In this document: piece by piece, positions 1 to 64,000 of the stretch | Layout of the letters: the number at the start of each line of letters is the position of its first letter | How positions within the stretch are numbered: the first letter of the stretch is position 1 | Origin: Spartobacteria bacterium | GTDB lineage: Bacteria > Verrucomicrobiota > Verrucomicrobiia > Chthoniobacterales > UBA10450 | NCBI GenBank assembly: GCA_003134785.1 | Contig: PLCN01000003.1 | Coordinates: forward strand, 62,001 to 126,000 | Length of the DNA: 64,000 nucleotides | Reading direction: 5' to 3' | The notes under the pieces: model-generated | Told to the model about the DNA's origin: nothing | The model's database searches: none | What the model saw: only the letters and a program-made list of their open reading frames with translations | Translations under genes and position numbers: made by a program

Positions 1-375
1 GCGCTCGACACTTGCAACGGCAAGTTCAAGATCTTCAGCGAGCTGCCCGGTTATTGCGGTTTCTATTTCAAAGACGATTTCGAACTTAATCCTGACGGCG
101 TCGCGAAACATTTCGTCGCGGAGAACAAACCGCGCCTCCTCGCCGTTCGCGAAGCCTTCGCCGGGTTGGATAATTTTGACGCCGCAAAACTCGAGACCGG
201 CTTGAAGGCCACGGCCGCGCAGCTCAATGTCAAAGTCGGCGCCTTAGTCCATCCCACCCGTCTCGCCGTCACCGGCACTAACGCCGGACCGAGCCTGTAT
301 CATCTGCTTGAAATTCTTGGCAAAGATAGGGTGCTCGCGCGCATTGATCGCGCTCTGAATCTGCTGCCTGGGTAG
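1..375 (+). CDS. gltX: Glutamyl-tRNA synthetase, C-terminal fragment (5' end outside window)
   Basis: Only the last 124 residues are visible, open from base 1 in frame 1. This is the C-terminal anticodon-binding region of a class I glutamyl-tRNA synthetase, which charges tRNA-Glu in the cytoplasm. The words VHPTRLAVTG and LGKDRVLARI near the end are the usual closing signature of the family; the catalytic HIGH and KMSKS motifs lie upstream of the window. The gene converges on glnS, so two related synthetases face each other. Its TAG stop lies inside the left arm of the inverted repeat at 369-506. Identity is secure from the C-terminus alone, though a GluQRS-type or tRNA-Gln-charging variant cannot be excluded without the N-terminus. 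Confidence 0.9.
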   Translation, partial: ALDTCNGKFKIFSELPGYCGFYFKDDFELNPDGVAKHFVAENKPRLLAVREAFAGLDNFDAAKLETGLKATAAQLNVKVGALVHPTRLAVTGTNAGPSLYHLLEILGKDRVLARIDRALNLLPG

Positions 376-506
376 CGCACGCGTCTCGCGTGTCTGGCGA
401 TGGCGTCTCGCCATTGCGAACTTCATCGGCGCGCCGGCAAACCCTGGAAGAAAAGTTCGTTTCGGCGAGACGCCGAAACCAGCACGCGAGACGCGTGCGC
501 TACCCA
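369..506. repeat. Intergenic inverted repeat between gltX and glnS
   Basis: The 24 bases at 369-392 are repeated exactly, as reverse complement, at 483-506. Nested inside are two shorter GC-rich hairpins: GGCGATGGCGTCTCGCC near 395-412 and CGGCGAGACGCCG near 460-475. The left edge TGGGTAG holds the TAG stop of gltX. The right edge lies 11 bases before the glnS stop. I group it with the double-hairpin family of this window because it has the same layout: a constant edge with TAG, variable palindromic cores and a position at gene ends. It may also act as a two-way terminator. Confidence 0.8.
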
Positions 507-517
507 GAAGCTCGTTT

Positions 518-2206
518 CTACCGCTTCTTAACTTCCTTTGCCCACGTGTCCTTCAACGTGATCGTGCGATTCAAGACCAGCACACCAGGCTGCGAATCGG
601 GATCGAGCGCGAAGTAGCCGAGACGCTCGAACTGATAGCGGAGGGCGGGATCGGCGTCTTTCAGCGATGGTTCGCATTTGGCGGTCACAACTTCGAGCGA
701 GTTCGGATTCACGAAGGACTTGAAGTCACCATCAGCATCGGGCTCCGGAACTGTGAAAAGCCGATCGTAAAGCCGCACTTCGGCCTCGATCGCATGCGCC
801 GCGCTCACCCAATGAATCGTGCCCTTGATTTTGCGACGCGAGGTTGCGCCACCCGTCTTGCTCTCGAGATCGGCCGAGCAACGTAATTCGATCACATTAC
901 CCGCGTCATCTTTCACGACCTCGTCGCACTTAATAATGTAGGCGTACTTAAGCCGCACTTCGCCGCCTGGCTTCAAACGAAAATATTTTGGCGGCGGAGT
1001 TTCCGCGAAATCCGCGCTCTCTATGAATAACTCGCGGCTGAACGGAATTTTGCGCGAGCCGGCCCCGGGATCTTCCGGATTATTCACCGCTTCGAGTTCC
1101 TCGATCTGACCTCCGGGATAATTCGTGATCACGATTTTGATCGGTCGAAGCACGGCAAGGCGACGGGGCGAGGTCCGATTGAATTCCTCGCGCACAGTGT
1201 GCTCGAGCACCGCGACGTCCGTCATGCTCGGATATTTCGTGATGCCGATGTTGTAGGCGAAAGAGCGCAACCCGCTGGCGGTCATGCCGCGGCGCCGGAG
1301 ACCGGAAATGGTCGGCATGCGCGGATCGTCCCAGCCGTTGACGAGCCCATCGCTCACGAGCTCCATGAGCTTGCGCTTGCTCATGACCGTGTAGGTAAGG
1401 TTCAGTCGCGCGAATTCGTATTGATGTGGCAGGGGGCGCGGCAGATCGAGCGACGCAAGCAGCCAATCATAAAGCGGCCGATGCACCTCGAACTCAAGGG
1501 TACAGATCGAATGGGTAATGCCTTCGATGTAATCGCTCAGCGTATGCGCAAAATCGTACATCGGATAAATGCGCCATGCATTGCCGGTTTGATGATGCTC
1601 CGCGTGACGGATGCGATAGAGCACCGGATCGCGCAGCCACATATTCGGCGCGCTCATGTCGATCTTTGCGCGAAGCGTGCGCGCGCCATCCGGAAATTCG
1701 CCCGCTTTCATTCGCGCGAGCAGATCGAGATTTTCCTCGGATGGGCGATTTCGAAACGGGCCCTCTTTTCCGAGCCGGCGATACTCGTCCGTTTCCTCGG
1801 GCGTCATGTCGCAAACGTAGGCGTTGCCCTTCCGCACGAGTTCGACCGCGTAATCGTAAAGCTGGCCGAAATAATCGGACGCGTAACCCGGAGCGCGACC
1901 CAGGTGCTCATTCGCCCATTCATCAATGAGCCATTTCACATCGAACATGATGGAATCGATGTATTCGGTCTCTTCCTTGGCGGGATTTGTGTCGTCCATG
2001 CGGATATTGCAGATCCCGCCAAACTCGCGCGCGATGCCGAAGTTCAGGCAAATCGATTTCGCGTGGCCGATGTGCAGATAGCCGTTCGGTTCCGGCGGAA
2101 AGCGCGTGCAAATTTTCTCATGCTTTCCGGACCGAAGATCCTCCGCCACAATGTCGCGGATAAAATCGGAAGGAGCTGCGGGCGCGTTCTCGTTAGGCGT
2201 CGTCAT
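518..2206 (-). CDS. glnS: Glutaminyl-tRNA synthetase
   Basis: A class I synthetase of 562 residues that charges tRNA-Gln with glutamine; length matches the family. The ATP-binding motif is visible as [15 protein letters not shown] with HIGH at residues 45-48. The second signature is the KMSKS variant VMSKRKL near residue 275. The catalytic half is followed by the two beta-barrel anticodon-binding domains. A direct GlnRS implies that this bacterium need not rely only on the transamidation route for Gln-tRNA. The ATG start at 2206 fits the usual short N-terminal tail before the Rossmann core. Its eighth to fifteenth coding bases include the octamer CCTAACGA, discussed as a finding. The gene is convergent with gltX and divergent from aroE. 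Confidence 0.97.
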
Positions 2207-2302
2207 TCTCGTGCGCGACAGTAGCAGACGAACGCGACTAGAGACAAGGAGAGGCGCTTTCCTTGCGAAGCCTGCAGCCTTCTCGACTGTATCGGAAGAA
2301 TC

Positions 2303-3217
2303 GTGAAAGAGATCTACACGCTGAAGGATTTGCAGGACTGGCCTCGGCCTCAGAAAAAATCTGTTCCGCCCATCCGTCTTGGGATCCTAGGCGATCCCGT
2401 GGCACACTCGCTTTCGCCGCAAATGCAAAACGCCGGGCTGGAGAGCTGCGGCCTCAAGCTACGTTATGCGCGATTCGAAATCGATTCGGGTGAGTTGCCA
2501 ACCGCGCTCGATTTATTGAGAAAGCTGGATTTTGCCGGCGTCAATTTGACGGTCCCGCACAAGATCGCGGCGCTGGAGTTTATGGACGATGTCGATGAAC
2601 ACGCCCGGCAAATCGGCGCCGTGAACACCATCAAGATCGACGATGGAAAATTGCGCGGGTTCAACACGGATGGAAAAGGATTCTCCCGCGCGATTCGCGA
2701 GGAATTCTCCGTCGATCTGCGCGATCTGCGGGTGCTGGTCCTTGGCGCGGGCGGCGCGGCTCGGGCGATTGCGTTGCAATGCGCGAAAGAGAATTGCGAG
2801 CGGCTCGTCATCGCAAACCGCACCATCGAAAAAGCCGGCGACCTGGCGAAGGAACTCCGCGACTTTTTCGCCGGACCCAAAGTGTTTGGACCGGTGCCGC
2901 GCTTGCAAGCGATTCCATGGGAAGAGAGCGCCTTCCGGTTTCAAATTGCGAATATCGATCTCGTCGTCAACACGACCTCGGTCGGATTGAATCGCGCGGA
3001 CGCATCCCCCATTCCGGCGCGCTTGCTCGCGCCGCATTTGATGATTTACGACACGATCTATTCCAGCGTGCGGACACCGTTCGTTTCCGCCGCGCTGGAA
3101 TCCGGCGCGCGCGGCGCGAATGGATTGTCGATGTTGTTGCATCAAGGCGCGCTCGCGTTCGAGATTTGGTTTGAGCGCGAAGCTCCTCTCGATGCGATGC
3201 GCGCCGCGCTCCTGTAG
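2303..3217 (+). CDS. aroE: Shikimate dehydrogenase
   Basis: NADP-dependent reduction of 3-dehydroshikimate to shikimate in aromatic amino acid synthesis. The 304-residue protein has the substrate-binding N-terminal half with [16 protein letters not shown] (residues about 29-44), NLTVPHK with the catalytic Lys, and GAVNTI. The NADP Rossmann half shows [11 protein letters not shown] and NRTIEKA. The C-terminal region has NTTSVGL and [17 protein letters not shown]. One oddity is Gln in QMQNAG where the family usually has His. The start is GTG at 2303; about 20 residues precede the core, slightly longer than usual, and no better start is obvious. Its TAG stop is the TAG in the left edge of the repeat element at 3212-3290. 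Confidence 0.95.
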
Positions 3218-3290
3218 CCGCTTCGCTATGCGAAGCGCGAGGGGCGGTGTGTCAGTTGCACCGGCGTCGCCCACAGGGTGATGGCTACAG
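3212..3290. repeat. Double-ended palindromic element with stop codons of aroE and proC
   Basis: The left part, 3212-3237, starts CTGTAG and forms the hairpin CCGCTTCGC-TAT-GCGAAGCG. The right edge, 3285-3290, is CTACAG, the complement of the left edge. The same 26 bases as the left part occur in reverse orientation at 21092-21117. The TAG of the left edge is the stop codon of aroE and the TAG on the opposite strand in the right edge is the stop codon of proC, so the element exactly fills the gap between two convergent genes. Confidence 0.85.
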
Positions 3291-4118
3291 ATTTTCCTGC
3301 GCCATCTCTTGCCCGCGTTTCGTTGCGGCCTCAATTGCCGCGATCAAGCCTTCGGAAGTCTTGAGTTCATTCATCGCGGCGAGGCCGGCGGCCGTCGTGC
3401 CACCCGGCGTCACCACCATCCTGCGTAATTCCTCCGGCGAAAGTTTCGTTTCACTGGCGAGTTGCGCGGCGCCCAGCACGGTCTGCGTTGCGAGCGTCAA
3501 CGCGATGTCACCGGCGAGCCCCATTTTCTTCCCGCCTTCAGCGAACGCTTCGATCACCGTGTAAACGAAAGCCGGGCCGCTACCACTGAGCGCCGTCACC
3601 GCATCGATTTGCGCTTCGTCGACTTCCACAACAGCGCCAATCGCACTGAAGAGCCTTCGCGCCAGATCGACATCTTCATCTCGCGTACGTGAGCCGCGCG
3701 CCAGTGCAGTCGCCGCCCGGCAGATCGCCGAAGGCGTGTTGGTCAGCGCACGCATAAAACGCGCTGGGGCGCTCGTCGCCATCGCTTCGAGGCGAATGCC
3801 CGCCGCAAGCGAAATGACGAATTTATCCTTCAGGACAGGGGCGAGACCGCGCACCACCTGCAAGACCACCGCCGGTTTAACGCCGATCAAAATCGTGTCG
3901 GCAAACTCAGCCACCTCGGTGTTCTCCGCGGTCACCGAGATTCCCACTTCGTCGCGCAATGCCGCACGAAGAGTGTCGTTCGGCTCGCCGGCGATAATTT
4001 CTCCCGGCGCACAAAATTCTGCGCGCAGCAGTCCTCGAATGACCGAACCAGCAAGCTTCCCCGCCCCAATAAAGCCGAGGCGGTAGCGACGAGCGGGTGT
4101 TTGTAAATCAGCGTTGAT
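3285..4118 (-). CDS. proC: Pyrroline-5-carboxylate reductase, start codon unclear
   Basis: Last step of proline synthesis: NAD(P)H-dependent reduction of pyrroline-5-carboxylate. The N-terminal nucleotide motif reads LGFIGAGKLAGSVIRGL, followed by ILIGVKPAVV, LAAGI, and the C-terminal substrate region ALSGSGPAFVYTVIEAF and VVTPGGTTAAGL, all typical. Length is about 277 residues if the start is near 4118. The frame is open from the stop at 4128-4130, but between it and the glycine motif there is no ATG, GTG or TTG; the ATC at 4118-4116 is the most plausible position by length. A start at 3959 (TTG) would remove the nucleotide-binding motif and is unlikely. The gene is divergent from nadA with almost no gap. 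The function is secure and the start is not. Confidence 0.88.
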   Translation of the reverse strand: MNADLQTPARRYRLGFIGAGKLAGSVIRGLLRAEFCAPGEIIAGEPNDTLRAALRDEVGISVTAENTEVAEFADTILIGVKPAVVLQVVRGLAPVLKDKFVISLAAGIRLEAMATSAPARFMRALTNTPSAICRAATALARGSRTRDEDVDLARRLFSAIGAVVEVDEAQIDAVTALSGSGPAFVYTVIEAFAEGGKKMGLAGDIALTLATQTVLGAAQLASETKLSPEELRRMVVTPGGTTAAGLAAMNELKTSEGLIAAIEAATKRGQEMAQENL

Positions 4119-4134
4119 CCGACGATATTAACCG

Positions 4135-5094
4135 ATGGTAAGCAGTGGTGTAAACTTTGGTCTCGCCGGGATTGATCTCGCGGAAGAGATCGCCGAGCTG
4201 AAGCGGGAGAGGAATGCAGTCATCCTCGCGCACAACTACCAGGTGCCGGAGATTCAGGACCTCGCCGACTACGTGGGAGATTCGCTCGGCCTGAGCTATC
4301 AGGCGGCGAAAACCGACGCCGAGGTGATCCTTTTCTGCGGGGTCCATTTCATGGCCGAGACCGCGAAAATCATCAACCCGGCCAAGCGGGTCTTGCTGCC
4401 CGATCTCGACGCCGGCTGTTCGCTTTCGGAATCATGCCCGCCGGAAAAGTTGAAGGCGTATCTCGATCAACACGCGGACAAAAATTATTACGTCATTGCC
4501 TACATCAATTGCAGCGCGGGGGTGAAGGCGCTTTCCGATGTGATTTGCACCAGTGGCAATGCTGAAAAAATCGTGCGCAGCGCGCCGCCCGATCGAAACA
4601 TACTTTTTGTCCCCGACCAAAATCTCGGCGCGTGGGTGATCGAGCGGACGGGACGGCCGATGGATCTTTGGCAGGGAAACTGTTACGTGCACGTGGAGTT
4701 CACCGCGCGCAGCATCGGCAGAATCCGCGAAGAATATCCCGACGCTCCGGTCGTGGCTCATCCGGAATGTCCGTACGCCGTTCGTCTGCTCGCGGATGAA
4801 GTTTGCTCGACCGAAAAGATGGTTTCGTTTTGCCGGGAATCCCCTGCGCGCGAGATCATCGTCGTGACCGAGGCGGGGATGCTGCATCGGTTGCACAAGG
4901 AAATTCCGGGAAAGAAATTCATTCCTGGCCCAACGGAGCGTTGCGCCTGCGCGGAATGCCGGTTCATGAAAATGAACACACTCGAGAAGGTCCATGCCGC
5001 ACTCTTGAACATGACGCCGGAAATCACTTTGCCCGAACCCCTGCGAAAACGCGCCGAAGCGCCGATCCTGCGCATGCTCGAACTGAGCAGGTAG
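4135..5094 (+). CDS. nadA: Quinolinate synthase
   Basis: Condenses iminoaspartate with dihydroxyacetone phosphate to quinolinate, the second step of de novo NAD synthesis. The 319-residue protein has the expected threefold domain layout and the three conserved cysteines that hold the 4Fe-4S cluster: in INCSAGVKA, in HPECPYAV and in TERCACAECRF. Other family words are LAHNYQVPEIQDLADYVGDS and DAGCSLSESCP. The ATG at 4135 is the first in frame and fits the usual N-terminus. No nadB or nadC is next to it. It stops one base before the repeat element at 5095-5173. Confidence 0.96.
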   Translation: MVSSGVNFGLAGIDLAEEIAELKRERNAVILAHNYQVPEIQDLADYVGDSLGLSYQAAKTDAEVILFCGVHFMAETAKIINPAKRVLLPDLDAGCSLSESCPPEKLKAYLDQHADKNYYVIAYINCSAGVKALSDVICTSGNAEKIVRSAPPDRNILFVPDQNLGAWVIERTGRPMDLWQGNCYVHVEFTARSIGRIREEYPDAPVVAHPECPYAVRLLADEVCSTEKMVSFCRESPAREIIVVTEAGMLHRLHKEIPGKKFIPGPTERCACAECRFMKMNTLEKVHAALLNMTPEITLPEPLRKRAEAPILRMLELSR

Positions 5095-5173
5095 CTGCAG
5101 CCGCTTCGCTGCGCGAAGCGTGAGCTCGACGTGCGAATTCAAAACCGCGCCGCGCACAGCGCGGCGGCTACAG
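5095..5173. repeat. Double-hairpin intergenic element after nadA
   Basis: Left hairpin 5095-5120: CTGCAG followed by CCGCTTCGC-TGC-GCGAAGCG, which differs from the copy at 3212 in three bases. Right hairpin near 5145-5173: a different GC core, CCGCGC...GCGCGG, closed by GGCTACAG. So the outer edges are constant and the right core has changed. The element begins one base after the TAG stop of nadA. Confidence 0.8.
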
Positions 5174-5217
5174 TTGCCACTTGTCACTCGTGGCTTTTCC
5201 CTCTTCACTTCTGCGCG

Positions 5218-6459
5218 ATGCAGCGACCCACCATCTGGCTCATGCTTGTGGTCCTGTTGCTCGGAGTGCTCTTTCTCCGCGAACCGCGCCTGGAGCAATC
5301 CGAGGATTTTTTCCTGCGCTGGCTCTTGAAAAATTCCGACCCGCACGGTCCGATGGCGCCGCTGACGGTGGTCGAGATCGGTCATGATGCCGTCATGGAA
5401 CGTGAGCCGCTGAAAGATTCAGCCGAGACCTCGCCTCACTCGGGAGGCAGCGTGATCTCGCCTTTGGAGTTCGCGCTTTTCCTTCAGTCAGCGCTCGAGT
5501 TTCAGCCTACCGTCGTGGCCTTCGAGAATATCTTGAAATGGCGTGAGCGCGACAAGGACCAGGAGCAGGTTTTCATCGATCAGGCGATGCGCGTGCCGAA
5601 GTTGCTGCTCGCCGCGGAACTAACGACGACGCCCGATCCGGATTCGCCCGGTCCGGAAATTCAGGGCTTCACCCAGGTGACGGGAAAGCGCGGCGATCTG
5701 GTCGAGTTTTCTGGAATCGGACGCCAACCCGGGGAAGAAATGCGTCTCATTGCGACCGCCGGGTTCATCAATCTCCCCGACGAAATCGCGGATGGAATCC
5801 ACGTCCCGCTTCTCTTCCGCTATCGCGGCGAAGTGATCCCCTCGTTCACGTTCGAAGCGATTCTGCTTTGGCTGAGCGTGACGCCGGCGGAGGTAACCAT
5901 CGACCTCGGCTCCAATATTTCCCTGCCGCAGGGACGCAAGATTCCGATTCGCGCGGATGGCACGATCCTGATTTCTCCCAATGCGGGCAAAAAGGCGCGT
6001 CATCTCAGGCTGAACGAACTGCTGCTGGCCGCGCAGCAACATGACGCCGGAAAGGAGAGCCCGGACGTCGCCTCGATGCGCAATCAAATCGTGCTGGCGC
6101 GGACGCCGTCGAACCCTCTTTCACCGCCGGATATTTTCGCGGCGACGCTGGCGACGATTCAAACCAACGCCTATGTCCGTCGCGTCAGTTGGATTTTTGA
6201 TTGCGTGGTCCTTTTGATCGCGGCTGCCGTAATCGGAATCCTGCGAAACCTTCCCCGGGTGGATCTGGTGCTGGGCGCGATCGCATTTACTGCGGCGTAT
6301 TGCCTCATCGCGCTGGCGATTGTTTCCCGTTGGCTGATCTGGCTTCCGGGCGTGCTGCCGCTCGGCGCCCTCTGGATGCTGGTCGTAATCGCCGTCGCAA
6401 CGCACCGCTATCGCGCCCAACGGCCGAACGCCACCACGATTCCGCCGGCTATTCCTTGA
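5218..6459 (+). CDS. CHASE2-like sensor-type membrane protein without output domain
   Basis: A 413-residue protein with an N-terminal membrane segment (TIWLMLVVLLLGVLF, residues about 5-19), a long extracytoplasmic stretch of about 300 residues, and three membrane helices near the C-terminus (residues about 320-400). The pattern, with VVEIGHDAV early, FENILKWRERD in the middle and RVSWIFDCVVLLIAAAVIG before the helices, is that of CHASE2 domains, which normally sense an unknown periplasmic signal and feed a cyclase, kinase or phosphatase. Here the protein ends 15 to 20 residues after the last helix, so no catalytic part is attached. ATG 5218 is preferred to an in-frame start at 5131 because the latter would translate the repeat element. 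The family call is moderate. Confidence 0.65.
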   Translation: MQRPTIWLMLVVLLLGVLFLREPRLEQSEDFFLRWLLKNSDPHGPMAPLTVVEIGHDAVMEREPLKDSAETSPHSGGSVISPLEFALFLQSALEFQPTVVAFENILKWRERDKDQEQVFIDQAMRVPKLLLAAELTTTPDPDSPGPEIQGFTQVTGKRGDLVEFSGIGRQPGEEMRLIATAGFINLPDEIADGIHVPLLFRYRGEVIPSFTFEAILLWLSVTPAEVTIDLGSNISLPQGRKIPIRADGTILISPNAGKKARHLRLNELLLAAQQHDAGKESPDVASMRNQIVLARTPSNPLSPPDIFAATLATIQTNAYVRRVSWIFDCVVLLIAAAVIGILRNLPRVDLVLGAIAFTAAYCLIALAIVSRWLIWLPGVLPLGALWMLVVIAVATHRYRAQRPNATTIPPAIP

Positions 6460-6488
6460 TTGCGTCGTCGACTTTGCGCGAGAACACA

Positions 6489-7532
6489 ATGAGCGACCAG
6501 GCGAAACAAATCGAAGAACGAATCGATCGGCTGCACGCGCGCGGGCTGGTCGATCTTCACTTCGATCTGCTGATGGATCTTTACGAAAAGCGCGACCGCC
6601 CGAAGGTGCTGGCGACGGAGTTTCTGCCGGAATTCGAGGCGGGCAATATCGCCGTTCTCGGCGCGGCAATTTATCTCGAAGACCGTTACCTGCCGGAAAT
6701 GGCTTTGCGGGTCGCGCTCGATCAAATCGCGCGGCTTTACGCAGAAGTCGAAAAGTCCGCTCGGTTCGCCCTCTGCAAAAGCCATCAGGAAATTCTGCGC
6801 GCGCGCGAGGCCGGCCGGATCGCGCTTCTCATTACGATGGAAGGCGTAGAGCCGCTCGGAACGGATCTCGATCTTCTGCGCGTCTTTTTTGAACTCGGTG
6901 TGCGCGCCATCGGACTCACTCATGTCCGACGCAATGCCGCCGGTTCCGGGGGAGTTTTCGCGGCGAGCGGTTCGTCACCTGATGGTTTGACGAGCTTCGG
7001 ACGCGATCTGGTTCAGGCCTGCGAAGCGCTCGGCATTATGGTCGATCTCGCTCACATCAATCCGGCGGGCTTCGACGAAATTTTCGCGCTGACCGCCAAG
7101 CCGCTCATTGTGTCGCACACCAACGCGCGCCGGTACCACGACCTCGAGCGCAACATCAGCGACGAGCAAATCAAGATGGTGGGCGCTCGCGGCGGCGTGA
7201 TCGGGATCAACGCGGTCCTCGTAAGCCCGCGCCAGGAAGAGGCGACGCTCGACCGCTATGTCGATCACATCGAACATGTCGCTGGGCTGATTGGCATCGA
7301 GGGCGTGGGAATCGGCTTCGATTTCTTCGAATTTCTTTACCGGCAGCGGTCTGAATCCGCGCAGCAGGAATTAGCCGCAAAGCTCACGAGACCATATTTC
7401 ATCCCCGGCCTAACGAATCATTCGCACGCCCGGAATCTTACCCGCAAACTGATCGAGCGCGGATTCAGCGACGATCACATCGAAAGAATCCTCTTCGGAA
7501 ATTGGATGCGAATTTTCGCTCAGCTGCTTTGA
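6489..7532 (+). CDS. Membrane-dipeptidase family hydrolase (peptidase M19)
   Basis: A 347-residue zinc amidohydrolase-fold peptidase of the renal dipeptidase family, expected to cleave dipeptides. Metal and active-site words in order: LVDLHFDLLMD (DxHxD), TMEGVEPLG (the EG motif), RAIGLTHVRRNAAG, LAHINPAGFDEI, IVSHTNARRYHDLERN (SHxNxR), and GIGFDFFEF near the position of the usual GSDFDG. It ends with FGNWMRIF, like the GNxLR motif of the family. No signal peptide is seen, so it is probably cytoplasmic. ATG 6489 is preferred to earlier in-frame starts that lie inside the preceding gene. Its TGA overlaps the TTG start of the next gene, which suggests cotranslation. Confidence 0.88.
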   Translation: MSDQAKQIEERIDRLHARGLVDLHFDLLMDLYEKRDRPKVLATEFLPEFEAGNIAVLGAAIYLEDRYLPEMALRVALDQIARLYAEVEKSARFALCKSHQEILRAREAGRIALLITMEGVEPLGTDLDLLRVFFELGVRAIGLTHVRRNAAGSGGVFAASGSSPDGLTSFGRDLVQACEALGIMVDLAHINPAGFDEIFALTAKPLIVSHTNARRYHDLERNISDEQIKMVGARGGVIGINAVLVSPRQEEATLDRYVDHIEHVAGLIGIEGVGIGFDFFEFLYRQRSESAQQELAAKLTRPYFIPGLTNHSHARNLTRKLIERGFSDDHIERILFGNWMRIFAQLL

Positions 7533-8905
7533 AGTTCATCAATCTCACCCGCCGCACCGAGATCGGCGCCAACAGTTACTACCTCGAGCTGGCCGGTCAG
7601 CGGCTCGTGCTCGATTGCGGAATGCACCCGAAGGAGGAAGGCGAAGAGGCGTTGCCGAACTTTCGCGCGCTCGGCGATCGTCCGCTTGATGGGATCGTCA
7701 TTTCGCATTCGCATCTCGATCACATCGGCACGTTGCCCGTCTTGATGCGACGCCAACCCGAGGCGCGCATCTTCATGACGGAAGCGACCGCGGAAATCGG
7801 GAGCTTGCTCCTGCACAACTCGGTCAATGTGATGACGCGGCAACGCGAGGAGATCGGCGCCGCGACGTACCCGCTCTACACTCATCGTGAAACCGATCGC
7901 GCGACGGATCGCTGGCGATCGTCTCCGTGGCGCCAGCCGTTTACGCTCGCGGGCGAGCGCGCCGCGCCGCGCGAGGAAGGCGGTCTCACGGTCGAGTTCG
8001 TGGACGCGGGGCATGTGCTCGGGGCCGCGGGCGTTATCCTCCGCGCGGAAGGGCGTACGATTTTTTATAGCGGTGACGTCAACTTCGACGACCAAACGAT
8101 CACGAAAGGCGCCGTCTTTCCCGAGTCGGGCGTTGATGTCTTGATCATCGAGACGACGCGTGGCGACAGTCCGTTGCCCGACGGCTTCACTCGTGCTGGC
8201 GAGGAGCTTCGCCTGGCCGCGGCGATCGATCGCGCCTTCAAACGCGGCGGCTGCATCCTGATGCCGGTGTTTGCATTGGGCAAAACGCAGGAAGCCCTCG
8301 CCATGTTCTACAAATTCCGGCGAGAGAAATTGCTGGGAGAATTTCCCATCTACATCGGGGGACTGAGCACCAAGATGACGGAGGTGTATGATCGGCGCGC
8401 GCTCACGACGCGCCGGCTGCTGCCTCGTCTTCAGTTGCTCGAAGAAGTCGCGCCCTTCGTCTTGAACGGCCAGAACATTCACGAATCCGCCGCGCGCGCT
8501 GGGAGAATCTACGCGCTCTCGAGCGGGATGATGACGCCGAAAACGCTTTCGAATATTTTCGCACGTCGCGTCCTGGAAAATCCGCAGCACTCGATTTTCT
8601 TTGTCGGCTACGCCGATCCGGAATCGCCCGCCGGCATTCTCAAGACGGTACAGCCCGGTGATTTGGTTTCGCTCGATCCGGACGAACCCGCGCAGCCGTT
8701 GCGCTGCGAGATCGAGCAATTCCAATTCAGCGCGCACGCGTCGCGCGAATCGATCGTGCGGTATGTGAAACAACTCGCGCCGAAGAAAATCGTGCTCGTG
8801 CATGGCGACGCGCCGGCCGTGGAATGGACTCGCGCCACGCTGGCTGCGGAGTTGCCGGGATCGGAAGTGATCGTGCCCACGCCGGGGGTGGAGATGGAAT
8901 TATGA
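7529..8905 (+). CDS. MBL-fold metallo-hydrolase with beta-CASP domain (CPSF73/RNase-like)
   Basis: About 458 residues. The metallo-beta-lactamase core shows the zinc motif SHSHLDHIG, then VDAGHVLGAAGV and FYSGDVNF, followed by a beta-CASP insert with MPVFALGKTQE and SSGMMTPKT, and the closing histidine motifs FSAHAS and LVHGD. This set is typical of nucleases acting on RNA, such as CPSF73-like and RNase J-like enzymes, although the bacterial homologues often lack proven substrates. The TTG at 7529 overlaps the TGA of the dipeptidase gene and gives an N-terminus starting directly at the first beta strand; a TTG at 7502 is possible but sits inside the upstream gene. Confidence 0.88.
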   Translation: MKFINLTRRTEIGANSYYLELAGQRLVLDCGMHPKEEGEEALPNFRALGDRPLDGIVISHSHLDHIGTLPVLMRRQPEARIFMTEATAEIGSLLLHNSVNVMTRQREEIGAATYPLYTHRETDRATDRWRSSPWRQPFTLAGERAAPREEGGLTVEFVDAGHVLGAAGVILRAEGRTIFYSGDVNFDDQTITKGAVFPESGVDVLIIETTRGDSPLPDGFTRAGEELRLAAAIDRAFKRGGCILMPVFALGKTQEALAMFYKFRREKLLGEFPIYIGGLSTKMTEVYDRRALTTRRLLPRLQLLEEVAPFVLNGQNIHESAARAGRIYALSSGMMTPKTLSNIFARRVLENPQHSIFFVGYADPESPAGILKTVQPGDLVSLDPDEPAQPLRCEIEQFQFSAHASRESIVRYVKQLAPKKIVLVHGDAPAVEWTRATLAAELPGSEVIVPTPGVEMEL

Positions 8906-9005
8906 CTACCGCGGAGCACGCGGAGAAGTTTAGGAAGAAAAGCTCTGCGCTCTCTGCGTCCTCCGCGGTTCAATCTTCGGCTGGGCAGTTCAAGCCCTCG
9001 GCTCG
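8906..9005. repeat. Short imperfect inverted repeat upstream of exonuclease gene
   Basis: ACCGCGGAGCACGCGGAG near 8908-8925 pairs imperfectly with the complement of CTCTGCGTCCTCCGCGGT near 8953-8970. The words are low-complexity and recall the intergenic repeats seen in other Verrucomicrobia and Planctomycetes, from memory. A 35-codon frame starting at 8902 runs through it but its product is Ser/Ala-rich and has no coding features. Confidence 0.5.
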
Positions 9006-9028
9006 CTGATCACTGGTCCTTCTTCCTA

Positions 9029-9799
9029 ATGAGGATCGTTTCATGGAACATAAACTCGCTCCGCAAGCGGCAGGAGCGTCTCCTTGGCTGGCTCGCCGGA
9101 ACTCAGCCTGACGTGGTTTGTTTGCAGGAAACAAAATGCACCGATGAACAGTTTCCGGAATTAGCACTGCGAGCTGCCGGATATCATTCTGCGTTTCATG
9201 GCCAAAAATCTTATAACGGCGTCGCGATCCTTTCTCGCAGTGTGCTGCAGGACGTTCGGGCGTCACTCTGTGACGAAGAAGAGGATCCTCAGGCGCGCGT
9301 CATCGCGGCGACCATCGGGTCGGTCCGGGTCTATTCCATCTACGCGCCGAACGGGCAGGCGGTGGGCTCCGCGGCGTACGATTACAAGTTGAAGTGGTAT
9401 CGGCGCCTGCGGAAACGCTTGCGAGAAAAGGAAACTTCCGCGGAGCACCTGGCAGTGTGCGGCGATTTCAACGTGGCGCCGAAAGATGAGGATGTTTTCG
9501 ACCCGGCGCTATGGCGGGGCGCGATCATGTGCTCCGAGAAGGAGCGCGCTGCCTTCCAGGAATTATGCGGCGAAGGTTTGACCGATACGCTGCGGATCCA
9601 TCATCCCGAGACCGGCCTTTTCAGCTGGTGGGATTATCGTATGCTTGCGTTTCCGAAGAACCGCGGACTGCGCATCGATGCAATTCTTGCGAGCCAAGCG
9701 TTGGCGGCGCGTTGCACTGGCGCCGGGATCGACCGCGAGATGCGCAAGGGCAAAGAAACGTCGGATCACGCGCCGGTCTGGGCAGAGTTTGATCTGTAA
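9029..9799 (+). CDS. xth: Exodeoxyribonuclease III
   Basis: A 256-residue AP endonuclease / 3'-5' exonuclease of the ExoIII family, acting in base-excision repair. The visible motifs are RIVSWNINSLRKR (start), DVVCLQETKC with the metal-binding Glu, NGVAILS, YAPNGQ, CGDFNVAP, GLTDTLR, FSWWDYR, RIDAILAS and the terminal SDHAPVWAEF with the catalytic Asp-His pair. ATG 9029 gives the normal N-terminus. It is followed by the repeat element at 9802-9864, which begins three bases after the stop codon. Confidence 0.96.
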   Translation: MRIVSWNINSLRKRQERLLGWLAGTQPDVVCLQETKCTDEQFPELALRAAGYHSAFHGQKSYNGVAILSRSVLQDVRASLCDEEEDPQARVIAATIGSVRVYSIYAPNGQAVGSAAYDYKLKWYRRLRKRLREKETSAEHLAVCGDFNVAPKDEDVFDPALWRGAIMCSEKERAAFQELCGEGLTDTLRIHHPETGLFSWWDYRMLAFPKNRGLRIDAILASQALAARCTGAGIDREMRKGKETSDHAPVWAEFDL

Positions 9800-9801
9800 T
9801 C

Positions 9802-9864
9802 AAGGAGGGGCGCTTTCCAAAGCGCCCTCTGAAAGCGTCGGCGGTTTGGAAACCGCCGCTCCTT
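9802..9864. repeat. Double-hairpin intergenic element after exonuclease III
   Basis: Outer edges AAGGAG at 9802 and CTCCTT ending at 9864 are complementary. The left hairpin is GGCGCTTTCCAAAGCGCC and the right one GGCGGTTTGGAAACCGCC. Both share the middle TTTCCAAA or its complement but have different stems, and they are separated by about 13 bases. Layout matches the other elements of the window, although the edge here is AAGGAG and not TGTAG. Confidence 0.75.
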
Positions 9865-9940
9865 GACGCGGTTCGTTCAGCGCTACTTTCTCGCATTGAC
9901 GGTGAACGTTCGACCCATTCGGCTTGCGCTCGGGGCAGGC

Positions 9941-9959
9941 AGTTGGACGTTGGACGTTG
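9941..9959. repeat. TTGGACG tandem word before the DCC1-LMF gene
   Basis: The heptamer TTGGACG occurs twice in a row, followed by TTGA, immediately in front of the ATG at 9960. There is no recognisable ribosome binding site in it. It is too short to say more. Confidence 0.4.
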
Positions 9960-11831
9960 ATGTCTTCCGCGCCCCATCGCTCTGTGCGCGCCGCGCCACC
10001 CAGGCCGCTTCTGATTTTCGACGGCAATTGCCATTTCTGCCGCCGTTGGATCGAGCGCTGGCGCGAGCTGACGGCGGGAGCGGTCGAGTACGCTCCATCG
10101 CAGGAAGTCGCCGAGCGTTTTCCGGAAATTCCAGGCGAAGCCTTCGAGCGTTCCGTCCAGTTCATCGACACTGATGGAACGGTTTTTAGCGGAGCGGAAG
10201 CGGTCTTCCGCTCGTTAGGCAAAAAACGCAGTCGCCGGTGGATGATCTGGTGTTATGAACACGTGCCGGGATTCGGCGTCATTACTGACACGGCCTATCG
10301 CCTCGTCGCGCGACATCGCATGACCGCGTCGTTTTTCACGCGCTTGCTCTGGGGCAACGACGTCCGTCAGCCGACCTACTTCAAATCGCGCCGGTGGTTT
10401 CTCCGATCGCTCGGCTGCATCTATCTGATCGCGTTTCTCTCGCTCTGGACGCAGGTGGATGGATTGATCGGCGAACACGGGATCTCGCCTGTGGCGAAAT
10501 ATCTGCCGGCTGCGCACGACCAAATCGGGGGAAGCGCTCCGTTCCTTTTGCCGACGTTATGCTGGCTCAATTCGAGTAATGCTTTCCTGCATTTCCTTTG
10601 CGGCGCCGGCGCGGTTATTTCAGTTTTGCTGATCGCCGGGTTCCTGCCAGTCATCGCGCTCGTTCTACTTTTCGTCTTGTACCTGTCGCTGACGATCGCG
10701 GGCCAGACCTTCCTGAGTTTTCAATGGGACATCCTGCTGCTCGAGACCGGTTTTCTCGCCATCTTCTTCGCGCCGGTTCGCTGGCGATTGGGCGCCGCCA
10801 GTGATGCGCCCGTCTCGCGGATCGGGCAATTCCTCCTGAAGCTGCTTCTCTTTAAATTGATGTTGATGTCGGGCGTGGTGAAATTAACTAGCGGCGATAA
10901 CTCCTGGTGGAATCTGACCGCGCTCGATTACCACTACGAGACGCAACCGCTTCCGACGATCATCGGTTGGTGGGCGCATCAGAGCCCGGAGTGGTTCCGA
11001 AAGTTTTCCACCTTCTTCGTCCTCTTCGTCGAAAGCGTGACGCCGTTTTTCATCTGGGCGCCGCGCCGATTGCGACACATCGCCTGTGCGCTGCTCATCC
11101 TGCTCCAGATCCTGATCGCGCTCACTGGCAATTATTGCTTCTTCAATCTGCTTACCATCGCGCTTTGCTTGCTCTTGCTCGACGACGCGATGGTAGGATC
11201 GGCGCGCGGCGCCGTCCACGGACCGCGGAGCACGCGGGCCCTACCAGAACGCTTGTTCGCTTTCGCCGCGGTAGCAGTTCTGGTCGTAACACTCCCGCTG
11301 AATGGGTGGCTCATCTTCAGCGCGTTCAAACCAGAGGCCGCTTGGCCGCGGCCGATCGCGGCAGTGTATAGCTACGTCGCGCCATTTCGAATTGTGAGCG
11401 GTTACGGCTTGTTCCGCGTCATGACTAAATCGCGGCCCGAGATTATTCTCGAAGGAAGCGCTGACGGCATCGACTGGTTGCCGTACGAATTCAGATGGAA
11501 GCCGGGCGACCTGAATCAGCCACCGCATTGGGCGGCTCCCCACCAACCCCGCCTCGACTGGCAGGTGTGGTTCGCCGCACTTGGGACCTATCGGCAGAAT
11601 CCCTGGTTTGTTGGCCTAACGAAACAATTGCTGACGAACACTCCCGCCGTCACCCACCTACTTGCGCACAATCCTTTCCCGGACAAGCCACCGCTTTTCG
11701 TCCGTTCCACGCTCTACGATTATCATTTCACCACGTTGGTTGAGCACCGCCTTACGGGTGCATGGTGGAAACGGGAAGAACGCGGGGAATACCTTCAGGC
11801 ACTCTCGCTCAAGGATTTTCGAAGCGATTAG
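9960..11831 (+). CDS. DCC1 thioredoxin-like domain fused to lipase maturation factor family membrane protein
   Basis: A 623-residue protein. Residues about 15-135 are a DCC1/DUF393 domain with the redox-type motif FDGNCHFC (residues 20-27). The rest is a polytopic membrane region with about eight to ten helices and the words TFLSFQWDILLLE, VVKLTSGDNSWWNLTALDYH and ETQPLPTIIGWW, which mark the lipase maturation factor (LMF1) family; these proteins help fold secreted lipases in animals, and their bacterial role is unknown. The C-terminal part, from about residue 470, is extracytoplasmic and has conserved PEWFRKF-like and W-rich words. ATG 9960 is preferred to an in-frame start at 9924. The combination suggests thiol-disulphide control tied to a membrane folding factor, but that is inference. 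Confidence 0.82.
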   Translation: MSSAPHRSVRAAPPRPLLIFDGNCHFCRRWIERWRELTAGAVEYAPSQEVAERFPEIPGEAFERSVQFIDTDGTVFSGAEAVFRSLGKKRSRRWMIWCYEHVPGFGVITDTAYRLVARHRMTASFFTRLLWGNDVRQPTYFKSRRWFLRSLGCIYLIAFLSLWTQVDGLIGEHGISPVAKYLPAAHDQIGGSAPFLLPTLCWLNSSNAFLHFLCGAGAVISVLLIAGFLPVIALVLLFVLYLSLTIAGQTFLSFQWDILLLETGFLAIFFAPVRWRLGAASDAPVSRIGQFLLKLLLFKLMLMSGVVKLTSGDNSWWNLTALDYHYETQPLPTIIGWWAHQSPEWFRKFSTFFVLFVESVTPFFIWAPRRLRHIACALLILLQILIALTGNYCFFNLLTIALCLLLLDDAMVGSARGAVHGPRSTRALPERLFAFAAVAVLVVTLPLNGWLIFSAFKPEAAWPRPIAAVYSYVAPFRIVSGYGLFRVMTKSRPEIILEGSADGIDWLPYEFRWKPGDLNQPPHWAAPHQPRLDWQVWFAALGTYRQNPWFVGLTKQLLTNTPAVTHLLAHNPFPDKPPLFVRSTLYDYHFTTLVEHRLTGAWWKREERGEYLQALSLKDFRSD

Positions 11832-11833
11832 AG

Positions 11834-11861
11834 CTTGTCGATTTGCATACTTGTCGATTTG
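11834..11861. repeat. 12-base direct repeat
   Basis: CTTGTCGATTTG occurs at 11834-11845 and again at 11850-11861, a period of 16 bases, in the gap before the frame-disrupted gene at 11893. Confidence 0.6.
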
Positions 11862-11892
11862 TTAGGCGGTCGAGACCGGAAAGGGCCGAACG

Positions 11893-12430
11893 ATGAGTAG
11901 CACCATCAGGAATCATCTCTTCGCCGCAGCGGTCGGCGGTTTGCTGTGCTTCTGCGGGCCGCGGCCAAGCCTATCGGCGGACTCGACGGTGGACCGAGAA
12001 GGTCAAGATTATCCGGACGTGTTACGATGAAGTCGAAAGAGACCTTAGCCGCTACCAACAGGTTAAACGCGATCTCCTCGGCGAATCTACTGAAGGCGGG
12101 GAGCTAACAGCCTATTTCTCGGGCCACTCGTTACGCAAGCTCTCGGCGAAGTTCTATGGTGAGACGGGCCAGGCTCTCGAGGAATATTATTTCTGGGACG
12201 ATCGGCTGTTTTTCGTTTTGCGAGTCGACTCGCATTACGACAAACCTCTTTCCGAAAAGGTGAAAAGCAAATCGGAAGAACGCTTCTACCTTGCCGATGG
12301 CGTGTTGATCCGGTGGCTGGATCCCGCGAAGAAGGAAGTTCCAGCTGGTCCGGAGTTAGTGCAGCGTGGACGGGACTGGCTCGCCCGGGCAAAGAAGTAT
12401 TCCGCCTTGGCTAGGAAGGACGATCGCTGA
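11893..12430 (+). pseudogene. Small secreted protein of unknown function, frame-disrupted
   Basis: The ATG at 11893 opens a signal-peptide-like sequence (NHLFAAAVGGLLCFC) that runs in frame 1 to a TGA at 12028-12030. From about 11990 a different frame (positions equal to 2 modulo 3) carries a clearly protein-like sequence, WTEKVKIIRTCYDEVERDL, continuing through KLSAKFYGET, YYFWDDRLFFVLRV and RWLDPAKKEV to the TGA at 12430. The second frame has no start codon before 12218. So one gene of about 178 residues seems to be split by a shift between about 11975 and 11995. I do not recognise the family. It could be a decayed gene or a sequencing error. Confidence 0.6.
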
Positions 12431-12447
12431 CACCTAACAAACTCGGT

Positions 12448-12536
12448 GCTCGTGCTCGTGCTCGTGCTCGTAATCGTAATCGTAATCGTAATCGTAATCG
12501 AAGGTTAGAGAATCGAGCAGGAGCACGAGCACGAGG
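12448..12536. repeat. Hexanucleotide tandem array with inverted partner
   Basis: Four copies of GCTCGT (12448-12471) pass directly into four copies of AATCGT plus one AATCGA (12472-12501). After a short gap, 12512-12536 carries the reverse-complement word (GAGCAC repeated), so the right part can pair with the left array. The 200-base gap from 12431 to 12630 otherwise holds no gene that I can support; it would have to contain the infA promoter. Confidence 0.85.
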
Positions 12537-12630
12537 AACTGGAGCCGCGGATCCGCTCCGAAAAGAGCGCGCGGACTGCAGTCACCCACCAATAGTTGAG
12601 AGGCGCGGGGTAGTGGGTATCTTAGCCGCG

Positions 12631-12849
12631 ATGGCGAAGGAAGAGCAGATTGTAACCGAAGGGACGGTGACCCAAGTGTTGCCGGGCACGATGTTTCGCG
12701 TGGACCTCGCAGGTCAGCGGAATGTGCTTGCGCATATTTCGGGCAAAATGCGCAAGCATTTCATCCGCATCGTCCCGGGAGACAAGGTGGAAGTGGAGCT
12801 TTCGCCCTACGATTTGACCAAAGCCCGCATCATCTTCCGCGAGAAATGA
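12631..12849 (+). CDS. infA: Translation initiation factor IF-1
   Basis: A 72-residue OB-fold protein that binds the ribosomal A site with IF-2 and IF-3 during initiation. The sequence starts [13 protein letters not shown] and contains [24 protein letters not shown] and [19 protein letters not shown], all standard for the family, and it has the normal length. ATG 12631 is preferred to a start 18 bases upstream. It stands alone, not in a ribosomal-protein operon, which is common outside Proteobacteria. Confidence 0.97.
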
Positions 12850-13007
12850 CCCCAGTTCGTTGAAGCGGCGCGGTTAAAAACGCTAACCGTAAGCGCAACG
12901 AAGAGACGAGTTTCGTTTCTGGTGAAGAAGACTTATCATTACGCATGCGTGCAGTGAAAAAAACGCAGCGAAGCAAACGACCTAAAAAGAACCGACAGGA
13001 AAATATC

Positions 13008-13337
13008 ATGGCTGAAGAAAATAAAACTACGACGCAAGAGAGCGGCCCCATCCCGGCGGACGCCCAGAGGAAATTTGAAAGCAGCAAGACCCACGTGCGC
13101 AAAGCCGCGGAGGATTTGAAGTCCGCCGCCGGCGTGATGGCGGACGATCTGAAGTCCGCCGCCGGCGCAATGGCGGAAGAGTATCGCGACAAGGCCGAGC
13201 AAGTATGGGGAGACGCGCGCGACCGGGCCCGCACTCTTCAGGAAGACGGCGAGCAATACGTGCGGGAAAATCCGACCAAGGCGGTCTTCACCGCGCTCGG
13301 AATCGGATTCGTTCTCGGGCTGATTTTCCGCCGCTAA
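13008..13337 (+). CDS. DUF883 (YqjD/ElaB-like) membrane-anchored protein
   Basis: A 109-residue protein with a charged, Ala/Lys/Glu-rich helical body and a single C-terminal membrane helix, KAVFTALGIGFVLGLIFRR. The ending GFVLGLIFRR and the RENPTKAVF word are characteristic of the DUF883/ElaB/YqjD family, whose E. coli members tether ribosomes to the inner membrane in stationary phase. Residues 35-56 hold a perfect-length tandem duplication (DLKSAAGVMAD then DLKSAAGAMAE), seen in the DNA as a 33-base repeat from about 13113. ATG 13008 is preferred to an upstream in-frame start at 12945, because the extra stretch is only basic residues. It is the first of three genes resembling the E. coli yqjD-yqjE-yqjK order. 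Confidence 0.85.
   Translation: MAEENKTTTQESGPIPADAQRKFESSKTHVRKAAEDLKSAAGVMADDLKSAAGAMAEEYRDKAEQVWGDARDRARTLQEDGEQYVRENPTKAVFTALGIGFVLGLIFRR
13113..13178 (+). repeat. 33-base in-frame tandem duplication
   Basis: Two consecutive 33-base units beginning at about 13113 and 13146 differ in only a few bases and encode an 11-residue helical repeat inside the DUF883 protein. It lengthens the helix by three turns without changing frame. Confidence 0.75.
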
Positions 13338-13349
13338 AGATTGGGCCGA

Positions 13350-13781
13350 ATGGCTGGCGACACGATGCGGTTCCGCAATCCCGCGGGACACGCCGGCTTG
13401 CTCCATAATCTGCTCGCGCTGGTCAACAGCCTGGCGGGTTTCTTGGAGAGCCGGATTGGTCTCTTCGCGAACGAGTCCAAGTCGGCGCTGGTGCACGTTC
13501 TGGTGCTGGTGGGCTGCCTCGCCGGCGCCGCCGTGCTCGTGCTTTTCGGATATCTGTTCCTGCTGGCGAGTGCGATCGCGGCCCTCGCGCACGCGCTGCA
13601 TGTCTCGTGGATTTGGATCACGCTGGCCGCGGCGGGACTTCATTTTGTTCTCGCGCTGGTCTGTCTCCTGATCGCCCGCAGCCGGATGAAGAAACCGATG
13701 TTTAAGGCGACCGCCGCGGAATTGAAAAAGGATCGTGAATGGCTAAAGACCCTGGACAAGAAAAGTCGCTCCACCAATTAA
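13350..13781 (+). CDS. Holin-X/YqjE-like phage-holin-family membrane protein
   Basis: A 143-residue protein with two strong membrane helices: LVHVLVLVGCLAGAAVLVLF (residues about 47-66) and ISWIWITLAAAGLHFVL-like residues about 88-108. A short amphipathic N-terminus (GLLHNLLALVNSLAGFLESR) and a basic C-terminal tail flank them. This pattern is that of the Actinobacterial Holin-X/YqjE family, which despite the name is usually chromosomal and not a lysis protein. It follows the DUF883 gene by 12 bases and overlaps the next gene, so the three are probably one transcript. Confidence 0.75.
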   Translation: MAGDTMRFRNPAGHAGLLHNLLALVNSLAGFLESRIGLFANESKSALVHVLVLVGCLAGAAVLVLFGYLFLLASAIAALAHALHVSWIWITLAAAGLHFVLALVCLLIARSRMKKPMFKATAAELKKDREWLKTLDKKSRSTN

Positions 13782-14140
13782 GACAGGAGATCGCACATTC
13801 GCGTGACCGGCTGTCACGCGATCTGAGCGGGCTGCGTTATGAGCTGGATTTTCCGCTCAAGTTTCGCAAGTCCTTTCAACGCCAGACCGTGCTGTGGATC
13901 ACGGCCGCGGTGGTGGTCGGCGTCGTCTTCGCGGTGATGCCGGCCAGGACTCGGAAGGCCGAAGCGAGGAGAAAAGGAAAGAGCAAGGGCGAAGACCACA
14001 AGAAAGGGATTCTGGAAGCGGGCCTTGCGGTCGGCGCGCTCAGACTCGCTGTGACTTTGCTTAAGCCAGCGGTGATGCATTTCATTTCCAAAAAGATCAA
14101 GGGTTACGCGGCTGACGCCGCAATGGGCGGCAGACGCTGA
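13739..14140 (+). CDS. DUF3618-like membrane protein, third gene of the YqjD-type cassette
   Basis: A 133-residue protein overlapping the previous gene by 43 bases. The N-terminal LRQEIAHSRDRLSRDLSGLR pattern (heptad-like, Arg/Asp-rich) resembles DUF3618 proteins; one membrane helix follows (LWITAAVVVGVVFAVM, residues about 50-65), then a Lys/Arg-rich loop and a second moderately hydrophobic stretch. It completes the three-gene set with the DUF883 and holin-X-like genes. Exact function is unknown; a role in envelope stress or membrane anchoring is inferred from the set. Confidence 0.65.
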   Translation: MAKDPGQEKSLHQLRQEIAHSRDRLSRDLSGLRYELDFPLKFRKSFQRQTVLWITAAVVVGVVFAVMPARTRKAEARRKGKSKGEDHKKGILEAGLAVGALRLAVTLLKPAVMHFISKKIKGYAADAAMGGRR

Positions 14141-14177
14141 TCCATTTTGAGTTTTACGTGGGGCGGGCGTGTGCCTA

Positions 14178-15296
14178 ATGATGGCATTCCCCCCCATGAC
14201 CGCACCCCTTACAAAATCTCCCGGCGCGAATAACGCGCACACGCTGGGGCACGTGGACGAATACCTGGCCATCGGCCAGCGCGAAGGCGCGTCCGATATT
14301 CATTTGGGCGTAAATGCGCCACCGATCTGGCGCTGGAACGGAATGCTTCAGCCGATCTGGCCGGATGCTCCAAAACTCACGGCGGACGAGACCGCAACGC
14401 TAGCCGAAGGATTCCTTTCCGATGCGCAAAGGCTTCAGTTAAACGAGCGCGGCGATTCGGATTTCGCTTACGCGAATAGCTCCGGCCGCTTTCGGGTTAT
14501 CGTTGTTCGTCAGCGACTCGGGATCGATCTAGTCTTCCGCATCATCAACACGCAGGTGCGGACGATGGACGAACTCGGGTTGCCTGAAAGTCTGAAGTTA
14601 CTAACCCGTTATCAAAACGGACTCATCCTCGTGACCGGCTCGGTCGGCAGCGGAAAATCCACCACGCTCGCGGCGTTGATCGAGCGGATAAATCTCGAGC
14701 GGCGCGAGCACATCATCACGCTGGAAGATCCGATCGAATACATTTTCGAGCCGAAGGGTTGCCACATCACGCAACGCGAGGTGCACACGCACACCCGCTC
14801 ATTCGGCGCGGCCTTGCGCGGCGCGCTCCGGGAAGATCCCGACGTGATCATGGTGGGCGAGATGCGCGATCTGGAGACGATCTCGCTCGCCATCACCGCC
14901 GCGGAAACGGGCCATCTGGTTTTAGGCACGTTGCACACCGGCAACGCCGCGCGCACGCTCGATCGACTGCTCGATGTCTTCCCGGTCGATCAACAGGAAC
15001 AGATTCGCATCATGGTTAGCGAATCACTGCGCGGCATCATCAGCCAACAATTGGTCCCGAGCGCCGATGGCAAGACACGCGTGCTTGCGCTCGAAACACT
15101 CGCGAACACGCCAGCCGTCGCGAATGTCATCCGCGAAGCAAAGACCTACATGCTGCCGGGAATCATTCAGACCGGCAAAAAGCAAGGCATGCAATTGATG
15201 GACGATGCGTTGATGGCGCTCTACGACCAGGGCGCGATCAGCCGCGATGAGGCCTTCGCGCGCGCTGAACAAAAGGAAGCGTTTGAGCAAGGGTGA
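14178..15296 (+). CDS. PilT/PilU-family pilus retraction ATPase
   Basis: A hexameric ATPase of the PilT/VirB11 family that powers type IV pilus retraction at the inner membrane. Domains: an N-terminal PAS-like region with REGASDIHLG, then the RecA-like core. The Walker A is GSVGSGKST, where PilT proteins usually have GPTGSGKST; the Asp box is EDPIEY, Walker B is VIMVGEMRD and the His box is GHLVLGTLHT. The 372-residue length fits. Several ATG codons (14178, 14181, 14196) and a GTG at 14169 are possible starts; a run of seven C lies between them. A second pilT-like gene follows 54 bases downstream, so the two may be a PilT/PilU-like pair. Confidence 0.9.
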   Translation: MMAFPPMTAPLTKSPGANNAHTLGHVDEYLAIGQREGASDIHLGVNAPPIWRWNGMLQPIWPDAPKLTADETATLAEGFLSDAQRLQLNERGDSDFAYANSSGRFRVIVVRQRLGIDLVFRIINTQVRTMDELGLPESLKLLTRYQNGLILVTGSVGSGKSTTLAALIERINLERREHIITLEDPIEYIFEPKGCHITQREVHTHTRSFGAALRGALREDPDVIMVGEMRDLETISLAITAAETGHLVLGTLHTGNAARTLDRLLDVFPVDQQEQIRIMVSESLRGIISQQLVPSADGKTRVLALETLANTPAVANVIREAKTYMLPGIIQTGKKQGMQLMDDALMALYDQGAISRDEAFARAEQKEAFEQG

Positions 15297-15300
15297 TGAA

Positions 15301-15347
15301 TCAATCCTGATTCCTTATCCGAGTCATCCGTGTAATCCGCGGTTAAA
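15301..15347. repeat. Intergenic word before the second pilT gene
   Basis: The gap holds TCATCCGTGTAATCCGCGG, a word that I recall from many genomes as part of a small intergenic repeat (reverse complement CCGCGGATTACACGGATGA). Its right end passes into AAAGGA, a ribosome binding site for the ATG at 15351. Confidence 0.4.
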
Positions 15348-15350
15348 GGA

Positions 15351-16514
15351 ATGCCTTACATCGATCAATTTCTCAGCGTTATCGTCGCCGAGGGCGCGTC
15401 CGATTTGCACATCGGCGAAGGCCAGCCGCCCAAGATGCGCCGGCATGGTGACGTAATGCCTATCCGCGACGAACCCATTACCCGCGACGAAGCCGCGAAA
15501 ATGTTGAGCGAGATGTGCGGCCCGAAGCGATGGGAAATCTTCGAGGAAGGCGGCGATCTTGATTTCGCCTACGAGATGGATGAGCAGTCGCGGTTTCGCT
15601 GCAATTTCTTGAAACAGGCGAACGGTTATGGCGCCGTCTTTCGTTTGATCCCAACGAAGATTGCGAGCCTCGACCAACTCGGCATCCCTCCGGTGGTGAA
15701 ACAGTTCGGACATTTGCGCGGGGGCCTCATTCTGGTCACCGGGCCGACTGGCTCAGGCAAGTCCACCACGTTGGCGGCATTGATCGATTACATAAACGAA
15801 AACTTTTCGCGGCATATTGTTACGATCGAGGAACCGATAGAGTTCGTGCACCAAAACAAGCACAGCATCATCACCCAACGCGAAGTGCCAGTTGATACCA
15901 TCTCTTTTCCCAACGGCCTCAAGGCGGCGTTGCGGGAAGATGCGGACATCGTGCTCGTGGGTGAAATGCGCGATCTGGAGACGATCTCACTCGCGCTCAC
16001 GGCCGCGGAGACGGGACTGCTGGTGTTTGGGACGTTGCACACGAACAACGCGCGCAAGACGATCGATCGCATGGTGGACGCGTTCCCCGCCAACAAACAG
16101 GCGCAAGTGCGCACGATGCTCGCGAATTCGCTGCGCGGTGTCCTGGCGCAGTTGCTCATGAAAAAAGCGGACGGCTCAGGTCGGCTCACGGTCAATGAAA
16201 TCCTCATCGCGAGCTCAGCGGTCTCAGCCATCATCCGCGAAGGCGCGACGCAAAAACTACAGGACGTGATCGTGGCCGGGAAAGGACTGGGGATGCAATT
16301 CATGGACGACGCGATCCACGCGTTGCTCCAAAAGGGTTTGGTCTCAGCTCACGAGGCTTTCATGAAAGCGATCGACAAGAATCGGTTTAAGGAATTCCTC
16401 TCGTCCGAAGAGAAAGGGCTAGGTCATGCGGCGGGTTCGGCGCCGGACGATCAAAAGCGGTCGCCGGGCGATTTCGTGAAGGGCAAACACGGAGGGCGAA
16501 AGATCGGACAATAG
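15351..16514 (+). CDS. pilT: Type IV pilus twitching motility ATPase PilT
   Basis: A 387-residue PilT-family retraction ATPase. Motifs: AEGASDLHIGEGQPP at the N-terminus, canonical Walker A GPTGSGKST, Asp box EEPIEF, Walker B IVLVGEMRD, His box GLLVFGTLHT, and the C-terminal AIREG-like IIREGATQKL and MQFMDDAI. The C-terminal 50 residues are an extra Lys/Gly-rich tail, longer than usual. The start ATG 15351 has a good ribosome binding site (AAAGGA). It sits directly after a divergent paralogue, so the pair probably arose by duplication. No pilin, PilB or PilC gene is in the window. Confidence 0.93.
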   Translation: MPYIDQFLSVIVAEGASDLHIGEGQPPKMRRHGDVMPIRDEPITRDEAAKMLSEMCGPKRWEIFEEGGDLDFAYEMDEQSRFRCNFLKQANGYGAVFRLIPTKIASLDQLGIPPVVKQFGHLRGGLILVTGPTGSGKSTTLAALIDYINENFSRHIVTIEEPIEFVHQNKHSIITQREVPVDTISFPNGLKAALREDADIVLVGEMRDLETISLALTAAETGLLVFGTLHTNNARKTIDRMVDAFPANKQAQVRTMLANSLRGVLAQLLMKKADGSGRLTVNEILIASSAVSAIIREGATQKLQDVIVAGKGLGMQFMDDAIHALLQKGLVSAHEAFMKAIDKNRFKEFLSSEEKGLGHAAGSAPDDQKRSPGDFVKGKHGGRKIGQ

Positions 16515-16551
16515 CAAGGCCCGCCCTCGCGCCTTTCCGAAGCGCCTCGGA

Positions 16552-18525
16552 TCACGAGCGAGACGCCCCGTTTGAATTTGCTCCGGCTTTTTCCGCGAGC
16601 TTTTCCCATTCCCCCGTCAGCCGTTCCAGATCGGTGGTCACAGCTTGCAACTCGCGATTCAGTTGCGTCGCCGCGCCGCCGCGATCGTAAGTCTCCGGCT
16701 TTTCCAACTCCTCGGTCAGTTCTTTCTGCCGGCCTTCGAGTTTCAAAATCTGCATTTCCAAATCGCGCGCTGCCTTCTCGTGATCGCGCTTGATCTTCGC
16801 CTCGGCTTTGCGTTCCTCCGCCGCGGCCCGGCGCTGCTCGCGCGTCTCGCGCATCCCGCTCTTTTGGACAGATGCGCCGTTTGTTGAAGTCTCCGCCTTC
16901 GACGCCACCGGCTGAAAGTTATGCAGCTTCTCGCCGCTGGTCAGCGCAGCCCGCGCCGAAGTGGCCCGCGATTTATCCAGGTAGTAATCGTAGTCACCGG
17001 CATAGGGCGTCAGTTTCCCCGCATTGATGTGCAGCACCGTTTTCGCGACTTCGCGAATGAAGTAAACGTCGTGGCTGATAAAAATCAGCGTCCCCTCGTA
17101 CTGCGCCAGTGCGCTGACGAGCGCATCGATGCTCCCGACATCGAGGTGCGTGGTCGGTTCATCCATCAGGAGCAGGTTTGGCGGATCGAGCAGCAACCTA
17201 ACAAGTGCAAGCCGTGTCTTCTCTCCACCGCTCAGGACGGCCGTGGTTTTGAAAACGTCGTCACCTTGGAAAAGGAACGAGCCGAGAACCGTGCGAGCTG
17301 TCTGCTCGGAGACCGGATTCGGCATATCGCGCGCGGTCTCGAGCACCGTCTGCTTCGGATCCAGCATCTCGACGCGATACTGCGAGAAATAACCGACCTT
17401 CACATTGTGTCCGACTTCTCGCGCGCCGACTTGGACCGGAAGAACGCCTGCCAGGAGTTTTAACAAAGTCGACTTTCCGGCGCCGTTCGGGCCCACGAGC
17501 ACAGTGCGTTGTCCCCTCTCCGCCTCAAAATCGAGGCCACCGTAAACGACCAGATCGCCGTAAGCATGGTCCACTTCCCTCAGCGTGATTACGCGATGTC
17601 CGCTCCGTGGCGGCTGCGGAAAACGGAAATGCACCGTCCTCTCGCGGGAGACCGGCGCCTCGATTTTCTCCATCCGATCGATCTGCTTTAACTTGCTTTG
17701 CGCCTGCGACGCTTTGCTCGCCTTAGCGCGGAACCGGTCGGCGAATAGCTGGAGCGACGCGATCTCCTTCTGCTGGTTTTTGTAGGCGGATAGCTGCTGC
17801 TCTTCGCGGGCCGCCCTTTGCTCGACGTAGCTATCCCAATTTCCCCGATATCGATTCAGCCGCTTGTGAGCGATCTCGATGATGGAACCGACGAGTTGAT
17901 TCAAGAACTCGCGGTCGTGCGAGATCATGAGAATCGCGCCGGGATAACTCGTTAGGTATTCCTGAAACCACACGAGCGATTCGAGGTCGAGATGGTTAGT
18001 CGGCTCGTCGAGCAGGAGGAGATCGGGCTCCTGCACCAGCAGCCGCGCAAGATGCGCCCGCATAACCCAGCCGCCGCTCAGAGTTTTCGCCGGCCGGTCG
18101 AAATCCGCTTCTCGGAAAGCGAGGCCGGCCAGGATACGTTTCGCTTTTGGCTCGAGCTGCCAGCCGCCCTGCTCGTCAAACAAATGCAACGCGTCGTGGT
18201 GGTCGGCCGAATCTTCCGCCGTCGTTTTCATGATGCGTTGCGCTTTGATCAACTCGGGCGAAACCGCGCAGGCCAATTCCAGAACCGTTTCATCACCAGC
18301 GGGCGCATGTTCCTGCGGAAGAAATCCGATCGTGGCCGATTTCTCGATCGAGACTTTGCCTTCGTCCGGAGATGCTTCGCCCAGAATGAGCGAGAAGAGC
18401 GTCGACTTCCCCGCGCCATTCGGACCGACCAAGCCCACGCGATCGCCACGGTTCACCTGGAGCGACGCGTCTTCAAAGAGCGTGCGTCCGGCAAAAGCCT
18501 TCGAAACTTGTGAAATCGTGAGCAT
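16552..18525 (-). CDS. ABC-F family ATP-binding protein
   Basis: A 657-residue soluble protein with two ABC ATPase domains and no membrane segments. Both Walker A motifs read GPNGAGKST; the signatures are LSGGW (first) and LSGGEKTR (second), and the Walker B regions are LLLLDEPTNHLD and LLLMDEPTTHLD. Between the domains is the Lys/Gln-rich linker, and the C-terminal 110 residues are a charged coiled coil, as in Uup/YheS-type proteins. ABC-F proteins act on the ribosome (translation factors or antibiotic protection). ATG 18525 (MLTISQVSKAF) is preferred to a start at 18603, which would add 26 residues read partly from the repeat element. Confidence 0.93.
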   Translation of the reverse strand: MLTISQVSKAFAGRTLFEDASLQVNRGDRVGLVGPNGAGKSTLFSLILGEASPDEGKVSIEKSATIGFLPQEHAPAGDETVLELACAVSPELIKAQRIMKTTAEDSADHHDALHLFDEQGGWQLEPKAKRILAGLAFREADFDRPAKTLSGGWVMRAHLARLLVQEPDLLLLDEPTNHLDLESLVWFQEYLTSYPGAILMISHDREFLNQLVGSIIEIAHKRLNRYRGNWDSYVEQRAAREEQQLSAYKNQQKEIASLQLFADRFRAKASKASQAQSKLKQIDRMEKIEAPVSRERTVHFRFPQPPRSGHRVITLREVDHAYGDLVVYGGLDFEAERGQRTVLVGPNGAGKSTLLKLLAGVLPVQVGAREVGHNVKVGYFSQYRVEMLDPKQTVLETARDMPNPVSEQTARTVLGSFLFQGDDVFKTTAVLSGGEKTRLALVRLLLDPPNLLLMDEPTTHLDVGSIDALVSALAQYEGTLIFISHDVYFIREVAKTVLHINAGKLTPYAGDYDYYLDKSRATSARAALTSGEKLHNFQPVASKAETSTNGASVQKSGMRETREQRRAAAEERKAEAKIKRDHEKAARDLEMQILKLEGRQKELTEELEKPETYDRGGAATQLNRELQAVTTDLERLTGEWEKLAEKAGANSNGASRS

Positions 18526-18568
18526 GGAGCGGCGGCGAATGTCGCGAAATCGAAGCGAGACGCAAGGA

Positions 18569-18635
18569 TGTAGAGACGCTTGGGCCAAGCGCCTAACCAA
18601 CAAGACAGGCGCCCGCCGCGGCGGGCGCCTCTACA
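18569..18635. repeat. Double-hairpin element between ABC-F and epimerase genes
   Basis: Edges TGTAGAG (18569-18575) and CCTCTACA (18628-18635) are complementary. The left hairpin core is CGCTTGGGCCAAGCG; the right is GGCGCCCGCCGCGGCGGGCGCC. The spacer contains AACAAGACA, also present in the element at 25874-25937. The TAG read from the right edge on the minus strand (18633-18631) is the stop codon of the epimerase gene. Confidence 0.85.
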
Positions 18636-19585
18636 TTCCGCGCCAGCGCCGGCAAAGCTCACGCGCGGCCTCTTTCCATTTCGGAAACTTGAATTCGAAA
18701 CCATCATGCAAGAGCCGGCTGGGAATGACCCGCCGGCTTTTCAACACCAGCTCTGTTTCCGTGCGCAAAAAAAAGGTCGCGATCTCCAGCATGCATTTCG
18801 CCGCAGGCAATCCCACTCTCGTTCCCCAAGCCTTGCGCAAAACCCGCATGAACTCCGCGTTTGGCAACGGATTCGGCGACGCAAGAATCACGACGCCTTC
18901 GAAATTCTCACGCGTGATCAGCCAATAAATCGCCCGAATAAAATCGTCGTCGTGAATCCAGGAAACATATTGGCGGCCGTTCCCCCACCCTGCCCCCAAG
19001 TCCGTGTCGAACCAGACCAAGCAGAACATCGAAGATACCTCCGCGATCGGGACTCAGGATCACGGCCGACCGCATTAGCACCTTGCGCGTGAGCAGCAAT
19101 GGCGGCGCTTCGTTAAAGGCGCGTTCCCACACCTTCGCCACGTCGGTGCTGAAACGCCAGGTCTCAGGAACATTCCGCTCGTTCCCGCCGATAATGCCAA
19201 AAGCTTCGTCATTCGCGGCATCATAACGATGCGCATAGATGGTGGCCGTCGCCGCCTGCAGCCAAAGACGGGGAGGACGTTGTGCGCGAGCGATTGCCTG
19301 CCCTACTGCTCTCGTCGAATCGACGCGTGAGCGCGTTATCTCCTCGCGATTTCTGGAGGTGTAGCGACAGTTTACGCTTTTCCCGGCGAGATTTATTACG
19401 GCGTCCGCCGCTTCAAATTCTTCAGCCCAATCTTCCAGGGTGCGTCCATCCCAAAAGACGGCTCGTCCGGCAATCTTCGCCGCTCGCTGGCGTGTTAGAA
19501 CCACAACCTCATGGTCGTCCTTCAAGAAAGCTCGCGCCAACACCTGCCCGACTTGCCCCGATCCTCCCACGATCACGATTTTCAC
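18631..19585 (-). pseudogene. TIGR01777-type sugar-nucleotide epimerase (SDR family), one-base frameshift
   Basis: The reading frame begins at GTG 19585 (VKIVIVGGSGQVGQVLARAF, an NAD(P) motif) and continues through NLAGKSVNCRY, TRAVGQAI and SPDRGGIFDV. At 18982-18986 there is a run of five C on the plus strand (five G in the gene). Reading the run as four restores the second part, GNGRQYVSWIHDDDF, LASPNPLPNAEF and a normal C-terminus. The total is 955 bases, one more than a multiple of three, for about 317 residues, the normal family length. So either the gene carries a recent single-base insertion or the base is a sequencing error. Members of this family are widespread, mostly uncharacterised epimerases. 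The GTG overlaps the TGA of the upstream gene. Confidence 0.8.
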
Positions 19586-19974
19586 CTGGCGATCGGCGTC
19601 TCCGGGCAAGTAGGAATCGCGTCCAGCCATCGCGACACTTGCGAGCGATTTTCGCTCAGCAACTCGCAGACCCGCCGAGTCCATGGCAGCAATGCGGGAT
19701 GCGCCAGCCTCTGCGACCATTCTCGATAATCGCGCAACGCATACAAACACATGAGCCACGCCTGCGGTCCGCGATAGACGCCGCCTTCATCACTGACGAC
19801 AAGAAGCTGCTCCTCCGGATGGAGCGCTTCTAGCCCGGGAAAACGGCGGCCCACTTCCTGTGACTGGAACGGCAGAAAACGCAATTCCAGAAAAGCCGGT
19901 TGGCGGGCGAGCCAGTGCCGGCATCGCCCGCACAACGAGCATTCGCCATCGAACAAAACGTAGAGTCGCTTCAC
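19582..19974 (-). CDS. DCC1/DUF393 family thiol-disulphide oxidoreductase-like protein
   Basis: A 130-residue protein with the redox motif FDGECSLC at residues 8-15, followed by CRHWL and RFLPFQSQEV, and a closing region with WLMCLYALRDYREW, as in the DCC1 family (thioredoxin-like, function mostly unknown). The start is GTG at 19974, overlapping the TGA of the upstream membrane-protein gene by four bases (GTGA). The stop TGA overlaps the GTG of the epimerase gene in the same way. This makes three genes very likely cotranslated. A second DCC1 domain lies in the window at 9960, there fused to a lipase maturation factor. Confidence 0.85.
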   Translation of the reverse strand: MKRLYVLFDGECSLCGRCRHWLARQPAFLELRFLPFQSQEVGRRFPGLEALHPEEQLLVVSDEGGVYRGPQAWLMCLYALRDYREWSQRLAHPALLPWTRRVCELLSENRSQVSRWLDAIPTCPETPIAR

Positions 19975-20374
19975 GCCGGTGCGATCGGAATTTGCGTCTG
20001 CGGTGGGAGTGGCGGCGGCGCGCGATGCAACAGCGCGCGCTTCCGCATTTTCGAAAATACCAGCAGATTGAAGAAGTGCATGCCGCCCAATACGAGCAGC
20101 ACCACTCCCACCTTGCGACTGAGAGTTTCCAGAACTCCCTGCAAATCCGCCGGCATCTGTCCTTCCTTCAGCGCGAGGCTGACATAACCGATGTTGATCA
20201 GGTAAAAGCCGACTACAAGGAGATGATTGATCGAGTCAGCCAGCGGCTCGTTGCCCAGAAAACTAATCTACCAGGAAAATCCGGCCGTTCTTGTGCAGCG
20301 TCTTCGCCACCCAGACGGTTGAGGGAGACGCTGATGATAAGATAACTGAGGTAAGTCCAAACGATCGGTGTCAT
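19971..20374 (-). pseudogene. Small multi-pass membrane protein, frame-disrupted
   Basis: From ATG 20374 the first frame reads MTPIVWTYLSYLIISVSL and is then lost. A shift at about 20317-20323 opens VWVAKTLHKNGRIFLVD, and a second disruption at about 20256-20270 leads to the third frame, FLGNEPLADSINHLLVVG, then FYLINIGYVSLALKEG and the last helix VGVVLLVLGGMHFFNLLVF. Together they make a plausible protein of about 134 residues with three to four membrane helices. The last part runs cleanly into the GTGA overlap with the DCC1 gene. The family is one of uncharacterised membrane proteins. Two indels in 70 bases suggest decay or poor base calls. Confidence 0.65.
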
Positions 20375-20415
20375 ATATTTCTTCTTTCTAGGGCTGGGCG
20401 GTTCTCTCTCTTGTA

Positions 20416-20435
20416 GTTTCAGGAATTACTGAAAC
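20416..20435 (-). promoter_or_regulatory. Palindromic operator, TTTCAG-N6-CTGAAA type, before the membrane protein operon
   Basis: GTTTCAG (20416-20422), six bases, CTGAAAC (20429-20435): perfect seven-base arms, 42 bases upstream of the ATG at 20374. The core and the spacing are the same as in the palindrome at 20992-21015. Two more half sites (TTTCAG) follow at about 20457-20471, at the very end of the regulator gene. I infer a binding site for the adjacent GbsR/MarR-like regulator. Confidence 0.65.
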
Positions 20436-20453
20436 ATGGTTCAAAAAAAAGGT

Positions 20454-20990
20454 TCATTTCAGAAATTTCAGGGCCCACGGGACCATGCTGCTTTGTTCCG
20501 AGCGCGAAATCTTGGTGATGACGCTGTCGGCCAGCTCGAGGAAATCGCTCAGCGCTTTGATTTGTTTGTTGAACGCGGCTGCTTCGGCGCCTTTCAGGCC
20601 TTTGGTGCGCGCGGCGCATTCCTGCAGAGCGGCCTGGGCCGGCCGCAGCTCACGTCGCCGGCGCTCGCGCAGAATGATGCAAAACATTTTCCAAACATTC
20701 TTTTCCGCCTCGAAGAATTCCTTGCGCTCTCCCTTGCGCACGACGCTCCGGATCAATCCCCAACTGACCAGATCGCGCAGGTTCTTATGAGCGTTGCCAC
20801 GGCTGATTTTCAGCTCCTCCATGATCTCGTCGGTGCTCATTAAGTGTCCGGTGGTGATCAGGAGCGCGTGGACCTGCGCCATGGTCCGATTGATTCCCCA
20901 GGCCGTTCCGATCGTGCCCCACTGGGTCACGAATTCATCGCGCGCCTGGAGCAGCGTCCGCCGGTCGTTCTCTGGTTGTGGCTTCTTCAT
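20454..20990 (-). CDS. GbsR/MarR-family transcriptional regulator
   Basis: A 178-residue winged-helix regulator. After a charged N-terminus comes RDEFVTQWGTIGTAWGINRT, typical of the GbsR branch, then the helix-turn-helix region QVHALLITTGHLMSTDEIME and LKISRGNAHKNLRDLVSWGL with the wing KGERKEFFEAE. The C-terminal half is helical and dimerising (KALSDFLELADSVITKI). GbsR relatives control osmoprotectant, envelope or metal genes; here the likely targets are its own gene and the downstream operon (membrane protein, DCC1, epimerase), because matching palindromes precede both. The ATG is at 20990, two bases from one palindrome. A run of eight T follows the stop. Confidence 0.88.
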   Translation of the reverse strand: MKKPQPENDRRTLLQARDEFVTQWGTIGTAWGINRTMAQVHALLITTGHLMSTDEIMEELKISRGNAHKNLRDLVSWGLIRSVVRKGERKEFFEAEKNVWKMFCIILRERRRRELRPAQAALQECAARTKGLKGAEAAAFNKQIKALSDFLELADSVITKISRSEQSSMVPWALKFLK

Positions 20991-20991
20991 C

Positions 20992-21015
20992 TACTTTCAG
21001 TATTTTCTGAAAGTA
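20992..21015 (-). promoter_or_regulatory. Palindromic operator at the start of the GbsR-like regulator gene
   Basis: TACTTTCAG (20992-21000), TATTTT, CTGAAAGTA (21007-21015): perfect nine-base arms with a six-base spacer, directly in front of the regulator start codon at 20990. Occupancy would block the ribosome binding site region or the promoter, so autorepression is the simplest reading. Confidence 0.7.
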
Positions 21016-21091
21016 TGAAATAGTCAAGATTGTTATTGGAGTGGGCGACGGCGAAGATCGCGGGCGGGCGAGAATGGAAGCATCTCTCCCG

Positions 21092-21117
21092 CGCTTCGCA
21101 TAGCGAAGCGGCTACAG
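21092..21117. repeat. Half element identical to 3212-3237 in reverse orientation
   Basis: The 26 bases, CGCTTCGCATAGCGAAGCG followed by GCTACAG, are the exact reverse complement of 3212-3237. It lies seven bases beyond the tkt stop codon (21124-21126). Only one hairpin is present here, so it is a half copy or a remnant. Confidence 0.85.
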
Positions 21118-21123
21118 GAAGGG

Positions 21124-23109
21124 TTACAGCGACTTCGCTGCTTCCACGACGTGGGCGGCGTCCATCCCGAATTCTTTCATGACCTGGTCGCCGGGACCGC
21201 TCATGCCGAAGCGGTGCAAAGCGACAACCTTTCCATCAAGGCCAACATACTGATACCAGAGATGCGGAACGCCGGCTTCGATGGCGACGCGGCGGCGGCA
21301 GGATGCGGGCAAGACCTCTTCGCGATAACCCGCGGGTTGCCGTTCGAACCGCTCGAAACAGGGCATCGAAACCACTCTCGTTCCCGCACCGAGTTCCTTC
21401 GCCGCATTCATGGCGTGCTGCAATTCGCTGCCGCACGATAACAATATGAGATCGAGCTTCCCGCTCTCTCGTTTGGCGATATAGCCGCCCAGCGCCACGC
21501 CTTCGCGGCGCGTCTTCACGTCGATCTCGCTGAACATTGGAACGGCTTGCCTCGTCAGCGCGAGTAGCGTCGGGCCGTCCGTCCGTTGGGTTGCAGCAAT
21601 AAAGGCACCCGCCGTTTCCTCAGGATCGGCGGGCCGGATGACATCGAGTTGCGGGATCACGCGTAGACCGCTCACGGTCTCGACCGGCTCGTGCGTCGGG
21701 CCGTCTTCGCCGACGCCGATCGAGTCGTGCGTGAAAATGTAAATGTTCGGCAGCTTGGAAAGCGCGGCGAGACGGATCGATGGGCGGCAATAATCGGCGA
21801 AGACGAGAAAGGTCGCACCCGAGGCGCGAAAGACGCCGTGGTAGCCGATGCCATTCATGATCGCGCACATGCCGTGCTCTCGGATCCCGAAGTGAATGTT
21901 GCGGCCGGAGTTGTTATCCCGGGTAAAATCACCGGCGCCTTCGATGTAATTCAGAGTGGAGCCGTGCAGATCGGCGCTGCCGCTAACGAGAAACGGCATC
22001 GCCTTTGCGAGCGGCTGCAACACTTCGCTGCCGGCCTTGCGGGTCGCGATCTTCGCGTCCGCCGGAAAAGCGGGAATCCTATCCGACAAATCGGCTGGAA
22101 CTTTTTTCTCGATCGCCTCATCGAGCTGGCGCGCTTGCTCGGGGTTTTTCGAACGCCATTCCTGATAAGATTTCCCCCAGCGATCGTATTCCGCGACCAG
22201 CTTCTTTTTGTGCTCGGCGAAATAATCGCGCACGTCCTGCGAGACAAAATAATGTTCGTCCGGCAGTCCGAGTCCCTTGCGCGCGGCATCCACGTATTTT
22301 ACACCGGCTTCACCGTGAGCCTTGTTTGTCCCCTGCACCTCTGGAATGCCTTTGCCGATCAAGGTCTGCGCCATGATCATCTGCGGTTTGCCGTTGTCGC
22401 GTTTCTTCGCCGTGTCGAACGCGTCGAGGAAGGCCTGCATATCCTGGCCGTCGATCTTCTGGACATCGAAACCGTAGGCTTCGAAACGTTTTCCGGTGTC
22501 CTCGCTCTGCGTCACCTTGGCCATGGCGTCGAGGGTGACCGCGTTGTTGTCGTAGATGAGGATCAGGTTATCGAGGCCGAAATGCCCGGCGAACGCGCTG
22601 GCTTCCGCGGAAACGCCTTCCTGCAAACAGCCATCGCCCGCAAGACAAACGACGTGCTGGTCAAAAATCTTGTGCTCGTCCGTATTGAAACGAGCGGCCG
22701 CCATCTTCGCCGCCATCGCGACACCGACCGCGTTGCCCACGCCTTGTCCAAGCGGACCGGTGGTGCATTCCACTCCCGGCGTTTCAAAAAACTCGGGATG
22801 CCCCGGCGTCTTGCTGTGCAATTGCCGGAAACGCTTGATCTCGTCCATGGGCAGATCGTATCCGCTCAGGTTCAGCCACGCGTAGAGGAACATGCTGCCG
22901 TGTCCGGCCGAGAGAATGAAATAATCGCGGCCGATCCATCGGGGCTCGTCCGGGTTGTGTTTGAGCGCGTAGCCGTAAAGGACCGCTCCCATCTCGGCGC
23001 AGCCGAGGGGAAGACCGAGGTGACCAGATTTTGAAGCCTGCACCGCGTCCATGCACAACCCGCGCGCCTGATCCGCCGCGCGCGAAAGAATTTCGAGATT
23101 TAAACTCAT
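21124..23109 (-). CDS. tkt: Transketolase
   Basis: Thiamine diphosphate enzyme of the pentose phosphate pathway, 661 residues, normal length. Motifs: [19 protein letters not shown] (N-terminus), [20 protein letters not shown], the ThDP-binding [18 protein letters not shown] ending at YDNN, the pyrimidine-domain [16 protein letters not shown], and [22 protein letters not shown] 23109 gives the expected start [17 protein letters not shown]. The frame is open far upstream to 24369, but that part is antisense to the next gene and is rejected as coding. The enzyme makes sedoheptulose-7-phosphate, also the precursor for the heptose operon at 55 kb. Confidence 0.96.
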
Positions 23110-23118
23110 GAGAACGGG

Positions 23119-23124
23119 TATAAT
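23119..23124 (+). promoter_or_regulatory. Possible -10 box before the DUF697 gene
   Basis: A perfect TATAAT in the 100-base gap between the divergent tkt and DUF697 genes. No convincing -35 sequence sits 17 bases upstream, so this is a weak call. Confidence 0.25.
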
Positions 23125-23134
23125 TGGAGCATCT

Positions 23135-23212
23135 GTGGAAACCAAGCTGAAAGCGGGAGCTAAATCCGAAAAACAATTCGGCGCTGCCGGATTCAAAACG
23201 AAACCGAAATGA
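23135..23212 (+). CDS. Possible 25-residue leader peptide coupled to the next gene
   Basis: GTG at 23135 is preceded by GGAG (23126-23129) at a good distance, and the frame encodes a Lys-rich peptide (seven Lys in 25 residues) whose TGA overlaps the ATG of the next gene (ATGA). The TATAAT at 23119 would start transcription too close to use this ribosome binding site, so one of the two calls is probably wrong. No homology can be claimed. Confidence 0.25.
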
Positions 23213-24441
23213 ACCGGGCGTTTCTTCTTCACATCATCGAGCGGCTCGAAGATTTTCTCGGCAAGCTTCCGGAGACGATTCGAAAACCGGTGCTGCACGA
23301 GCTGACCCCGCTGAAGGAGTTGTTTCTGCAACAGCGCTCGCCGCGCTTCGTCTTGACCGGCTCGAACAGGTTTTCGATCCAGGAAGTGGTCGCGACGCTT
23401 TTTTCGTGGGCGCCCCTGATGGAATCGCGCGACGTTCTGATGGAACTTTTTCGCTGGCAGGCAATCGATCTCGGCGGGCACGGAACGATCGCCCTCCTCG
23501 ATGCGCGCGGCGCGGAGGCATCGAAGGTGCCGGAGATCGCAGAAGAGCTGAAGCAACAACCGGTTGACGTTTTTCTGCATCTCGGTGACAACGGCGGCGC
23601 GGCGAGCCTTGCCACACACGAGTTGGAAAATCTGGCGGTGTTTCACGCCTCGAACACCCGCGCTCGCACGCCCGCGAAAATTATCGGCATCGTGTTGCAC
23701 GACACGAGCCGCGTTGCCCGCGCCGCTCACAACGGCAATGCTGCAACCCAACCGCAGGTCACGACACGGGCGCGACCGCAAGATGCGCTGGAAGAAAAAC
23801 AGGCCATCCGAGAGCATCTCCTTCAAATCTTCGAATTGGCTTTTACTCCGGGGACCGTCAGCAGCGGCGAAATGAAAGCCGACGCGCAATCGTTCATGTC
23901 CCTGCTGGCGCGACAACTTCCGAATGAAGCTCGCGTGGAAATGGTGCGAATCGCGCGCGATCGCCCGGCGCAGATCGAGATCGCGCAGTCGCTCGTGAAA
24001 TCGACCACCGCCATCTGTGCTGCGATTGGCGCTCAACCGATTCCGCTGGCCGATCTCCCGATTCTCACCGCGCTCCAGCTGGTGATGGTGTCGGGCATCA
24101 TGTACATCGGCGGCCGCGAGAGGAGTCTGCGCGCGGCCACAGAATTCATAGGCGCTCTCGGCGTAAATGTCGGCGCCGGCATGATTCTGCGGGAAGGCAC
24201 GCGCGCTCTCCTGAAGTTTTTCCCCGGCTGGGGAAACGTGGTCTGCGGCATGGTGGCGGGCGCGGGAACTTATGCGATTGGCCGCGCGGCCATCGTTTAT
24301 TTTCTGGAGGGCGTTTCGTTGAAAGATGCGCGACGAACCTATCTGGCCAGCCGGAAAAAGCGGGCGCAACGGGAACCGGCGAGACTCAAGGAGGTTAGGG
24401 TGACGGCCATGCCAATGGAGGCCGCAAACCCGGTTGAATAA
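23209..24441 (+). CDS. DUF697 (YcjF-like) protein with degenerate GTPase-like domain
   Basis: A 410-residue protein. The N-terminal half has the shape of an Era-like GTPase, but where the P-loop GxxxxGKS should be it has GSNRFSIQ (residues 51-58), so the Lys and Ser are missing. A later LLDARG and [10 protein letters not shown] sit near the positions of other GTPase strands. The C-terminal half, with [20 protein letters not shown] and [14 protein letters not shown], is the hydrophobic DUF697 domain, normally with two membrane-inserted stretches. The protein is therefore probably a pseudo-GTPase at the membrane. It is divergent from tkt. Function unknown. Confidence 0.7.
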
Positions 24442-24542
24442 CTTGTGAATAAAAGGCGCCGGCGCGGTGTGTTTTGTTCACATCTTTTTGTGAACAAAGC
24501 GGGCGATTTCTCCGGCGTCGCGAATCTGTCGCGCCGGATTCC

Positions 24543-25901
24543 ATGAAGCTCTCGGAAATCGATGCCACGTTGCGCGAGATTCAGGTCGCGCCAGTAAAAA
24601 CCCTCGGGCAAAATTTTTTGCACGATCAGAACCTGGCGCGTTGGATTGTCGATAAGGCGGACCTGACCGCGGAAGATTACATAGTGGAAATCGGGCCCGG
24701 CCTCGGCGCGCTGACGCAGTTTTTGCTCGACTCAGGCGCGCGCGTCCTCGCGATCGAAAAAGATCGGCGGCTGGCGGATTTCTTGCGCAAACGTTTCACC
24801 ACCGATCGCTTCGAAATTCTCCACGCAGACGCACTGGATTTCGACCTCCGCCAACTCTTCTCCCAGCTGCGCGTGAAATTGCTCGGCAACCTCCCCTACT
24901 ACATTTCGAGTCAGCTGCTTTTGAAGTTCACAAAATACCCAAGCCCGATATCGTTGTGGTTGTTGATGTTACAGAAGGAAATGGCGCGGCGTATTTCGGC
25001 CACGCCCGGGACCAGCGATTACGGCGCGCTCACGCTCGTCGTTCAACTTCACTATCGCGTCGAATATTTGCGCACCGTACCCGCAAGTGTTTTTCTTCCG
25101 CAGCCGGACGTTGATTCCGCCTTCGTTCGCCTCTCACCGCGCGCTCACGATGAATTGCCGGATTACGACGCGGAAACTTTTTCTCGGGTCGTCCGCCGCG
25201 GGTTTTCGCAACGGCGCAAGCAGCTGCGAAATTTACTGCGGGAAGAGATTCCAGCCTGGAACGAGGCGGCGAGCGCGATCGGCTTCGATCCGCGAGCGCG
25301 CGCGGAGGAACTCACTCTCGAGCAATGGATCGCGCTCTCGAATCTCGCCCAATCGGCGGACAGTTCAGCGCCGGTTTCAATCGGTTTGGAAAGTTTTCCC
25401 GTGGTGGACGAAGAGGACTGCGTCTTGGGAGAAGCGCCGCGTGCCGAAGTGCATGGGAATAACTTGCGCCATCGGGCTGTTCACATCCTGGTTTTTAACT
25501 CTCTGGGCGAGCTCTTTTTGCAAAAGCGCTCGCGCTGGAAGGACCGTCATCCGCGACTTTGGGATTCCAGCGCGGCGGGACATGTGGACGCAGGTGAGGA
25601 CTACGACGCGGCGGCAAGCCGGGAATTTCAGGAAGAACTTGGCGTGACTGCGGAGCTAACGCGCGTGACAAAACTCCGCGCGACCGAAAAGACAGGTCAG
25701 GAATTCATTTGGCTTTATCGCGCGCAACACGATGGCCCGTTCGAATTGGCTCGGTCCGAGATCGAGTACGGCGAATTCTTCCCCGTGAACGTGATTTCAG
25801 AATGGATCAAAGCCCGGCCTGACGATTTCGCTCCTGGCTTCCTGGAATGCTGGAAAGCCTCAACGCAGGATGATGTAGAGGCGCTTGTGCCAAGCGCCTA
25901 A
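24543..25901 (+). CDS. rsmA: RsmA (KsgA) 16S rRNA dimethyltransferase fused to a NUDIX hydrolase
   Basis: A 452-residue two-domain protein. Residues 1-270 are the 16S rRNA adenine-1518/1519 dimethyltransferase RsmA: LGQNFLHDQN, the SAM motif VEIGPGLGALTQF (residues 48-60), the catalytic NLPYY (116-120) and the C-terminal FSQRRKQLRNLL. Residues 285-452 are a NUDIX hydrolase with a complete box between Gly346 and Val368 (GHVDAGE, seven residues, then REFQEELGV), in a sequence most like IPP-isomerase or YfcD-type NUDIX proteins (HRAVHILVF, LFLQKRSRWKDRHPRLW). The two halves share one frame with no internal stop. ATG 24543 matches the usual RsmA start. The stop lies inside the hairpin element at 25874-25937. 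Confidence 0.92.
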   Translation: MKLSEIDATLREIQVAPVKTLGQNFLHDQNLARWIVDKADLTAEDYIVEIGPGLGALTQFLLDSGARVLAIEKDRRLADFLRKRFTTDRFEILHADALDFDLRQLFSQLRVKLLGNLPYYISSQLLLKFTKYPSPISLWLLMLQKEMARRISATPGTSDYGALTLVVQLHYRVEYLRTVPASVFLPQPDVDSAFVRLSPRAHDELPDYDAETFSRVVRRGFSQRRKQLRNLLREEIPAWNEAASAIGFDPRARAEELTLEQWIALSNLAQSADSSAPVSIGLESFPVVDEEDCVLGEAPRAEVHGNNLRHRAVHILVFNSLGELFLQKRSRWKDRHPRLWDSSAAGHVDAGEDYDAAASREFQEELGVTAELTRVTKLRATEKTGQEFIWLYRAQHDGPFELARSEIEYGEFFPVNVISEWIKARPDDFAPGFLECWKASTQDDVEALVPSA

Positions 25902-25937
25902 CAAGACAAGCAGGCGCTTGGCACAAGCGCCTCTACA
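25874..25937. repeat. Double-hairpin element with perfect 26-base arms
   Basis: TGTAGAGG at the left and CCTCTACA at the right enclose two hairpins. 25874-25899 and 25912-25937 are perfect reverse complements (26 bases), with a spacer holding AACAAGACA. Each arm is itself a hairpin (GGCGCTTG-TGC-CAAGCGCC). The TAA stop of rsmA-NUDIX lies inside the left arm, and the TAG of the AP2-like gene abuts the right edge. Confidence 0.9.
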
Positions 25938-26240
25938 CTAACGGCCGCGCGTTTTCTTTCCCTTAACCTTCGCGGGTATCTTCGCCCGCGCTTTCTTCGC
26001 GCTAATCGGCCCGCGAAAAACGCGGGCGGGCAATCCGCCCATGGCCGAGCGCTTGAACTTACGAGCAGCGCGTCGCGCCCCTTCCTTCCCGCCGTGTCCG
26101 TTGTCGCTAAACAAACGCGTGACGGTTTCTCCTCCGCGCAAGAAGTGAACTTGAAAGCCGTGCGTTTGTTTTTTAGCGCGCGGCTTCGTGTCGATGCGAC
26201 GGATATTTTCTTCCGAGTCTGGATTAGCTCTTTTTTTCAT
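25938..26240 (-). CDS. Small basic protein with AP2-like domain, unknown function
   Basis: A 100-residue protein, very basic (many Lys and Arg). The middle, HGFQVHFLRGG, ETVTRLFSDNGHGG and EGARRAARKFK, resembles the AP2/ERF-type DNA-binding fold, with its G-x-W/Q-V, F-x-D and GG-x-x-A-A pattern; bacterial AP2-like domains occur in small DNA-binding proteins and integrase neighbours. The Lys/Arg/Ala tail (KKARAKIPAKVKGKKTRGR) resembles histone-like tails. No close function can be named. The gene converges with rsmA-NUDIX and its stop abuts the repeat element. Confidence 0.55.
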   Translation of the reverse strand: MKKRANPDSEENIRRIDTKPRAKKQTHGFQVHFLRGGETVTRLFSDNGHGGKEGARRAARKFKRSAMGGLPARVFRGPISAKKARAKIPAKVKGKKTRGR

Positions 26241-26303
26241 GCGGGTTGACCCTTGCGCACCAATCTAAATAGCCCGCGCGCAACTGCAAACGCGGACTGC
26301 AAC

Positions 26304-27071
26304 TCAATGCTCCACCTTCCGCGATTCCGGTGGAGGCAAATGCAACTCCTGCCATTTTTTTTCGTACTCCGAATCCGGCAGGAGAACATAACAAGGGCGA
26401 CGCGCCGCCCGCATCCAGGTGATCAGTCTCACCAAATCCGGCTCCGCCATCGTGGTGCAACCCGCCGTCGGGCGATCTACTCCGCGCCTGATGTGGAAAA
26501 ATATCGCGCTGCCGGCGCCGGGCACAGGCGGATCGGAATTGTGCCGGATTTCCACCAGCCACCGGTAAGCAAAATCGTTGTGCCGCATTTTTTGTTTGGC
26601 GAACCACGGCGGCGGATTCGCAGGATCGGGAATGGTGACGAAGCGATTGTAATCCGGGCTGGTCACGTCGTCGCTCCAGGCGTCGGCCGCCGTCACTTGG
26701 TGAAACGGATAATCAGCGCCGGGGGGAAGCTGCGCATCGTAGGTGTAGATTTTTCCCATCCGAAAAACTCCCGCGGGCGCGCGTCCATCTCGTTCGCTCT
26801 TGCGTAATCCCGTTTCATTCTGCCCCTCCAGGCCGCTACCCCAAGCGAGTCCGGTCTTGCCGAAAAGAACCGGAACCGCTGGGGAGACCGGCGTCCAGCT
26901 CGCGCCGGATTTGCGCTCAAATAATTGCAGATGGCCGCGCATCGAATCCCAGCCCGGAGAAATGCCGACGATCAATTGCGTGCAATCATCAGGAACGCCG
27001 GCAGCATATCCACTGGCGGCACACATTAGGAGTGCGCCGAATTTCACGCGCCAAAGCTTTGCGATAAACAT
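26304..27071 (-). CDS. Secreted L,D-transpeptidase-like (YkuD-type) protein
   Basis: A 255-residue protein with an N-terminal hydrophobic segment of signal-peptide type (FGALLMCAASGYAAG, residues about 11-25). The catalytic motif of the YkuD fold is visible as FFHIRRG with the His and PTAGCTTM with the nucleophile Cys. Other family words are RAPAGVFRMG and YNRFVTIPDP. Such enzymes cross-link peptidoglycan or attach proteins to it in the periplasm. It is divergent from the TMTC-like gene. Members with this layout in Verrucomicrobia are mostly annotated only as L,D-transpeptidase family. Confidence 0.85.
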   Translation of the reverse strand: MFIAKLWRVKFGALLMCAASGYAAGVPDDCTQLIVGISPGWDSMRGHLQLFERKSGASWTPVSPAVPVLFGKTGLAWGSGLEGQNETGLRKSERDGRAPAGVFRMGKIYTYDAQLPPGADYPFHQVTAADAWSDDVTSPDYNRFVTIPDPANPPPWFAKQKMRHNDFAYRWLVEIRHNSDPPVPGAGSAIFFHIRRGVDRPTAGCTTMAEPDLVRLITWMRAARRPCYVLLPDSEYEKKWQELHLPPPESRKVEH

Positions 27072-27116
27072 TTCCCAAACTTAGACGCGCATCTTATTGC
27101 TTCTGTCCAACCGTCC

Positions 27117-28907
27117 GTGAAAAAAATCTTTCCTGCCATTTTTTTGGCCGCGCTGGTTTTCGCGGTTTATGCGCCCGCGCTCCGAGATGGTTTTGTCTGG
27201 GACGACACCGCGTTGATTCTGCGCGATCCGCTCATCCGCAGCTGGCGGCTGATCCCCGAAGGGTTTCAGCATTTCCTTTTTACCGACGCGACCGCATCCG
27301 ATTTCTACCGGCCGGTTCAACGCCTCACCTATACGCTCGATTACGGCGCGTTCGCTTTTCGCCCCGCCGGTTATCATCTCACCAGCATCGCCTGTCATCT
27401 CGCCGCGGCGCTCGCGCTGCTCCTGCTCGCCGATGAGTTGCTGGGTTTATTCGGAATCGAAGAACGAAAACGGCGGCGGATTGCATTCCTCGCCACGCTC
27501 GCGTGGGCCATTCATCCCGTGCATACCGCCGTAGTCGTTTACGTTTCCGGACGAGCCGATCCGTTGGCGGCGGCGTTTGGATTTCTCGGATTGTATGCGG
27601 CGCTTCGCAGCTTTCGCGCGAACGGATCCAACCGGTGGGCCCTCCTGCTTGCGGCCGGCGTTCTATTTTTCTTGAGCGCGTTGAGCAAGGAAAGCGGCCT
27701 GATCTTTCTGCTTTTGTGGTGCGCGATCTTGTTGCTGAAAAAAAGGTGGCGGGATCTCATGCCGGCGGCAGTCGCCATTCTTTTTGTGACGGTGACTTAT
27801 CTCAGCTTTCGTCTTCCCGCTGAGCATACTCCCGCGCCCACCCTCCGTCCGCCCGCGCCACTACTCGTTAGGCCGATCCTGGCGGCGCGAGCCGTCGCCG
27901 AATATACCGGCCTCATTTTGCTTCCGCTCAATCTTCATATGGATCGAGACGTCGAAACACATTCCGAAGGGACTGCGGCCGCTCCCACAGAGAGTGCCGC
28001 GCGACGCGAATTACAAACGCTTCTCGGGATACTGATTCTCGCCGCCGCCATTTATTGGCGGATATGGAGCCGGAAACGGGAACCGGCGATCTCTTGTTGT
28101 CTCGCCCTGGCGGCCATCGTCTATCTACCGATCAGCGGCATTTTTCACCTGAACGCGAGCGTGGCCGAGCATTGGATTTATTTGCCGAGCGCTTTTCTTT
28201 TCGTGGCCGCAGGTCTGGCGATCTCGCGATTACCTATTCCAGCTTCCGCGCTCGGTTCGGCCTTTGCTCTTTGGCTCGTTTTTCTCGGAGTCCGCAGCTG
28301 GGTTCGAACTTTTGATTGGAAAGATCAACGCACGTTTCTCGAGCGCAACATCGCAAGCGGCGGAGATTCCGCCCGGATGTTGATCAATCTCGCGGGTCTG
28401 GAGCTGAGCGAAGGACACCTCGATGCCGCCAAAAAGCAATTGGCGCTGGCGTTGCGCAAGGAGCCGGAGCAACCGCTGGCGGTTTTGAATCTCGCCTCCG
28501 TCGCGATTCGCGAGAACGATTTCGCAGCCGCGCACGATCTGCTCAACCGCGCCATGCAGATGCCACTGGTTGAAGCACGGGCGCAAGAACTTTTCGCCGT
28601 GCTCGAGCACAAAGAAAATGGGCGCGTGGATCTGTTGCGATTACGGTTGGCGTCGCGCACGGGCGCGGCGAATTGGTCGATCGAGAAACGCTATGTCGAA
28701 GCCCTCGATCAAACGGGTGCAACGCCGGCTGCAATCGCAGAGCTAAAATCATGTCTGGTCACGCAATGGTACCGCGCCGAGTCCTGGCAATTGCTGAGCG
28801 ACCTGCTGACGAAGGCCGGACCCGCCGACGAAGCCACGCGAGCAAATGAACGCGCACAGGAATACGACGTTCATCTGCACGACCGCTCAGGCGTCCCTAG
28901 TCGTTAG
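27117..28907 (+). CDS. TMTC-like membrane protein with C-terminal TPR region
   Basis: A 596-residue protein with about ten membrane helices and the words FVWDDTALI, YRPVQRLTYTLDY, GYHLTSIACHL, HPVHTAVVVYVSGRAD and FFLSALSKESGLIF, all typical of the TMTC/DUF1736 family (GT-C fold; animal members are O-mannosyltransferases). The C-terminal 180 residues are helical repeats of TPR type (LAGLELSEGHLDAAKKQLAL). A glycosyltransferase role is plausible. The start is GTG 27117. It ends 11 bases inside the convergent recQ gene. Confidence 0.8.
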   Translation: MKKIFPAIFLAALVFAVYAPALRDGFVWDDTALILRDPLIRSWRLIPEGFQHFLFTDATASDFYRPVQRLTYTLDYGAFAFRPAGYHLTSIACHLAAALALLLLADELLGLFGIEERKRRRIAFLATLAWAIHPVHTAVVVYVSGRADPLAAAFGFLGLYAALRSFRANGSNRWALLLAAGVLFFLSALSKESGLIFLLLWCAILLLKKRWRDLMPAAVAILFVTVTYLSFRLPAEHTPAPTLRPPAPLLVRPILAARAVAEYTGLILLPLNLHMDRDVETHSEGTAAAPTESAARRELQTLLGILILAAAIYWRIWSRKREPAISCCLALAAIVYLPISGIFHLNASVAEHWIYLPSAFLFVAAGLAISRLPIPASALGSAFALWLVFLGVRSWVRTFDWKDQRTFLERNIASGGDSARMLINLAGLELSEGHLDAAKKQLALALRKEPEQPLAVLNLASVAIRENDFAAAHDLLNRAMQMPLVEARAQELFAVLEHKENGRVDLLRLRLASRTGAANWSIEKRYVEALDQTGATPAAIAELKSCLVTQWYRAESWQLLSDLLTKAGPADEATRANERAQEYDVHLHDRSGVPSR

Positions 28908-31020
28908 CCTCCGCGATGGCTTCGATGAACGCCGGTAAATACCGTTGAGCCTTGATCTCGCCGACCCCGCGAATCTTGCGACCGGCTTCCACCGATTTCG
29001 GTTTCAGCCGCGCAAATGCGCGCAGCGTTTCATCCGGAAAAATTACGTAGGCTGGAACATTTCCGTTTTCCCGCGCGAGATCGAGCCGCACCTTTTTCAG
29101 TCGCTCGTAAACGGCGGAATCGACCGGAACCATTTCGTCTAAAGCGGCCGTTCTCCCTTTCGATTTGCGTTGTGAAAGTTTTTCCGGGCCGCCGGAGGTG
29201 ACGCGCTGCGGCCAATGCAATTCGTAATCAGTGCGGCCCTTCATCACCTCCTCACCTCGTTTCGTCAGCGTCACCATCGGATATTGTCCCCCGCTCGAAA
29301 TCAGCATGCCGGCGTCTTGCAGTTCGCGCATGAGCTGGTTCAAATACGCGACCCCCTCCCTCTTCAACAAACCGTACGTGGAAAGCTGGTCGAGCCGCGC
29401 CTGAATAATTTCGCGCGAACGACTGCCCACCAGCGTTTGCACGATTCTTCCCCGGCCAAACCGCGGCTCCCATTCCTCCGCTCCGCGCGCCGACATTCTC
29501 GCGACGCCGCTCAGCGCCTTGCGAACAATGAGCGCTTCGTCCGCGTTGGGCGCGCGTGAAGGTCCGGCGCTCTCGAGACAAATATCGCAATTGCCACAGC
29601 GCGCCGGATCGCTCTCGCCGAAGTAACGCAGGATCGCCTGCTGCCGGCAGGTCCGCGCGTACGCGAGATCGATCATCAGCTTTAACTTCGCACGATCGCG
29701 CTGTTCCTTTTCGCGGAGCCTGGCGGCGTCGAGTTTCAGTTGATGGCCGCGCACATCCGGTTTGAGCAATCGCGTTCCGCGCACCCGCTTTCCAGGAATA
29801 TCAAATCGGTCGATGTAGCCCTCGCGATCGAGCACATGGAGCGACGAGCTGAACATCATATCGTTCCCTTCGAAACTCATCCGCGTGGCCATCTCCTTGA
29901 TCGAGATTTGCAGCTCGTGCTTGTCGTCCGCCTCGCGCCGGAGCATTTCGTAAATCTGCACGATCACTTCCAACGGTGGATTGCTCCCCTCGATAAAAAA
30001 TTCCTGCACGCGCGTGTCGGCGTGATTGAAAAACAGGTCGCAGGTCGCCGCTTCTCCATCACGTCCCGCGCGGCCCGCCTCCTGATAGTACGCCTCCACG
30101 CTTCCCGGAACATCGAAGTGCACAACGAATCGGATGTCAGGCCGGTCAATCCCCATTCCGAATGCGTTCGTCGCCACCACGATGTCGCGCCGGCCTTGCA
30201 TGAACTCGTTCTGCGCCTGCTCGCGCTCCGTGTCGTTCATTCCGCCATGGTAAAGAATGCTCGAGATCTTCGCTATCTTCAGCGTTTCGGCGACGGCTTC
30301 CACCCGCTTCCGGGTCGAGCAATAAACAATGCCGGTCTTGTTCTCGCGGATCAACGCGTGCAGACGCTCGTATTTTTGCGCTTCGTTCGCGACTTGCGAG
30401 ATGAGCAACTTCAAGTTGGGCCGCGCAAATCCCGCGACGAACTCTCGCGGCTCGCGCAAACCAAGATGCGTGAGAATATCCCGGCGCACTTCAGGCGTCG
30501 CCGTCGCGGTGAAGGCCGCGACCTGCGGGCGGCCGAGCGTTTCAAGCACTTGATCGAGCCGAAAATAATCGGGCCGAAAATCGTGGCCCCACATCGAGAG
30601 GCAATGGGCTTCGTCCACCGCGAAAAGCGCGATGGTGCTTTGGCCGAGCGCTTCCAAAAACGACCGACTGCGGAAACGTTCCGGCGCGATGTAAACCAGT
30701 TTGAATTCACCCCGCGCCAGGGCTCGGATGCGCTCGCGCTGCTCTTCCGGGCCGAGCGAGCTGTTGATGAGCGTGGCGGAAATGCCGCGGCGCTGGAGGG
30801 CATCGACCTGGTCCTTCATCAGCGCAATGAGAGGCGAGACGACTACCGTCGTTCCTTCGAGCATTAGTGCGGGCAGTTGATAACAGAGCGACTTGCCACC
30901 GCCCGTTGGCATGACGACGAGCGCATCGGCGCCGCCGGTGATGGCGGTGATGACTTCCTCCTGCGCATCCAGGAATTCTCGGAAGCCGAAATATTTTTCG
31001 AGGACTTGGTGGGGGGTCAT
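28897..31020 (-). CDS. recQ: ATP-dependent DNA helicase RecQ
   Basis: A 707-residue 3'-5' helicase of the RecQ family, acting in recombination and fork repair. Order of domains: helicase core with PTGGGKSLCYQLPA (Walker A), DEAHC (Walker B), FTATATPEVR; then VATNAFGMGIDRPDIR and QEAGRAGRDG; the RQC zinc motif with ARTCRQQAILRYF and CGNCDIC; a winged helix; and a C-terminal HRDC domain (AFARLKPKS, EIKAQRYLPAF). ATG 31020 gives the usual start, MTPHQVLEKYFG; an in-frame ATG at 31083 adds 21 residues that run toward the repeat region and is less likely. It overlaps the end of the TMTC-like gene. Confidence 0.95.
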   Translation of the reverse strand: MTPHQVLEKYFGFREFLDAQEEVITAITGGADALVVMPTGGGKSLCYQLPALMLEGTTVVVSPLIALMKDQVDALQRRGISATLINSSLGPEEQRERIRALARGEFKLVYIAPERFRSRSFLEALGQSTIALFAVDEAHCLSMWGHDFRPDYFRLDQVLETLGRPQVAAFTATATPEVRRDILTHLGLREPREFVAGFARPNLKLLISQVANEAQKYERLHALIRENKTGIVYCSTRKRVEAVAETLKIAKISSILYHGGMNDTEREQAQNEFMQGRRDIVVATNAFGMGIDRPDIRFVVHFDVPGSVEAYYQEAGRAGRDGEAATCDLFFNHADTRVQEFFIEGSNPPLEVIVQIYEMLRREADDKHELQISIKEMATRMSFEGNDMMFSSSLHVLDREGYIDRFDIPGKRVRGTRLLKPDVRGHQLKLDAARLREKEQRDRAKLKLMIDLAYARTCRQQAILRYFGESDPARCGNCDICLESAGPSRAPNADEALIVRKALSGVARMSARGAEEWEPRFGRGRIVQTLVGSRSREIIQARLDQLSTYGLLKREGVAYLNQLMRELQDAGMLISSGGQYPMVTLTKRGEEVMKGRTDYELHWPQRVTSGGPEKLSQRKSKGRTAALDEMVPVDSAVYERLKKVRLDLARENGNVPAYVIFPDETLRAFARLKPKSVEAGRKIRGVGEIKAQRYLPAFIEAIAEAND

Positions 31021-31078
31021 GTGGAAAGCGAATCTGCCGAATTCAAGGGGCGCGAACGCTTGGGCACAAGCATCATCT

Positions 31079-31233
31079 GTCATCCCGAGTTGCGTAGACG
31101 GCGAGGGATCTCACGATGCTCTAGCCGCTTTTAGCGGCACGTTGAGCTTGCAATTCGAATCACGCGTGACTCTGCCTGTGTGATGAGGGTCCGTGGGAGA
31201 CGTCCCTCGCCGTCTGCGCGGCTCGGGATGACA
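31079..31233. repeat. Long imperfect inverted repeat downstream of secA and upstream of recQ
   Basis: The left arm begins TGTCATCCCGAG (31079-31114) and the right arm ends CTCGGGATGACA (to 31233); they pair over about 35 bases with a few mismatches and share AGACGGCGAGGGA. A small hairpin, GCCGC-TTTTA-GCGGC, lies between them. The outer word is one I recall as a widespread intergenic repeat in several phyla. Together with 31255-31278 it fills the gap between recQ and secA, which holds no gene. Confidence 0.75.
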
Positions 31234-31254
31234 AAATGAGATTCAAACCTTGTT

Positions 31255-31277
31255 GCCGTCAGCAGCCCGGCTGACGC

Positions 31278-31278
<1 letters not shown>
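31255..31278. terminator. Hairpin overlapping the end of secA
   Basis: GCCGTCAGC-AGCCCG-GCTGACGCC: nine-base arms with one mismatch. The secA TAG (31280-31278 on the minus strand) is at the edge of the stem. It may act as a terminator for secA, though no T run follows. Confidence 0.45.
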
Positions 31279-34289
<3,011 letters not shown>

Positions 34290-34365
34290 GATGAGAGCAG
34301 TAATATTGACGGGTTTACGTCAGAAACAACCGCTGAAGGCCTCGCACCCACTGCGAAAGAAGAAG

Positions 34366-34454
34366 CTCACACGAAGGTCACAAAGGGCACGACGTGATTC
34401 ATAACCCTTAGGCCGTTATTTTTCCTTTGTGCACTTTGTGACCTTTGTGTGAGG
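34366..34454. repeat. Inverted repeat in the secA-ridA divergent gap
   Basis: CTCACACGAAGGTCACAAAG (34366-34385) pairs with CTTTGTGACCTTTGTGTGAG near 34434-34453, about 20 of 21 positions, with roughly 45 bases between. It sits upstream of both genes, so it may lie within their promoter zone. The same word family recurs in other genomes, from memory. Confidence 0.7.
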
Positions 34455-34478
34455 GAATTTTCCGGCTAAGCTCGGCGG

Positions 34479-34904
34479 ATGAAGAAGATTATTTCCACTA
34501 CCGAAGCGCCGGCCGCGATCGGGCCCTATTCGCAAGCCGTTCGTGCCGGCTCGATGATATTTTGCGCGGGTCAGGTTCCGCTCGATCCAAAAAGCGGACA
34601 GATCGTCTCGGAGGATATTGCCGAGCAAACCCGTCGCGTGCTCGATAATGTGGCGGCGATCCTGAAATCGGAGGGACTGACCATGGCGCATGTGGTTAAG
34701 ACTACCGTCTTCCTGTCGGACTTCGGTGATTTCCAAAAAATGAACGAGGTTTACGCGACCTACTTTACGGACCAGCCGCCCGCGCGATCGACCGTCGGCG
34801 TTTCCACGCTGCCGAAAAACGCGCGAGTCGAGATCGAGGCCATCGCCTTCGCGGACGCGAGCGATGCGCGCGGCGGAAAATCTGTTAGCGACACCTCTGG
34901 TTAA
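34479..34904 (+). CDS. ridA: RidA family reactive-intermediate deaminase
   Basis: A 141-residue YjgF/YER057c/UK114 family protein that deaminates reactive enamine/imine intermediates released by PLP enzymes. The motifs are AIGPYSQAVRAG, FCAGQVPLDP, RVLDNVAAIL, VVKTTVFLSDF, PARSTVGVSTLP (with the Arg that contacts the substrate carboxylate) and VEIEAIAFAD. The last 12 residues are an extra tail. ATG 34479 is at the expected place. It is 18 bases before pyrE and probably in the same transcript. Confidence 0.95.
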   Translation: MKKIISTTEAPAAIGPYSQAVRAGSMIFCAGQVPLDPKSGQIVSEDIAEQTRRVLDNVAAILKSEGLTMAHVVKTTVFLSDFGDFQKMNEVYATYFTDQPPARSTVGVSTLPKNARVEIEAIAFADASDARGGKSVSDTSG

Positions 34905-34922
34905 GGCGCTGTTGAGATCCCC

Positions 34923-35489
34923 ATGAGCGACGATCTGCTTGCGCTCTTCCGCCAGACCGGCGCACTGCTCGATGGGCATTTCGTTTTGCGGTCTGGCTTG
35001 CACAGCCGGCAATTCTTTCAGTGCGCGTTGCTCCTGCAGCACACCGGCGTCGCCGCGGAGGTGTGCGCGAAGCTGGCGGAAAAATTACGCACCATCGAAT
35101 GCGACGCTGTGATCTCGCCCGCCCTGGGTGGAATTATCGTCGGCCAGGAAATCGGCCACGCGCTTGGCAAGCGGCACATCTTCACGGAAAAAGAAGCGGG
35201 CGGTCTCGTGCTGCGGCGCGGATTCAAGATTGCGCCTAACGAGCGGTTCATCGTGGCGGAGGATGTGGTCACGCGCGGCGGACGCGTCCAGGAAACGGTG
35301 GACATCGTGCGGTCGCATGGGGGAAAAGTCGCAGCCATCGGCGTGATCGTGGATCGAAGTGGCGGGGCGCGGCCCGATTTTGGCTGTCCGTTTGTCAGCC
35401 TGATCGAGATGAATGTCGAAACCTTTGAAGCAACTAATCTTCCACCGGACCTTGCGCAGACGCCGGCGATAAAACCGGGCAGCAAATGA
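34923..35489 (+). CDS. pyrE: Orotate phosphoribosyltransferase
   Basis: Fifth step of pyrimidine synthesis: orotate plus PRPP gives OMP. The 188-residue protein has HFVLRSGLHSRQFFQCALLL at the N-terminus, the PRPP-binding FIVAEDVVTRGGRV with its acidic pair, and a substrate-loop lysine in FTEKEAG. The ATG at 34923 follows a short gap after ridA. Other pyr genes are not in the window. Confidence 0.94.
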   Translation: MSDDLLALFRQTGALLDGHFVLRSGLHSRQFFQCALLLQHTGVAAEVCAKLAEKLRTIECDAVISPALGGIIVGQEIGHALGKRHIFTEKEAGGLVLRRGFKIAPNERFIVAEDVVTRGGRVQETVDIVRSHGGKVAAIGVIVDRSGGARPDFGCPFVSLIEMNVETFEATNLPPDLAQTPAIKPGSK

Positions 35490-35505
35490 TGCGACACGCG
35501 CACAG

Positions 35506-36573
35506 ATGAAAATTCTCGTCTCTGGAGTCTGCGGCTTCGCCGGGACCAGCATCACCCAAGGTTTATTGGAACGGAATCCCGGCATCGAAATCATCGGGCT
35601 GGATAACTTCAGTCGAGCCGGCAGCCACCTCAACATCGAGCCATTGCGCCAGCAAGGCGTGAAGCTCATCCACGCCGATCTGCGGCTGCCCAGCGATCTC
35701 GAATCGATCCCGGCAGTCGATTGGATCATCGACGCCGCGGCTAACCCGAGCGTGCTGGCCGGTGTCGACGGCGCAACCAGCAGCCGGCAATTGATCGAAC
35801 ACAATCTCTACGGAACGGTCAACCTGCTGGAATTCGCCAAGCGCCATCGCGCGGGATTCATTTTGTTGAGCACCAGCCGCGTTTACTCCGTCAGGGCCCT
35901 TTCTGAGATCCCAGTGATGGCGAACGGGGATGCGTTTGAGCTCGAGGAAAACGCTGAACTTCCACAGGGCGCAAGCGCTCACGGAATCGCGGAAAACTTC
36001 TCGACCGCGCCGCCGCTCTCGCTCTATGGAAGCTCGAAACTGGCGTCGGAATATCTTGCCTTGGAATATGGCGAAACATTCGGCTTCCCGGTCTGGATCA
36101 ATCGCTGCGGCGTACTGGCCGGCGCCGGACAATTCGGGCGCGCTGATCAAGGCATTTTTTCCTACTGGATCAATGCCTACCTCCGTCGCGCGCCGCTAAA
36201 GTATATCGGCTTCGATGGCGCCGGACATCAGACGCGGGACTGTCTGCACCCGCTTGATCTCCTTCCGCTCCTGCAAAAACAATTCGCGGCCGAAGCGCAA
36301 AAGCCGCGCATCGTGAATTTCGGCGGCGGAATCGAAAACGGCATGTCGCTCGCGCAATTGAGCAAGTGGTGCGCGGCGCGTTTCGGCGAGTACGCGGTCG
36401 AGAGCGATCCGGCACCGCGTCCGTTCGATGTTCCCTGGCTGGTAATGGATTCGCGTCTGGCCCGCGAGACTTGGAGATGGCAGCCAATAATTTTGCTGGA
36501 AGCGATCCTCGACGAAATCGCCCGCCACGCCGAAGCCAATCCGCGCTGGCTGGAGATATCGGCGGCATTATGA
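35506..36573 (+). CDS. NAD-dependent sugar-nucleotide epimerase, CDP-paratose 2-epimerase type
   Basis: A 355-residue extended SDR protein. The nucleotide motif is SGVCGFAGTSI near the start (a variant of GxxGxxG); the catalytic YGSSKLASEY (YxxxK) is in the middle. The words INRCGVLAGAGQFGRADQG and TRDCLHPLDL match CDP-tyvelose/CDP-paratose 2-epimerases, which make deoxy sugars for surface polysaccharides, better than UDP-glucose 4-epimerases. It overlaps the next gene (ATGA), so sugar conversion and transfer are cotranslated. The exact substrate cannot be told. Confidence 0.78.
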   Translation: MKILVSGVCGFAGTSITQGLLERNPGIEIIGLDNFSRAGSHLNIEPLRQQGVKLIHADLRLPSDLESIPAVDWIIDAAANPSVLAGVDGATSSRQLIEHNLYGTVNLLEFAKRHRAGFILLSTSRVYSVRALSEIPVMANGDAFELEENAELPQGASAHGIAENFSTAPPLSLYGSSKLASEYLALEYGETFGFPVWINRCGVLAGAGQFGRADQGIFSYWINAYLRRAPLKYIGFDGAGHQTRDCLHPLDLLPLLQKQFAAEAQKPRIVNFGGGIENGMSLAQLSKWCAARFGEYAVESDPAPRPFDVPWLVMDSRLARETWRWQPIILLEAILDEIARHAEANPRWLEISAAL

Positions 36574-37361
36574 GTCCGGAAGCTCCAGATGAACCCAAGC
36601 TGAAGCTTCTTTCCGTTGTCATTCCGGCCCGCGACGAAGAAGGCTGCATCGCTTCCACGGTCGAGCATCTCGAGATCGAGCTGCGCCTGAACAACGTCCC
36701 GCACGAGATCGTCGTGGTGGATGACGGCAGCACCGATCGCACCTGGGAGATTCTCCAGGATTTGCGCGCGAAAATTTCGGCTTTGTCGCCAACGCAGAAC
36801 ACCGGCGCGAACGGATTTGGACGCGCGGTGATCTGGGGCCTCGACCAAATAAAAGGCGACGCCGTTGTCATCATGATGGCGGATGCGTCCGACGACGCGC
36901 GCGACGTGGTGCGTTACTGGCAGCGTTTGAACGAAGGGTACGATTGCGTTTTTGGCAGCCGGTTCATCAAAGGCGGCGGCGTGATCGATTATCCGAGGAT
37001 CAAATTGGCCCTGAACCGGCTCGCGAATTATTTCCTCAAGATTCTTTTCCGCATCAAACTCAACGACACGACTAATGCGTTCAAAGCTTATCGCAAGGAA
37101 GTGATCGACGGGTGCCGCCCGCTGATCGCGCCGCATTTCAACATCACGGTCGAGATTCCGCTGAAAGCGATCGTGCGCGGCTTCACCTGGACGACGATCC
37201 CCATCACGTGGCGGAACCGACGGACTGGAACGGCGAAATTGAAAATCAAGGAAATGGGCAGCCGATATCTCTTCATCTGCCTTTATGTCTGGCTGGAAAA
37301 GTACTTCAGCGCCGGCGATTACCGAAGGCCGCAACCCAGAGCCACGACACCGGAAGATTAA
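36570..37361 (+). CDS. Glycosyltransferase family 2, dolichol-phosphate-mannose synthase-like
   Basis: A 263-residue GT-A enzyme. The N-terminal core has VVIPARDEEGCI, IVVVDDGSTDRTWE (nucleotide sugar) and MMADASDDARDV (metal-binding acidic motif); later FGSRFIKGGG, KAYRKEV and IPITWRNRRTGTAKLKIKEM, the usual words of DPM1-like enzymes that move a sugar to a polyprenyl phosphate. No membrane helix is obvious at the C-terminus, so it is peripheral. ATG 36570 overlaps the stop of the epimerase gene. Confidence 0.88.
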   Translation: MSPEAPDEPKLKLLSVVIPARDEEGCIASTVEHLEIELRLNNVPHEIVVVDDGSTDRTWEILQDLRAKISALSPTQNTGANGFGRAVIWGLDQIKGDAVVIMMADASDDARDVVRYWQRLNEGYDCVFGSRFIKGGGVIDYPRIKLALNRLANYFLKILFRIKLNDTTNAFKAYRKEVIDGCRPLIAPHFNITVEIPLKAIVRGFTWTTIPITWRNRRTGTAKLKIKEMGSRYLFICLYVWLEKYFSAGDYRRPQPRATTPED

Positions 37362-37367
37362 TAAGCG

Positions 37368-38441
37368 ATGCATTTATGCTCGCTTAATCACGCCACCACT
37401 GTAAGATCGGCCTTCGTGAATGCTGGCGCTCTAGTCCGAATATCGAGTTTGGCGACGGTCGCATTTTTGGCGATCTTCGCGTGCCAAACTTTCATCATTG
37501 CTGGAACGGCGGAGGGCGACGGCAGTGGACTGCGGAGCGCGATGTCATCCGATCCGCGCGTCGCTTCCATCGCGGTTAAACTCCTCGCTCGCGCCACAGC
37601 GACGATGAAGATGGCGCACAATGGGTTTACAGCACAGTCGTCAGAACACGTCGCACCGGCATCGGTTGGCGATTCGCCGCCAGCGGTCCACCTCGCTAAC
37701 ATCTCCACGCGACTCGCAGTGGGCGCCGGTGAGAACGTGCTGATCGGAGGTTTCATCGTGACGGGTTCGCAACCGAAGAAAATCCTGCTGCGCGCGCTCG
37801 GCCCGTTATTACCGGTGAACGAAAACCTGGCTGACCCAACGCTGGAATTGCATGACTCGTCCGGTGGGATCGTGGCCGCTAATGACAACTGGAGAGACAC
37901 GCAGCAGAACGAATTAATAGCGACCACAATTCCGCCGAACAACGACTATGAGTCTGCCATCGTGGCGAGCGTGAACCCGGGCGCTTACACCGCTGTGCTT
38001 GCCGGCAAGGGCGGAACAACTGGAGTCGGCGTAGTAGAAGTCTATGATCTCGACCTAACCGTGGATTCGAAGCTGGCAAACATTTCCACCCGTGGATTCG
38101 TTGATCAAGGGGACAACGTTCTGATTGGTGGCACCATTGTAGTTGGCAGCGGATCGACAAACGTTCTGTTCCGCGCGATCGGCCCAAGCCTGCCAGGCGT
38201 TGCGAACGCGCTGCAAGATCCAACGCTTGAGCTGCACGATAGCCAGGGCAATATCATAGCGAGCAACGACAATTGGCAAGACAGCCAGGCCGATGCCATT
38301 CAAGGGACAACCATTCCGCCCTCTGATCCCCGTGAAGCTGCCATCCTTCGCCAGCTAAATCCGGGGGCTTACACAGCTATCGTCCGGGGCAAAAACAACA
38401 CAACAGGTGTCGCCGTGATCGAGGGCTACCAGCTTAACTAA
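37368..38441 (+). CDS. Secreted protein of two tandem ANISTR beta domains
   Basis: A 357-residue protein with an N-terminal hydrophobic segment (ISSLATVAFLAIFACQTFII, residues about 25-44). After it come two homologous domains of about 115 residues each, at about 108-228 and 232-357. Both start with LANISTR, continue with NVLIGG, ALGP or AIGPSLP, DPTLELHDS and NDNW, and end with PGAYTA and GVAVIE or GVGVVEVY. The layout recalls pre-peptidase C-terminal beta sandwiches. I know this unit only as a repeated domain in Verrucomicrobia proteins without assigned function. It has no catalytic part, so it may be an adhesin, a scaffold or a sorting module. Confidence 0.7.
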   Translation: MHLCSLNHATTVRSAFVNAGALVRISSLATVAFLAIFACQTFIIAGTAEGDGSGLRSAMSSDPRVASIAVKLLARATATMKMAHNGFTAQSSEHVAPASVGDSPPAVHLANISTRLAVGAGENVLIGGFIVTGSQPKKILLRALGPLLPVNENLADPTLELHDSSGGIVAANDNWRDTQQNELIATTIPPNNDYESAIVASVNPGAYTAVLAGKGGTTGVGVVEVYDLDLTVDSKLANISTRGFVDQGDNVLIGGTIVVGSGSTNVLFRAIGPSLPGVANALQDPTLELHDSQGNIIASNDNWQDSQADAIQGTTIPPSDPREAAILRQLNPGAYTAIVRGKNNTTGVAVIEGYQLN

Positions 38442-38447
38442 CCTCGC

Positions 38448-40817
38448 ATGCGATCCATTCAGCGAGCTAGCGCAATCACCGGGATCATCGGCGCCTTACT
38501 TGGTGGAATGCCAGTTATTTATGCGCAAGTCAATGGCAACTCCAGCATCACTGCGCCGGTTCTTGGGCAGCCGTTAACTATAACGACCTCAAGCCAATTC
38601 GGAGGTGCCATATCTTCCATCCGCTGGAGAGGGAAAGAGTTCGTGAATGACTTTGATCACGGGCGTCAGGTCTCCACCAATGCGGCATTCTTCAATCGAA
38701 ACGAATGCTATAACCCTTACGAAACCGGCACTAAGGACGATGGTCAAGGACCCACCAGCTCCAGCCGCGTGCTATCGCTCACGGCTTCGGGGAACGTGTT
38801 GGATTCCACAACGCAAATGTCTTGGTACCTGTCCACCCGCGATCCGAGACCAGGATACGGAGACGAGTGCGGCAACCCCGCCGATTTCCTGCCAGCTCCT
38901 CCCTACACCGGACCCCTTTCCGACTATCGGCTGCACAAAACAGTCTCGATCGGATTCGCCGGAATTTCGAACGTGATCGAATTTTCGACATCCCTGTTTA
39001 TTCCCGAGCAGGTGCAGATGGGTATTGTGCAGATGACCGCGGTGTTGCCGTGGGAATTCTCCTCGGTTTGGACGTATGACCTCGTTTCGGGAAATTACCG
39101 ACAGATACGCGCGCTTGGCGGAGAGGACGATAGTGTGAAGGTGTTAGCGACGGCCGATGGCGCCTACGCCATGGGTTATTACTCGCCAGAACTGCTCCAA
39201 CCATATGGCAATGGCGCCGATGGCGGGTACAGGTGGGGCCTTGCTCCGCCCAATTCCGCTTCTCTGGACCCAGCTTTCCCATGCGCAGGCGTTGGGGGGC
39301 AATTTCGATTCGACAGCTTCGACGGACCAGGGAACAGAAGCGATCGGTCGTACTTGGTCATCGGTAACATGGATCAGGTAAAGAGCGCTTTAAGTAATCT
39401 ACACTACCAATTTCGCGCGTTCGATCCCGACGTATTTAATTGGCGCGATTATGTCGCTATGAACCAGCTCCAGGCTGCATTGCCAACACAGGTGGCGGCA
39501 GAAAACCATTGGATCAATCAGGGCATATCCGAAGGAAGAACTGCATCGAAGACCTTCTCAGCTTCGGAGTACCTGCAACTAAACCCAGACATTGCGAATG
39601 TATTTGGCGCAACAAATTACCAAGCAGCGATCGATCATTACATAAACTCCGGTCGCAGCGAGGGAAGAAGCACGGTCGCGAAACCAGCCGGTGGGATGCA
39701 GCACCTGCTTGTGTTTGCAAACCGAATCGTCAACGCTTCGGGCCAAAACGTCTACGGTCAGCTTGGAACTTCGATAGCAACCTCACCACCGACACAGATC
39801 TTCAGCTTAGACAACACGGTGACAGAAGTTGCCGCTGGGGACTACACCTCGTACGCGGTGAAGAACGATGGTTCTTTGTGGGTTTGGGGATCGAATCAAT
39901 ATGGCGCACGCGGCGATGGAACAAGAGGGGACGACCTCCCAAGTCCAGTTCAAGTCCCGCTATCCGCTCACATCACCACGCCAACACGAGGCGGCAAACA
40001 CGCTGTTGCAGTCGGTACTTCTGCCTATGCCGCCATAGACACGGACGGCCAGGTTTGGACCTGGGGAGTGAACTGGAATGGACGTCTTGGTGATGGCACA
40101 ACCACCTCCCACTACACTCCTGCGCGAGTAAGGAAGAGTTCGGACCCCAACGATTATCTCACTGGGATCGTATCGATCGCCGCGGGTGGAGGTACCATGG
40201 CCGCGATCGATGCCGACAGCACGATTTGGACATGGGGAGCAGGGGCCAATGGCGCTTTGGGAAACGGTTCTACGGAAGACGAATCATATCCCGTCCAAGT
40301 GCTCGCGGCAAACGGCAACAATGAGCTTGTTCCTTTGCTCGGTGTGACCCAGGTCGCCTGCGGTTCGTCAGGGTTTTGTATCGCGCGCGGGAGAGGTGGA
40401 ACGGTTTACGGCTGGGGCAACAATGCCTTTTCCCAGCTTGGCCTTGCTGCAGGTGGTTCTTTTCCGTTCGCGATACCTATCGCCGTCGGCTCGTCGAATT
40501 CCATCGATACAATTGCCGCGGGATCGGCTCACTGCATCGCGCACAGTTCGGATGGCACCGTATATGGATGGGGTTACAATGGGCGGGGGCAGCTCGGCCT
40601 AGGCTACACCAGCGTCGCTCAGTCACCACCAGTAGCCATGAATGCCGGTCCAGATGCCATGGACAACATCAGCGATCTCACTGCCGGAGCAAATTACAGT
40701 GTCATGATCCGAAACTCAGATCGAGCCGTCTTCGTCACGGGAGATAATCAATCGGGACAGCTTGGCATTCCGGGTAATCCATCGATTCAGAATCTGCCGG
40801 TCCGAAGCAGCTTTTGA
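38448..40817 (+). CDS. Large secreted protein with RCC1-type propeller and EGR repeats
   Basis: A 789-residue protein with a signal peptide (residues about 1-26, ending YAQVNGNSS). The N-terminal 320 residues look like a beta-rich, sugar-binding or mutarotase-like domain (SQFGGAISSIRWRG). Residues about 325-410 contain two units of the kind NPDIANVFGATNYQAAIDHY followed by INSGRSEGR, a repeat seen in many secreted bacterial proteins. The C-terminal 370 residues are RCC1-like repeats (WGSNQYGARGDGT, WGVNWNGRLGDGT, WGYNGRGQLGLG), which form a seven-bladed propeller and usually bind proteins. Role unknown; export and surface binding are likely. The gene directly follows the ANISTR-domain gene. 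Confidence 0.7.
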   Translation: MRSIQRASAITGIIGALLGGMPVIYAQVNGNSSITAPVLGQPLTITTSSQFGGAISSIRWRGKEFVNDFDHGRQVSTNAAFFNRNECYNPYETGTKDDGQGPTSSSRVLSLTASGNVLDSTTQMSWYLSTRDPRPGYGDECGNPADFLPAPPYTGPLSDYRLHKTVSIGFAGISNVIEFSTSLFIPEQVQMGIVQMTAVLPWEFSSVWTYDLVSGNYRQIRALGGEDDSVKVLATADGAYAMGYYSPELLQPYGNGADGGYRWGLAPPNSASLDPAFPCAGVGGQFRFDSFDGPGNRSDRSYLVIGNMDQVKSALSNLHYQFRAFDPDVFNWRDYVAMNQLQAALPTQVAAENHWINQGISEGRTASKTFSASEYLQLNPDIANVFGATNYQAAIDHYINSGRSEGRSTVAKPAGGMQHLLVFANRIVNASGQNVYGQLGTSIATSPPTQIFSLDNTVTEVAAGDYTSYAVKNDGSLWVWGSNQYGARGDGTRGDDLPSPVQVPLSAHITTPTRGGKHAVAVGTSAYAAIDTDGQVWTWGVNWNGRLGDGTTTSHYTPARVRKSSDPNDYLTGIVSIAAGGGTMAAIDADSTIWTWGAGANGALGNGSTEDESYPVQVLAANGNNELVPLLGVTQVACGSSGFCIARGRGGTVYGWGNNAFSQLGLAAGGSFPFAIPIAVGSSNSIDTIAAGSAHCIAHSSDGTVYGWGYNGRGQLGLGYTSVAQSPPVAMNAGPDAMDNISDLTAGANYSVMIRNSDRAVFVTGDNQSGQLGIPGNPSIQNLPVRSSF

Positions 40818-40894
40818 ACGTCCGCTCTTCCTGAGTCGCAGCCAATAAGAAGCGCCGAGCGGACGGATGCCACCCTCCAGCGGCGCTTTGCGCC

Positions 40895-43393
40895 TTGAAA
40901 TTTCGGGAGTCTGCCCTTAATCCAAGGCGGCCATATTGGCCTCCAAGCCTTCACCGCAAACACTATCCCTTGGCTTCTGCAAGCTCGCCCCTTCTTTCCA
41001 GATTCAGATCGTTGCCGCGATCGCAATGGCTTTCAATCACCTTACTAGGGCTTGCTTTCGTTCTTCTGTGGCTTGATCTCTTCTCGCTGCCTCTGGATCT
41101 AGTCGGCCCAGCCCTGGATCTCTCGTGGTGCGGCGCGCTTATCCATTTTTCCGCGCTCAAACTTCAATTCGGCAAAGATGTCATCTTCACCTATGGGCCG
41201 CTCGGGCACCTGATCTCTTTCGTTTACACGGGAGAACTCTTTACTGTCCGAGTGATCTGGGAGTATGCGAGCACAATCCTGTTTGCCGGCATCCTTTGCG
41301 CGACCATCGTCTCTCTTCCCAGGCTTTGGAGGCTGTTGTTTTTCTTCTTTGTTCTCCTTTTCATTTGGGTCGATCCGATTTCGGATGCGCTCTACTTTCT
41401 CGTTATTACTTGTGTAACGGCGCTACTCTTCCAGCACGGTGCTTCACGGACCTCGCTCAACGCATTTGCCGGCGCCCTCTTCGCCGTCTGTTCCCTGATC
41501 AAGTTCACCTATTTTCTCGTCTGCGCGTTTGCCGTGATGCTGTTGGCCGTCTCTTACCTGAGCCGCCAGAGACGTGCAGGCGCAATTACGCTCGTGGTCA
41601 GTTTCGCCACTTGCCTTCTTCTCTGCTGGAAATTGGCGGGACAGGCATACGGGAACTTCCCTTCATATCTCGCTACCTCGCTTGATATTTCGTTCGGCTA
41701 CAAGGATGCCATGGGTCTTCCAACCGCCAGCGTTTGGGTCGTCGCCGCCGGGATAGCCGCCGCCTTGCTCGCGCTCGCTCAATGTGCTTTGATCTTTCTG
41801 GATACGCCGCGGCTGTCCGTTCTGTGTGTGAGCCTCTTTTACGCTGGCGAAACGTTTCTGAGTTGGAATCGTGCCTTTATTCGTGCCGATGACCATGTCC
41901 TTAGCTTCTTCGGTCTTTGTCCGGTTGCGTTACTAACGCTCTGGATAGCGGCAAAACCCACCGGAGTCATCAAACGCGTTGGGTATGCGGTTAATTTCCT
42001 GATCGTGCTCGTTTGTTTATCCGGGACATTTTTGCAGAAACCGACTGCAATTACTCGTTGCCTTTTCGAGGCGATTTCCCGGATGACAACAACCGGCCGG
42101 ATAATAGCGGCCCCGGGCGCCACCATACAGCAGTTGCGCATTGAGCTCGGCGAGGCCAAGGCCGCGAACGCGCTTCCGCGAGTGCGAGCCGCAGTCGGAA
42201 ACGAAACTATCGATATCTTCGGCTATGAACAAGGGATTGCGTTGCTGAACGGTCTTAACTACACGCCGCGTCCGATCTTTCAGGGCTACAGCGCCTATAC
42301 GCCACGCCTTATCGCGGCGAACACCGCCTTTTATTCTTCACTGCGGGCGCCTGCTTTTGTCCTACTCAAATATCAGCCAATCGACCAACGCTACCCCGCC
42401 TTGGAGGACGCGGGGGTGTTGCGCCAGCTTCTCTTTAACTACACCCCTTTGTTTAAGGAACGCGGATATACACTCTGGAAACGTGTCAGTGAGCCAAAAC
42501 CGAATTCCCCTGCTCTCTTTTCCACTCAATCGCTCTTGTTTGATGAAGTCTGTCCCATACCTAACGAGAAGAACACGTGGGTCGAGTTGGAAGTCTCGGA
42601 GTCTTTTCGCGGGCGCCTCCTCAATTTCTTATATAAGCCGCCTCCGGTCGAAATCCACGTGAATGACAGCCAGGGACACCAGACAATTCACAGGCTCATT
42701 CCGCCGATGTCTTCGGCTGGGTTCATCATCAATCCTCAATTGGAAACCGAGCGCGATCTTTTGCAAAGCGCTCTCGGGGTATCTGAAAGTTCGGCGGTCT
42801 CGTTTCTCGTTCACGTACCCAGGGAATCCCGGCGCTTTTTTCAGCGACAGATTGTCTGTCGACTTGCTGCCCTCCCAGATCTTTCAATCGAAACCAGCGA
42901 CAGGGCTTCGCGTATCGCAAAGTATACTGCTCTATTCGGCGATGACGGTCCCATTTTGGAGTTGGCAGAGGCTTTCCGTTCGGCTTCTGACGTTCTCGTT
43001 AACGCCGGATCGAACGGCTTTGCCGGTTTCTCGGGCCTCGACGGCGTGAAATTGACTGCGACACCGGGCGGCCTGTACATTTCCGCACAGGGAGCCAATC
43101 CTCACTTGCTCTTGCCGAAATTCTCACCACCTGAGGGCCGACACGCGATTCTTCGCATCGATCTCGAAGCGGCGCTCGACACTGGTTTCCAGCTGTTCTA
43201 TCTACCAGCCGAGAAATCTGAGTATGGCGATCACCTCACGAACCGGTGTGTCACTTCCAGGAAAGACATTGTTTATTTCGAGTTAAGCGAAGCAGAGACT
43301 TCGGGCGGCTCCCTCCATCTGGATCCCGGGGAATACCTCGTCACTCATTTCGAAATTCGATCCATCCCGGCGCGGCCAGAAACCACGCCTTGA
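40895..43393 (+). CDS. Large multi-pass membrane protein of unknown function
   Basis: An 832-residue protein. About ten membrane helices fill residues 50-400, for example LSITLLGLAFVLLWLDLF and LWRLLFFFFVLLFIWVD, with the word GKDVIFTYGPLGHLISF between. The C-terminal 430 residues are largely soluble and extracytoplasmic. The layout is that of GT-C-type glycosyltransferases or lipid-linked-sugar proteins, but no active-site word can be named. The start codon is uncertain: TTG 40895 gives a long basic N-terminus; TTG 41012 begins just before the first helix. Confidence 0.55.
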   Translation: MKFRESALNPRRPYWPPSLHRKHYPLASASSPLLSRFRSLPRSQWLSITLLGLAFVLLWLDLFSLPLDLVGPALDLSWCGALIHFSALKLQFGKDVIFTYGPLGHLISFVYTGELFTVRVIWEYASTILFAGILCATIVSLPRLWRLLFFFFVLLFIWVDPISDALYFLVITCVTALLFQHGASRTSLNAFAGALFAVCSLIKFTYFLVCAFAVMLLAVSYLSRQRRAGAITLVVSFATCLLLCWKLAGQAYGNFPSYLATSLDISFGYKDAMGLPTASVWVVAAGIAAALLALAQCALIFLDTPRLSVLCVSLFYAGETFLSWNRAFIRADDHVLSFFGLCPVALLTLWIAAKPTGVIKRVGYAVNFLIVLVCLSGTFLQKPTAITRCLFEAISRMTTTGRIIAAPGATIQQLRIELGEAKAANALPRVRAAVGNETIDIFGYEQGIALLNGLNYTPRPIFQGYSAYTPRLIAANTAFYSSLRAPAFVLLKYQPIDQRYPALEDAGVLRQLLFNYTPLFKERGYTLWKRVSEPKPNSPALFSTQSLLFDEVCPIPNEKNTWVELEVSESFRGRLLNFLYKPPPVEIHVNDSQGHQTIHRLIPPMSSAGFIINPQLETERDLLQSALGVSESSAVSFLVHVPRESRRFFQRQIVCRLAALPDLSIETSDRASRIAKYTALFGDDGPILELAEAFRSASDVLVNAGSNGFAGFSGLDGVKLTATPGGLYISAQGANPHLLLPKFSPPEGRHAILRIDLEAALDTGFQLFYLPAEKSEYGDHLTNRCVTSRKDIVYFELSEAETSGGSLHLDPGEYLVTHFEIRSIPARPETTP

Positions 43394-43462
43394 AACGTCA
43401 CGTTTTTAGAGGCCCTGCGCGGACGAAAGCTTGATCTTACCCCACGCTAATATCCGCAATCT

Positions 43463-43498
43463 GTCGCCCTCCCGGCAGCTCTTTCTCGGAAGGGCGAC
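43463..43498. terminator. Hairpin between two convergent genes
   Basis: GTCGCCCTCCC (43463-43473) pairs with GGAAGGGCGAC (43488-43498) with one mismatch; the loop is 14 bases. It sits between the convergent genes ending at 43393 and 43505 and could terminate both. No long T run follows. Confidence 0.5.
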
Positions 43499-43504
43499 TG
43501 CGAT

Positions 43505-44773
43505 CTATTCCACCGCGCGAATGCACATCGCGAGCACGTGATTGGATCCAGCGATGCGCAATTTGGCAACCCGGCCCGGTGGCGAAGACTTTCTGGAGAT
43601 CAACGGCAGGAGGAACGCTTTCCGGCCGTCGCCGTAACCGGCATCCTTTACATCCTGGCGAAACGCATCCGAGAGGATGGTAGCCTGCAACCGATCGTCA
43701 ATAAAAACTTCGACGCGGAGCGGAATCGTCGGAGTCCTTAAATCCGCGGCCCATCCTGCGACAGTCTTATCATCGAACAGATCGATGTATCCGACGAAGC
43801 AGCGTTCCTTCGAGGATTGGCGCGCAGGTGAATTCCTTGGGGCTTCCGCCAGTTTCTTGTTGCGGAAAATCGCGAACACGAAATCCGACGACAGGACCTT
43901 CTCGCGAATCAAGGTATCTTCCATCAATAAGGTCTTTCGCACGATGCTATCGAAGTCCGGCGTGTTGGTGTTGGTAAGGCGCCCATCCAGCAACGGGTAA
44001 AGTGGATGCATGACCGTACCGTTAATATCGCGCCGGTATTCGATCGTGAAGTATTCCGGTAGAAGGCGCAACACGTCTTCAGAGCGGACCGCTTCCGACG
44101 GGTCGACCGACATCATATCAGCAATCTTGGGCCGGCTAAGATCGACCCTGGTGTTATCCCTTAGATAACGGGAATCGAACTGCCGCAGAATGCCGTTGAT
44201 AACGCTGAGTTGAAGGTCGGTCCATTGAAAACGGTTTGGTCCGACGTACTCCAGGAGAACGAAGTATCCGTTGATGCCAAGCATATTGCTGAGCTTCGAC
44301 AACAGCCCCTCCAAGTTTGTCACATGGTGAAGCGCGCCGGAAGAAAGGATCAGATCGAACGAGTCCTCCATCTGCAGGTCATTCGCGTCAGCTACCTCGA
44401 AAGCGTAGCTACCTTTCGGAATTGCCGCCTTTTCGAGAGTTGCGCTGGCCTGCGCAATGGCGCCTTCCGAAAGATCAAATCCCCGAATGAAACCAACCTT
44501 GCGCGTGTTCGCGAGCCCCAACTCGTGTGCGCCATCTCCGCAACAGACGCTCAGCGATCTGTCGAAGACCACGCCGTCATCCAAGTAGTGATTGAAGAAC
44601 CAGCCCAGCCAATGCTCCTCGCTCCCGCCGGAAATCAAGCGATAGATATGCCGGGTTACGATGTCGTTGTTGGTCCAGAGTGAAGGATCAGTCCGGTTCT
44701 TCTCGAACTGCCGCTCCCAGTATTGCGAGACCCGCGAGGAGTTCTCCGAAGCGGCCCCTTCCGCTAGCGACAT
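43505..44773 (-). CDS. SAM-dependent methyltransferase with C-terminal beta (GWA) domain
   Basis: A 422-residue protein. Residues about 80-250 are a class I methyltransferase: SLSVCCGDGAHELGLA (motif I, with CC in place of the usual GxG), GFDLSEGAI, DLILSSGALHHV and the core ending EYVGPNR. The C-terminal 100 residues form a different, beta-rich domain with GYIDLFDDKTVAGWAADLRT and QATILSDAFRQDVKDAGYGD, a module that I have seen at the C-terminus of glycosyltransferases and methyltransferases of surface polysaccharide clusters. ATG 44773 is preferred to a TTG at 44827. It is the only minus-strand gene between 35 and 64 kb. Confidence 0.78.
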   Translation of the reverse strand: MSLAEGAASENSSRVSQYWERQFEKNRTDPSLWTNNDIVTRHIYRLISGGSEEHWLGWFFNHYLDDGVVFDRSLSVCCGDGAHELGLANTRKVGFIRGFDLSEGAIAQASATLEKAAIPKGSYAFEVADANDLQMEDSFDLILSSGALHHVTNLEGLLSKLSNMLGINGYFVLLEYVGPNRFQWTDLQLSVINGILRQFDSRYLRDNTRVDLSRPKIADMMSVDPSEAVRSEDVLRLLPEYFTIEYRRDINGTVMHPLYPLLDGRLTNTNTPDFDSIVRKTLLMEDTLIREKVLSSDFVFAIFRNKKLAEAPRNSPARQSSKERCFVGYIDLFDDKTVAGWAADLRTPTIPLRVEVFIDDRLQATILSDAFRQDVKDAGYGDGRKAFLLPLISRKSSPPGRVAKLRIAGSNHVLAMCIRAVE

Positions 44774-44989
44774 ACCGAGAGCATTCTCCGAAATATTTCC
44801 ATCTTTTTCAGCGTGCGAACGGGCCAAGTTTACACCAGCCAGTTGGCTTCGCTAATCACAGCCCGATATCGACACAGGCGCGTGGTCCCTCGGTCCTGGC
44901 TTTTGTTCCTTCGTGGCGTAAAAATAGCTTGTTTTAAGGGGCGCGTCGCGGATAAATGTGGCGCCAAGCCTCTGTCTTTCACCAACTCT

Positions 44990-47911
44990 ATGCCTTCCTC
45001 ATTCTGGTTGCCCGTAATGTTTCGCAAAACTGTCTACGTTGTTTTGAGCGCGAACGTGTTTGCATTCGCCGCCCTTTCTCAGGCGCAATCGATCATCAAT
45101 CTCACCCCCGGCCAGTCGCTCCAGGATGCGATGGGCTCCGTTGCGGACGGTGGAGTGATCGAGCTGGCGGACGGGACCTACAACGCTCCGGCCGGCGGTT
45201 GGACCATTTTCCCCGACCTGAGCGGCGGCTCGAAAAGCTTCACCATCCGTGCCGCCACTGGCGCTAACGTGGTGTTGAACGGCGGCGGGACCACGGAGAT
45301 CTTCACCTTCACCACGCCGAAGCCTGTCACGTTCCAAGGGCTCACGTTCGCGAATGGCGTCTCGACCAGGGAATTCCACGGCGGCGCAATGAGCACCGAC
45401 CACGTCCAGGCGACCTTCATCGCGTGTGTTTTTGATAGCAACGCCGCCAACCCCGCCACCACCGGCGGCGGCGGACTCTGGCTCGCCTCCTCCACCGTCT
45501 CGTTTCAAGCGTGCGTCTGGAGCAATAACACCTCGCTGAACTTTGGGGGCGCATTGAGCGCGGACCAATCTCGCGTTTATATCCGGGATTCCCGGTTTGT
45601 GGGAAACCGGGTGAATGTGCCGGGGCATTCGTCTTTCTCGGCGGGCGGCGCGATCAATGGAAACGGGTCTACGATTCAGATCGATAACACGCGCTTTGAA
45701 GCAAACCAGGCGGGATACGTCGGCGGCGCGATCTACGCGTATGGCGCCTGGAAGGATCCCGTCACCACGCCCGTGATGAATCTGATCGTAAACAATTGCC
45801 TCTTCACCGGCAATTTCGTGCTCAGGACCAGCGGCTCATTCGCGGCTCCTACCGCAGGCGGCGCCATCCAGCTCGAGGACCAAACCAAGGGAACCTTCCA
45901 TAACTGCCGATTCATTAGCAACAACGCCGCGCAAGGCGGAGCCATCGCCAGCTATCGAACAGTCAGCGATTTCCAAGGCTGTGTCTTTCAAAATAACGAA
46001 GCTCACGGAACCGGCTCGGCTGATGGGCTCGGCGGCGCCATCTTTGTTATTTCGGCCGACAATTCTGATGCGAGCACAGTAAACGGAACGATCAATCGCC
46101 CCTCTGCCCAACTAACTGTCGCCGACTCACTGTTTCAGGGCCCGGGGGGCGGCGCGATTTCCGCGCATCAAGGCGGCGGGATTTTCGTCGCGGGCGACTT
46201 GGATGCGATGTACGGGCAAGGCGTCAACAGAAACGGGACCCTGGAAACCAACCGCGCCGTGGTCAACTTGCAGCGGGTCGTTTTCGCTGATCTCGCCACG
46301 TCCGACAATGGCAACGGTTCGGGCGGAGCCTTGACCGCTGATTTCGTCAACCTCAGCGCAGATCGTTGCCTCGTAGAAAACTGCAGCACCACGGAATATG
46401 GTGGCGGTTTCGAGATCATCCACGAGTCCACCGTCAACATTACCAACACCACTTTCGCCCAGAATAGCGCCGCGTTGCTCGGCGGTGGCCTCACCATGTT
46501 CGGCGGATTTCTCAACCTCGATCACTGCAATTTCCTGGATAACGGCCTCACCGGTCCTGCTCCGCAATATGGCGGCTGGGCGATCATGACCGCACCGGAT
46601 TCCGGAGACGGCGTTTTACCCGTCTTCGACATGATAGGCTTCGTCCAAAACTGTGTGATCAATGACGCTGGCGGAGCCTACTTCGCGATCGATGACAACG
46701 ACCGGAGCCCTGCGTCGGCTCCCTTCAATCGAATGCAGTACAATGCGAATCAAATTTTCCCTGGCAATCAATCGACTTTCTACAATGACTTGGTCGGCGG
46801 GCTTGATGTCGCTGGGCTCAATTCCTTGACGATTTCCCGCCCAGACGGCACGACGTCCATCAAATCCGCTGTTCCCAATAGCGCACTAACTTCACCCGGC
46901 GTTACCGGCGCCCTCTTGATGGTGCCGCCAACGGTCTTGTCCTCGGGAGCTCCCGGCGAAACTGTGCCGATTCCTGCTTATCTTGCTTACACCTCGAGTG
47001 GCGGAACTCCGTTCCTGGACGGATCGGCGCAACACGCGACCTCCGGCGTGGTTTCGACTTCCGTCAATGGCGTTCACACTCTTACGGTTGGTTCCAACTC
47101 TTTCGCGACAGTCCCTGTCGTGGGCGCTGCCCTCAATGTCTCGACGCGTCTTCCCGTTGGCACAGGCCAAAGCGTCTTGATCGGCGGATTCATCATCCAG
47201 GGTCCTGTGCCCAAGACCGTAGTTATCCGCGCGATAGGCCCTTCCTTGCCGTTGGCAGGCGCATTATCCGATCCAGTGTTGGAACTGCACGATGCGACCG
47301 GCGCAACGATCGCCGCGAATGACAACTGGCGGACCACACAGGTCGGCGGTCTTCTCACCTCCAGCCAAAGCATCGACCTCATCGCGAGCATGCTCGCTCC
47401 TTCGAACGATGCGGAATCGGCTATCCTCGTTACTCTGAATCCGGGCGCTTACACGGCTGTGGTTCACGGCGCTAACAACAGCACCGGAATCGCAGTGGTC
47501 GAAGCTTACGACCTCGATGCCGACAAGACTTCGACCCTCGCAAACATCAGCACTCGCGGATTCGTCCAGACCGGCGACAACGTGATGATCGGCGGGTTTA
47601 TCTTTGGTGGCGGCGCTCCGACTAATGTCGTTGTCCGTGGCATCGGCCCATCGCTGGCCGCCTTTGGCGTCGCCAACACTCTGAGCGATCCCGTCCTTGA
47701 GCTTCGCGATGCCAACGGCCAAACCGTCGACACGAACGACGATTGGAAAACGAACCAGGCAAAGATCCAGGCCACCGGTTTGCCGCCATCGAACGATGCC
47801 GAATCTGCCATTCTCGTCACGAATCTCGCGCCTGGAGCTTATACCGCAGTTCTTCAGGGTAAAAACGGTGGAACTGGTGTCGGGGTCGTCGAGGTCTACG
47901 TGTTTCAATAA
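44990..47911 (+). CDS. Secreted beta-helix protein with two C-terminal ANISTR domains
   Basis: A 973-residue protein. A signal peptide ends near SQAQS (residue about 35). Residues about 50-640 are a right-handed parallel beta-helix with many Gly-Gly/Asn and aromatic-poor repeats, such as FQGLTFANGVSTREFHGGAM and TFAQNSAALLGGGLTMFGG, of the pectate-lyase-like fold (adhesin or polysaccharide-binding role). Residues about 720-973 are two tandem ANISTR domains, the first with the variant NVSTRLPVG, the second with ANISTRGFV. The protein has no visible catalytic site. Start 44990 is preferred to 44813, which would give a long non-coding-like extension; ATG 45017 is also possible. Confidence 0.72.
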   Translation: MPSSFWLPVMFRKTVYVVLSANVFAFAALSQAQSIINLTPGQSLQDAMGSVADGGVIELADGTYNAPAGGWTIFPDLSGGSKSFTIRAATGANVVLNGGGTTEIFTFTTPKPVTFQGLTFANGVSTREFHGGAMSTDHVQATFIACVFDSNAANPATTGGGGLWLASSTVSFQACVWSNNTSLNFGGALSADQSRVYIRDSRFVGNRVNVPGHSSFSAGGAINGNGSTIQIDNTRFEANQAGYVGGAIYAYGAWKDPVTTPVMNLIVNNCLFTGNFVLRTSGSFAAPTAGGAIQLEDQTKGTFHNCRFISNNAAQGGAIASYRTVSDFQGCVFQNNEAHGTGSADGLGGAIFVISADNSDASTVNGTINRPSAQLTVADSLFQGPGGGAISAHQGGGIFVAGDLDAMYGQGVNRNGTLETNRAVVNLQRVVFADLATSDNGNGSGGALTADFVNLSADRCLVENCSTTEYGGGFEIIHESTVNITNTTFAQNSAALLGGGLTMFGGFLNLDHCNFLDNGLTGPAPQYGGWAIMTAPDSGDGVLPVFDMIGFVQNCVINDAGGAYFAIDDNDRSPASAPFNRMQYNANQIFPGNQSTFYNDLVGGLDVAGLNSLTISRPDGTTSIKSAVPNSALTSPGVTGALLMVPPTVLSSGAPGETVPIPAYLAYTSSGGTPFLDGSAQHATSGVVSTSVNGVHTLTVGSNSFATVPVVGAALNVSTRLPVGTGQSVLIGGFIIQGPVPKTVVIRAIGPSLPLAGALSDPVLELHDATGATIAANDNWRTTQVGGLLTSSQSIDLIASMLAPSNDAESAILVTLNPGAYTAVVHGANNSTGIAVVEAYDLDADKTSTLANISTRGFVQTGDNVMIGGFIFGGGAPTNVVVRGIGPSLAAFGVANTLSDPVLELRDANGQTVDTNDDWKTNQAKIQATGLPPSNDAESAILVTNLAPGAYTAVLQGKNGGTGVGVVEVYVFQ

Positions 47912-47926
47912 GACGGCCTGCCGTCT
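47911..47926. terminator. Small hairpin after the beta-helix gene
   Basis: AGACGGC-CT-GCCGTCT directly behind the TAA stop. The loop is only two bases, which is tight, and no T run follows. Confidence 0.3.
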
Positions 47927-48055
47927 CCCCGGCCGGTTATCGAGCAGCGTTACCGTTGCCACGCGCAGTGCGGATTGCTATGTTGCGCATTCTTAACTAG
48001 GCTGCGCGCCAGTGTTTCAGGCCAATCCATCGCCCGGTTTTCCCACGCTCGTTCT

Positions 48056-51000
48056 GTGAAGCCTTTCGTCAGGCCGAGAGTTGGCCCAGCTCTTCTTTTC
48101 GGCGCAGTGCTGGCTGCCGCCTTCAGCGTTTGGCCTCGGACACCGACACCGGCCTTCTATTTTGAGGTGACGATGCGCTCAGCGTTATCCGGTTCCGCCC
48201 AACTCTACTACGACGCCAGTCCCGACGTGAAAGAAGAGGAGTCTGTCCGGCTTCCCGCGGAAGGCGGCAATCGAGAGGCGGATTACAAATTCCCCCTACC
48301 CGAAGGGAGATTCACCACCCTTCGCTTTGATCCGACGGATCAAGGGGGAAACACCGTGGTCTTATCTCGCATGCGTGTCGTTAGCCGCGGGGGCGATCTC
48401 GCGCGCACGATCCAACCCGGTCAGCTCAAGCCCTCACCGCGGATTGATCGCTTTGAAACGACAGCAACCGAAGCTACTCTCACCACTCCGGCGGCAGGTG
48501 CAGCCTCGTTTCTCACCCTGGAGTTAGGCGAACCGCTCGTCCTCACGAATTTTGCGCGGAATTCCTGGCGCACCTTGGCCCGCCGTTTCCTGGTCTCGTT
48601 TCCTTTCGCCTCAGTCCTTGGTCTAGTCGTCGCACCTCTTCTTCAACTCCGGAAGATCAAATCGGCGGCGGTTCGCTGGGGTAGGAAGGTGCGCTCCGGG
48701 GCCGAAGCTCACCCCCAGCAAGCGGTACTCGTAGTCGCTGCCATCTTCGTGATCTTGAGTTGTTATCCGGTCGTCTTTTTTGGCAAGAGTTTCCTCTCGC
48801 CCAATAACCATAGCCACACCTTTCTGCTCTATAACGAAATGCCGACCGTGCCCGGCTACAAGGAAATCGCCACTGATGATGAGAAGGGATCGGACCTGGG
48901 CGCGATAATGTGGTATTCCTGGCCAACCTCGGTCGTTGAAAGCAGGGCCTTGCTTAGAGACTTTGAACTGCCTCTTTGGAATCGGTACGACTCGGCTGGA
49001 CTGCCGCTCCTGGGACAAGGGCAATCCATGTTCGGAGACCCGCTTCACCTCTTGGTCTTGCTCACAAACGGCTCCAGCGCTTGGTGGGACTTGAAATACG
49101 TTCTCGCCAAATTCCTCTTTGCGGCCTGTCTTGGCCTTTGCGTCCTTCAGGCCGCCAGGCACTTTCCCGCAGCGCTTGTCATCGCCGCGAGTGCTCCCTT
49201 TATTGGCTTCTTCTCTTACCGTTATTCGCATCCAGCTTTCTTTAGCCTGTGTTATGCGCCCTCGATCTTGCTTTGTTGGTTCAAGCTAATCGATACGCGC
49301 CCAGGCCGCGCCACTGCCATCTGGCTCGCTGCTTTGTTGCTCGCAGATTGGACGGTGATGAACAGCGGCACGGTCAAGGAGGCTTACATTTTGTTACTAG
49401 CTCTGAACTTCTGTGGATTCCTTACGCTTCTGCTCGGCAAATCGATCGTTGGCGGGAAAGGAAAGAAGGTCTTCCAAACCCTTTTCGCGAATGTCCTCTT
49501 TCTCACCATCGCGATGCCGGTTTGGCTTACCTTTTTCCACGCGCTCCAAAATTCCTTTACCGTCTACGATACGGGCGGCGCCTTCCAGCTTTCCCCCAGC
49601 CTTCTGGTCGGTTTGTTCGATGATATCTTTTATCGTCAGTACCTCACCGATGAAAGTCATCTCGATCCCTCTCTTAATTTTCTCATTCTTTTCGCCGTGC
49701 TCTGGTTCTTTCTTAGCTCTCGACGGGCTAACCCAAGGGGGCTCACTCGGGGCCTAGTTGCCACCGGGCTCGGCGCTTTGGCCTTTGTCTTCGCTATCAT
49801 CCCTCCAAACTGGATTGTTCGAGTGCCCTTACTGAGGAATATTGTTCATATCGACAATACCTTTTCATGCGTAGCCATCGTCTGCCTGCTAGTGCTCGCA
49901 GGCTTTGGCATCAAGGCTTTCTGGAGCGATTGTCGAACTCCCGAGTTCAAGCGGATCTATCTTCGCGTCCTTCTCGCGATAGCGGGGTTACTGGCGCTTT
50001 ATCTCGGAGCGACCGAGGCGGGAATGCGTTCGAACCTACCGGGGCTTCACCTGGGCGAACGGATTCCTAAGTCGAATTTTTTCTGGGTTTATTCGCTTTC
50101 GCTCTTGTTCGCTGTGAGCCTTTTGCCGTGGCTCGGGCGTGTCGCGCTTGTAACCAAGCGTGCCCGCATCTTCCTGGTTGTATCCTTCGCCTTAGTGTTT
50201 GTTCTCCTTCATTGGCGTCATGGAATGCATCTGGCGACACCTTTCGATGCTTACGTCATGAATCCACAGCAGCGTGTAAATCTCGTGGCTGATTCTTCCG
50301 CCGCGCTCAAACTGGTCAAAACCCGTTCGCCAGAACCTTCGCGGACCGTGGGACTGGATTGGGCGTTCTTTCCAGGCTATGGCGGTGCGGTGGATATCGA
50401 ACAGATGGACGGTCCCGACCCCATTCTTAACCGGCATTATCGTGCGTTGATCGACGCCTCCGGAGCCAAACTGCTCTTTGGCGGTTGGCGGATCGGGGTC
50501 GCCGAAGACCAACTCGGCGCTGAGCCATTCCTCTTTAACATGTTGAACGTTCGCTATTACCTTGGTTACATGGGCCCGAGCGTCACACCTGTTTCGTCTC
50601 TGAAAAAGATCGCCTCTCTGGATCTCGGTGTTTATGAATCCGAGCACGTCTGGCCCCGGGCTTTTTTTACCGATGGCTTGGTGACTTACGACCGCGAGGC
50701 AGAGTTTATTGAATTGTTGCAGAAAGGTGATGGAGAACCTTTCGCCGCCATCCCTCTCGAAGAAGTGGACAAGCAAAAGGAACTCACCACATTCGCCGGC
50801 AATTCGGCGCCCTCAGCAAACCGTCAAGTGACGCCTGCCCATGACTACGTCCTAACGAGCAACACTACCTCCTTCAAAGTCACCGCATCGGGACCTGGCG
50901 TGGTCGTTCTGACGGAGGCGTTTGTCCCTGAAGATTTTCAGTTGCGATTGAATGGCACGCCGACGGACTATTTTCGGGTCAACTCGGCCTTCAAAGGCGT

Positions 51001-51157
51001 TTTCGTGCCACAGGCGGGGGAATACACCATCTCTTACTCTTACTGGCCACGCTACTTCACCTTTTCATTGCTAGTAGGAGGTGGTGGAATAACTCTGCTG
51101 GTTTGTTGGCTCACAATCATGGCTAAAAGCCGCCATCGAAGGGCAACCGATTTATGA
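48056..51157 (+). CDS. YfhO-like large membrane protein
   Basis: A protein of about 1033 residues with a membrane helix at the N-terminus (residues about 10-28), a beta-rich periplasmic domain (about 35-180), then about 12 membrane helices (for example AAIFVILSCYPVVFFGKSF and LLLADWTVMNSGT) and a C-terminal extracytoplasmic part with VWPRAFFTDGLV and VLTEAFVPEDFQLRLNG. The set recalls the YfhO family (glycosyltransferase-like, needed for lipoteichoic acid glycosylation in Firmicutes). GTG 48056 is preferred to a TTG at 47975, because it starts directly before the first helix. It overlaps the next gene (ATGA), so it is part of the 48-55 kb operon. Confidence 0.65.
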   Translation: MKPFVRPRVGPALLFGAVLAAAFSVWPRTPTPAFYFEVTMRSALSGSAQLYYDASPDVKEEESVRLPAEGGNREADYKFPLPEGRFTTLRFDPTDQGGNTVVLSRMRVVSRGGDLARTIQPGQLKPSPRIDRFETTATEATLTTPAAGAASFLTLELGEPLVLTNFARNSWRTLARRFLVSFPFASVLGLVVAPLLQLRKIKSAAVRWGRKVRSGAEAHPQQAVLVVAAIFVILSCYPVVFFGKSFLSPNNHSHTFLLYNEMPTVPGYKEIATDDEKGSDLGAIMWYSWPTSVVESRALLRDFELPLWNRYDSAGLPLLGQGQSMFGDPLHLLVLLTNGSSAWWDLKYVLAKFLFAACLGLCVLQAARHFPAALVIAASAPFIGFFSYRYSHPAFFSLCYAPSILLCWFKLIDTRPGRATAIWLAALLLADWTVMNSGTVKEAYILLLALNFCGFLTLLLGKSIVGGKGKKVFQTLFANVLFLTIAMPVWLTFFHALQNSFTVYDTGGAFQLSPSLLVGLFDDIFYRQYLTDESHLDPSLNFLILFAVLWFFLSSRRANPRGLTRGLVATGLGALAFVFAIIPPNWIVRVPLLRNIVHIDNTFSCVAIVCLLVLAGFGIKAFWSDCRTPEFKRIYLRVLLAIAGLLALYLGATEAGMRSNLPGLHLGERIPKSNFFWVYSLSLLFAVSLLPWLGRVALVTKRARIFLVVSFALVFVLLHWRHGMHLATPFDAYVMNPQQRVNLVADSSAALKLVKTRSPEPSRTVGLDWAFFPGYGGAVDIEQMDGPDPILNRHYRALIDASGAKLLFGGWRIGVAEDQLGAEPFLFNMLNVRYYLGYMGPSVTPVSSLKKIASLDLGVYESEHVWPRAFFTDGLVTYDREAEFIELLQKGDGEPFAAIPLEEVDKQKELTTFAGNSAPSANRQVTPAHDYVLTSNTTSFKVTASGPGVVVLTEAFVPEDFQLRLNGTPTDYFRVNSAFKGVFVPQAGEYTISYSYWPRYFTFSLLVGGGGITLLVCWLTIMAKSRHRRATDL

Positions 51158-52113
51158 AGATCTTCGTTAGCGGCGGCGCAGGCTTTATCGGCAGCCATCT
51201 GCTTCGATATTTGTTACGCGGAGAGAACGCCCATGAAGTGGTTGTTTTCGACAACTTCAGTTCGGGCCAGCGCTCGCATCTCCCTCAAGGCGCCGATTCT
51301 GCGCGAATAACAATTATTGAAGCGGATCTGAAGGACCTCGACTCGATCAAAGACGCAATGAAAGGTTGCGAGACTGTTTACCACCTGGCCGCCAACCCGG
51401 ACATAGCTAAAGCGGTCACGCAGCCAGATATTGACTTCTGGGAAGGCACCTACCTTACTCAAAATATCCTGGAAGCTATGCGCGTAACCGGAACACAACA
51501 GATTTTTTATACGTCAGGCAGTGGTGTGTATGGCGAGGATCCTTCTGTTTCATTTCGCGAAGACTATGGGCCATGCATACCCATTTCCACCTATGGAGCG
51601 AGCAAACTGGCGTGCGAGGGCTTGATTGCCTCCTACTGCCATATGTTTGGATTCCGTGGCCGCGCCTTTCGCTTCGCTAACGTCGTCGGGCCGCGGCAAA
51701 CTCACGGGGTCGGCTATGATTTCGTCCACCGTTTCAAAGCCGACCCCACCCGGCTGCGCATTCTGGGTGATGGTTCACAGCGAAAGAGCTACATCCATGT
51801 CGAGGACGTGCTCGCGGCCATCGCGACCGTCGATGGAGCTACTAACGCGCGCTATGACGTTTTCAATGTCGCCACAGAAGATTACATTACGGTCCGCGAG
51901 ATAGCCGATCTGGCGGTTCGCCTAACCGGTCTCGATCCAGGCACCGTCCGCTATGAATTCACCGGCGGCGACCGAGGGTGGAAAGGCGACGTGCCTATCG
52001 TTCGATTTGATTGCTCTAAGATCAAAGCCTTAGGTTGGAGCTGCCGCCGCACCTCGGCACAAGCGATAAGCGATGCAATGACAGCAATGCTGGAGGAGTT
52101 GGATGGCAAATAA
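51154..52113 (+). CDS. NAD-dependent epimerase/dehydratase, UDP-glucose 4-epimerase type
   Basis: A 319-residue extended SDR: SGGAGFIGSHLLRYL (NAD motif), YHLAANPD, YTSGSGVYGED, STYGASKLACE with the catalytic Tyr and Lys, VVGPRQTHGVGYDFVHRF and SYIHVEDVLAAI. It most resembles GalE and related UDP-hexose epimerases. It probably makes a sugar for the operon, which also has a GT2 and two methyltransferases. ATG 51154 overlaps the stop of the YfhO-like gene; its own stop overlaps the next gene by 11 bases. Confidence 0.88.
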   Translation: MKIFVSGGAGFIGSHLLRYLLRGENAHEVVVFDNFSSGQRSHLPQGADSARITIIEADLKDLDSIKDAMKGCETVYHLAANPDIAKAVTQPDIDFWEGTYLTQNILEAMRVTGTQQIFYTSGSGVYGEDPSVSFREDYGPCIPISTYGASKLACEGLIASYCHMFGFRGRAFRFANVVGPRQTHGVGYDFVHRFKADPTRLRILGDGSQRKSYIHVEDVLAAIATVDGATNARYDVFNVATEDYITVREIADLAVRLTGLDPGTVRYEFTGGDRGWKGDVPIVRFDCSKIKALGWSCRRTSAQAISDAMTAMLEELDGK

Positions 52114-53317
52114 CCTTGTGAAAAAGCCATCGGAAGTTCGTCACCTTATGCCGGACGCCTCATCGCAAGATGTTGAACTAAGCATCGTGGTTCCTGCCTT
52201 GAATGAGCAGATTACCGTGGGCGAGTTCGTCGATTGGTGCAAAGAAGGCCTGGAGCGCGCCGGCGTGAAAGGACAGGTTCTCATCATCGATAGCTCCACC
52301 GACAAGACATCCGAGATCGTGCTGCAGCATGGTGGCGAGGTGCTTCTCACACCCAAGCGCGGCCTCGGCCGTGCCTACATCGACGCGATACCTTACATTC
52401 GCGGGAAATGGATTGTGATGGGCGACGCCGACCTGACCTACGATTTCCGCGAGCTAGCTCCATTTGTGGAGGAATTCCGCAAGGGCGCGGAGTTTGTCAT
52501 GGGCAGCCGCTTCCGCGGAAGCATTGAAAGAGGAGCCATGCCGGCTCTTCATCGGTATTTTGGAACGCCTCTTACCACCTGGATCTTGAACCGCATCTAC
52601 CAGGGCCATTATACCGATATCCATTGCGGCATGCGCGGCCTCACCCGGGCGGCGCTGGAAAAAATATCTCTCAAGTCTCAATCGTGGGAATACGCCAGTG
52701 AAATGGTGTTGAAGTCCGCCCGCCTTGGTCTGGTTACGGCCGAGGTGCCGGTAAAATTTTACAAAGACCGCGAAGGCCGCCTAAGTCATCATAAGCGCAT
52801 GGGTTGGTTTTCTCCGTGGCTCGCCGGCTGGCTGAACCTGAAAGTGATGTTAGTCTACACGCCCGATTCTTTTCTACTCAAGCCGGGCATGGTCGTTACT
52901 TTTCTGGGCTTGTTGCTTTCTCTCACGCTCGCGCGGGGGCCGGTGACGATCGGGCATGTCGGGTTCAGCCTTTACTGGATGCTGCTGGGAGTGACCTGCG
53001 CCACGCTGGGTTACAGTTGCATTCAAATCGGTTTGCTCGCCCGCGTCATGCATGGTCTTCGACCGGGATTCGTTGATCGGGTGCATGGCCTGCTCAGCTA
53101 TAATCGCGGCATGCTCATTTCGGGCGGCCTTATGCTCGTTGGAGCCATGCTTCTGGGAACACTCGTTTACCGATATGTCAGGCATGGCTTGCGCTTGGAG
53201 GCAGTTTCTCATCCGGCCATCCTTGGTCTCCTTCTCATCGTGCTGGGCTTTCAAACGTTCTGCTTCACGCTCCTGCTGGAAATGGCGCAACGCGTTACCC
53301 CAAAATCTCACGAATGA
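52103..53317 (+). CDS. Membrane-anchored glycosyltransferase family 2
   Basis: A 404-residue GT-A enzyme. The soluble part has VVPALNEQITVGEFV, IIDSSTDKTSEI (a variant of the usual DDGSTDxT), MGDADLTYDF and SRFRGSIERGAMPALHRYF. The C-terminal part from about residue 255 has four membrane helices (for example GMVVTFLGLLLSLTLA and GLLLIVLGFQTFCFTLLLEM). This arrangement is typical of polyprenyl-phosphate glycosyltransferases such as the GtrB/DPM group. It overlaps both neighbours and is in the middle of the operon. Confidence 0.88.
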   Translation: MANNLVKKPSEVRHLMPDASSQDVELSIVVPALNEQITVGEFVDWCKEGLERAGVKGQVLIIDSSTDKTSEIVLQHGGEVLLTPKRGLGRAYIDAIPYIRGKWIVMGDADLTYDFRELAPFVEEFRKGAEFVMGSRFRGSIERGAMPALHRYFGTPLTTWILNRIYQGHYTDIHCGMRGLTRAALEKISLKSQSWEYASEMVLKSARLGLVTAEVPVKFYKDREGRLSHHKRMGWFSPWLAGWLNLKVMLVYTPDSFLLKPGMVVTFLGLLLSLTLARGPVTIGHVGFSLYWMLLGVTCATLGYSCIQIGLLARVMHGLRPGFVDRVHGLLSYNRGMLISGGLMLVGAMLLGTLVYRYVRHGLRLEAVSHPAILGLLLIVLGFQTFCFTLLLEMAQRVTPKSHE

Positions 53318-53925
53318 GTGCGCGAACGGATGAGAGTTACGGCCAGCGAGGTCTTAGCTTGGCCGACCATTTTGGCGTGTGGCTTTCCCGGCGCGCGATT
53401 CGACAACGACTGCCGAAACGATCTGATCTCGAAGTGTTGGAGTTAGGATGCGGTTACCACGCCACTCATCTTGTAGCGCTTAAACCCTTCTTGAAACGAG
53501 GCATCGGCGTAGACTTCCAGATCGAGCCAAAGTTGCGGGAGCTCCAGGGATACACCTTCCATGAAGGAGCGATTGAGGACACGCTGCCCAAGCTGGAGGG
53601 AGAGCAATTGGACGTCGTGATGCTTATCTCAGTCCTGGAGCATCTAAGCGAACCGCAAGTTATCCTACAGACGGCTTGGAGACTCCTGAAGCCTTCGGGC
53701 ATCCTGCTGATCAATGTGCCGACATGGCTGGGGAAAACGTTCCTCGAGTTCTCCGCGTTTCGACTTGGACTAAGCCCGAAAGTCGAAATGGACGATCATA
53801 AGATGTATTACAATAAGCGCTCTCTTTGGCCCCTTCTAGTCCGGGCCGGATTCAAGCCCAGCCAAATTCGGCTTAGGTATTACAAACTGGGTTTGAATCT
53901 CCTGGCCATTGCGACCAAGCCATAA
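53314..53925 (+). CDS. Class I SAM-dependent methyltransferase
   Basis: A 203-residue protein with a basic N-terminus, LEVLELGCGYHATHLVALK (motif I, GxG replaced by GCGY), GVDFQIEPKLRE (motif II acid), LDVVMLISVLEHLSEP (motif IV) and LLINVPTWLGK. It is expected to methylate a sugar or lipid of the glycan made in this operon; the substrate cannot be named. It starts at the ATGA overlap with the glycosyltransferase gene, and the next methyltransferase follows 12 bases later. Confidence 0.82.
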   Translation: MSARTDESYGQRGLSLADHFGVWLSRRAIRQRLPKRSDLEVLELGCGYHATHLVALKPFLKRGIGVDFQIEPKLRELQGYTFHEGAIEDTLPKLEGEQLDVVMLISVLEHLSEPQVILQTAWRLLKPSGILLINVPTWLGKTFLEFSAFRLGLSPKVEMDDHKMYYNKRSLWPLLVRAGFKPSQIRLRYYKLGLNLLAIATKP

Positions 53926-53937
53926 ACCAGGACCAGA

Positions 53938-54747
53938 GTGCGAGCCCCCTTTGCGACTTCCATGAATGCGGCGAGCGAACCGAACCGGTCAGACGACTGG
54001 AACTCGCACTGGGAACGTTTCGGTCGATCAGCCACCGAGAATCCGGCCCAACGTTATCGGCATCACCTCTTGCTTTCCTTACTGCAGAGGAGAGGAAGGG
54101 CAAACGGGCTGAAATTGCTGGACCTTGGGAGCGGACAAGGCGATTTCCTCGCTAGCGCAGCCGAAGCGTGGCCGCAAGCCGAGTTAGTGGGAATCGAGTT
54201 AAGCGAAGTGGGCGTACTCATGACTCGCCACAAGGTCCCCCAGGCTCGCGTTTTCACCGTCAACCTTTTCGCCCCTCCCGCCGAACTCGCGCCGCTGGTG
54301 GGCTGGGCCAACGTTTCGATTTGTTCCGAAGTGCTCGAACACGTAGATGACCCGGTCGCATTTCTCCAAGCCTCTCGCCCGTATCTCGCGAATGGCGCAA
54401 CGCTCATGGTTACCGTGCCAGGCGGGCCGCTCTCAGCTTTCGACCGGCACATTGGCCATCGCCAACACTTTACCAGGGAATCGATCGCACGGATTCTTGA
54501 AGCGGCGGGCTTCGAAGTCGAACAAGTGACGCTGGCGGGATTTCCGTTTTTTAATCTCTATCGTGCTTTGATCATCGCCCGCGGCGACCACTTGGTCAGG
54601 GATGCGACGACCGGGCCTGGACCTGCGTCATTCTTCTTTGCCCGATCCATGATGGCGCTCTTTCGATTCCTGTTTCGAGCCAATCGCCCCGACTCTCGCT
54701 TCGGATGGCAAATTGTGGCGGTGGCTCGCAAGAGCTCCGACTCGTGA
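53938..54747 (+). CDS. Class I SAM-dependent methyltransferase (second copy)
   Basis: A 269-residue protein, not closely similar to the preceding one. Motifs: LKLLDLGSGQGDFLASAA, LVGIELSEVGVLM, NVSICSEVLEHVDDP and LMVTVPGGPLSAFDRHIGHR. The C-terminal 80 residues contain a partly hydrophobic stretch, so it may be membrane-associated. The GTG at 53938 is used here; ATG 53962 is an alternative. It is the last clear gene of the 48-55 kb block. Confidence 0.8.
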   Translation: MRAPFATSMNAASEPNRSDDWNSHWERFGRSATENPAQRYRHHLLLSLLQRRGRANGLKLLDLGSGQGDFLASAAEAWPQAELVGIELSEVGVLMTRHKVPQARVFTVNLFAPPAELAPLVGWANVSICSEVLEHVDDPVAFLQASRPYLANGATLMVTVPGGPLSAFDRHIGHRQHFTRESIARILEAAGFEVEQVTLAGFPFFNLYRALIIARGDHLVRDATTGPGPASFFFARSMMALFRFLFRANRPDSRFGWQIVAVARKSSDS

Positions 54748-54912
54748 TCGCGGGCAGTGGCTAAGCGATGACTTGTAAATATCTCGGGCACGTGATTGAT
54801 GGTTGTTCCACTTTTTGTTTGCCGATAAAGTAGTTTGTATCTCCTAGAAGGCAGACTCATCAGCCGAAATTAGCCCTGACTAAAAGAGACACGAATACGC
54901 CGGCACTCGAAC

Positions 54913-55014
54913 ATGAAATCGGAATCTGAAAGACTCGAAATAAATTCCCACAGCCCTGGGCGAGTGAGGCGGCGCGGCCGCGAGGTTATTTTGCCGGGAC
55001 CATCTGGCTCATGA
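54913..55014 (+). CDS. Possible 33-residue coupled ORF before hddA
   Basis: ATG 54913 opens a short frame of 33 codons, charged at both ends, whose TGA overlaps the ATG of hddA (ATGA). This lies in the 263-base gap between the methyltransferase and hddA, where no other gene is visible. No ribosome binding site is seen. It may be a leader that sets translation of the heptose operon, or chance. Confidence 0.25.
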   Translation: MKSESERLEINSHSPGRVRRRGREVILPGPSGS

Positions 55015-55991
55015 TCATCACGCGTTCTCCGTTGCGGATCTCGCTGGGCGGCGGAGGCACCGACCTTCCTTCCTATTATGCGACTCACGGCGGGTTCCTC
55101 ATCGCGGCCGCCATTGACAAGTATGTTTACATCAATGTCCACCGCCGTTTCGGCGATGGTTTTCTCCTCAAGTACTCCCAACTCGAGGAGGCAGCGACGA
55201 TTGACGAAATCAAGCATCCTATCATCCGGGAAGCGCTCAAGCTGGCTGGGATCCAGGAACGGAATTTGGAAATCACCAGCATGGCGGACATTCCAGCGGG
55301 CACGGGCTTAGGATCGTCGGGTAGCTTTACCACGGCGCTCTTGAAGGCCCTGCACGCCTTGCGGAAAAACCTGGTCCATCCGGCGGAACTCGCGGAGCAG
55401 GCGTGTGAGATCGAGTTGGAGAAACTCTTGGAACCAATCGGCAAGCAGGATCAATACATCGCCGCTTATGGTGGCATCACCTGTTTCCGGTTCATGCCCG
55501 ACGGACGCGTGGAAGCGTTCCCCCTGAAAATTTCGGAAGAGACGCTTTTCAACCTGGAAGACAATCTTCTCCTCTTCTTCACGGGTTACTCGCGTTCCGC
55601 TTCCAAGATTTTGAAAGAACAGGACGACAAGAGCAAAGGGTCCGACAAGGCCATGATCGAGAACCTGCATTTCGTGAAGGACCTGGGCCAGCAAAGCCAG
55701 CGCGCGCTGGAGAGCGACGACCTGCACGAGTTCGCGCGTTTGATGGATGTGCATTGGCAACGCAAGAAAGAGCGTTCCCAAAGCATGAGCAATTCGGACA
55801 TCAACGGATGGTATGAAGATGCGATGGCCAATGGCGCGCTCGGTGGCAAATTGATCGGCGCTGGTGGCGGAGGATTTCTCATGTTCTACACAACCAACAA
55901 AGCGCGCTTGCGCCACGCGATGCGCGAAAAAGGATTGACGGAAGTTCGCTTTCGCTTCGATTTCGAGGGGACCAAAATCCTTAATCAGTGA
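55011..55991 (+). CDS. hddA: D-glycero-alpha-D-manno-heptose-7-phosphate kinase (GHMP family)
   Basis: A 326-residue GHMP kinase. The words RSPLRISLGGGGTDLPSYY at the start, GLGSSGSFTTALLKAL (ATP-binding loop), ELEKLLEPIGKQDQYIAAYG and LIGAGGGGFLMFYT are characteristic of the HddA branch, which phosphorylates D-glycero-alpha-D-manno-heptose 7-phosphate at C1. In the order seen here it opens the GDP-heptose operon. ATG 55011 is the natural start. Overlaps with the next gene are four bases. Confidence 0.92.
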   Translation: MIITRSPLRISLGGGGTDLPSYYATHGGFLIAAAIDKYVYINVHRRFGDGFLLKYSQLEEAATIDEIKHPIIREALKLAGIQERNLEITSMADIPAGTGLGSSGSFTTALLKALHALRKNLVHPAELAEQACEIELEKLLEPIGKQDQYIAAYGGITCFRFMPDGRVEAFPLKISEETLFNLEDNLLLFFTGYSRSASKILKEQDDKSKGSDKAMIENLHFVKDLGQQSQRALESDDLHEFARLMDVHWQRKKERSQSMSNSDINGWYEDAMANGALGGKLIGAGGGGFLMFYTTNKARLRHAMREKGLTEVRFRFDFEGTKILNQ

Positions 55992-56734
55992 CCATGCCGC
56001 TCCAACCTAACGATCTCGCTGATTGGCCCGTCGCGATTCTCGCGGGGGGCATCGCCACTCGGCTGAGACCGGTGACTGACAAGCTCCCGAAAGCGCTTGT
56101 GCCGGTAGCGGGTGAACCGTTTCTCGCGCATCAATTGCGGTTGCTTCACTCTGCTGGGATTCGGCGCGTCGTCATTTGCGTCGGATATCTCGGCGAAATG
56201 ATCGAAGCCGAATTTCGGGACGGATCGCGTCTCGATCTGCGGATCACCTATTCGTTCGACGGACCCAGGTTGCTTGGCACTGGCGGCGCCTTGAAACAAG
56301 CGCTGCCCCTGCTCGGCGAGCGCTTTTTCGTTCTCTACGGCGACTCTTATTTGCCGATCGATTACCGCAGCGTGGCCCGTGCCTTCCTCGGGAGCGGCAA
56401 GCCGGCGCAAATGACCGTGTTCAAAAACGATGGCCGATGGGACACGAGCAATGTCTGGTTCGAAAAGGGTGAAATCCGCCTCTACGACAAGACCTCACGA
56501 ACCACTAAGATGCGCCATATCGATTATGGGCTCGGAGTTCTCAGCGACGAAGTGCTAAAGGAATGGCAGGCGACTGAGGCTTTCGAACTGGCGAGTCTTT
56601 ATCAAGAGCTCGTGGCTAAAAACCAGCTCGCCGGTTACGAAGTGACCGAACGGTTTTATGAAATTGGTTCGCCGGAGGGTTTGGCCGAACTCGATGATTT
56701 GCTGCGCCACCAACCGGCTCTATCCACGCCGTGA
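55988..56734 (+). CDS. hddC: D-glycero-alpha-D-manno-heptose-1-phosphate guanylyltransferase
   Basis: A 248-residue nucleotidyltransferase with the motif LAGGIATRLRPVTDKLPKAL, FLAHQLRLLHSAGI, LGTGGALKQALPLL, LYGDSYLPID (metal-binding Asp) and YEIGSPEGL near the end. In this operon context it is HddC, which makes GDP-D-glycero-alpha-D-manno-heptose. GTG 55988 overlaps the hddA stop by four bases; the ATG at 55994 is an alternative. The first codons hold the octamer CCTAACGA (56006). Confidence 0.88.
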   Translation: MTMPLQPNDLADWPVAILAGGIATRLRPVTDKLPKALVPVAGEPFLAHQLRLLHSAGIRRVVICVGYLGEMIEAEFRDGSRLDLRITYSFDGPRLLGTGGALKQALPLLGERFFVLYGDSYLPIDYRSVARAFLGSGKPAQMTVFKNDGRWDTSNVWFEKGEIRLYDKTSRTTKMRHIDYGLGVLSDEVLKEWQATEAFELASLYQELVAKNQLAGYEVTERFYEIGSPEGLAELDDLLRHQPALSTP

Positions 56735-57327
56735 CCTACTCCGAACAACACTTGCAGGAAACAGCGCGAATTGTTTCGCAACTCGATCCCGCTCTTTGTG
56801 AGAAGGCGGTCGATCTTCTCGCCGAGGTCCGAGCGCGCGGCGGTCGTCTTTTCATTTTGGGTGTAGGCGGCAGCGCGGCGAACGCGTCGCATGCGGTGAA
56901 CGACTTCCGAAAAATCGCCGGCCTCGAATGCTACGCGCCCACCGATAACGTCTCTGAGTTAACCGCGCGCACGAACGACGAAGGATGGAGCACCGTTTTT
57001 GCCGAATGGCTCAAAGGCAGCCGCTTGAACGAAAAAGACGCGCTGCTCATTCTCTCAGTTGGTGGCGGCAACGTGGAAAAGAATATCAGCCCGAATCTCG
57101 TGGCAGCCTTGCAACTGGCGAAGGAACGCGGCGCCAGCGTGCTCGGAATTGTCGGACGCGATGGCGGCTACACCGCGCAGGTGGCGGACGTAACCATTCT
57201 TATTCCGACCGTCAATCCGGATAACACGACGCCGCACGCCGAAGCGTTTCAAGCCGTCGTCTGGCACCTCTTCGTTAGTCATCCGAAGCTCAAGGTGGCG
57301 CAGACAAAATGGGAAAGCACCAAGTAG
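56731..57327 (+). CDS. gmhA: Sedoheptulose-7-phosphate isomerase (SIS domain)
   Basis: A 198-residue SIS-domain sugar isomerase. The words LGVGGSAANASHAVNDFRK, NVSELTARTNDEGW, LILSVGGGN and NPDNTTPHAEAFQAVVWH match GmhA, which converts sedoheptulose 7-phosphate to D-glycero-D-manno-heptose 7-phosphate. It is in the middle of the heptose operon, after hddC and before gmhB. GTG 56731 overlaps the previous stop; the gene overlaps gmhB by 19 bases. Confidence 0.9.
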   Translation: MTYSEQHLQETARIVSQLDPALCEKAVDLLAEVRARGGRLFILGVGGSAANASHAVNDFRKIAGLECYAPTDNVSELTARTNDEGWSTVFAEWLKGSRLNEKDALLILSVGGGNVEKNISPNLVAALQLAKERGASVLGIVGRDGGYTAQVADVTILIPTVNPDNTTPHAEAFQAVVWHLFVSHPKLKVAQTKWESTK

Positions 57328-57908
57328 AGCAGCGCGCGGTTTTCCTCGATCGCGACGGAGTGCTCAATCGCCCAGTCGTGCACGACGGTCGTCCTTATCC
57401 ACCCTCCAGCGTCGCCGATTTCCAACTGTATGACGAAGTCGCCGAAGGATGCGCCCGGTTGAAGGCTGCGGGATTTCTGCTCGTCGTAGTGACGAATCAA
57501 CCGGACGTCGGCCGCGGAACGCAAACACGCGCGCAGGTCGATGAGATACATACGAAACTCTTATCGGTCCTGCCCATGCTTGATCGGATCGAAGTCTGTT
57601 TCCATGCCGGTCGTGAAGAGGGCGAACCGTGCGCGTGCCGAAAACCGGCGCCGGGAATGCTTCTCGCCGCTGCCGCCGCGCTGCGGATCGATCTTCACCG
57701 CAGTTACCTAATCGGCGACCGGTGGCGCGACATCGATTGCGCCCGCGCCGCGGGGTGCGCCGCGATCTTTATCGATCACGGCTATTGCGAGCCGCTGCGG
57801 GAAACGCCGGACGCGGTCGTGGCGGAATTTGCCGACGCCGTTGAGCTGATCCTGCAGGCCAGCCCTTGCCAGCAATCGCCCTCGCCGGTTAACGTGCCTT
57901 CGAGATGA
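57309..57908 (+). CDS. gmhB: D-glycero-D-manno-heptose bisphosphate phosphatase (HAD family)
   Basis: A 199-residue HAD phosphatase with VFLDRDGVLNRPV (catalytic DxD), VVTNQPDVGRG, CACRKPAPGML (a Cys-rich zinc loop and the Lys) and YLIGDRWRDIDCARAAG. GmhB removes the C7 phosphate of the heptose bisphosphate, between the HddA and HddC steps. ATG 57309 is inside the end of gmhA; its stop overlaps the transaldolase start (ATGA). Confidence 0.9.
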   Translation: MGKHQVEQRAVFLDRDGVLNRPVVHDGRPYPPSSVADFQLYDEVAEGCARLKAAGFLLVVVTNQPDVGRGTQTRAQVDEIHTKLLSVLPMLDRIEVCFHAGREEGEPCACRKPAPGMLLAAAAALRIDLHRSYLIGDRWRDIDCARAAGCAAIFIDHGYCEPLRETPDAVVAEFADAVELILQASPCQQSPSPVNVPSR

Positions 57909-58630
57909 GTGAGAAAACGCTGCTCGACCTGCCGATCAAAATTTTCGCGGACGGAGCTGACCGTGAAGGCATCGCCGCCCTTTACCAGAAGTCTTTTATT
58001 CGTGGCCTAACGACCAACCCGACGTTGATGCGAAAGGTCGGAATCACCGACTACGCCGTCTTTGCCAAACAAATCCTGGAGGTGGTCAAGGACAAGCCGA
58101 TCTCGTTCGAGGTCTTCTCGGACGAATTCCCTGAGATGCGCCGCCAGGCCCGCACCATCAGTCAGTGGCAGAAGAATGTTTACGTGAAGATTCCCATCAC
58201 CAACACCCGCGGGGATTCCGCGGTTCCATTAATCAAAGAGCTGGCCGCTGAAGGCGTTCAACTCAACGTCACGGCCGTGCTGACCAAAGCCCAGGTCGCG
58301 GCCGTGGCCGATGTCTTGTCGCCGGAAGTTCCCGCCGTGGTTTCAGTTTTCGCCGGTCGTATCGCCGACACCGGAGTGGATCCGATCCCAGTGATGAAAG
58401 AATCGCTTACGCTGCTCAGCGGCTTGCCGTCGGCGGAGCTTCTTTGGGCGAGTGTGCGGGAGGTCCTCAATATTTTCCAGGCGGCCGCGTGTGGCTGCCA
58501 TATCGTGACCGTGCCGCACGATATTCTCGCGAAAGTCATCAAGCTGGGAGGAATGGAATTGGGTGCGCTGTCGCTCGATACCGTCCGCATGTTTCGCGAC
58601 GACGCGGTGGCAGCCGGTTTCAGTCTGTAG
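57905..58630 (+). CDS. Transaldolase family protein in the heptose operon
   Basis: A 241-residue transaldolase of the short (TalC/subfamily 3) type. The key words are RGLTTNPTLM, FEVFSDEFPEM, WQKNVYVKIPI with the Schiff-base Lys, GVQLNVTAVLT and SVFAGRIADTGVDP. Transaldolase makes or uses sedoheptulose 7-phosphate, the first substrate of this pathway, so its place behind gmhB suggests a role in setting the precursor supply. It is the fifth gene of an operon with overlapping start and stop codons. The exact reaction is not certain. Confidence 0.85.
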   Translation: MSEKTLLDLPIKIFADGADREGIAALYQKSFIRGLTTNPTLMRKVGITDYAVFAKQILEVVKDKPISFEVFSDEFPEMRRQARTISQWQKNVYVKIPITNTRGDSAVPLIKELAAEGVQLNVTAVLTKAQVAAVADVLSPEVPAVVSVFAGRIADTGVDPIPVMKESLTLLSGLPSAELLWASVREVLNIFQAAACGCHIVTVPHDILAKVIKLGGMELGALSLDTVRMFRDDAVAAGFSL

Positions 58631-58656
58631 AATGCCTCCGGGAATTACGCGCGCTT

Positions 58657-61092
58657 GTGCCTGATAAGGAGGATCACTTTCGGGACTTGGACGCGGAGCT
58701 GGATCAGCTTCGAAGTGCGCTCATCGAATTGCGCCAGTTGATGGCGGCGCACAGTGCGCGCGACCCATCTTTGCCGGCTGCGCTCGAAGCGGCGAACAAA
58801 CAACTGCATTCGATCAAAACCCACGTTCGCCGTCTCGAAACGGAGCGCGCGGCCCTGGAGGCGCGTCTCATCCGCGCAGTGCGGGAGACTTGGGACCAAA
58901 AAGCTCGGCGAGCGGAAGCAACTGCGCGTCTCCAACGCAGTGAAAATTTGCTCGAACGGATTGAGCGATCCCTGGCTTGGAAGGCGGTCAAGCCGTTTTG
59001 GAAGCTCCTCCACCGATCTCGAAAATCCGCGGCCTCCGAGTTCTCCGACGACCTCGCGTATGAGCTCGATCTCCCGACTGAATGGGAAACGAACCGCGAC
59101 GTTCTCCTCATCAAGGGCTGGTGTTTTTCGCGCAGCGGGAAACAACTTGCCGGCGTCCGCGCCAAGGTGGGAAGGAAAGGGCGCCTTGCGCGTTACGGTC
59201 TGGAGCGGCCGGAATTGATTCGTTCCCTTCGCGATTCGCCCATCGCTCGTCACAGCGGTTTCACCGTCGAAATCCGAGTACCTCCCGGTAAATCCATCGT
59301 CCGCCTCGAAGCGATCGAGCAAGGATCGGACTGGCAGCCGTTTTTCGAACACGAGTTGGAGGGACGAGGAAAAGGGACCGAACCCGATGAGGAATCCGCC
59401 GGCGACGCCTGGAGGCGGGAGGTCGAGGCAAGAGAGCAGCTTCCGAGATTGGGATCTCTGTCCGCGGATAAGGCGTTCGACCGGCTGAAGCCTCTTTTCG
59501 AGCGGCACGCCGCGCAGGTTACGGAACAGGAAACGCCGCTCTTCAGTGTGCTGACTCCGACCTACGATACGAAACCGGAATGGCTGGCCGAAGCAGCGAT
59601 CACCCTGCTCAATCAATCATTCACCAATTGGGAATGGTGCATCGTCGACGATGGCTCACAGAATCGGCAGACGAGGAAAATTCTCGAACATTTGAGCCAC
59701 GCCGACCCCCGGGTTCGGGTCAAGTTCGCCGCGAACGGCGGCATCAGCGCGGCGACCAACCAGGCCCTCGATCTCGCCCAGGGCGATTACGTTTGCCTTT
59801 TGGATCATGACGACCTGCTCCACTGGTCGGCGCTGGAGTCAATGGCCGAAAAATTACGCGAAGGTTACGACGCCGTTTATTCCGACGAGGACAAGCTGGA
59901 TCACGCGACCGGTGAGTTGGTCGAGCCTTTCTTCAAACCGGAGTGGTCGCCGGAATATTTCCGGGGCGTTATGTATGTCGGCCATCTTCTCTGTGTGCAA
60001 CGCGAGATCGCAAACCGGACGCGATTCGATTCTGCGTTCGACGGTGTTCAGGACTTCGAGTTCATGCTGCGGGTGAGTGAAACGGGGGCAAATATCGGCC
60101 ACATCCCGCGAGTGCTTTATCATTGGCGCAAAACACCGGGCAGCATCGCGGATGCGAGCGACGCCAAGCCGCAAATCGGCGCGCTTCAGCAAAATGCGGT
60201 GAACGCGCACCTCGGCCGCCTCGGGTTTCCCGCGCGCGCTGAACAGTCGGATCTTCCGCACCGGCTCAAAATCCTCCCCCTCGCGCGGAGCCAGTTCCCG
60301 TCCATCAGCATTATCATTCCGACGAAAGACGTGGCGGAGATGCTTGAGCGCTGTCTGAAGAGTGTCTTTGCGAAGACGTCGTATCCGAATTTTGAAGTGG
60401 TTCTCATCGACAACGAGACGACGAACGAACGCGCGCTCGAGCTCATGCAAGAATTCCCGGTCCGCCAGATCGAGTTTCCCAACCCATTCAATTTCTCGCG
60501 CGCTAACAATCAGGGAGCGATCGCGGCCAACGGCGATTTTTTCGTCTTCCTGAACAACGACACGGAAATCGTAACCGAAGACTGGCTCCAGCATTTGCTC
60601 TATCATGCGGAGCAGCCCGATGTGGGGGCAGTGGGAGCGTTGCTCATCTATGAAGATCGGACCGTGCAACACGCGGGCGTCGCGCTTGGCATGCGAGGCA
60701 CGGCCGATCACACCATGCGCGGATTTCCCGTCGACGTGGATGGTTATGCCGGCAGTCTGGCCTGCGCTCGCGAGGTCTCAGCCGTCACGGGGGCGTGCCT
60801 GATGATTCGCAAATCGCTCTTCGCTGAAACGGGCGGCTTCAACGAACATTTTTTCACCGCTTACCAGGACGTCGATCTTTGCCTGCGCTTGCGGGAGCGG
60901 AAGTTGCGTTTGATCTGCACACCCCGGGCGCTGGTCGTTCACCACGAGTCTGTCTCACGCCGAAATTATTACGACATGATCGACCGAATGCTTTTGCTCG
61001 ATCGATGGGAACGCGTGATCGAGCGCGGCGATCCTTATTACAACCCGAATCTCAACCTCGAACGCGGCGATTACAGCCGTCGCACCGCGTGA
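58657..61092 (+). CDS. Large two-domain glycosyltransferase (two GT2 domains) with N-terminal coiled coil
   Basis: About 811 residues. Residues about 1-110 form a coiled coil with many charged heptads. Residues about 135-250 are a beta-rich module (VLLIKGWCFSRSGKQLAGVR) of the type seen at the end of polysaccharide enzymes. Then come two GT-A domains: the first with VLTPTYDTKPEWLAEA, IVDDGSQNRQT and CLLDHDDLLHW; the second with IIIPTKDVAEMLERC, LIDNETTNERA and FVFLNNDTEIVTEDWL. A closing region has AYQDVDLCLRLRERKLRL. Such proteins elongate O-antigen or glycan chains. GTG 58657 is the first likely start after the transaldolase stop. Its stop overlaps the next start. Confidence 0.85.
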   Translation: MPDKEDHFRDLDAELDQLRSALIELRQLMAAHSARDPSLPAALEAANKQLHSIKTHVRRLETERAALEARLIRAVRETWDQKARRAEATARLQRSENLLERIERSLAWKAVKPFWKLLHRSRKSAASEFSDDLAYELDLPTEWETNRDVLLIKGWCFSRSGKQLAGVRAKVGRKGRLARYGLERPELIRSLRDSPIARHSGFTVEIRVPPGKSIVRLEAIEQGSDWQPFFEHELEGRGKGTEPDEESAGDAWRREVEAREQLPRLGSLSADKAFDRLKPLFERHAAQVTEQETPLFSVLTPTYDTKPEWLAEAAITLLNQSFTNWEWCIVDDGSQNRQTRKILEHLSHADPRVRVKFAANGGISAATNQALDLAQGDYVCLLDHDDLLHWSALESMAEKLREGYDAVYSDEDKLDHATGELVEPFFKPEWSPEYFRGVMYVGHLLCVQREIANRTRFDSAFDGVQDFEFMLRVSETGANIGHIPRVLYHWRKTPGSIADASDAKPQIGALQQNAVNAHLGRLGFPARAEQSDLPHRLKILPLARSQFPSISIIIPTKDVAEMLERCLKSVFAKTSYPNFEVVLIDNETTNERALELMQEFPVRQIEFPNPFNFSRANNQGAIAANGDFFVFLNNDTEIVTEDWLQHLLYHAEQPDVGAVGALLIYEDRTVQHAGVALGMRGTADHTMRGFPVDVDGYAGSLACAREVSAVTGACLMIRKSLFAETGGFNEHFFTAYQDVDLCLRLRERKLRLICTPRALVVHHESVSRRNYYDMIDRMLLLDRWERVIERGDPYYNPNLNLERGDYSRRTA

Positions 61093-62282
61093 GCAACATC
61101 CTCTTCGTTCTCTACCACGACTTCAGCGCCAACAGCGCCGTGCACGTGCACAACTTTGCGAACCAGCTTGCCCGCTCCGGACACAACGTGGCGGTCGCGA
61201 TCCCGCTGGGCGAAAACATCGGCTCAGCTCTCGGGGAGCAACGCTACGTTTCCTGCCTCTACCCCGAGGTGGACGGAAGCTGGACGCGCCTTTTTTCAAA
61301 TGGCCTTCCGCCCGACGTGCTCCACGCATGGACGCCGCGAGAAAATGTGCGCCTCTTCTGCGAGAAGGTGCGCGCCTTGTGTTCCGCGCTCCTTTTTATT
61401 CATTTGGAAGACAACGAAGAGTTGATCCTGGAAGCGAATCTGGGAAGACCATTCGCCGAACTCGAGCGGTCGAGAACGCTTAAACTGCCGGGGAATCTCG
61501 CGCATCCTCGCCATTATCGCCGCTTCATCGCGGAAGCCGATGGCGTAACCATGATCATGGATCGGCTGGAAAAATTTGTGCCGGCGAATATTCCCAGGAT
61601 CACACTCTGGCCGGCGGCGGACACACAACTTTTTTTCCCTCGTGAGAAGGACGAAACATTTCTCGCGAGTCTCGGTGTGCCGAGGCAGAATATCGTCCTC
61701 TGCTACACCGGCAATGTCCACTCAGCTAATGCGCGGGAGGTGCGCAGCCTTTATCTCGCCGCGGCCATTCTGTCCCGCGAAGGAATTCCCGCCACGCTCG
61801 TTCGCGCCGGGAAGGACTATTGTCCTTTTCTCGGGCCGGATGAAAAATGGGCGCGCGAAGTTTCAGTCGATCTTGGCTATGTGAAACACGTCGACATTCC
61901 GCGCGTTCTCGGCCTCGCGGATTTTCTGGTGCAGCCCGGCGCCGACGATGCCTTCAACGAGTATCGGCTGCCGGCGAAGCTCCCGGAATTTTTCGCTATG
62001 GGGCGTCCCGTTCTTCTGCCGCTGACAAATGTCGGACGCTTCGTTCGCCATGGAGAGGAGGCCTGGGTCTTGCCGAAGATGGACGCGCTGGGCATCGTGG
62101 AGACGTTGAAAATGTTCCGCGCCAACGAGGAGTTAGTGAAGCGACTTTCTACGGGCGCTCTTGCTTTTTGCGAGGAGCATTTTAATTGGAACAAGAACGC
62201 CGGGAGGCTCGAACGCTTCTACGAGCAAATCCGCGTCCTACAACTCCAGCAACCGAGTGGCAAACCCCCGACGTTTTCTTAA
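61089..62282 (+). CDS. Glycosyltransferase family 4-like protein
   Basis: A 397-residue GT-B-type enzyme. The N-terminal NILFVLYHDFSANSAVHVHN and FANQLARSGHNVAVAIP belong to the acceptor-binding half; the donor half shows NIVLCYTGNVHSANAREV, DYCPFLGPDEKW, VLGLADFLVQPGAD and EYRLPAKLPEFFAMGRPVL, where GT4 enzymes bind the nucleotide sugar and the E(x7)E motif is placed. GTG 61089 overlaps the TGA of the previous gene. It is likely to use GDP-heptose or a similar donor, but this is only an inference. Confidence 0.85.
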   Translation: MSNILFVLYHDFSANSAVHVHNFANQLARSGHNVAVAIPLGENIGSALGEQRYVSCLYPEVDGSWTRLFSNGLPPDVLHAWTPRENVRLFCEKVRALCSALLFIHLEDNEELILEANLGRPFAELERSRTLKLPGNLAHPRHYRRFIAEADGVTMIMDRLEKFVPANIPRITLWPAADTQLFFPREKDETFLASLGVPRQNIVLCYTGNVHSANAREVRSLYLAAAILSREGIPATLVRAGKDYCPFLGPDEKWAREVSVDLGYVKHVDIPRVLGLADFLVQPGADDAFNEYRLPAKLPEFFAMGRPVLLPLTNVGRFVRHGEEAWVLPKMDALGIVETLKMFRANEELVKRLSTGALAFCEEHFNWNKNAGRLERFYEQIRVLQLQQPSGKPPTFS

Positions 62283-62289
62283 TGAACCC

Positions 62290-63063
62290 GTGACCGCGAC
62301 CGCGGCGGAAATCGTCACGCGCTATCGCTCGGCAAATCGGGAGCCGGAAACGAGCTACGCCACGGTGCGCGATTATTGCGAAAGCGTGGATCATCTGCCG
62401 CAGATCACTGGCCTGGATGGGGATTTGAAAAACGTGCAGCGTCCGTGGGCGGTGAAAGCCCTGCTTCGCTCCGTGCCGCCCCCTGCTCGCCTTCTCGAAA
62501 TTGGCGGCGGCGAACCGATCGTCAGCGGATTCCTGAACGAACTTGGTTACGACGTCACGCTGATCGATCCCTACGACGGCTTTGGAAACGGGCCGACGGA
62601 ATATGAAATCTACGCCGAAGCGTTTCCGAATGTGAAAATCGTCCGCGGATATCTCGAGCCGCAGATGCAAGCTTTCGCGCCTGGCTCGTTCAACGCGATT
62701 TTTTCTGTCTCCGTTCTCGAGCACCTCCCTTTGGAAGCGGCGACCGGTGTCTTTCGGGCGATCCGGGAATTTCTCGCGCCGGGCGGCGCGTCGATTCATT
62801 GCTTCGATTTCGTGCTGCAAGGCATCGCCGAGGAGTACGACCTAACGAGCGCTCGTCATCTTCTGGCCCAACAGGCTCAATTGCAGAATCATCCGGGCGA
62901 AACGGGCTTCGATGAATTGTTGGATCGACTAAAAACGGACGTCGAAACTTTCTTCCTTTCGCCGCAGGGTCACCACCATTGGCGCGGCGGATTGCCTTAC
63001 GAGAAATTTCCGTTTCGAAAGGTCGTGTCTCTCCAATCGATCGCGTTTCGGCCCCGACGCTGA
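62290..63063 (+). CDS. SAM-dependent methyltransferase at the end of the heptose/glycan operon
   Basis: A 257-residue class I methyltransferase: LLEIGGGEPIVSGFL (motif I variant), LIDPYDGFGNG (motif II), FNAIFSVSVLEHLPLEAA and FLAPGGASIHCFDFVL. It begins seven bases after the glycosyltransferase stop. The start is a GTG at 62290, inferred from the frame, since the ATG at 62282 is out of frame. It may methylate a terminal sugar. The 120 bases after it, up to sdhC, hold no gene. Confidence 0.75.
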   Translation: MTATAAEIVTRYRSANREPETSYATVRDYCESVDHLPQITGLDGDLKNVQRPWAVKALLRSVPPPARLLEIGGGEPIVSGFLNELGYDVTLIDPYDGFGNGPTEYEIYAEAFPNVKIVRGYLEPQMQAFAPGSFNAIFSVSVLEHLPLEAATGVFRAIREFLAPGGASIHCFDFVLQGIAEEYDLTSARHLLAQQAQLQNHPGETGFDELLDRLKTDVETFFLSPQGHHHWRGGLPYEKFPFRKVVSLQSIAFRPRR

Positions 63064-63182
63064 AGCACTCGGCTCGACAGAGCCGTCGCTGCATGCCACA
63101 ACCGCCCTGGAAGCTTGACAGTCCTAGGCCGACTTCTAATTTCAGCTATTGAGCGGCCGCGCGCCGGATTCTTGCCAAAAAT

Positions 63183-63878
63183 GTGACCGCGTTTTCTTCA
63201 TTTTATCGCTCGTCCGTGGGCAAAAAAATGATCGTGGCCGTCACCGGCGTCGTGTTGATCGCTTTCGTGGTCGGACACCTCCTCGGAAATTTGCAGATTT
63301 TTCTCGGGCCCGACTGGGTGAACAGCTACGCGGAACATCTTCGCGCTCTCGGTCCCCTGCTCTGGGCCATCAGGGCTTTTCTTCTCGTGAGCGTTCTCTT
63401 GCACATCTTCTACACCATCAGTCTGGCGATCGAGAATCGCCGCGCGCGGCCGGTGCAGTACGAAAGAAAAGACAACGTCAAAGCGACCTTTGCCTCGCGT
63501 TACATGGCGATGAGCGGACTGATCGTCCTGGCTTTTATTCTTTATCACCTGGCGCACTTTACCGTCCGCGTCACGGACCCCCGGTTCCTGCTGCTCAAGG
63601 CCGATCCGCTCAATCGCTACGACGTTTATTCCATGATGGTCTACGGTTTTCAGAACATTTTCGTCTCGGCCTTTTACATTATCGGAATGTTTTTGCTGGC
63701 GCTCCACTTGAGCCACGGGACTTCAAGTTTCTTCCAATCGTTAGGCCTGAACGATAAGAAGCTGACGCCGCGACTTGCGCTGGCGGGCCGCATCTTTGCG
63801 TGGTTAATCTTTGTCGGTTACACCTCGATTCCCATCGCTGTCCTGTTTCATCTCGTGAAACCGGCGCAAGAATTATGA
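63183..63878 (+). CDS. sdhC: Succinate dehydrogenase cytochrome b subunit
   Basis: A 231-residue five-helix membrane protein of the b558 type (as in Bacteroidetes, Chlamydiae and Verrucomicrobia). Its words: [31 protein letters not shown] with the first His ligand, [20 protein letters not shown] and [18 protein letters not shown] with further heme His residues. It anchors the flavoprotein and iron-sulphur subunits and passes electrons to quinone. The GTG at 63183 is the start. The next gene overlaps it (ATGA). Confidence 0.93.
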
Positions 63879-64000
63879 TCGGAACTCTGGACTCTCGAAT
63901 TCCGTCCGGGCCGCTCGCGCAAAAATGGGCGACTCATAAGGACCACGCCCGTCTGGTGAGCCCGAACAATCGCCGAAAGTTCCAGGTTATCGTGGTGGGC
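63875..64000 (+). CDS. sdhA: Succinate dehydrogenase flavoprotein subunit, N-terminal fragment
   Basis: The first 42 residues, cut by the right edge. They read [28 protein letters not shown] and RKFQVIVVG, the last being the start of the FAD-binding Rossmann strand. This N-terminal tail, with KW...HK...LV.P.N before VIVVG, is typical of Bacteroidetes/Verrucomicrobia SdhA. Together with sdhC it forms the usual sdhCAB order. ATG 63875 overlaps the sdhC stop. Confidence 0.88.

Follow-up and report, generated by a model that had tools for sequence, protein, structure and literature searches.

The question raised by the window analysed here, a stretch of 64,000 nucleotides from the 4.39-Mb, 25-contig genome of an uncultured Verrucomicrobiota (its nadA exhibiting 83% identity to that of the MAG Verrucomicrobia bacterium AV59, and mostly 62-73% to those of other Verrucomicrobiota), is how several of its genes, including the convergent pair aroE and proC, came to end on TAG codons lying within the edges of short repeat elements. 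The first-pass annotation had proposed that such edges supply the stops of aroE, proC, gltX and an epimerase gene, and direct reading at the edges confirmed all four. The same annotation listed seven genes in total, and for the remaining three (nadA, the AP2-like gene and rsmA-NUDIX) the stops proved to be near-misses rather than edge stops. The relevant features, in window coordinates, are as follows.

368 to 507: REPIN with edges CTGGGTAG and CTACCCAG; outer arms of 25 nt, 100% complementary; RNA fold z = -11.8
373 to 375, plus strand: stop of gltX, the left-edge TAG, read directly
3212 to 3290: REPIN between the convergent genes aroE and proC, with edges CTGTAG and CTACAG
3215 to 3217, plus strand: stop of aroE (2423-3217), the left-edge TAG, read directly
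3285 to 3287, minus strand: stop of proC (3285-3959), the right-edge TAG, read directly
5092 to 5094, plus strand: nadA's own TAG stop, abutting a mutated element edge (CTGCAG, 5095)
5095 to 5173: REPIN 3' of nadA, with its right edge CTACAG intact
18568 to 18636: REPIN of the ATGTAGAG family
18631 to 18633, minus strand: stop of a DUF1731 epimerase-type gene, the right-edge TAG
21090 to 21119, minus strand: REP of the CTGTAGCCGCTTCGC family, its TAG located 12 nt past the first base of the TAA of the 21124-24369 gene
25873 to 25937: REPIN between the rsmA-NUDIX and AP2-like genes; 26-nt perfect inverted repeat; fold z = -11.2
25899 to 25901, plus strand: stop of rsmA-NUDIX, a TAA within the arm, the gene passing the head out of frame
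25938 to 25940, minus strand: the AP2-like gene's own TAG stop, abutting a TGTAG edge

Pfam matches supported the identities of gltX, aroE, proC, the epimerase, nadA and rsmA-NUDIX. As had also been claimed, a single element gives both aroE and proC their stops, through its left-edge TAG at 3215-3217 and its right-edge TAG at 3287-3285. The 21124-24369 gene retains its native TAA beside the adjoining REP. The CTGCAG edge of the element next to nadA (5095) is a decayed edge from which the TAG has been lost.

The window elements are REPs with GTAG heads, most of them joined in pairs as REPINs. Each head consists of a GTAG tetranucleotide followed immediately by a hairpin, and inverted pairs with their heads outward, evident also in the predicted folds, are the usual arrangement in the window. 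Strict GTAG-hairpin copies numbered 104 in 864 kb of the genome (the 64-kb window plus forty systematic 20-kb stretches), and 99 of these were intergenic. The families present include CTGTAGC-CGCTTCGC, CTGTAG-CGGCGGTC, CTGTAGC-CGCCGC and ATGTAG-AGGCGC; the conserved edge is CTGTAG or ATGTAG, with strong conservation starting at the CT (or T) preceding GTAG, and the bases upstream of it are near-random, with a weak pyrimidine bias in the first three of these families. Classification of the elements as IS200/IS605 insertion sequences was rejected, as at ~65-140 bp they are too short for a transposase gene and encode none of their own.

Searches of the genome returned eight Y1-transposase matches, two of which exceeded the NCBIfam cut-off for REP-associated tyrosine transposases (RAYTs) and also matched the solved structure of E. 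coli TnpA-REP, 4er8 (E = 2e-10 and 6e-8). One of these RAYTs, in L034, sits between two REPs, and the other, in L032, adjoins a REPIN (CTGTAGCGGCGGTC REPs). RAYT (TnpA-REP) transposases are most probably the movers of the REPs. At L028 11894-13312 and L032 1366-1857, a RAYT-neighbour gene, MurC/Mpl-like by eye, was observed to end CTG TAG at a REP-like hairpin (CGGCGATCTATGACCGCCG) located near the RAYT gene start.

Counts against chance were based on gene ends taken from a home-made gene caller, with d defined as the offset from the head TAG to the nearest same-strand stop, and the expectation as uniform placement within the gap. In the source genome d was 0 for 10 of the 99 intergenic heads against 0.29 expected (p = 8e-13; 864 kb), one of the ten, the secA case (31280), being less certain by virtue of the 6-nt loop of its hairpin; the count is nevertheless conservative, since proC, gltX and the epimerase escape the strict hairpin score. 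Equivalent counts in G007 and G005, members of the same genus, and G017, of the same family, gave 3, 2 and 4 heads at d = 0 against 0.08, 0.11 and 0.14 expected. With the four genomes pooled, 19 of ~148 heads lay at d = 0, against about one per neighbouring position (1.07 per base over d = 6 to 35), and none lay at d = 1 to 5, a gap partly forced by the letters at d = 1 and 2. Random placement relative to stops, the outcome that the first-pass annotation had named as speaking against it, was thus not found in these four genomes. That some TAGs of many REPs in gene-dense DNA merely happened to land on stops has a negligible probability: TAG is indeed frequent, at 167 of 557 stops, and the vicinity of 3' ends is where REPs tend to lie in any case, but these counts refute the idea.

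By extrapolation, the source genome may contain roughly 50-75 edge-ended genes. CTG was the last codon of 15/167 genes ending in TAG, 5/155 ending in TAA and 1/235 ending in TGA. Any hairpin after the stop was recorded for 18/167 TAG genes as against 16/390 TGA or TAA genes (p = 0.006), and with a stricter hairpin score for 11/167 as against 5/390 (p = 0.001), an enrichment that is modest; noise from ordinary hairpins makes it weaker than that of the head-based comparison. Captured stops were rejected as the cause of the high TAG usage, as they account for only ~10-15 of the 167 TAG stops.

The very likely explanation is that GTAG REPs and REPINs moved by RAYTs insert near gene ends, where an in-frame edge TAG becomes the new stop, a process here termed stop capture. 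Read outward, either end of a REPIN gives ...(C/A)TGTAG, and a gene that enters it in the appropriate frame is stopped immediately. An insertion lying only a few codons from a stop would survive when the edge TAG is in frame, that TAG then replacing the old stop, probably with a near-neutral effect on the host, and insertions causing out-of-frame read-in would mostly be lost. In tight convergent pairs such as aroE and proC, one REPIN could replace both stops and separate the genes.

Comparison of ten gene ends with their orthologues, the check that the first-pass annotation had called for, showed that nine conform to stop capture, the orthologous proteins being ~60-95% identical and none of the cases preserving an exact before/after junction. 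Element-free relatives have other last codons followed by TAA, TGA or TAG, the versions with an element end CTG TAG or CCT GGG TAG, and the accompanying shift in the C-terminus is about -4 to +5 residues. Mutations close to the junction could imitate some of this change. The gene in L042, for example, ends ...GTG ATT CTT CTG TAG, as against ATC ACT CTA TGA, ATC GTT CCC TAA, ATC ACG CCG TAG and others in relatives; that in L024 ends ...GCG CTG TAG, and all same-genus relatives run four or five codons further; and that in L046 ends ...CGG GGA ATG TAG, as against several different endings elsewhere. The gltX gene ends ...CTG CCT GGG TAG here and ...TTG CCC GGG TAG in G006, these being the only compared genomes in which its product ends (L/Q)-L-P-G and both having that kind of REP, while in other relatives it ends ...SKF*, ...GTF* or ...SAKIS*; the final PG is element-coded, since other copies of that REP family also have CTGGGTAG as their edge.

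On the plus strand of L038 the gene extends three codons past its end in G001, G005 and G007 and has GAG where those have TAG, perhaps because the native TAG was lost by mutation with the element TAG serving as a back-up; G002 has the longer end too, together with a partly deleted REP. On the minus strand of L038 the ending is ...CAG CCT CTG TAG as against ...CGC TGA in G002, and an edge stop is present in G007 too. A class III aminotransferase gene (L037) has REP-edge stops, from different families, in the source genome (G000), G002, G004/G006 and G018, but not in G001, G003, G005 or G007. The sole exception among the ten ends was L022, for which both close relatives have TAG at the same codon. 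The direction of change would be insertion rather than loss, because the element-free endings vary and the edge codons are the repeat's own. These differing element-free ends support the suggestion that an element which brings a stop with it could insert at the 3' end of a gene and leave that gene unharmed.

A rival possibility, by analogy with IS200/IS605 elements, which insert beside a fixed target, is that the enzyme inserts beside a GTAG-like tetranucleotide, favouring genes that already end G-TAG, such that the stop predates the element. Relatives of IS200/IS605 pick their cleavage sites via short sequences (PMC8266576), L022 conforms to such a choice, and nadA, the AP2-like gene and the proC of G005 each end in a TAG of their own lying immediately ahead of an edge. 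Nevertheless, such target choice is very unlikely to account for the edge stops: the nine gene ends that differ in element-free relatives often have TAA or TGA there, the tetranucleotide is present at both ends of a REPIN so that at most one could be target-derived, and the conservation of CTGTAG extends to copies with no stop nearby.

Two of the ten compared ends, those of aroE and proC, meet at a junction whose convergent gene order many family members retain. In several relatives without an element the two stops overlap, with gaps of -8 (G001), -6 (G012) and -6 (G030), the palindrome TTATAA of G012 and G030 serving as Leu-stop for both genes, and the stops of G002, G017 and G026 read as overlapping too. 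With a REPIN present the gap is 67 in the source genome, 43 in G028, 38 in G034 and 45 in G019, and each of these four has edge stops, or what remains of them, for both genes: in G034 (L141) a decayed edge, TGTAA for TGTAG, is still the aroE stop. G007 has the same double edge stop, and in G005 the TAG of proC directly 5' of the edge is its own. The element in G019 belongs to a different REP family, and the occurrence of differing families at one junction implies independent insertion or replacement in place. Comparison of TT[GTAG...CTAC]AA in G019 with TTATAA in G012 and G030 is suggestive of an exact insertion site, the sequences being too diverged for this to be claimed. Three further double captures were recorded in the samples: L038 in the source genome, L294 in G007 and L343 in G017.

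Reading frame provided additional evidence. Across the four genomes, 19 in-frame edge stops contrasted with two genes that read through a head and stopped within 160 nt, a bias with p = 8e-8 against the 1:2 expectation for frame-blind insertion near the 3' end, in which one third of read-ins would stop at the edge; the test presumes that insertion itself favours neither frame nor site. Most simply, insertions that were out of frame would have appended element-coded residues and been lost, and site preference could also contribute.

A different possibility, compatible with capture, is that selection keeps the element at gene ends for a benefit such as insulation of convergent genes, blocking of read-through, protection or tuning of the mRNA, or slowing of ribosomes at the stop; this is unlikely on present evidence, though conceivable. 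The first-pass suggestion that the element may be retained for ending both genes and their transcripts would be a benefit of this sort. The element edges supply translation stops, and the edge stops fall within the stable outer stem predicted for the REPIN RNA. REPs in E. coli within 15 nt of a stop have been reported to stall ribosomes (cited in PMC12306157), by analogy with which an effect on expression is plausible here. The presence of REPs at the aroE/proC and class III aminotransferase ends in several genera is also in keeping with a benefit, but such recurrence can equally reflect tolerance of the site, common ancestry or the substitution of one REP for another in place. Nor were GC-rich hairpins followed by a T run, as in Rho-independent terminators, any commoner in window 1-6000 (5 sites) than in shuffles (7.9, sd 2.7). 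Two of these five sites lie within REPINs (479-459 and 5165-5144, both on the minus strand), and the scan located none in the aroE/proC element. The aroE/proC junction, with both empty and filled sites, offers a natural series with which to address tolerance versus benefit.

An extension of stop capture, which we consider decidedly unlikely, is that the outward TAG itself contributes to the success of GTAG REPINs: self-terminating at both ends, they would settle in tight or overlapping gene ends closed to other elements, over time remodelling C-termini and separating convergent genes, with GTAG selected for host tolerance as well as transposase binding.

A general link between REPs and stops was already published in 2013: the available portions of Di Nocera, De Gregorio and Rocco (PMC3733652) report that flanking ORFs often take their TAG stop from GTAG REP termini, and that REPs are concentrated within 20 bp of 3' ends. 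The repeats described there resemble those in the window in their GTAG head, hairpin, intergenic location, proximity to 3' ends and occurrence in Verrucomicrobia (Opitutus terrae), and differ in that another genome and other repeat families were studied here; those same portions contained no count of stop-giving edges against chance, frame analysis or element-free orthologue comparison. The REPIN/RAYT systems outlined in the corresponding portions of PMC3116915 and PMC2817692 share the inverted REP pairs, outward heads and RAYT genes flanked by REPs, but stop capture did not feature in them. In the ribosome-stalling REPs of E. coli (PMC12306157), a hairpin likewise directly follows the stop, but there the stop precedes the REP, whereas here the REP edge is the stop. 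Searches of the literature on bacterial elements that supply stops returned nothing closer than PMC3733652. New here are the comparison of the count with chance expectation, the bias in frame, and the evidence for capture from relatives, which extends to double capture where the stops of convergent genes would otherwise overlap. The comparison with element-free relatives shows how the ends of genes can be rewritten by a mobile repeat, apparently at little cost, a finding relevant to the crowding of REPs at 3' ends and to the evolution of protein C-termini. It also matters for annotation, since the final residues of a protein, for instance L* or PG*, may be encoded by an element.

Other repeats were also noted in the window. 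A second type, TGTCATCCCGAG...CTCGGGATGACA, lies between genes at 31078-31233 and recurs in L155, L259 and L264; in G007 and G016 the tail at the C-terminus of gltX (...SLSSRAESRDPEA and ...SAAEGSRGET) appears to be encoded by related sequence. A third inverted repeat, CTCACACGAAGGTCACAAAGG...CCTTTGTGTGAG, of a type distinct from the REPs, is located at 34366-34453, and CTCGTG tandem repeats with an inverted copy nearby occupy 12449-12535.
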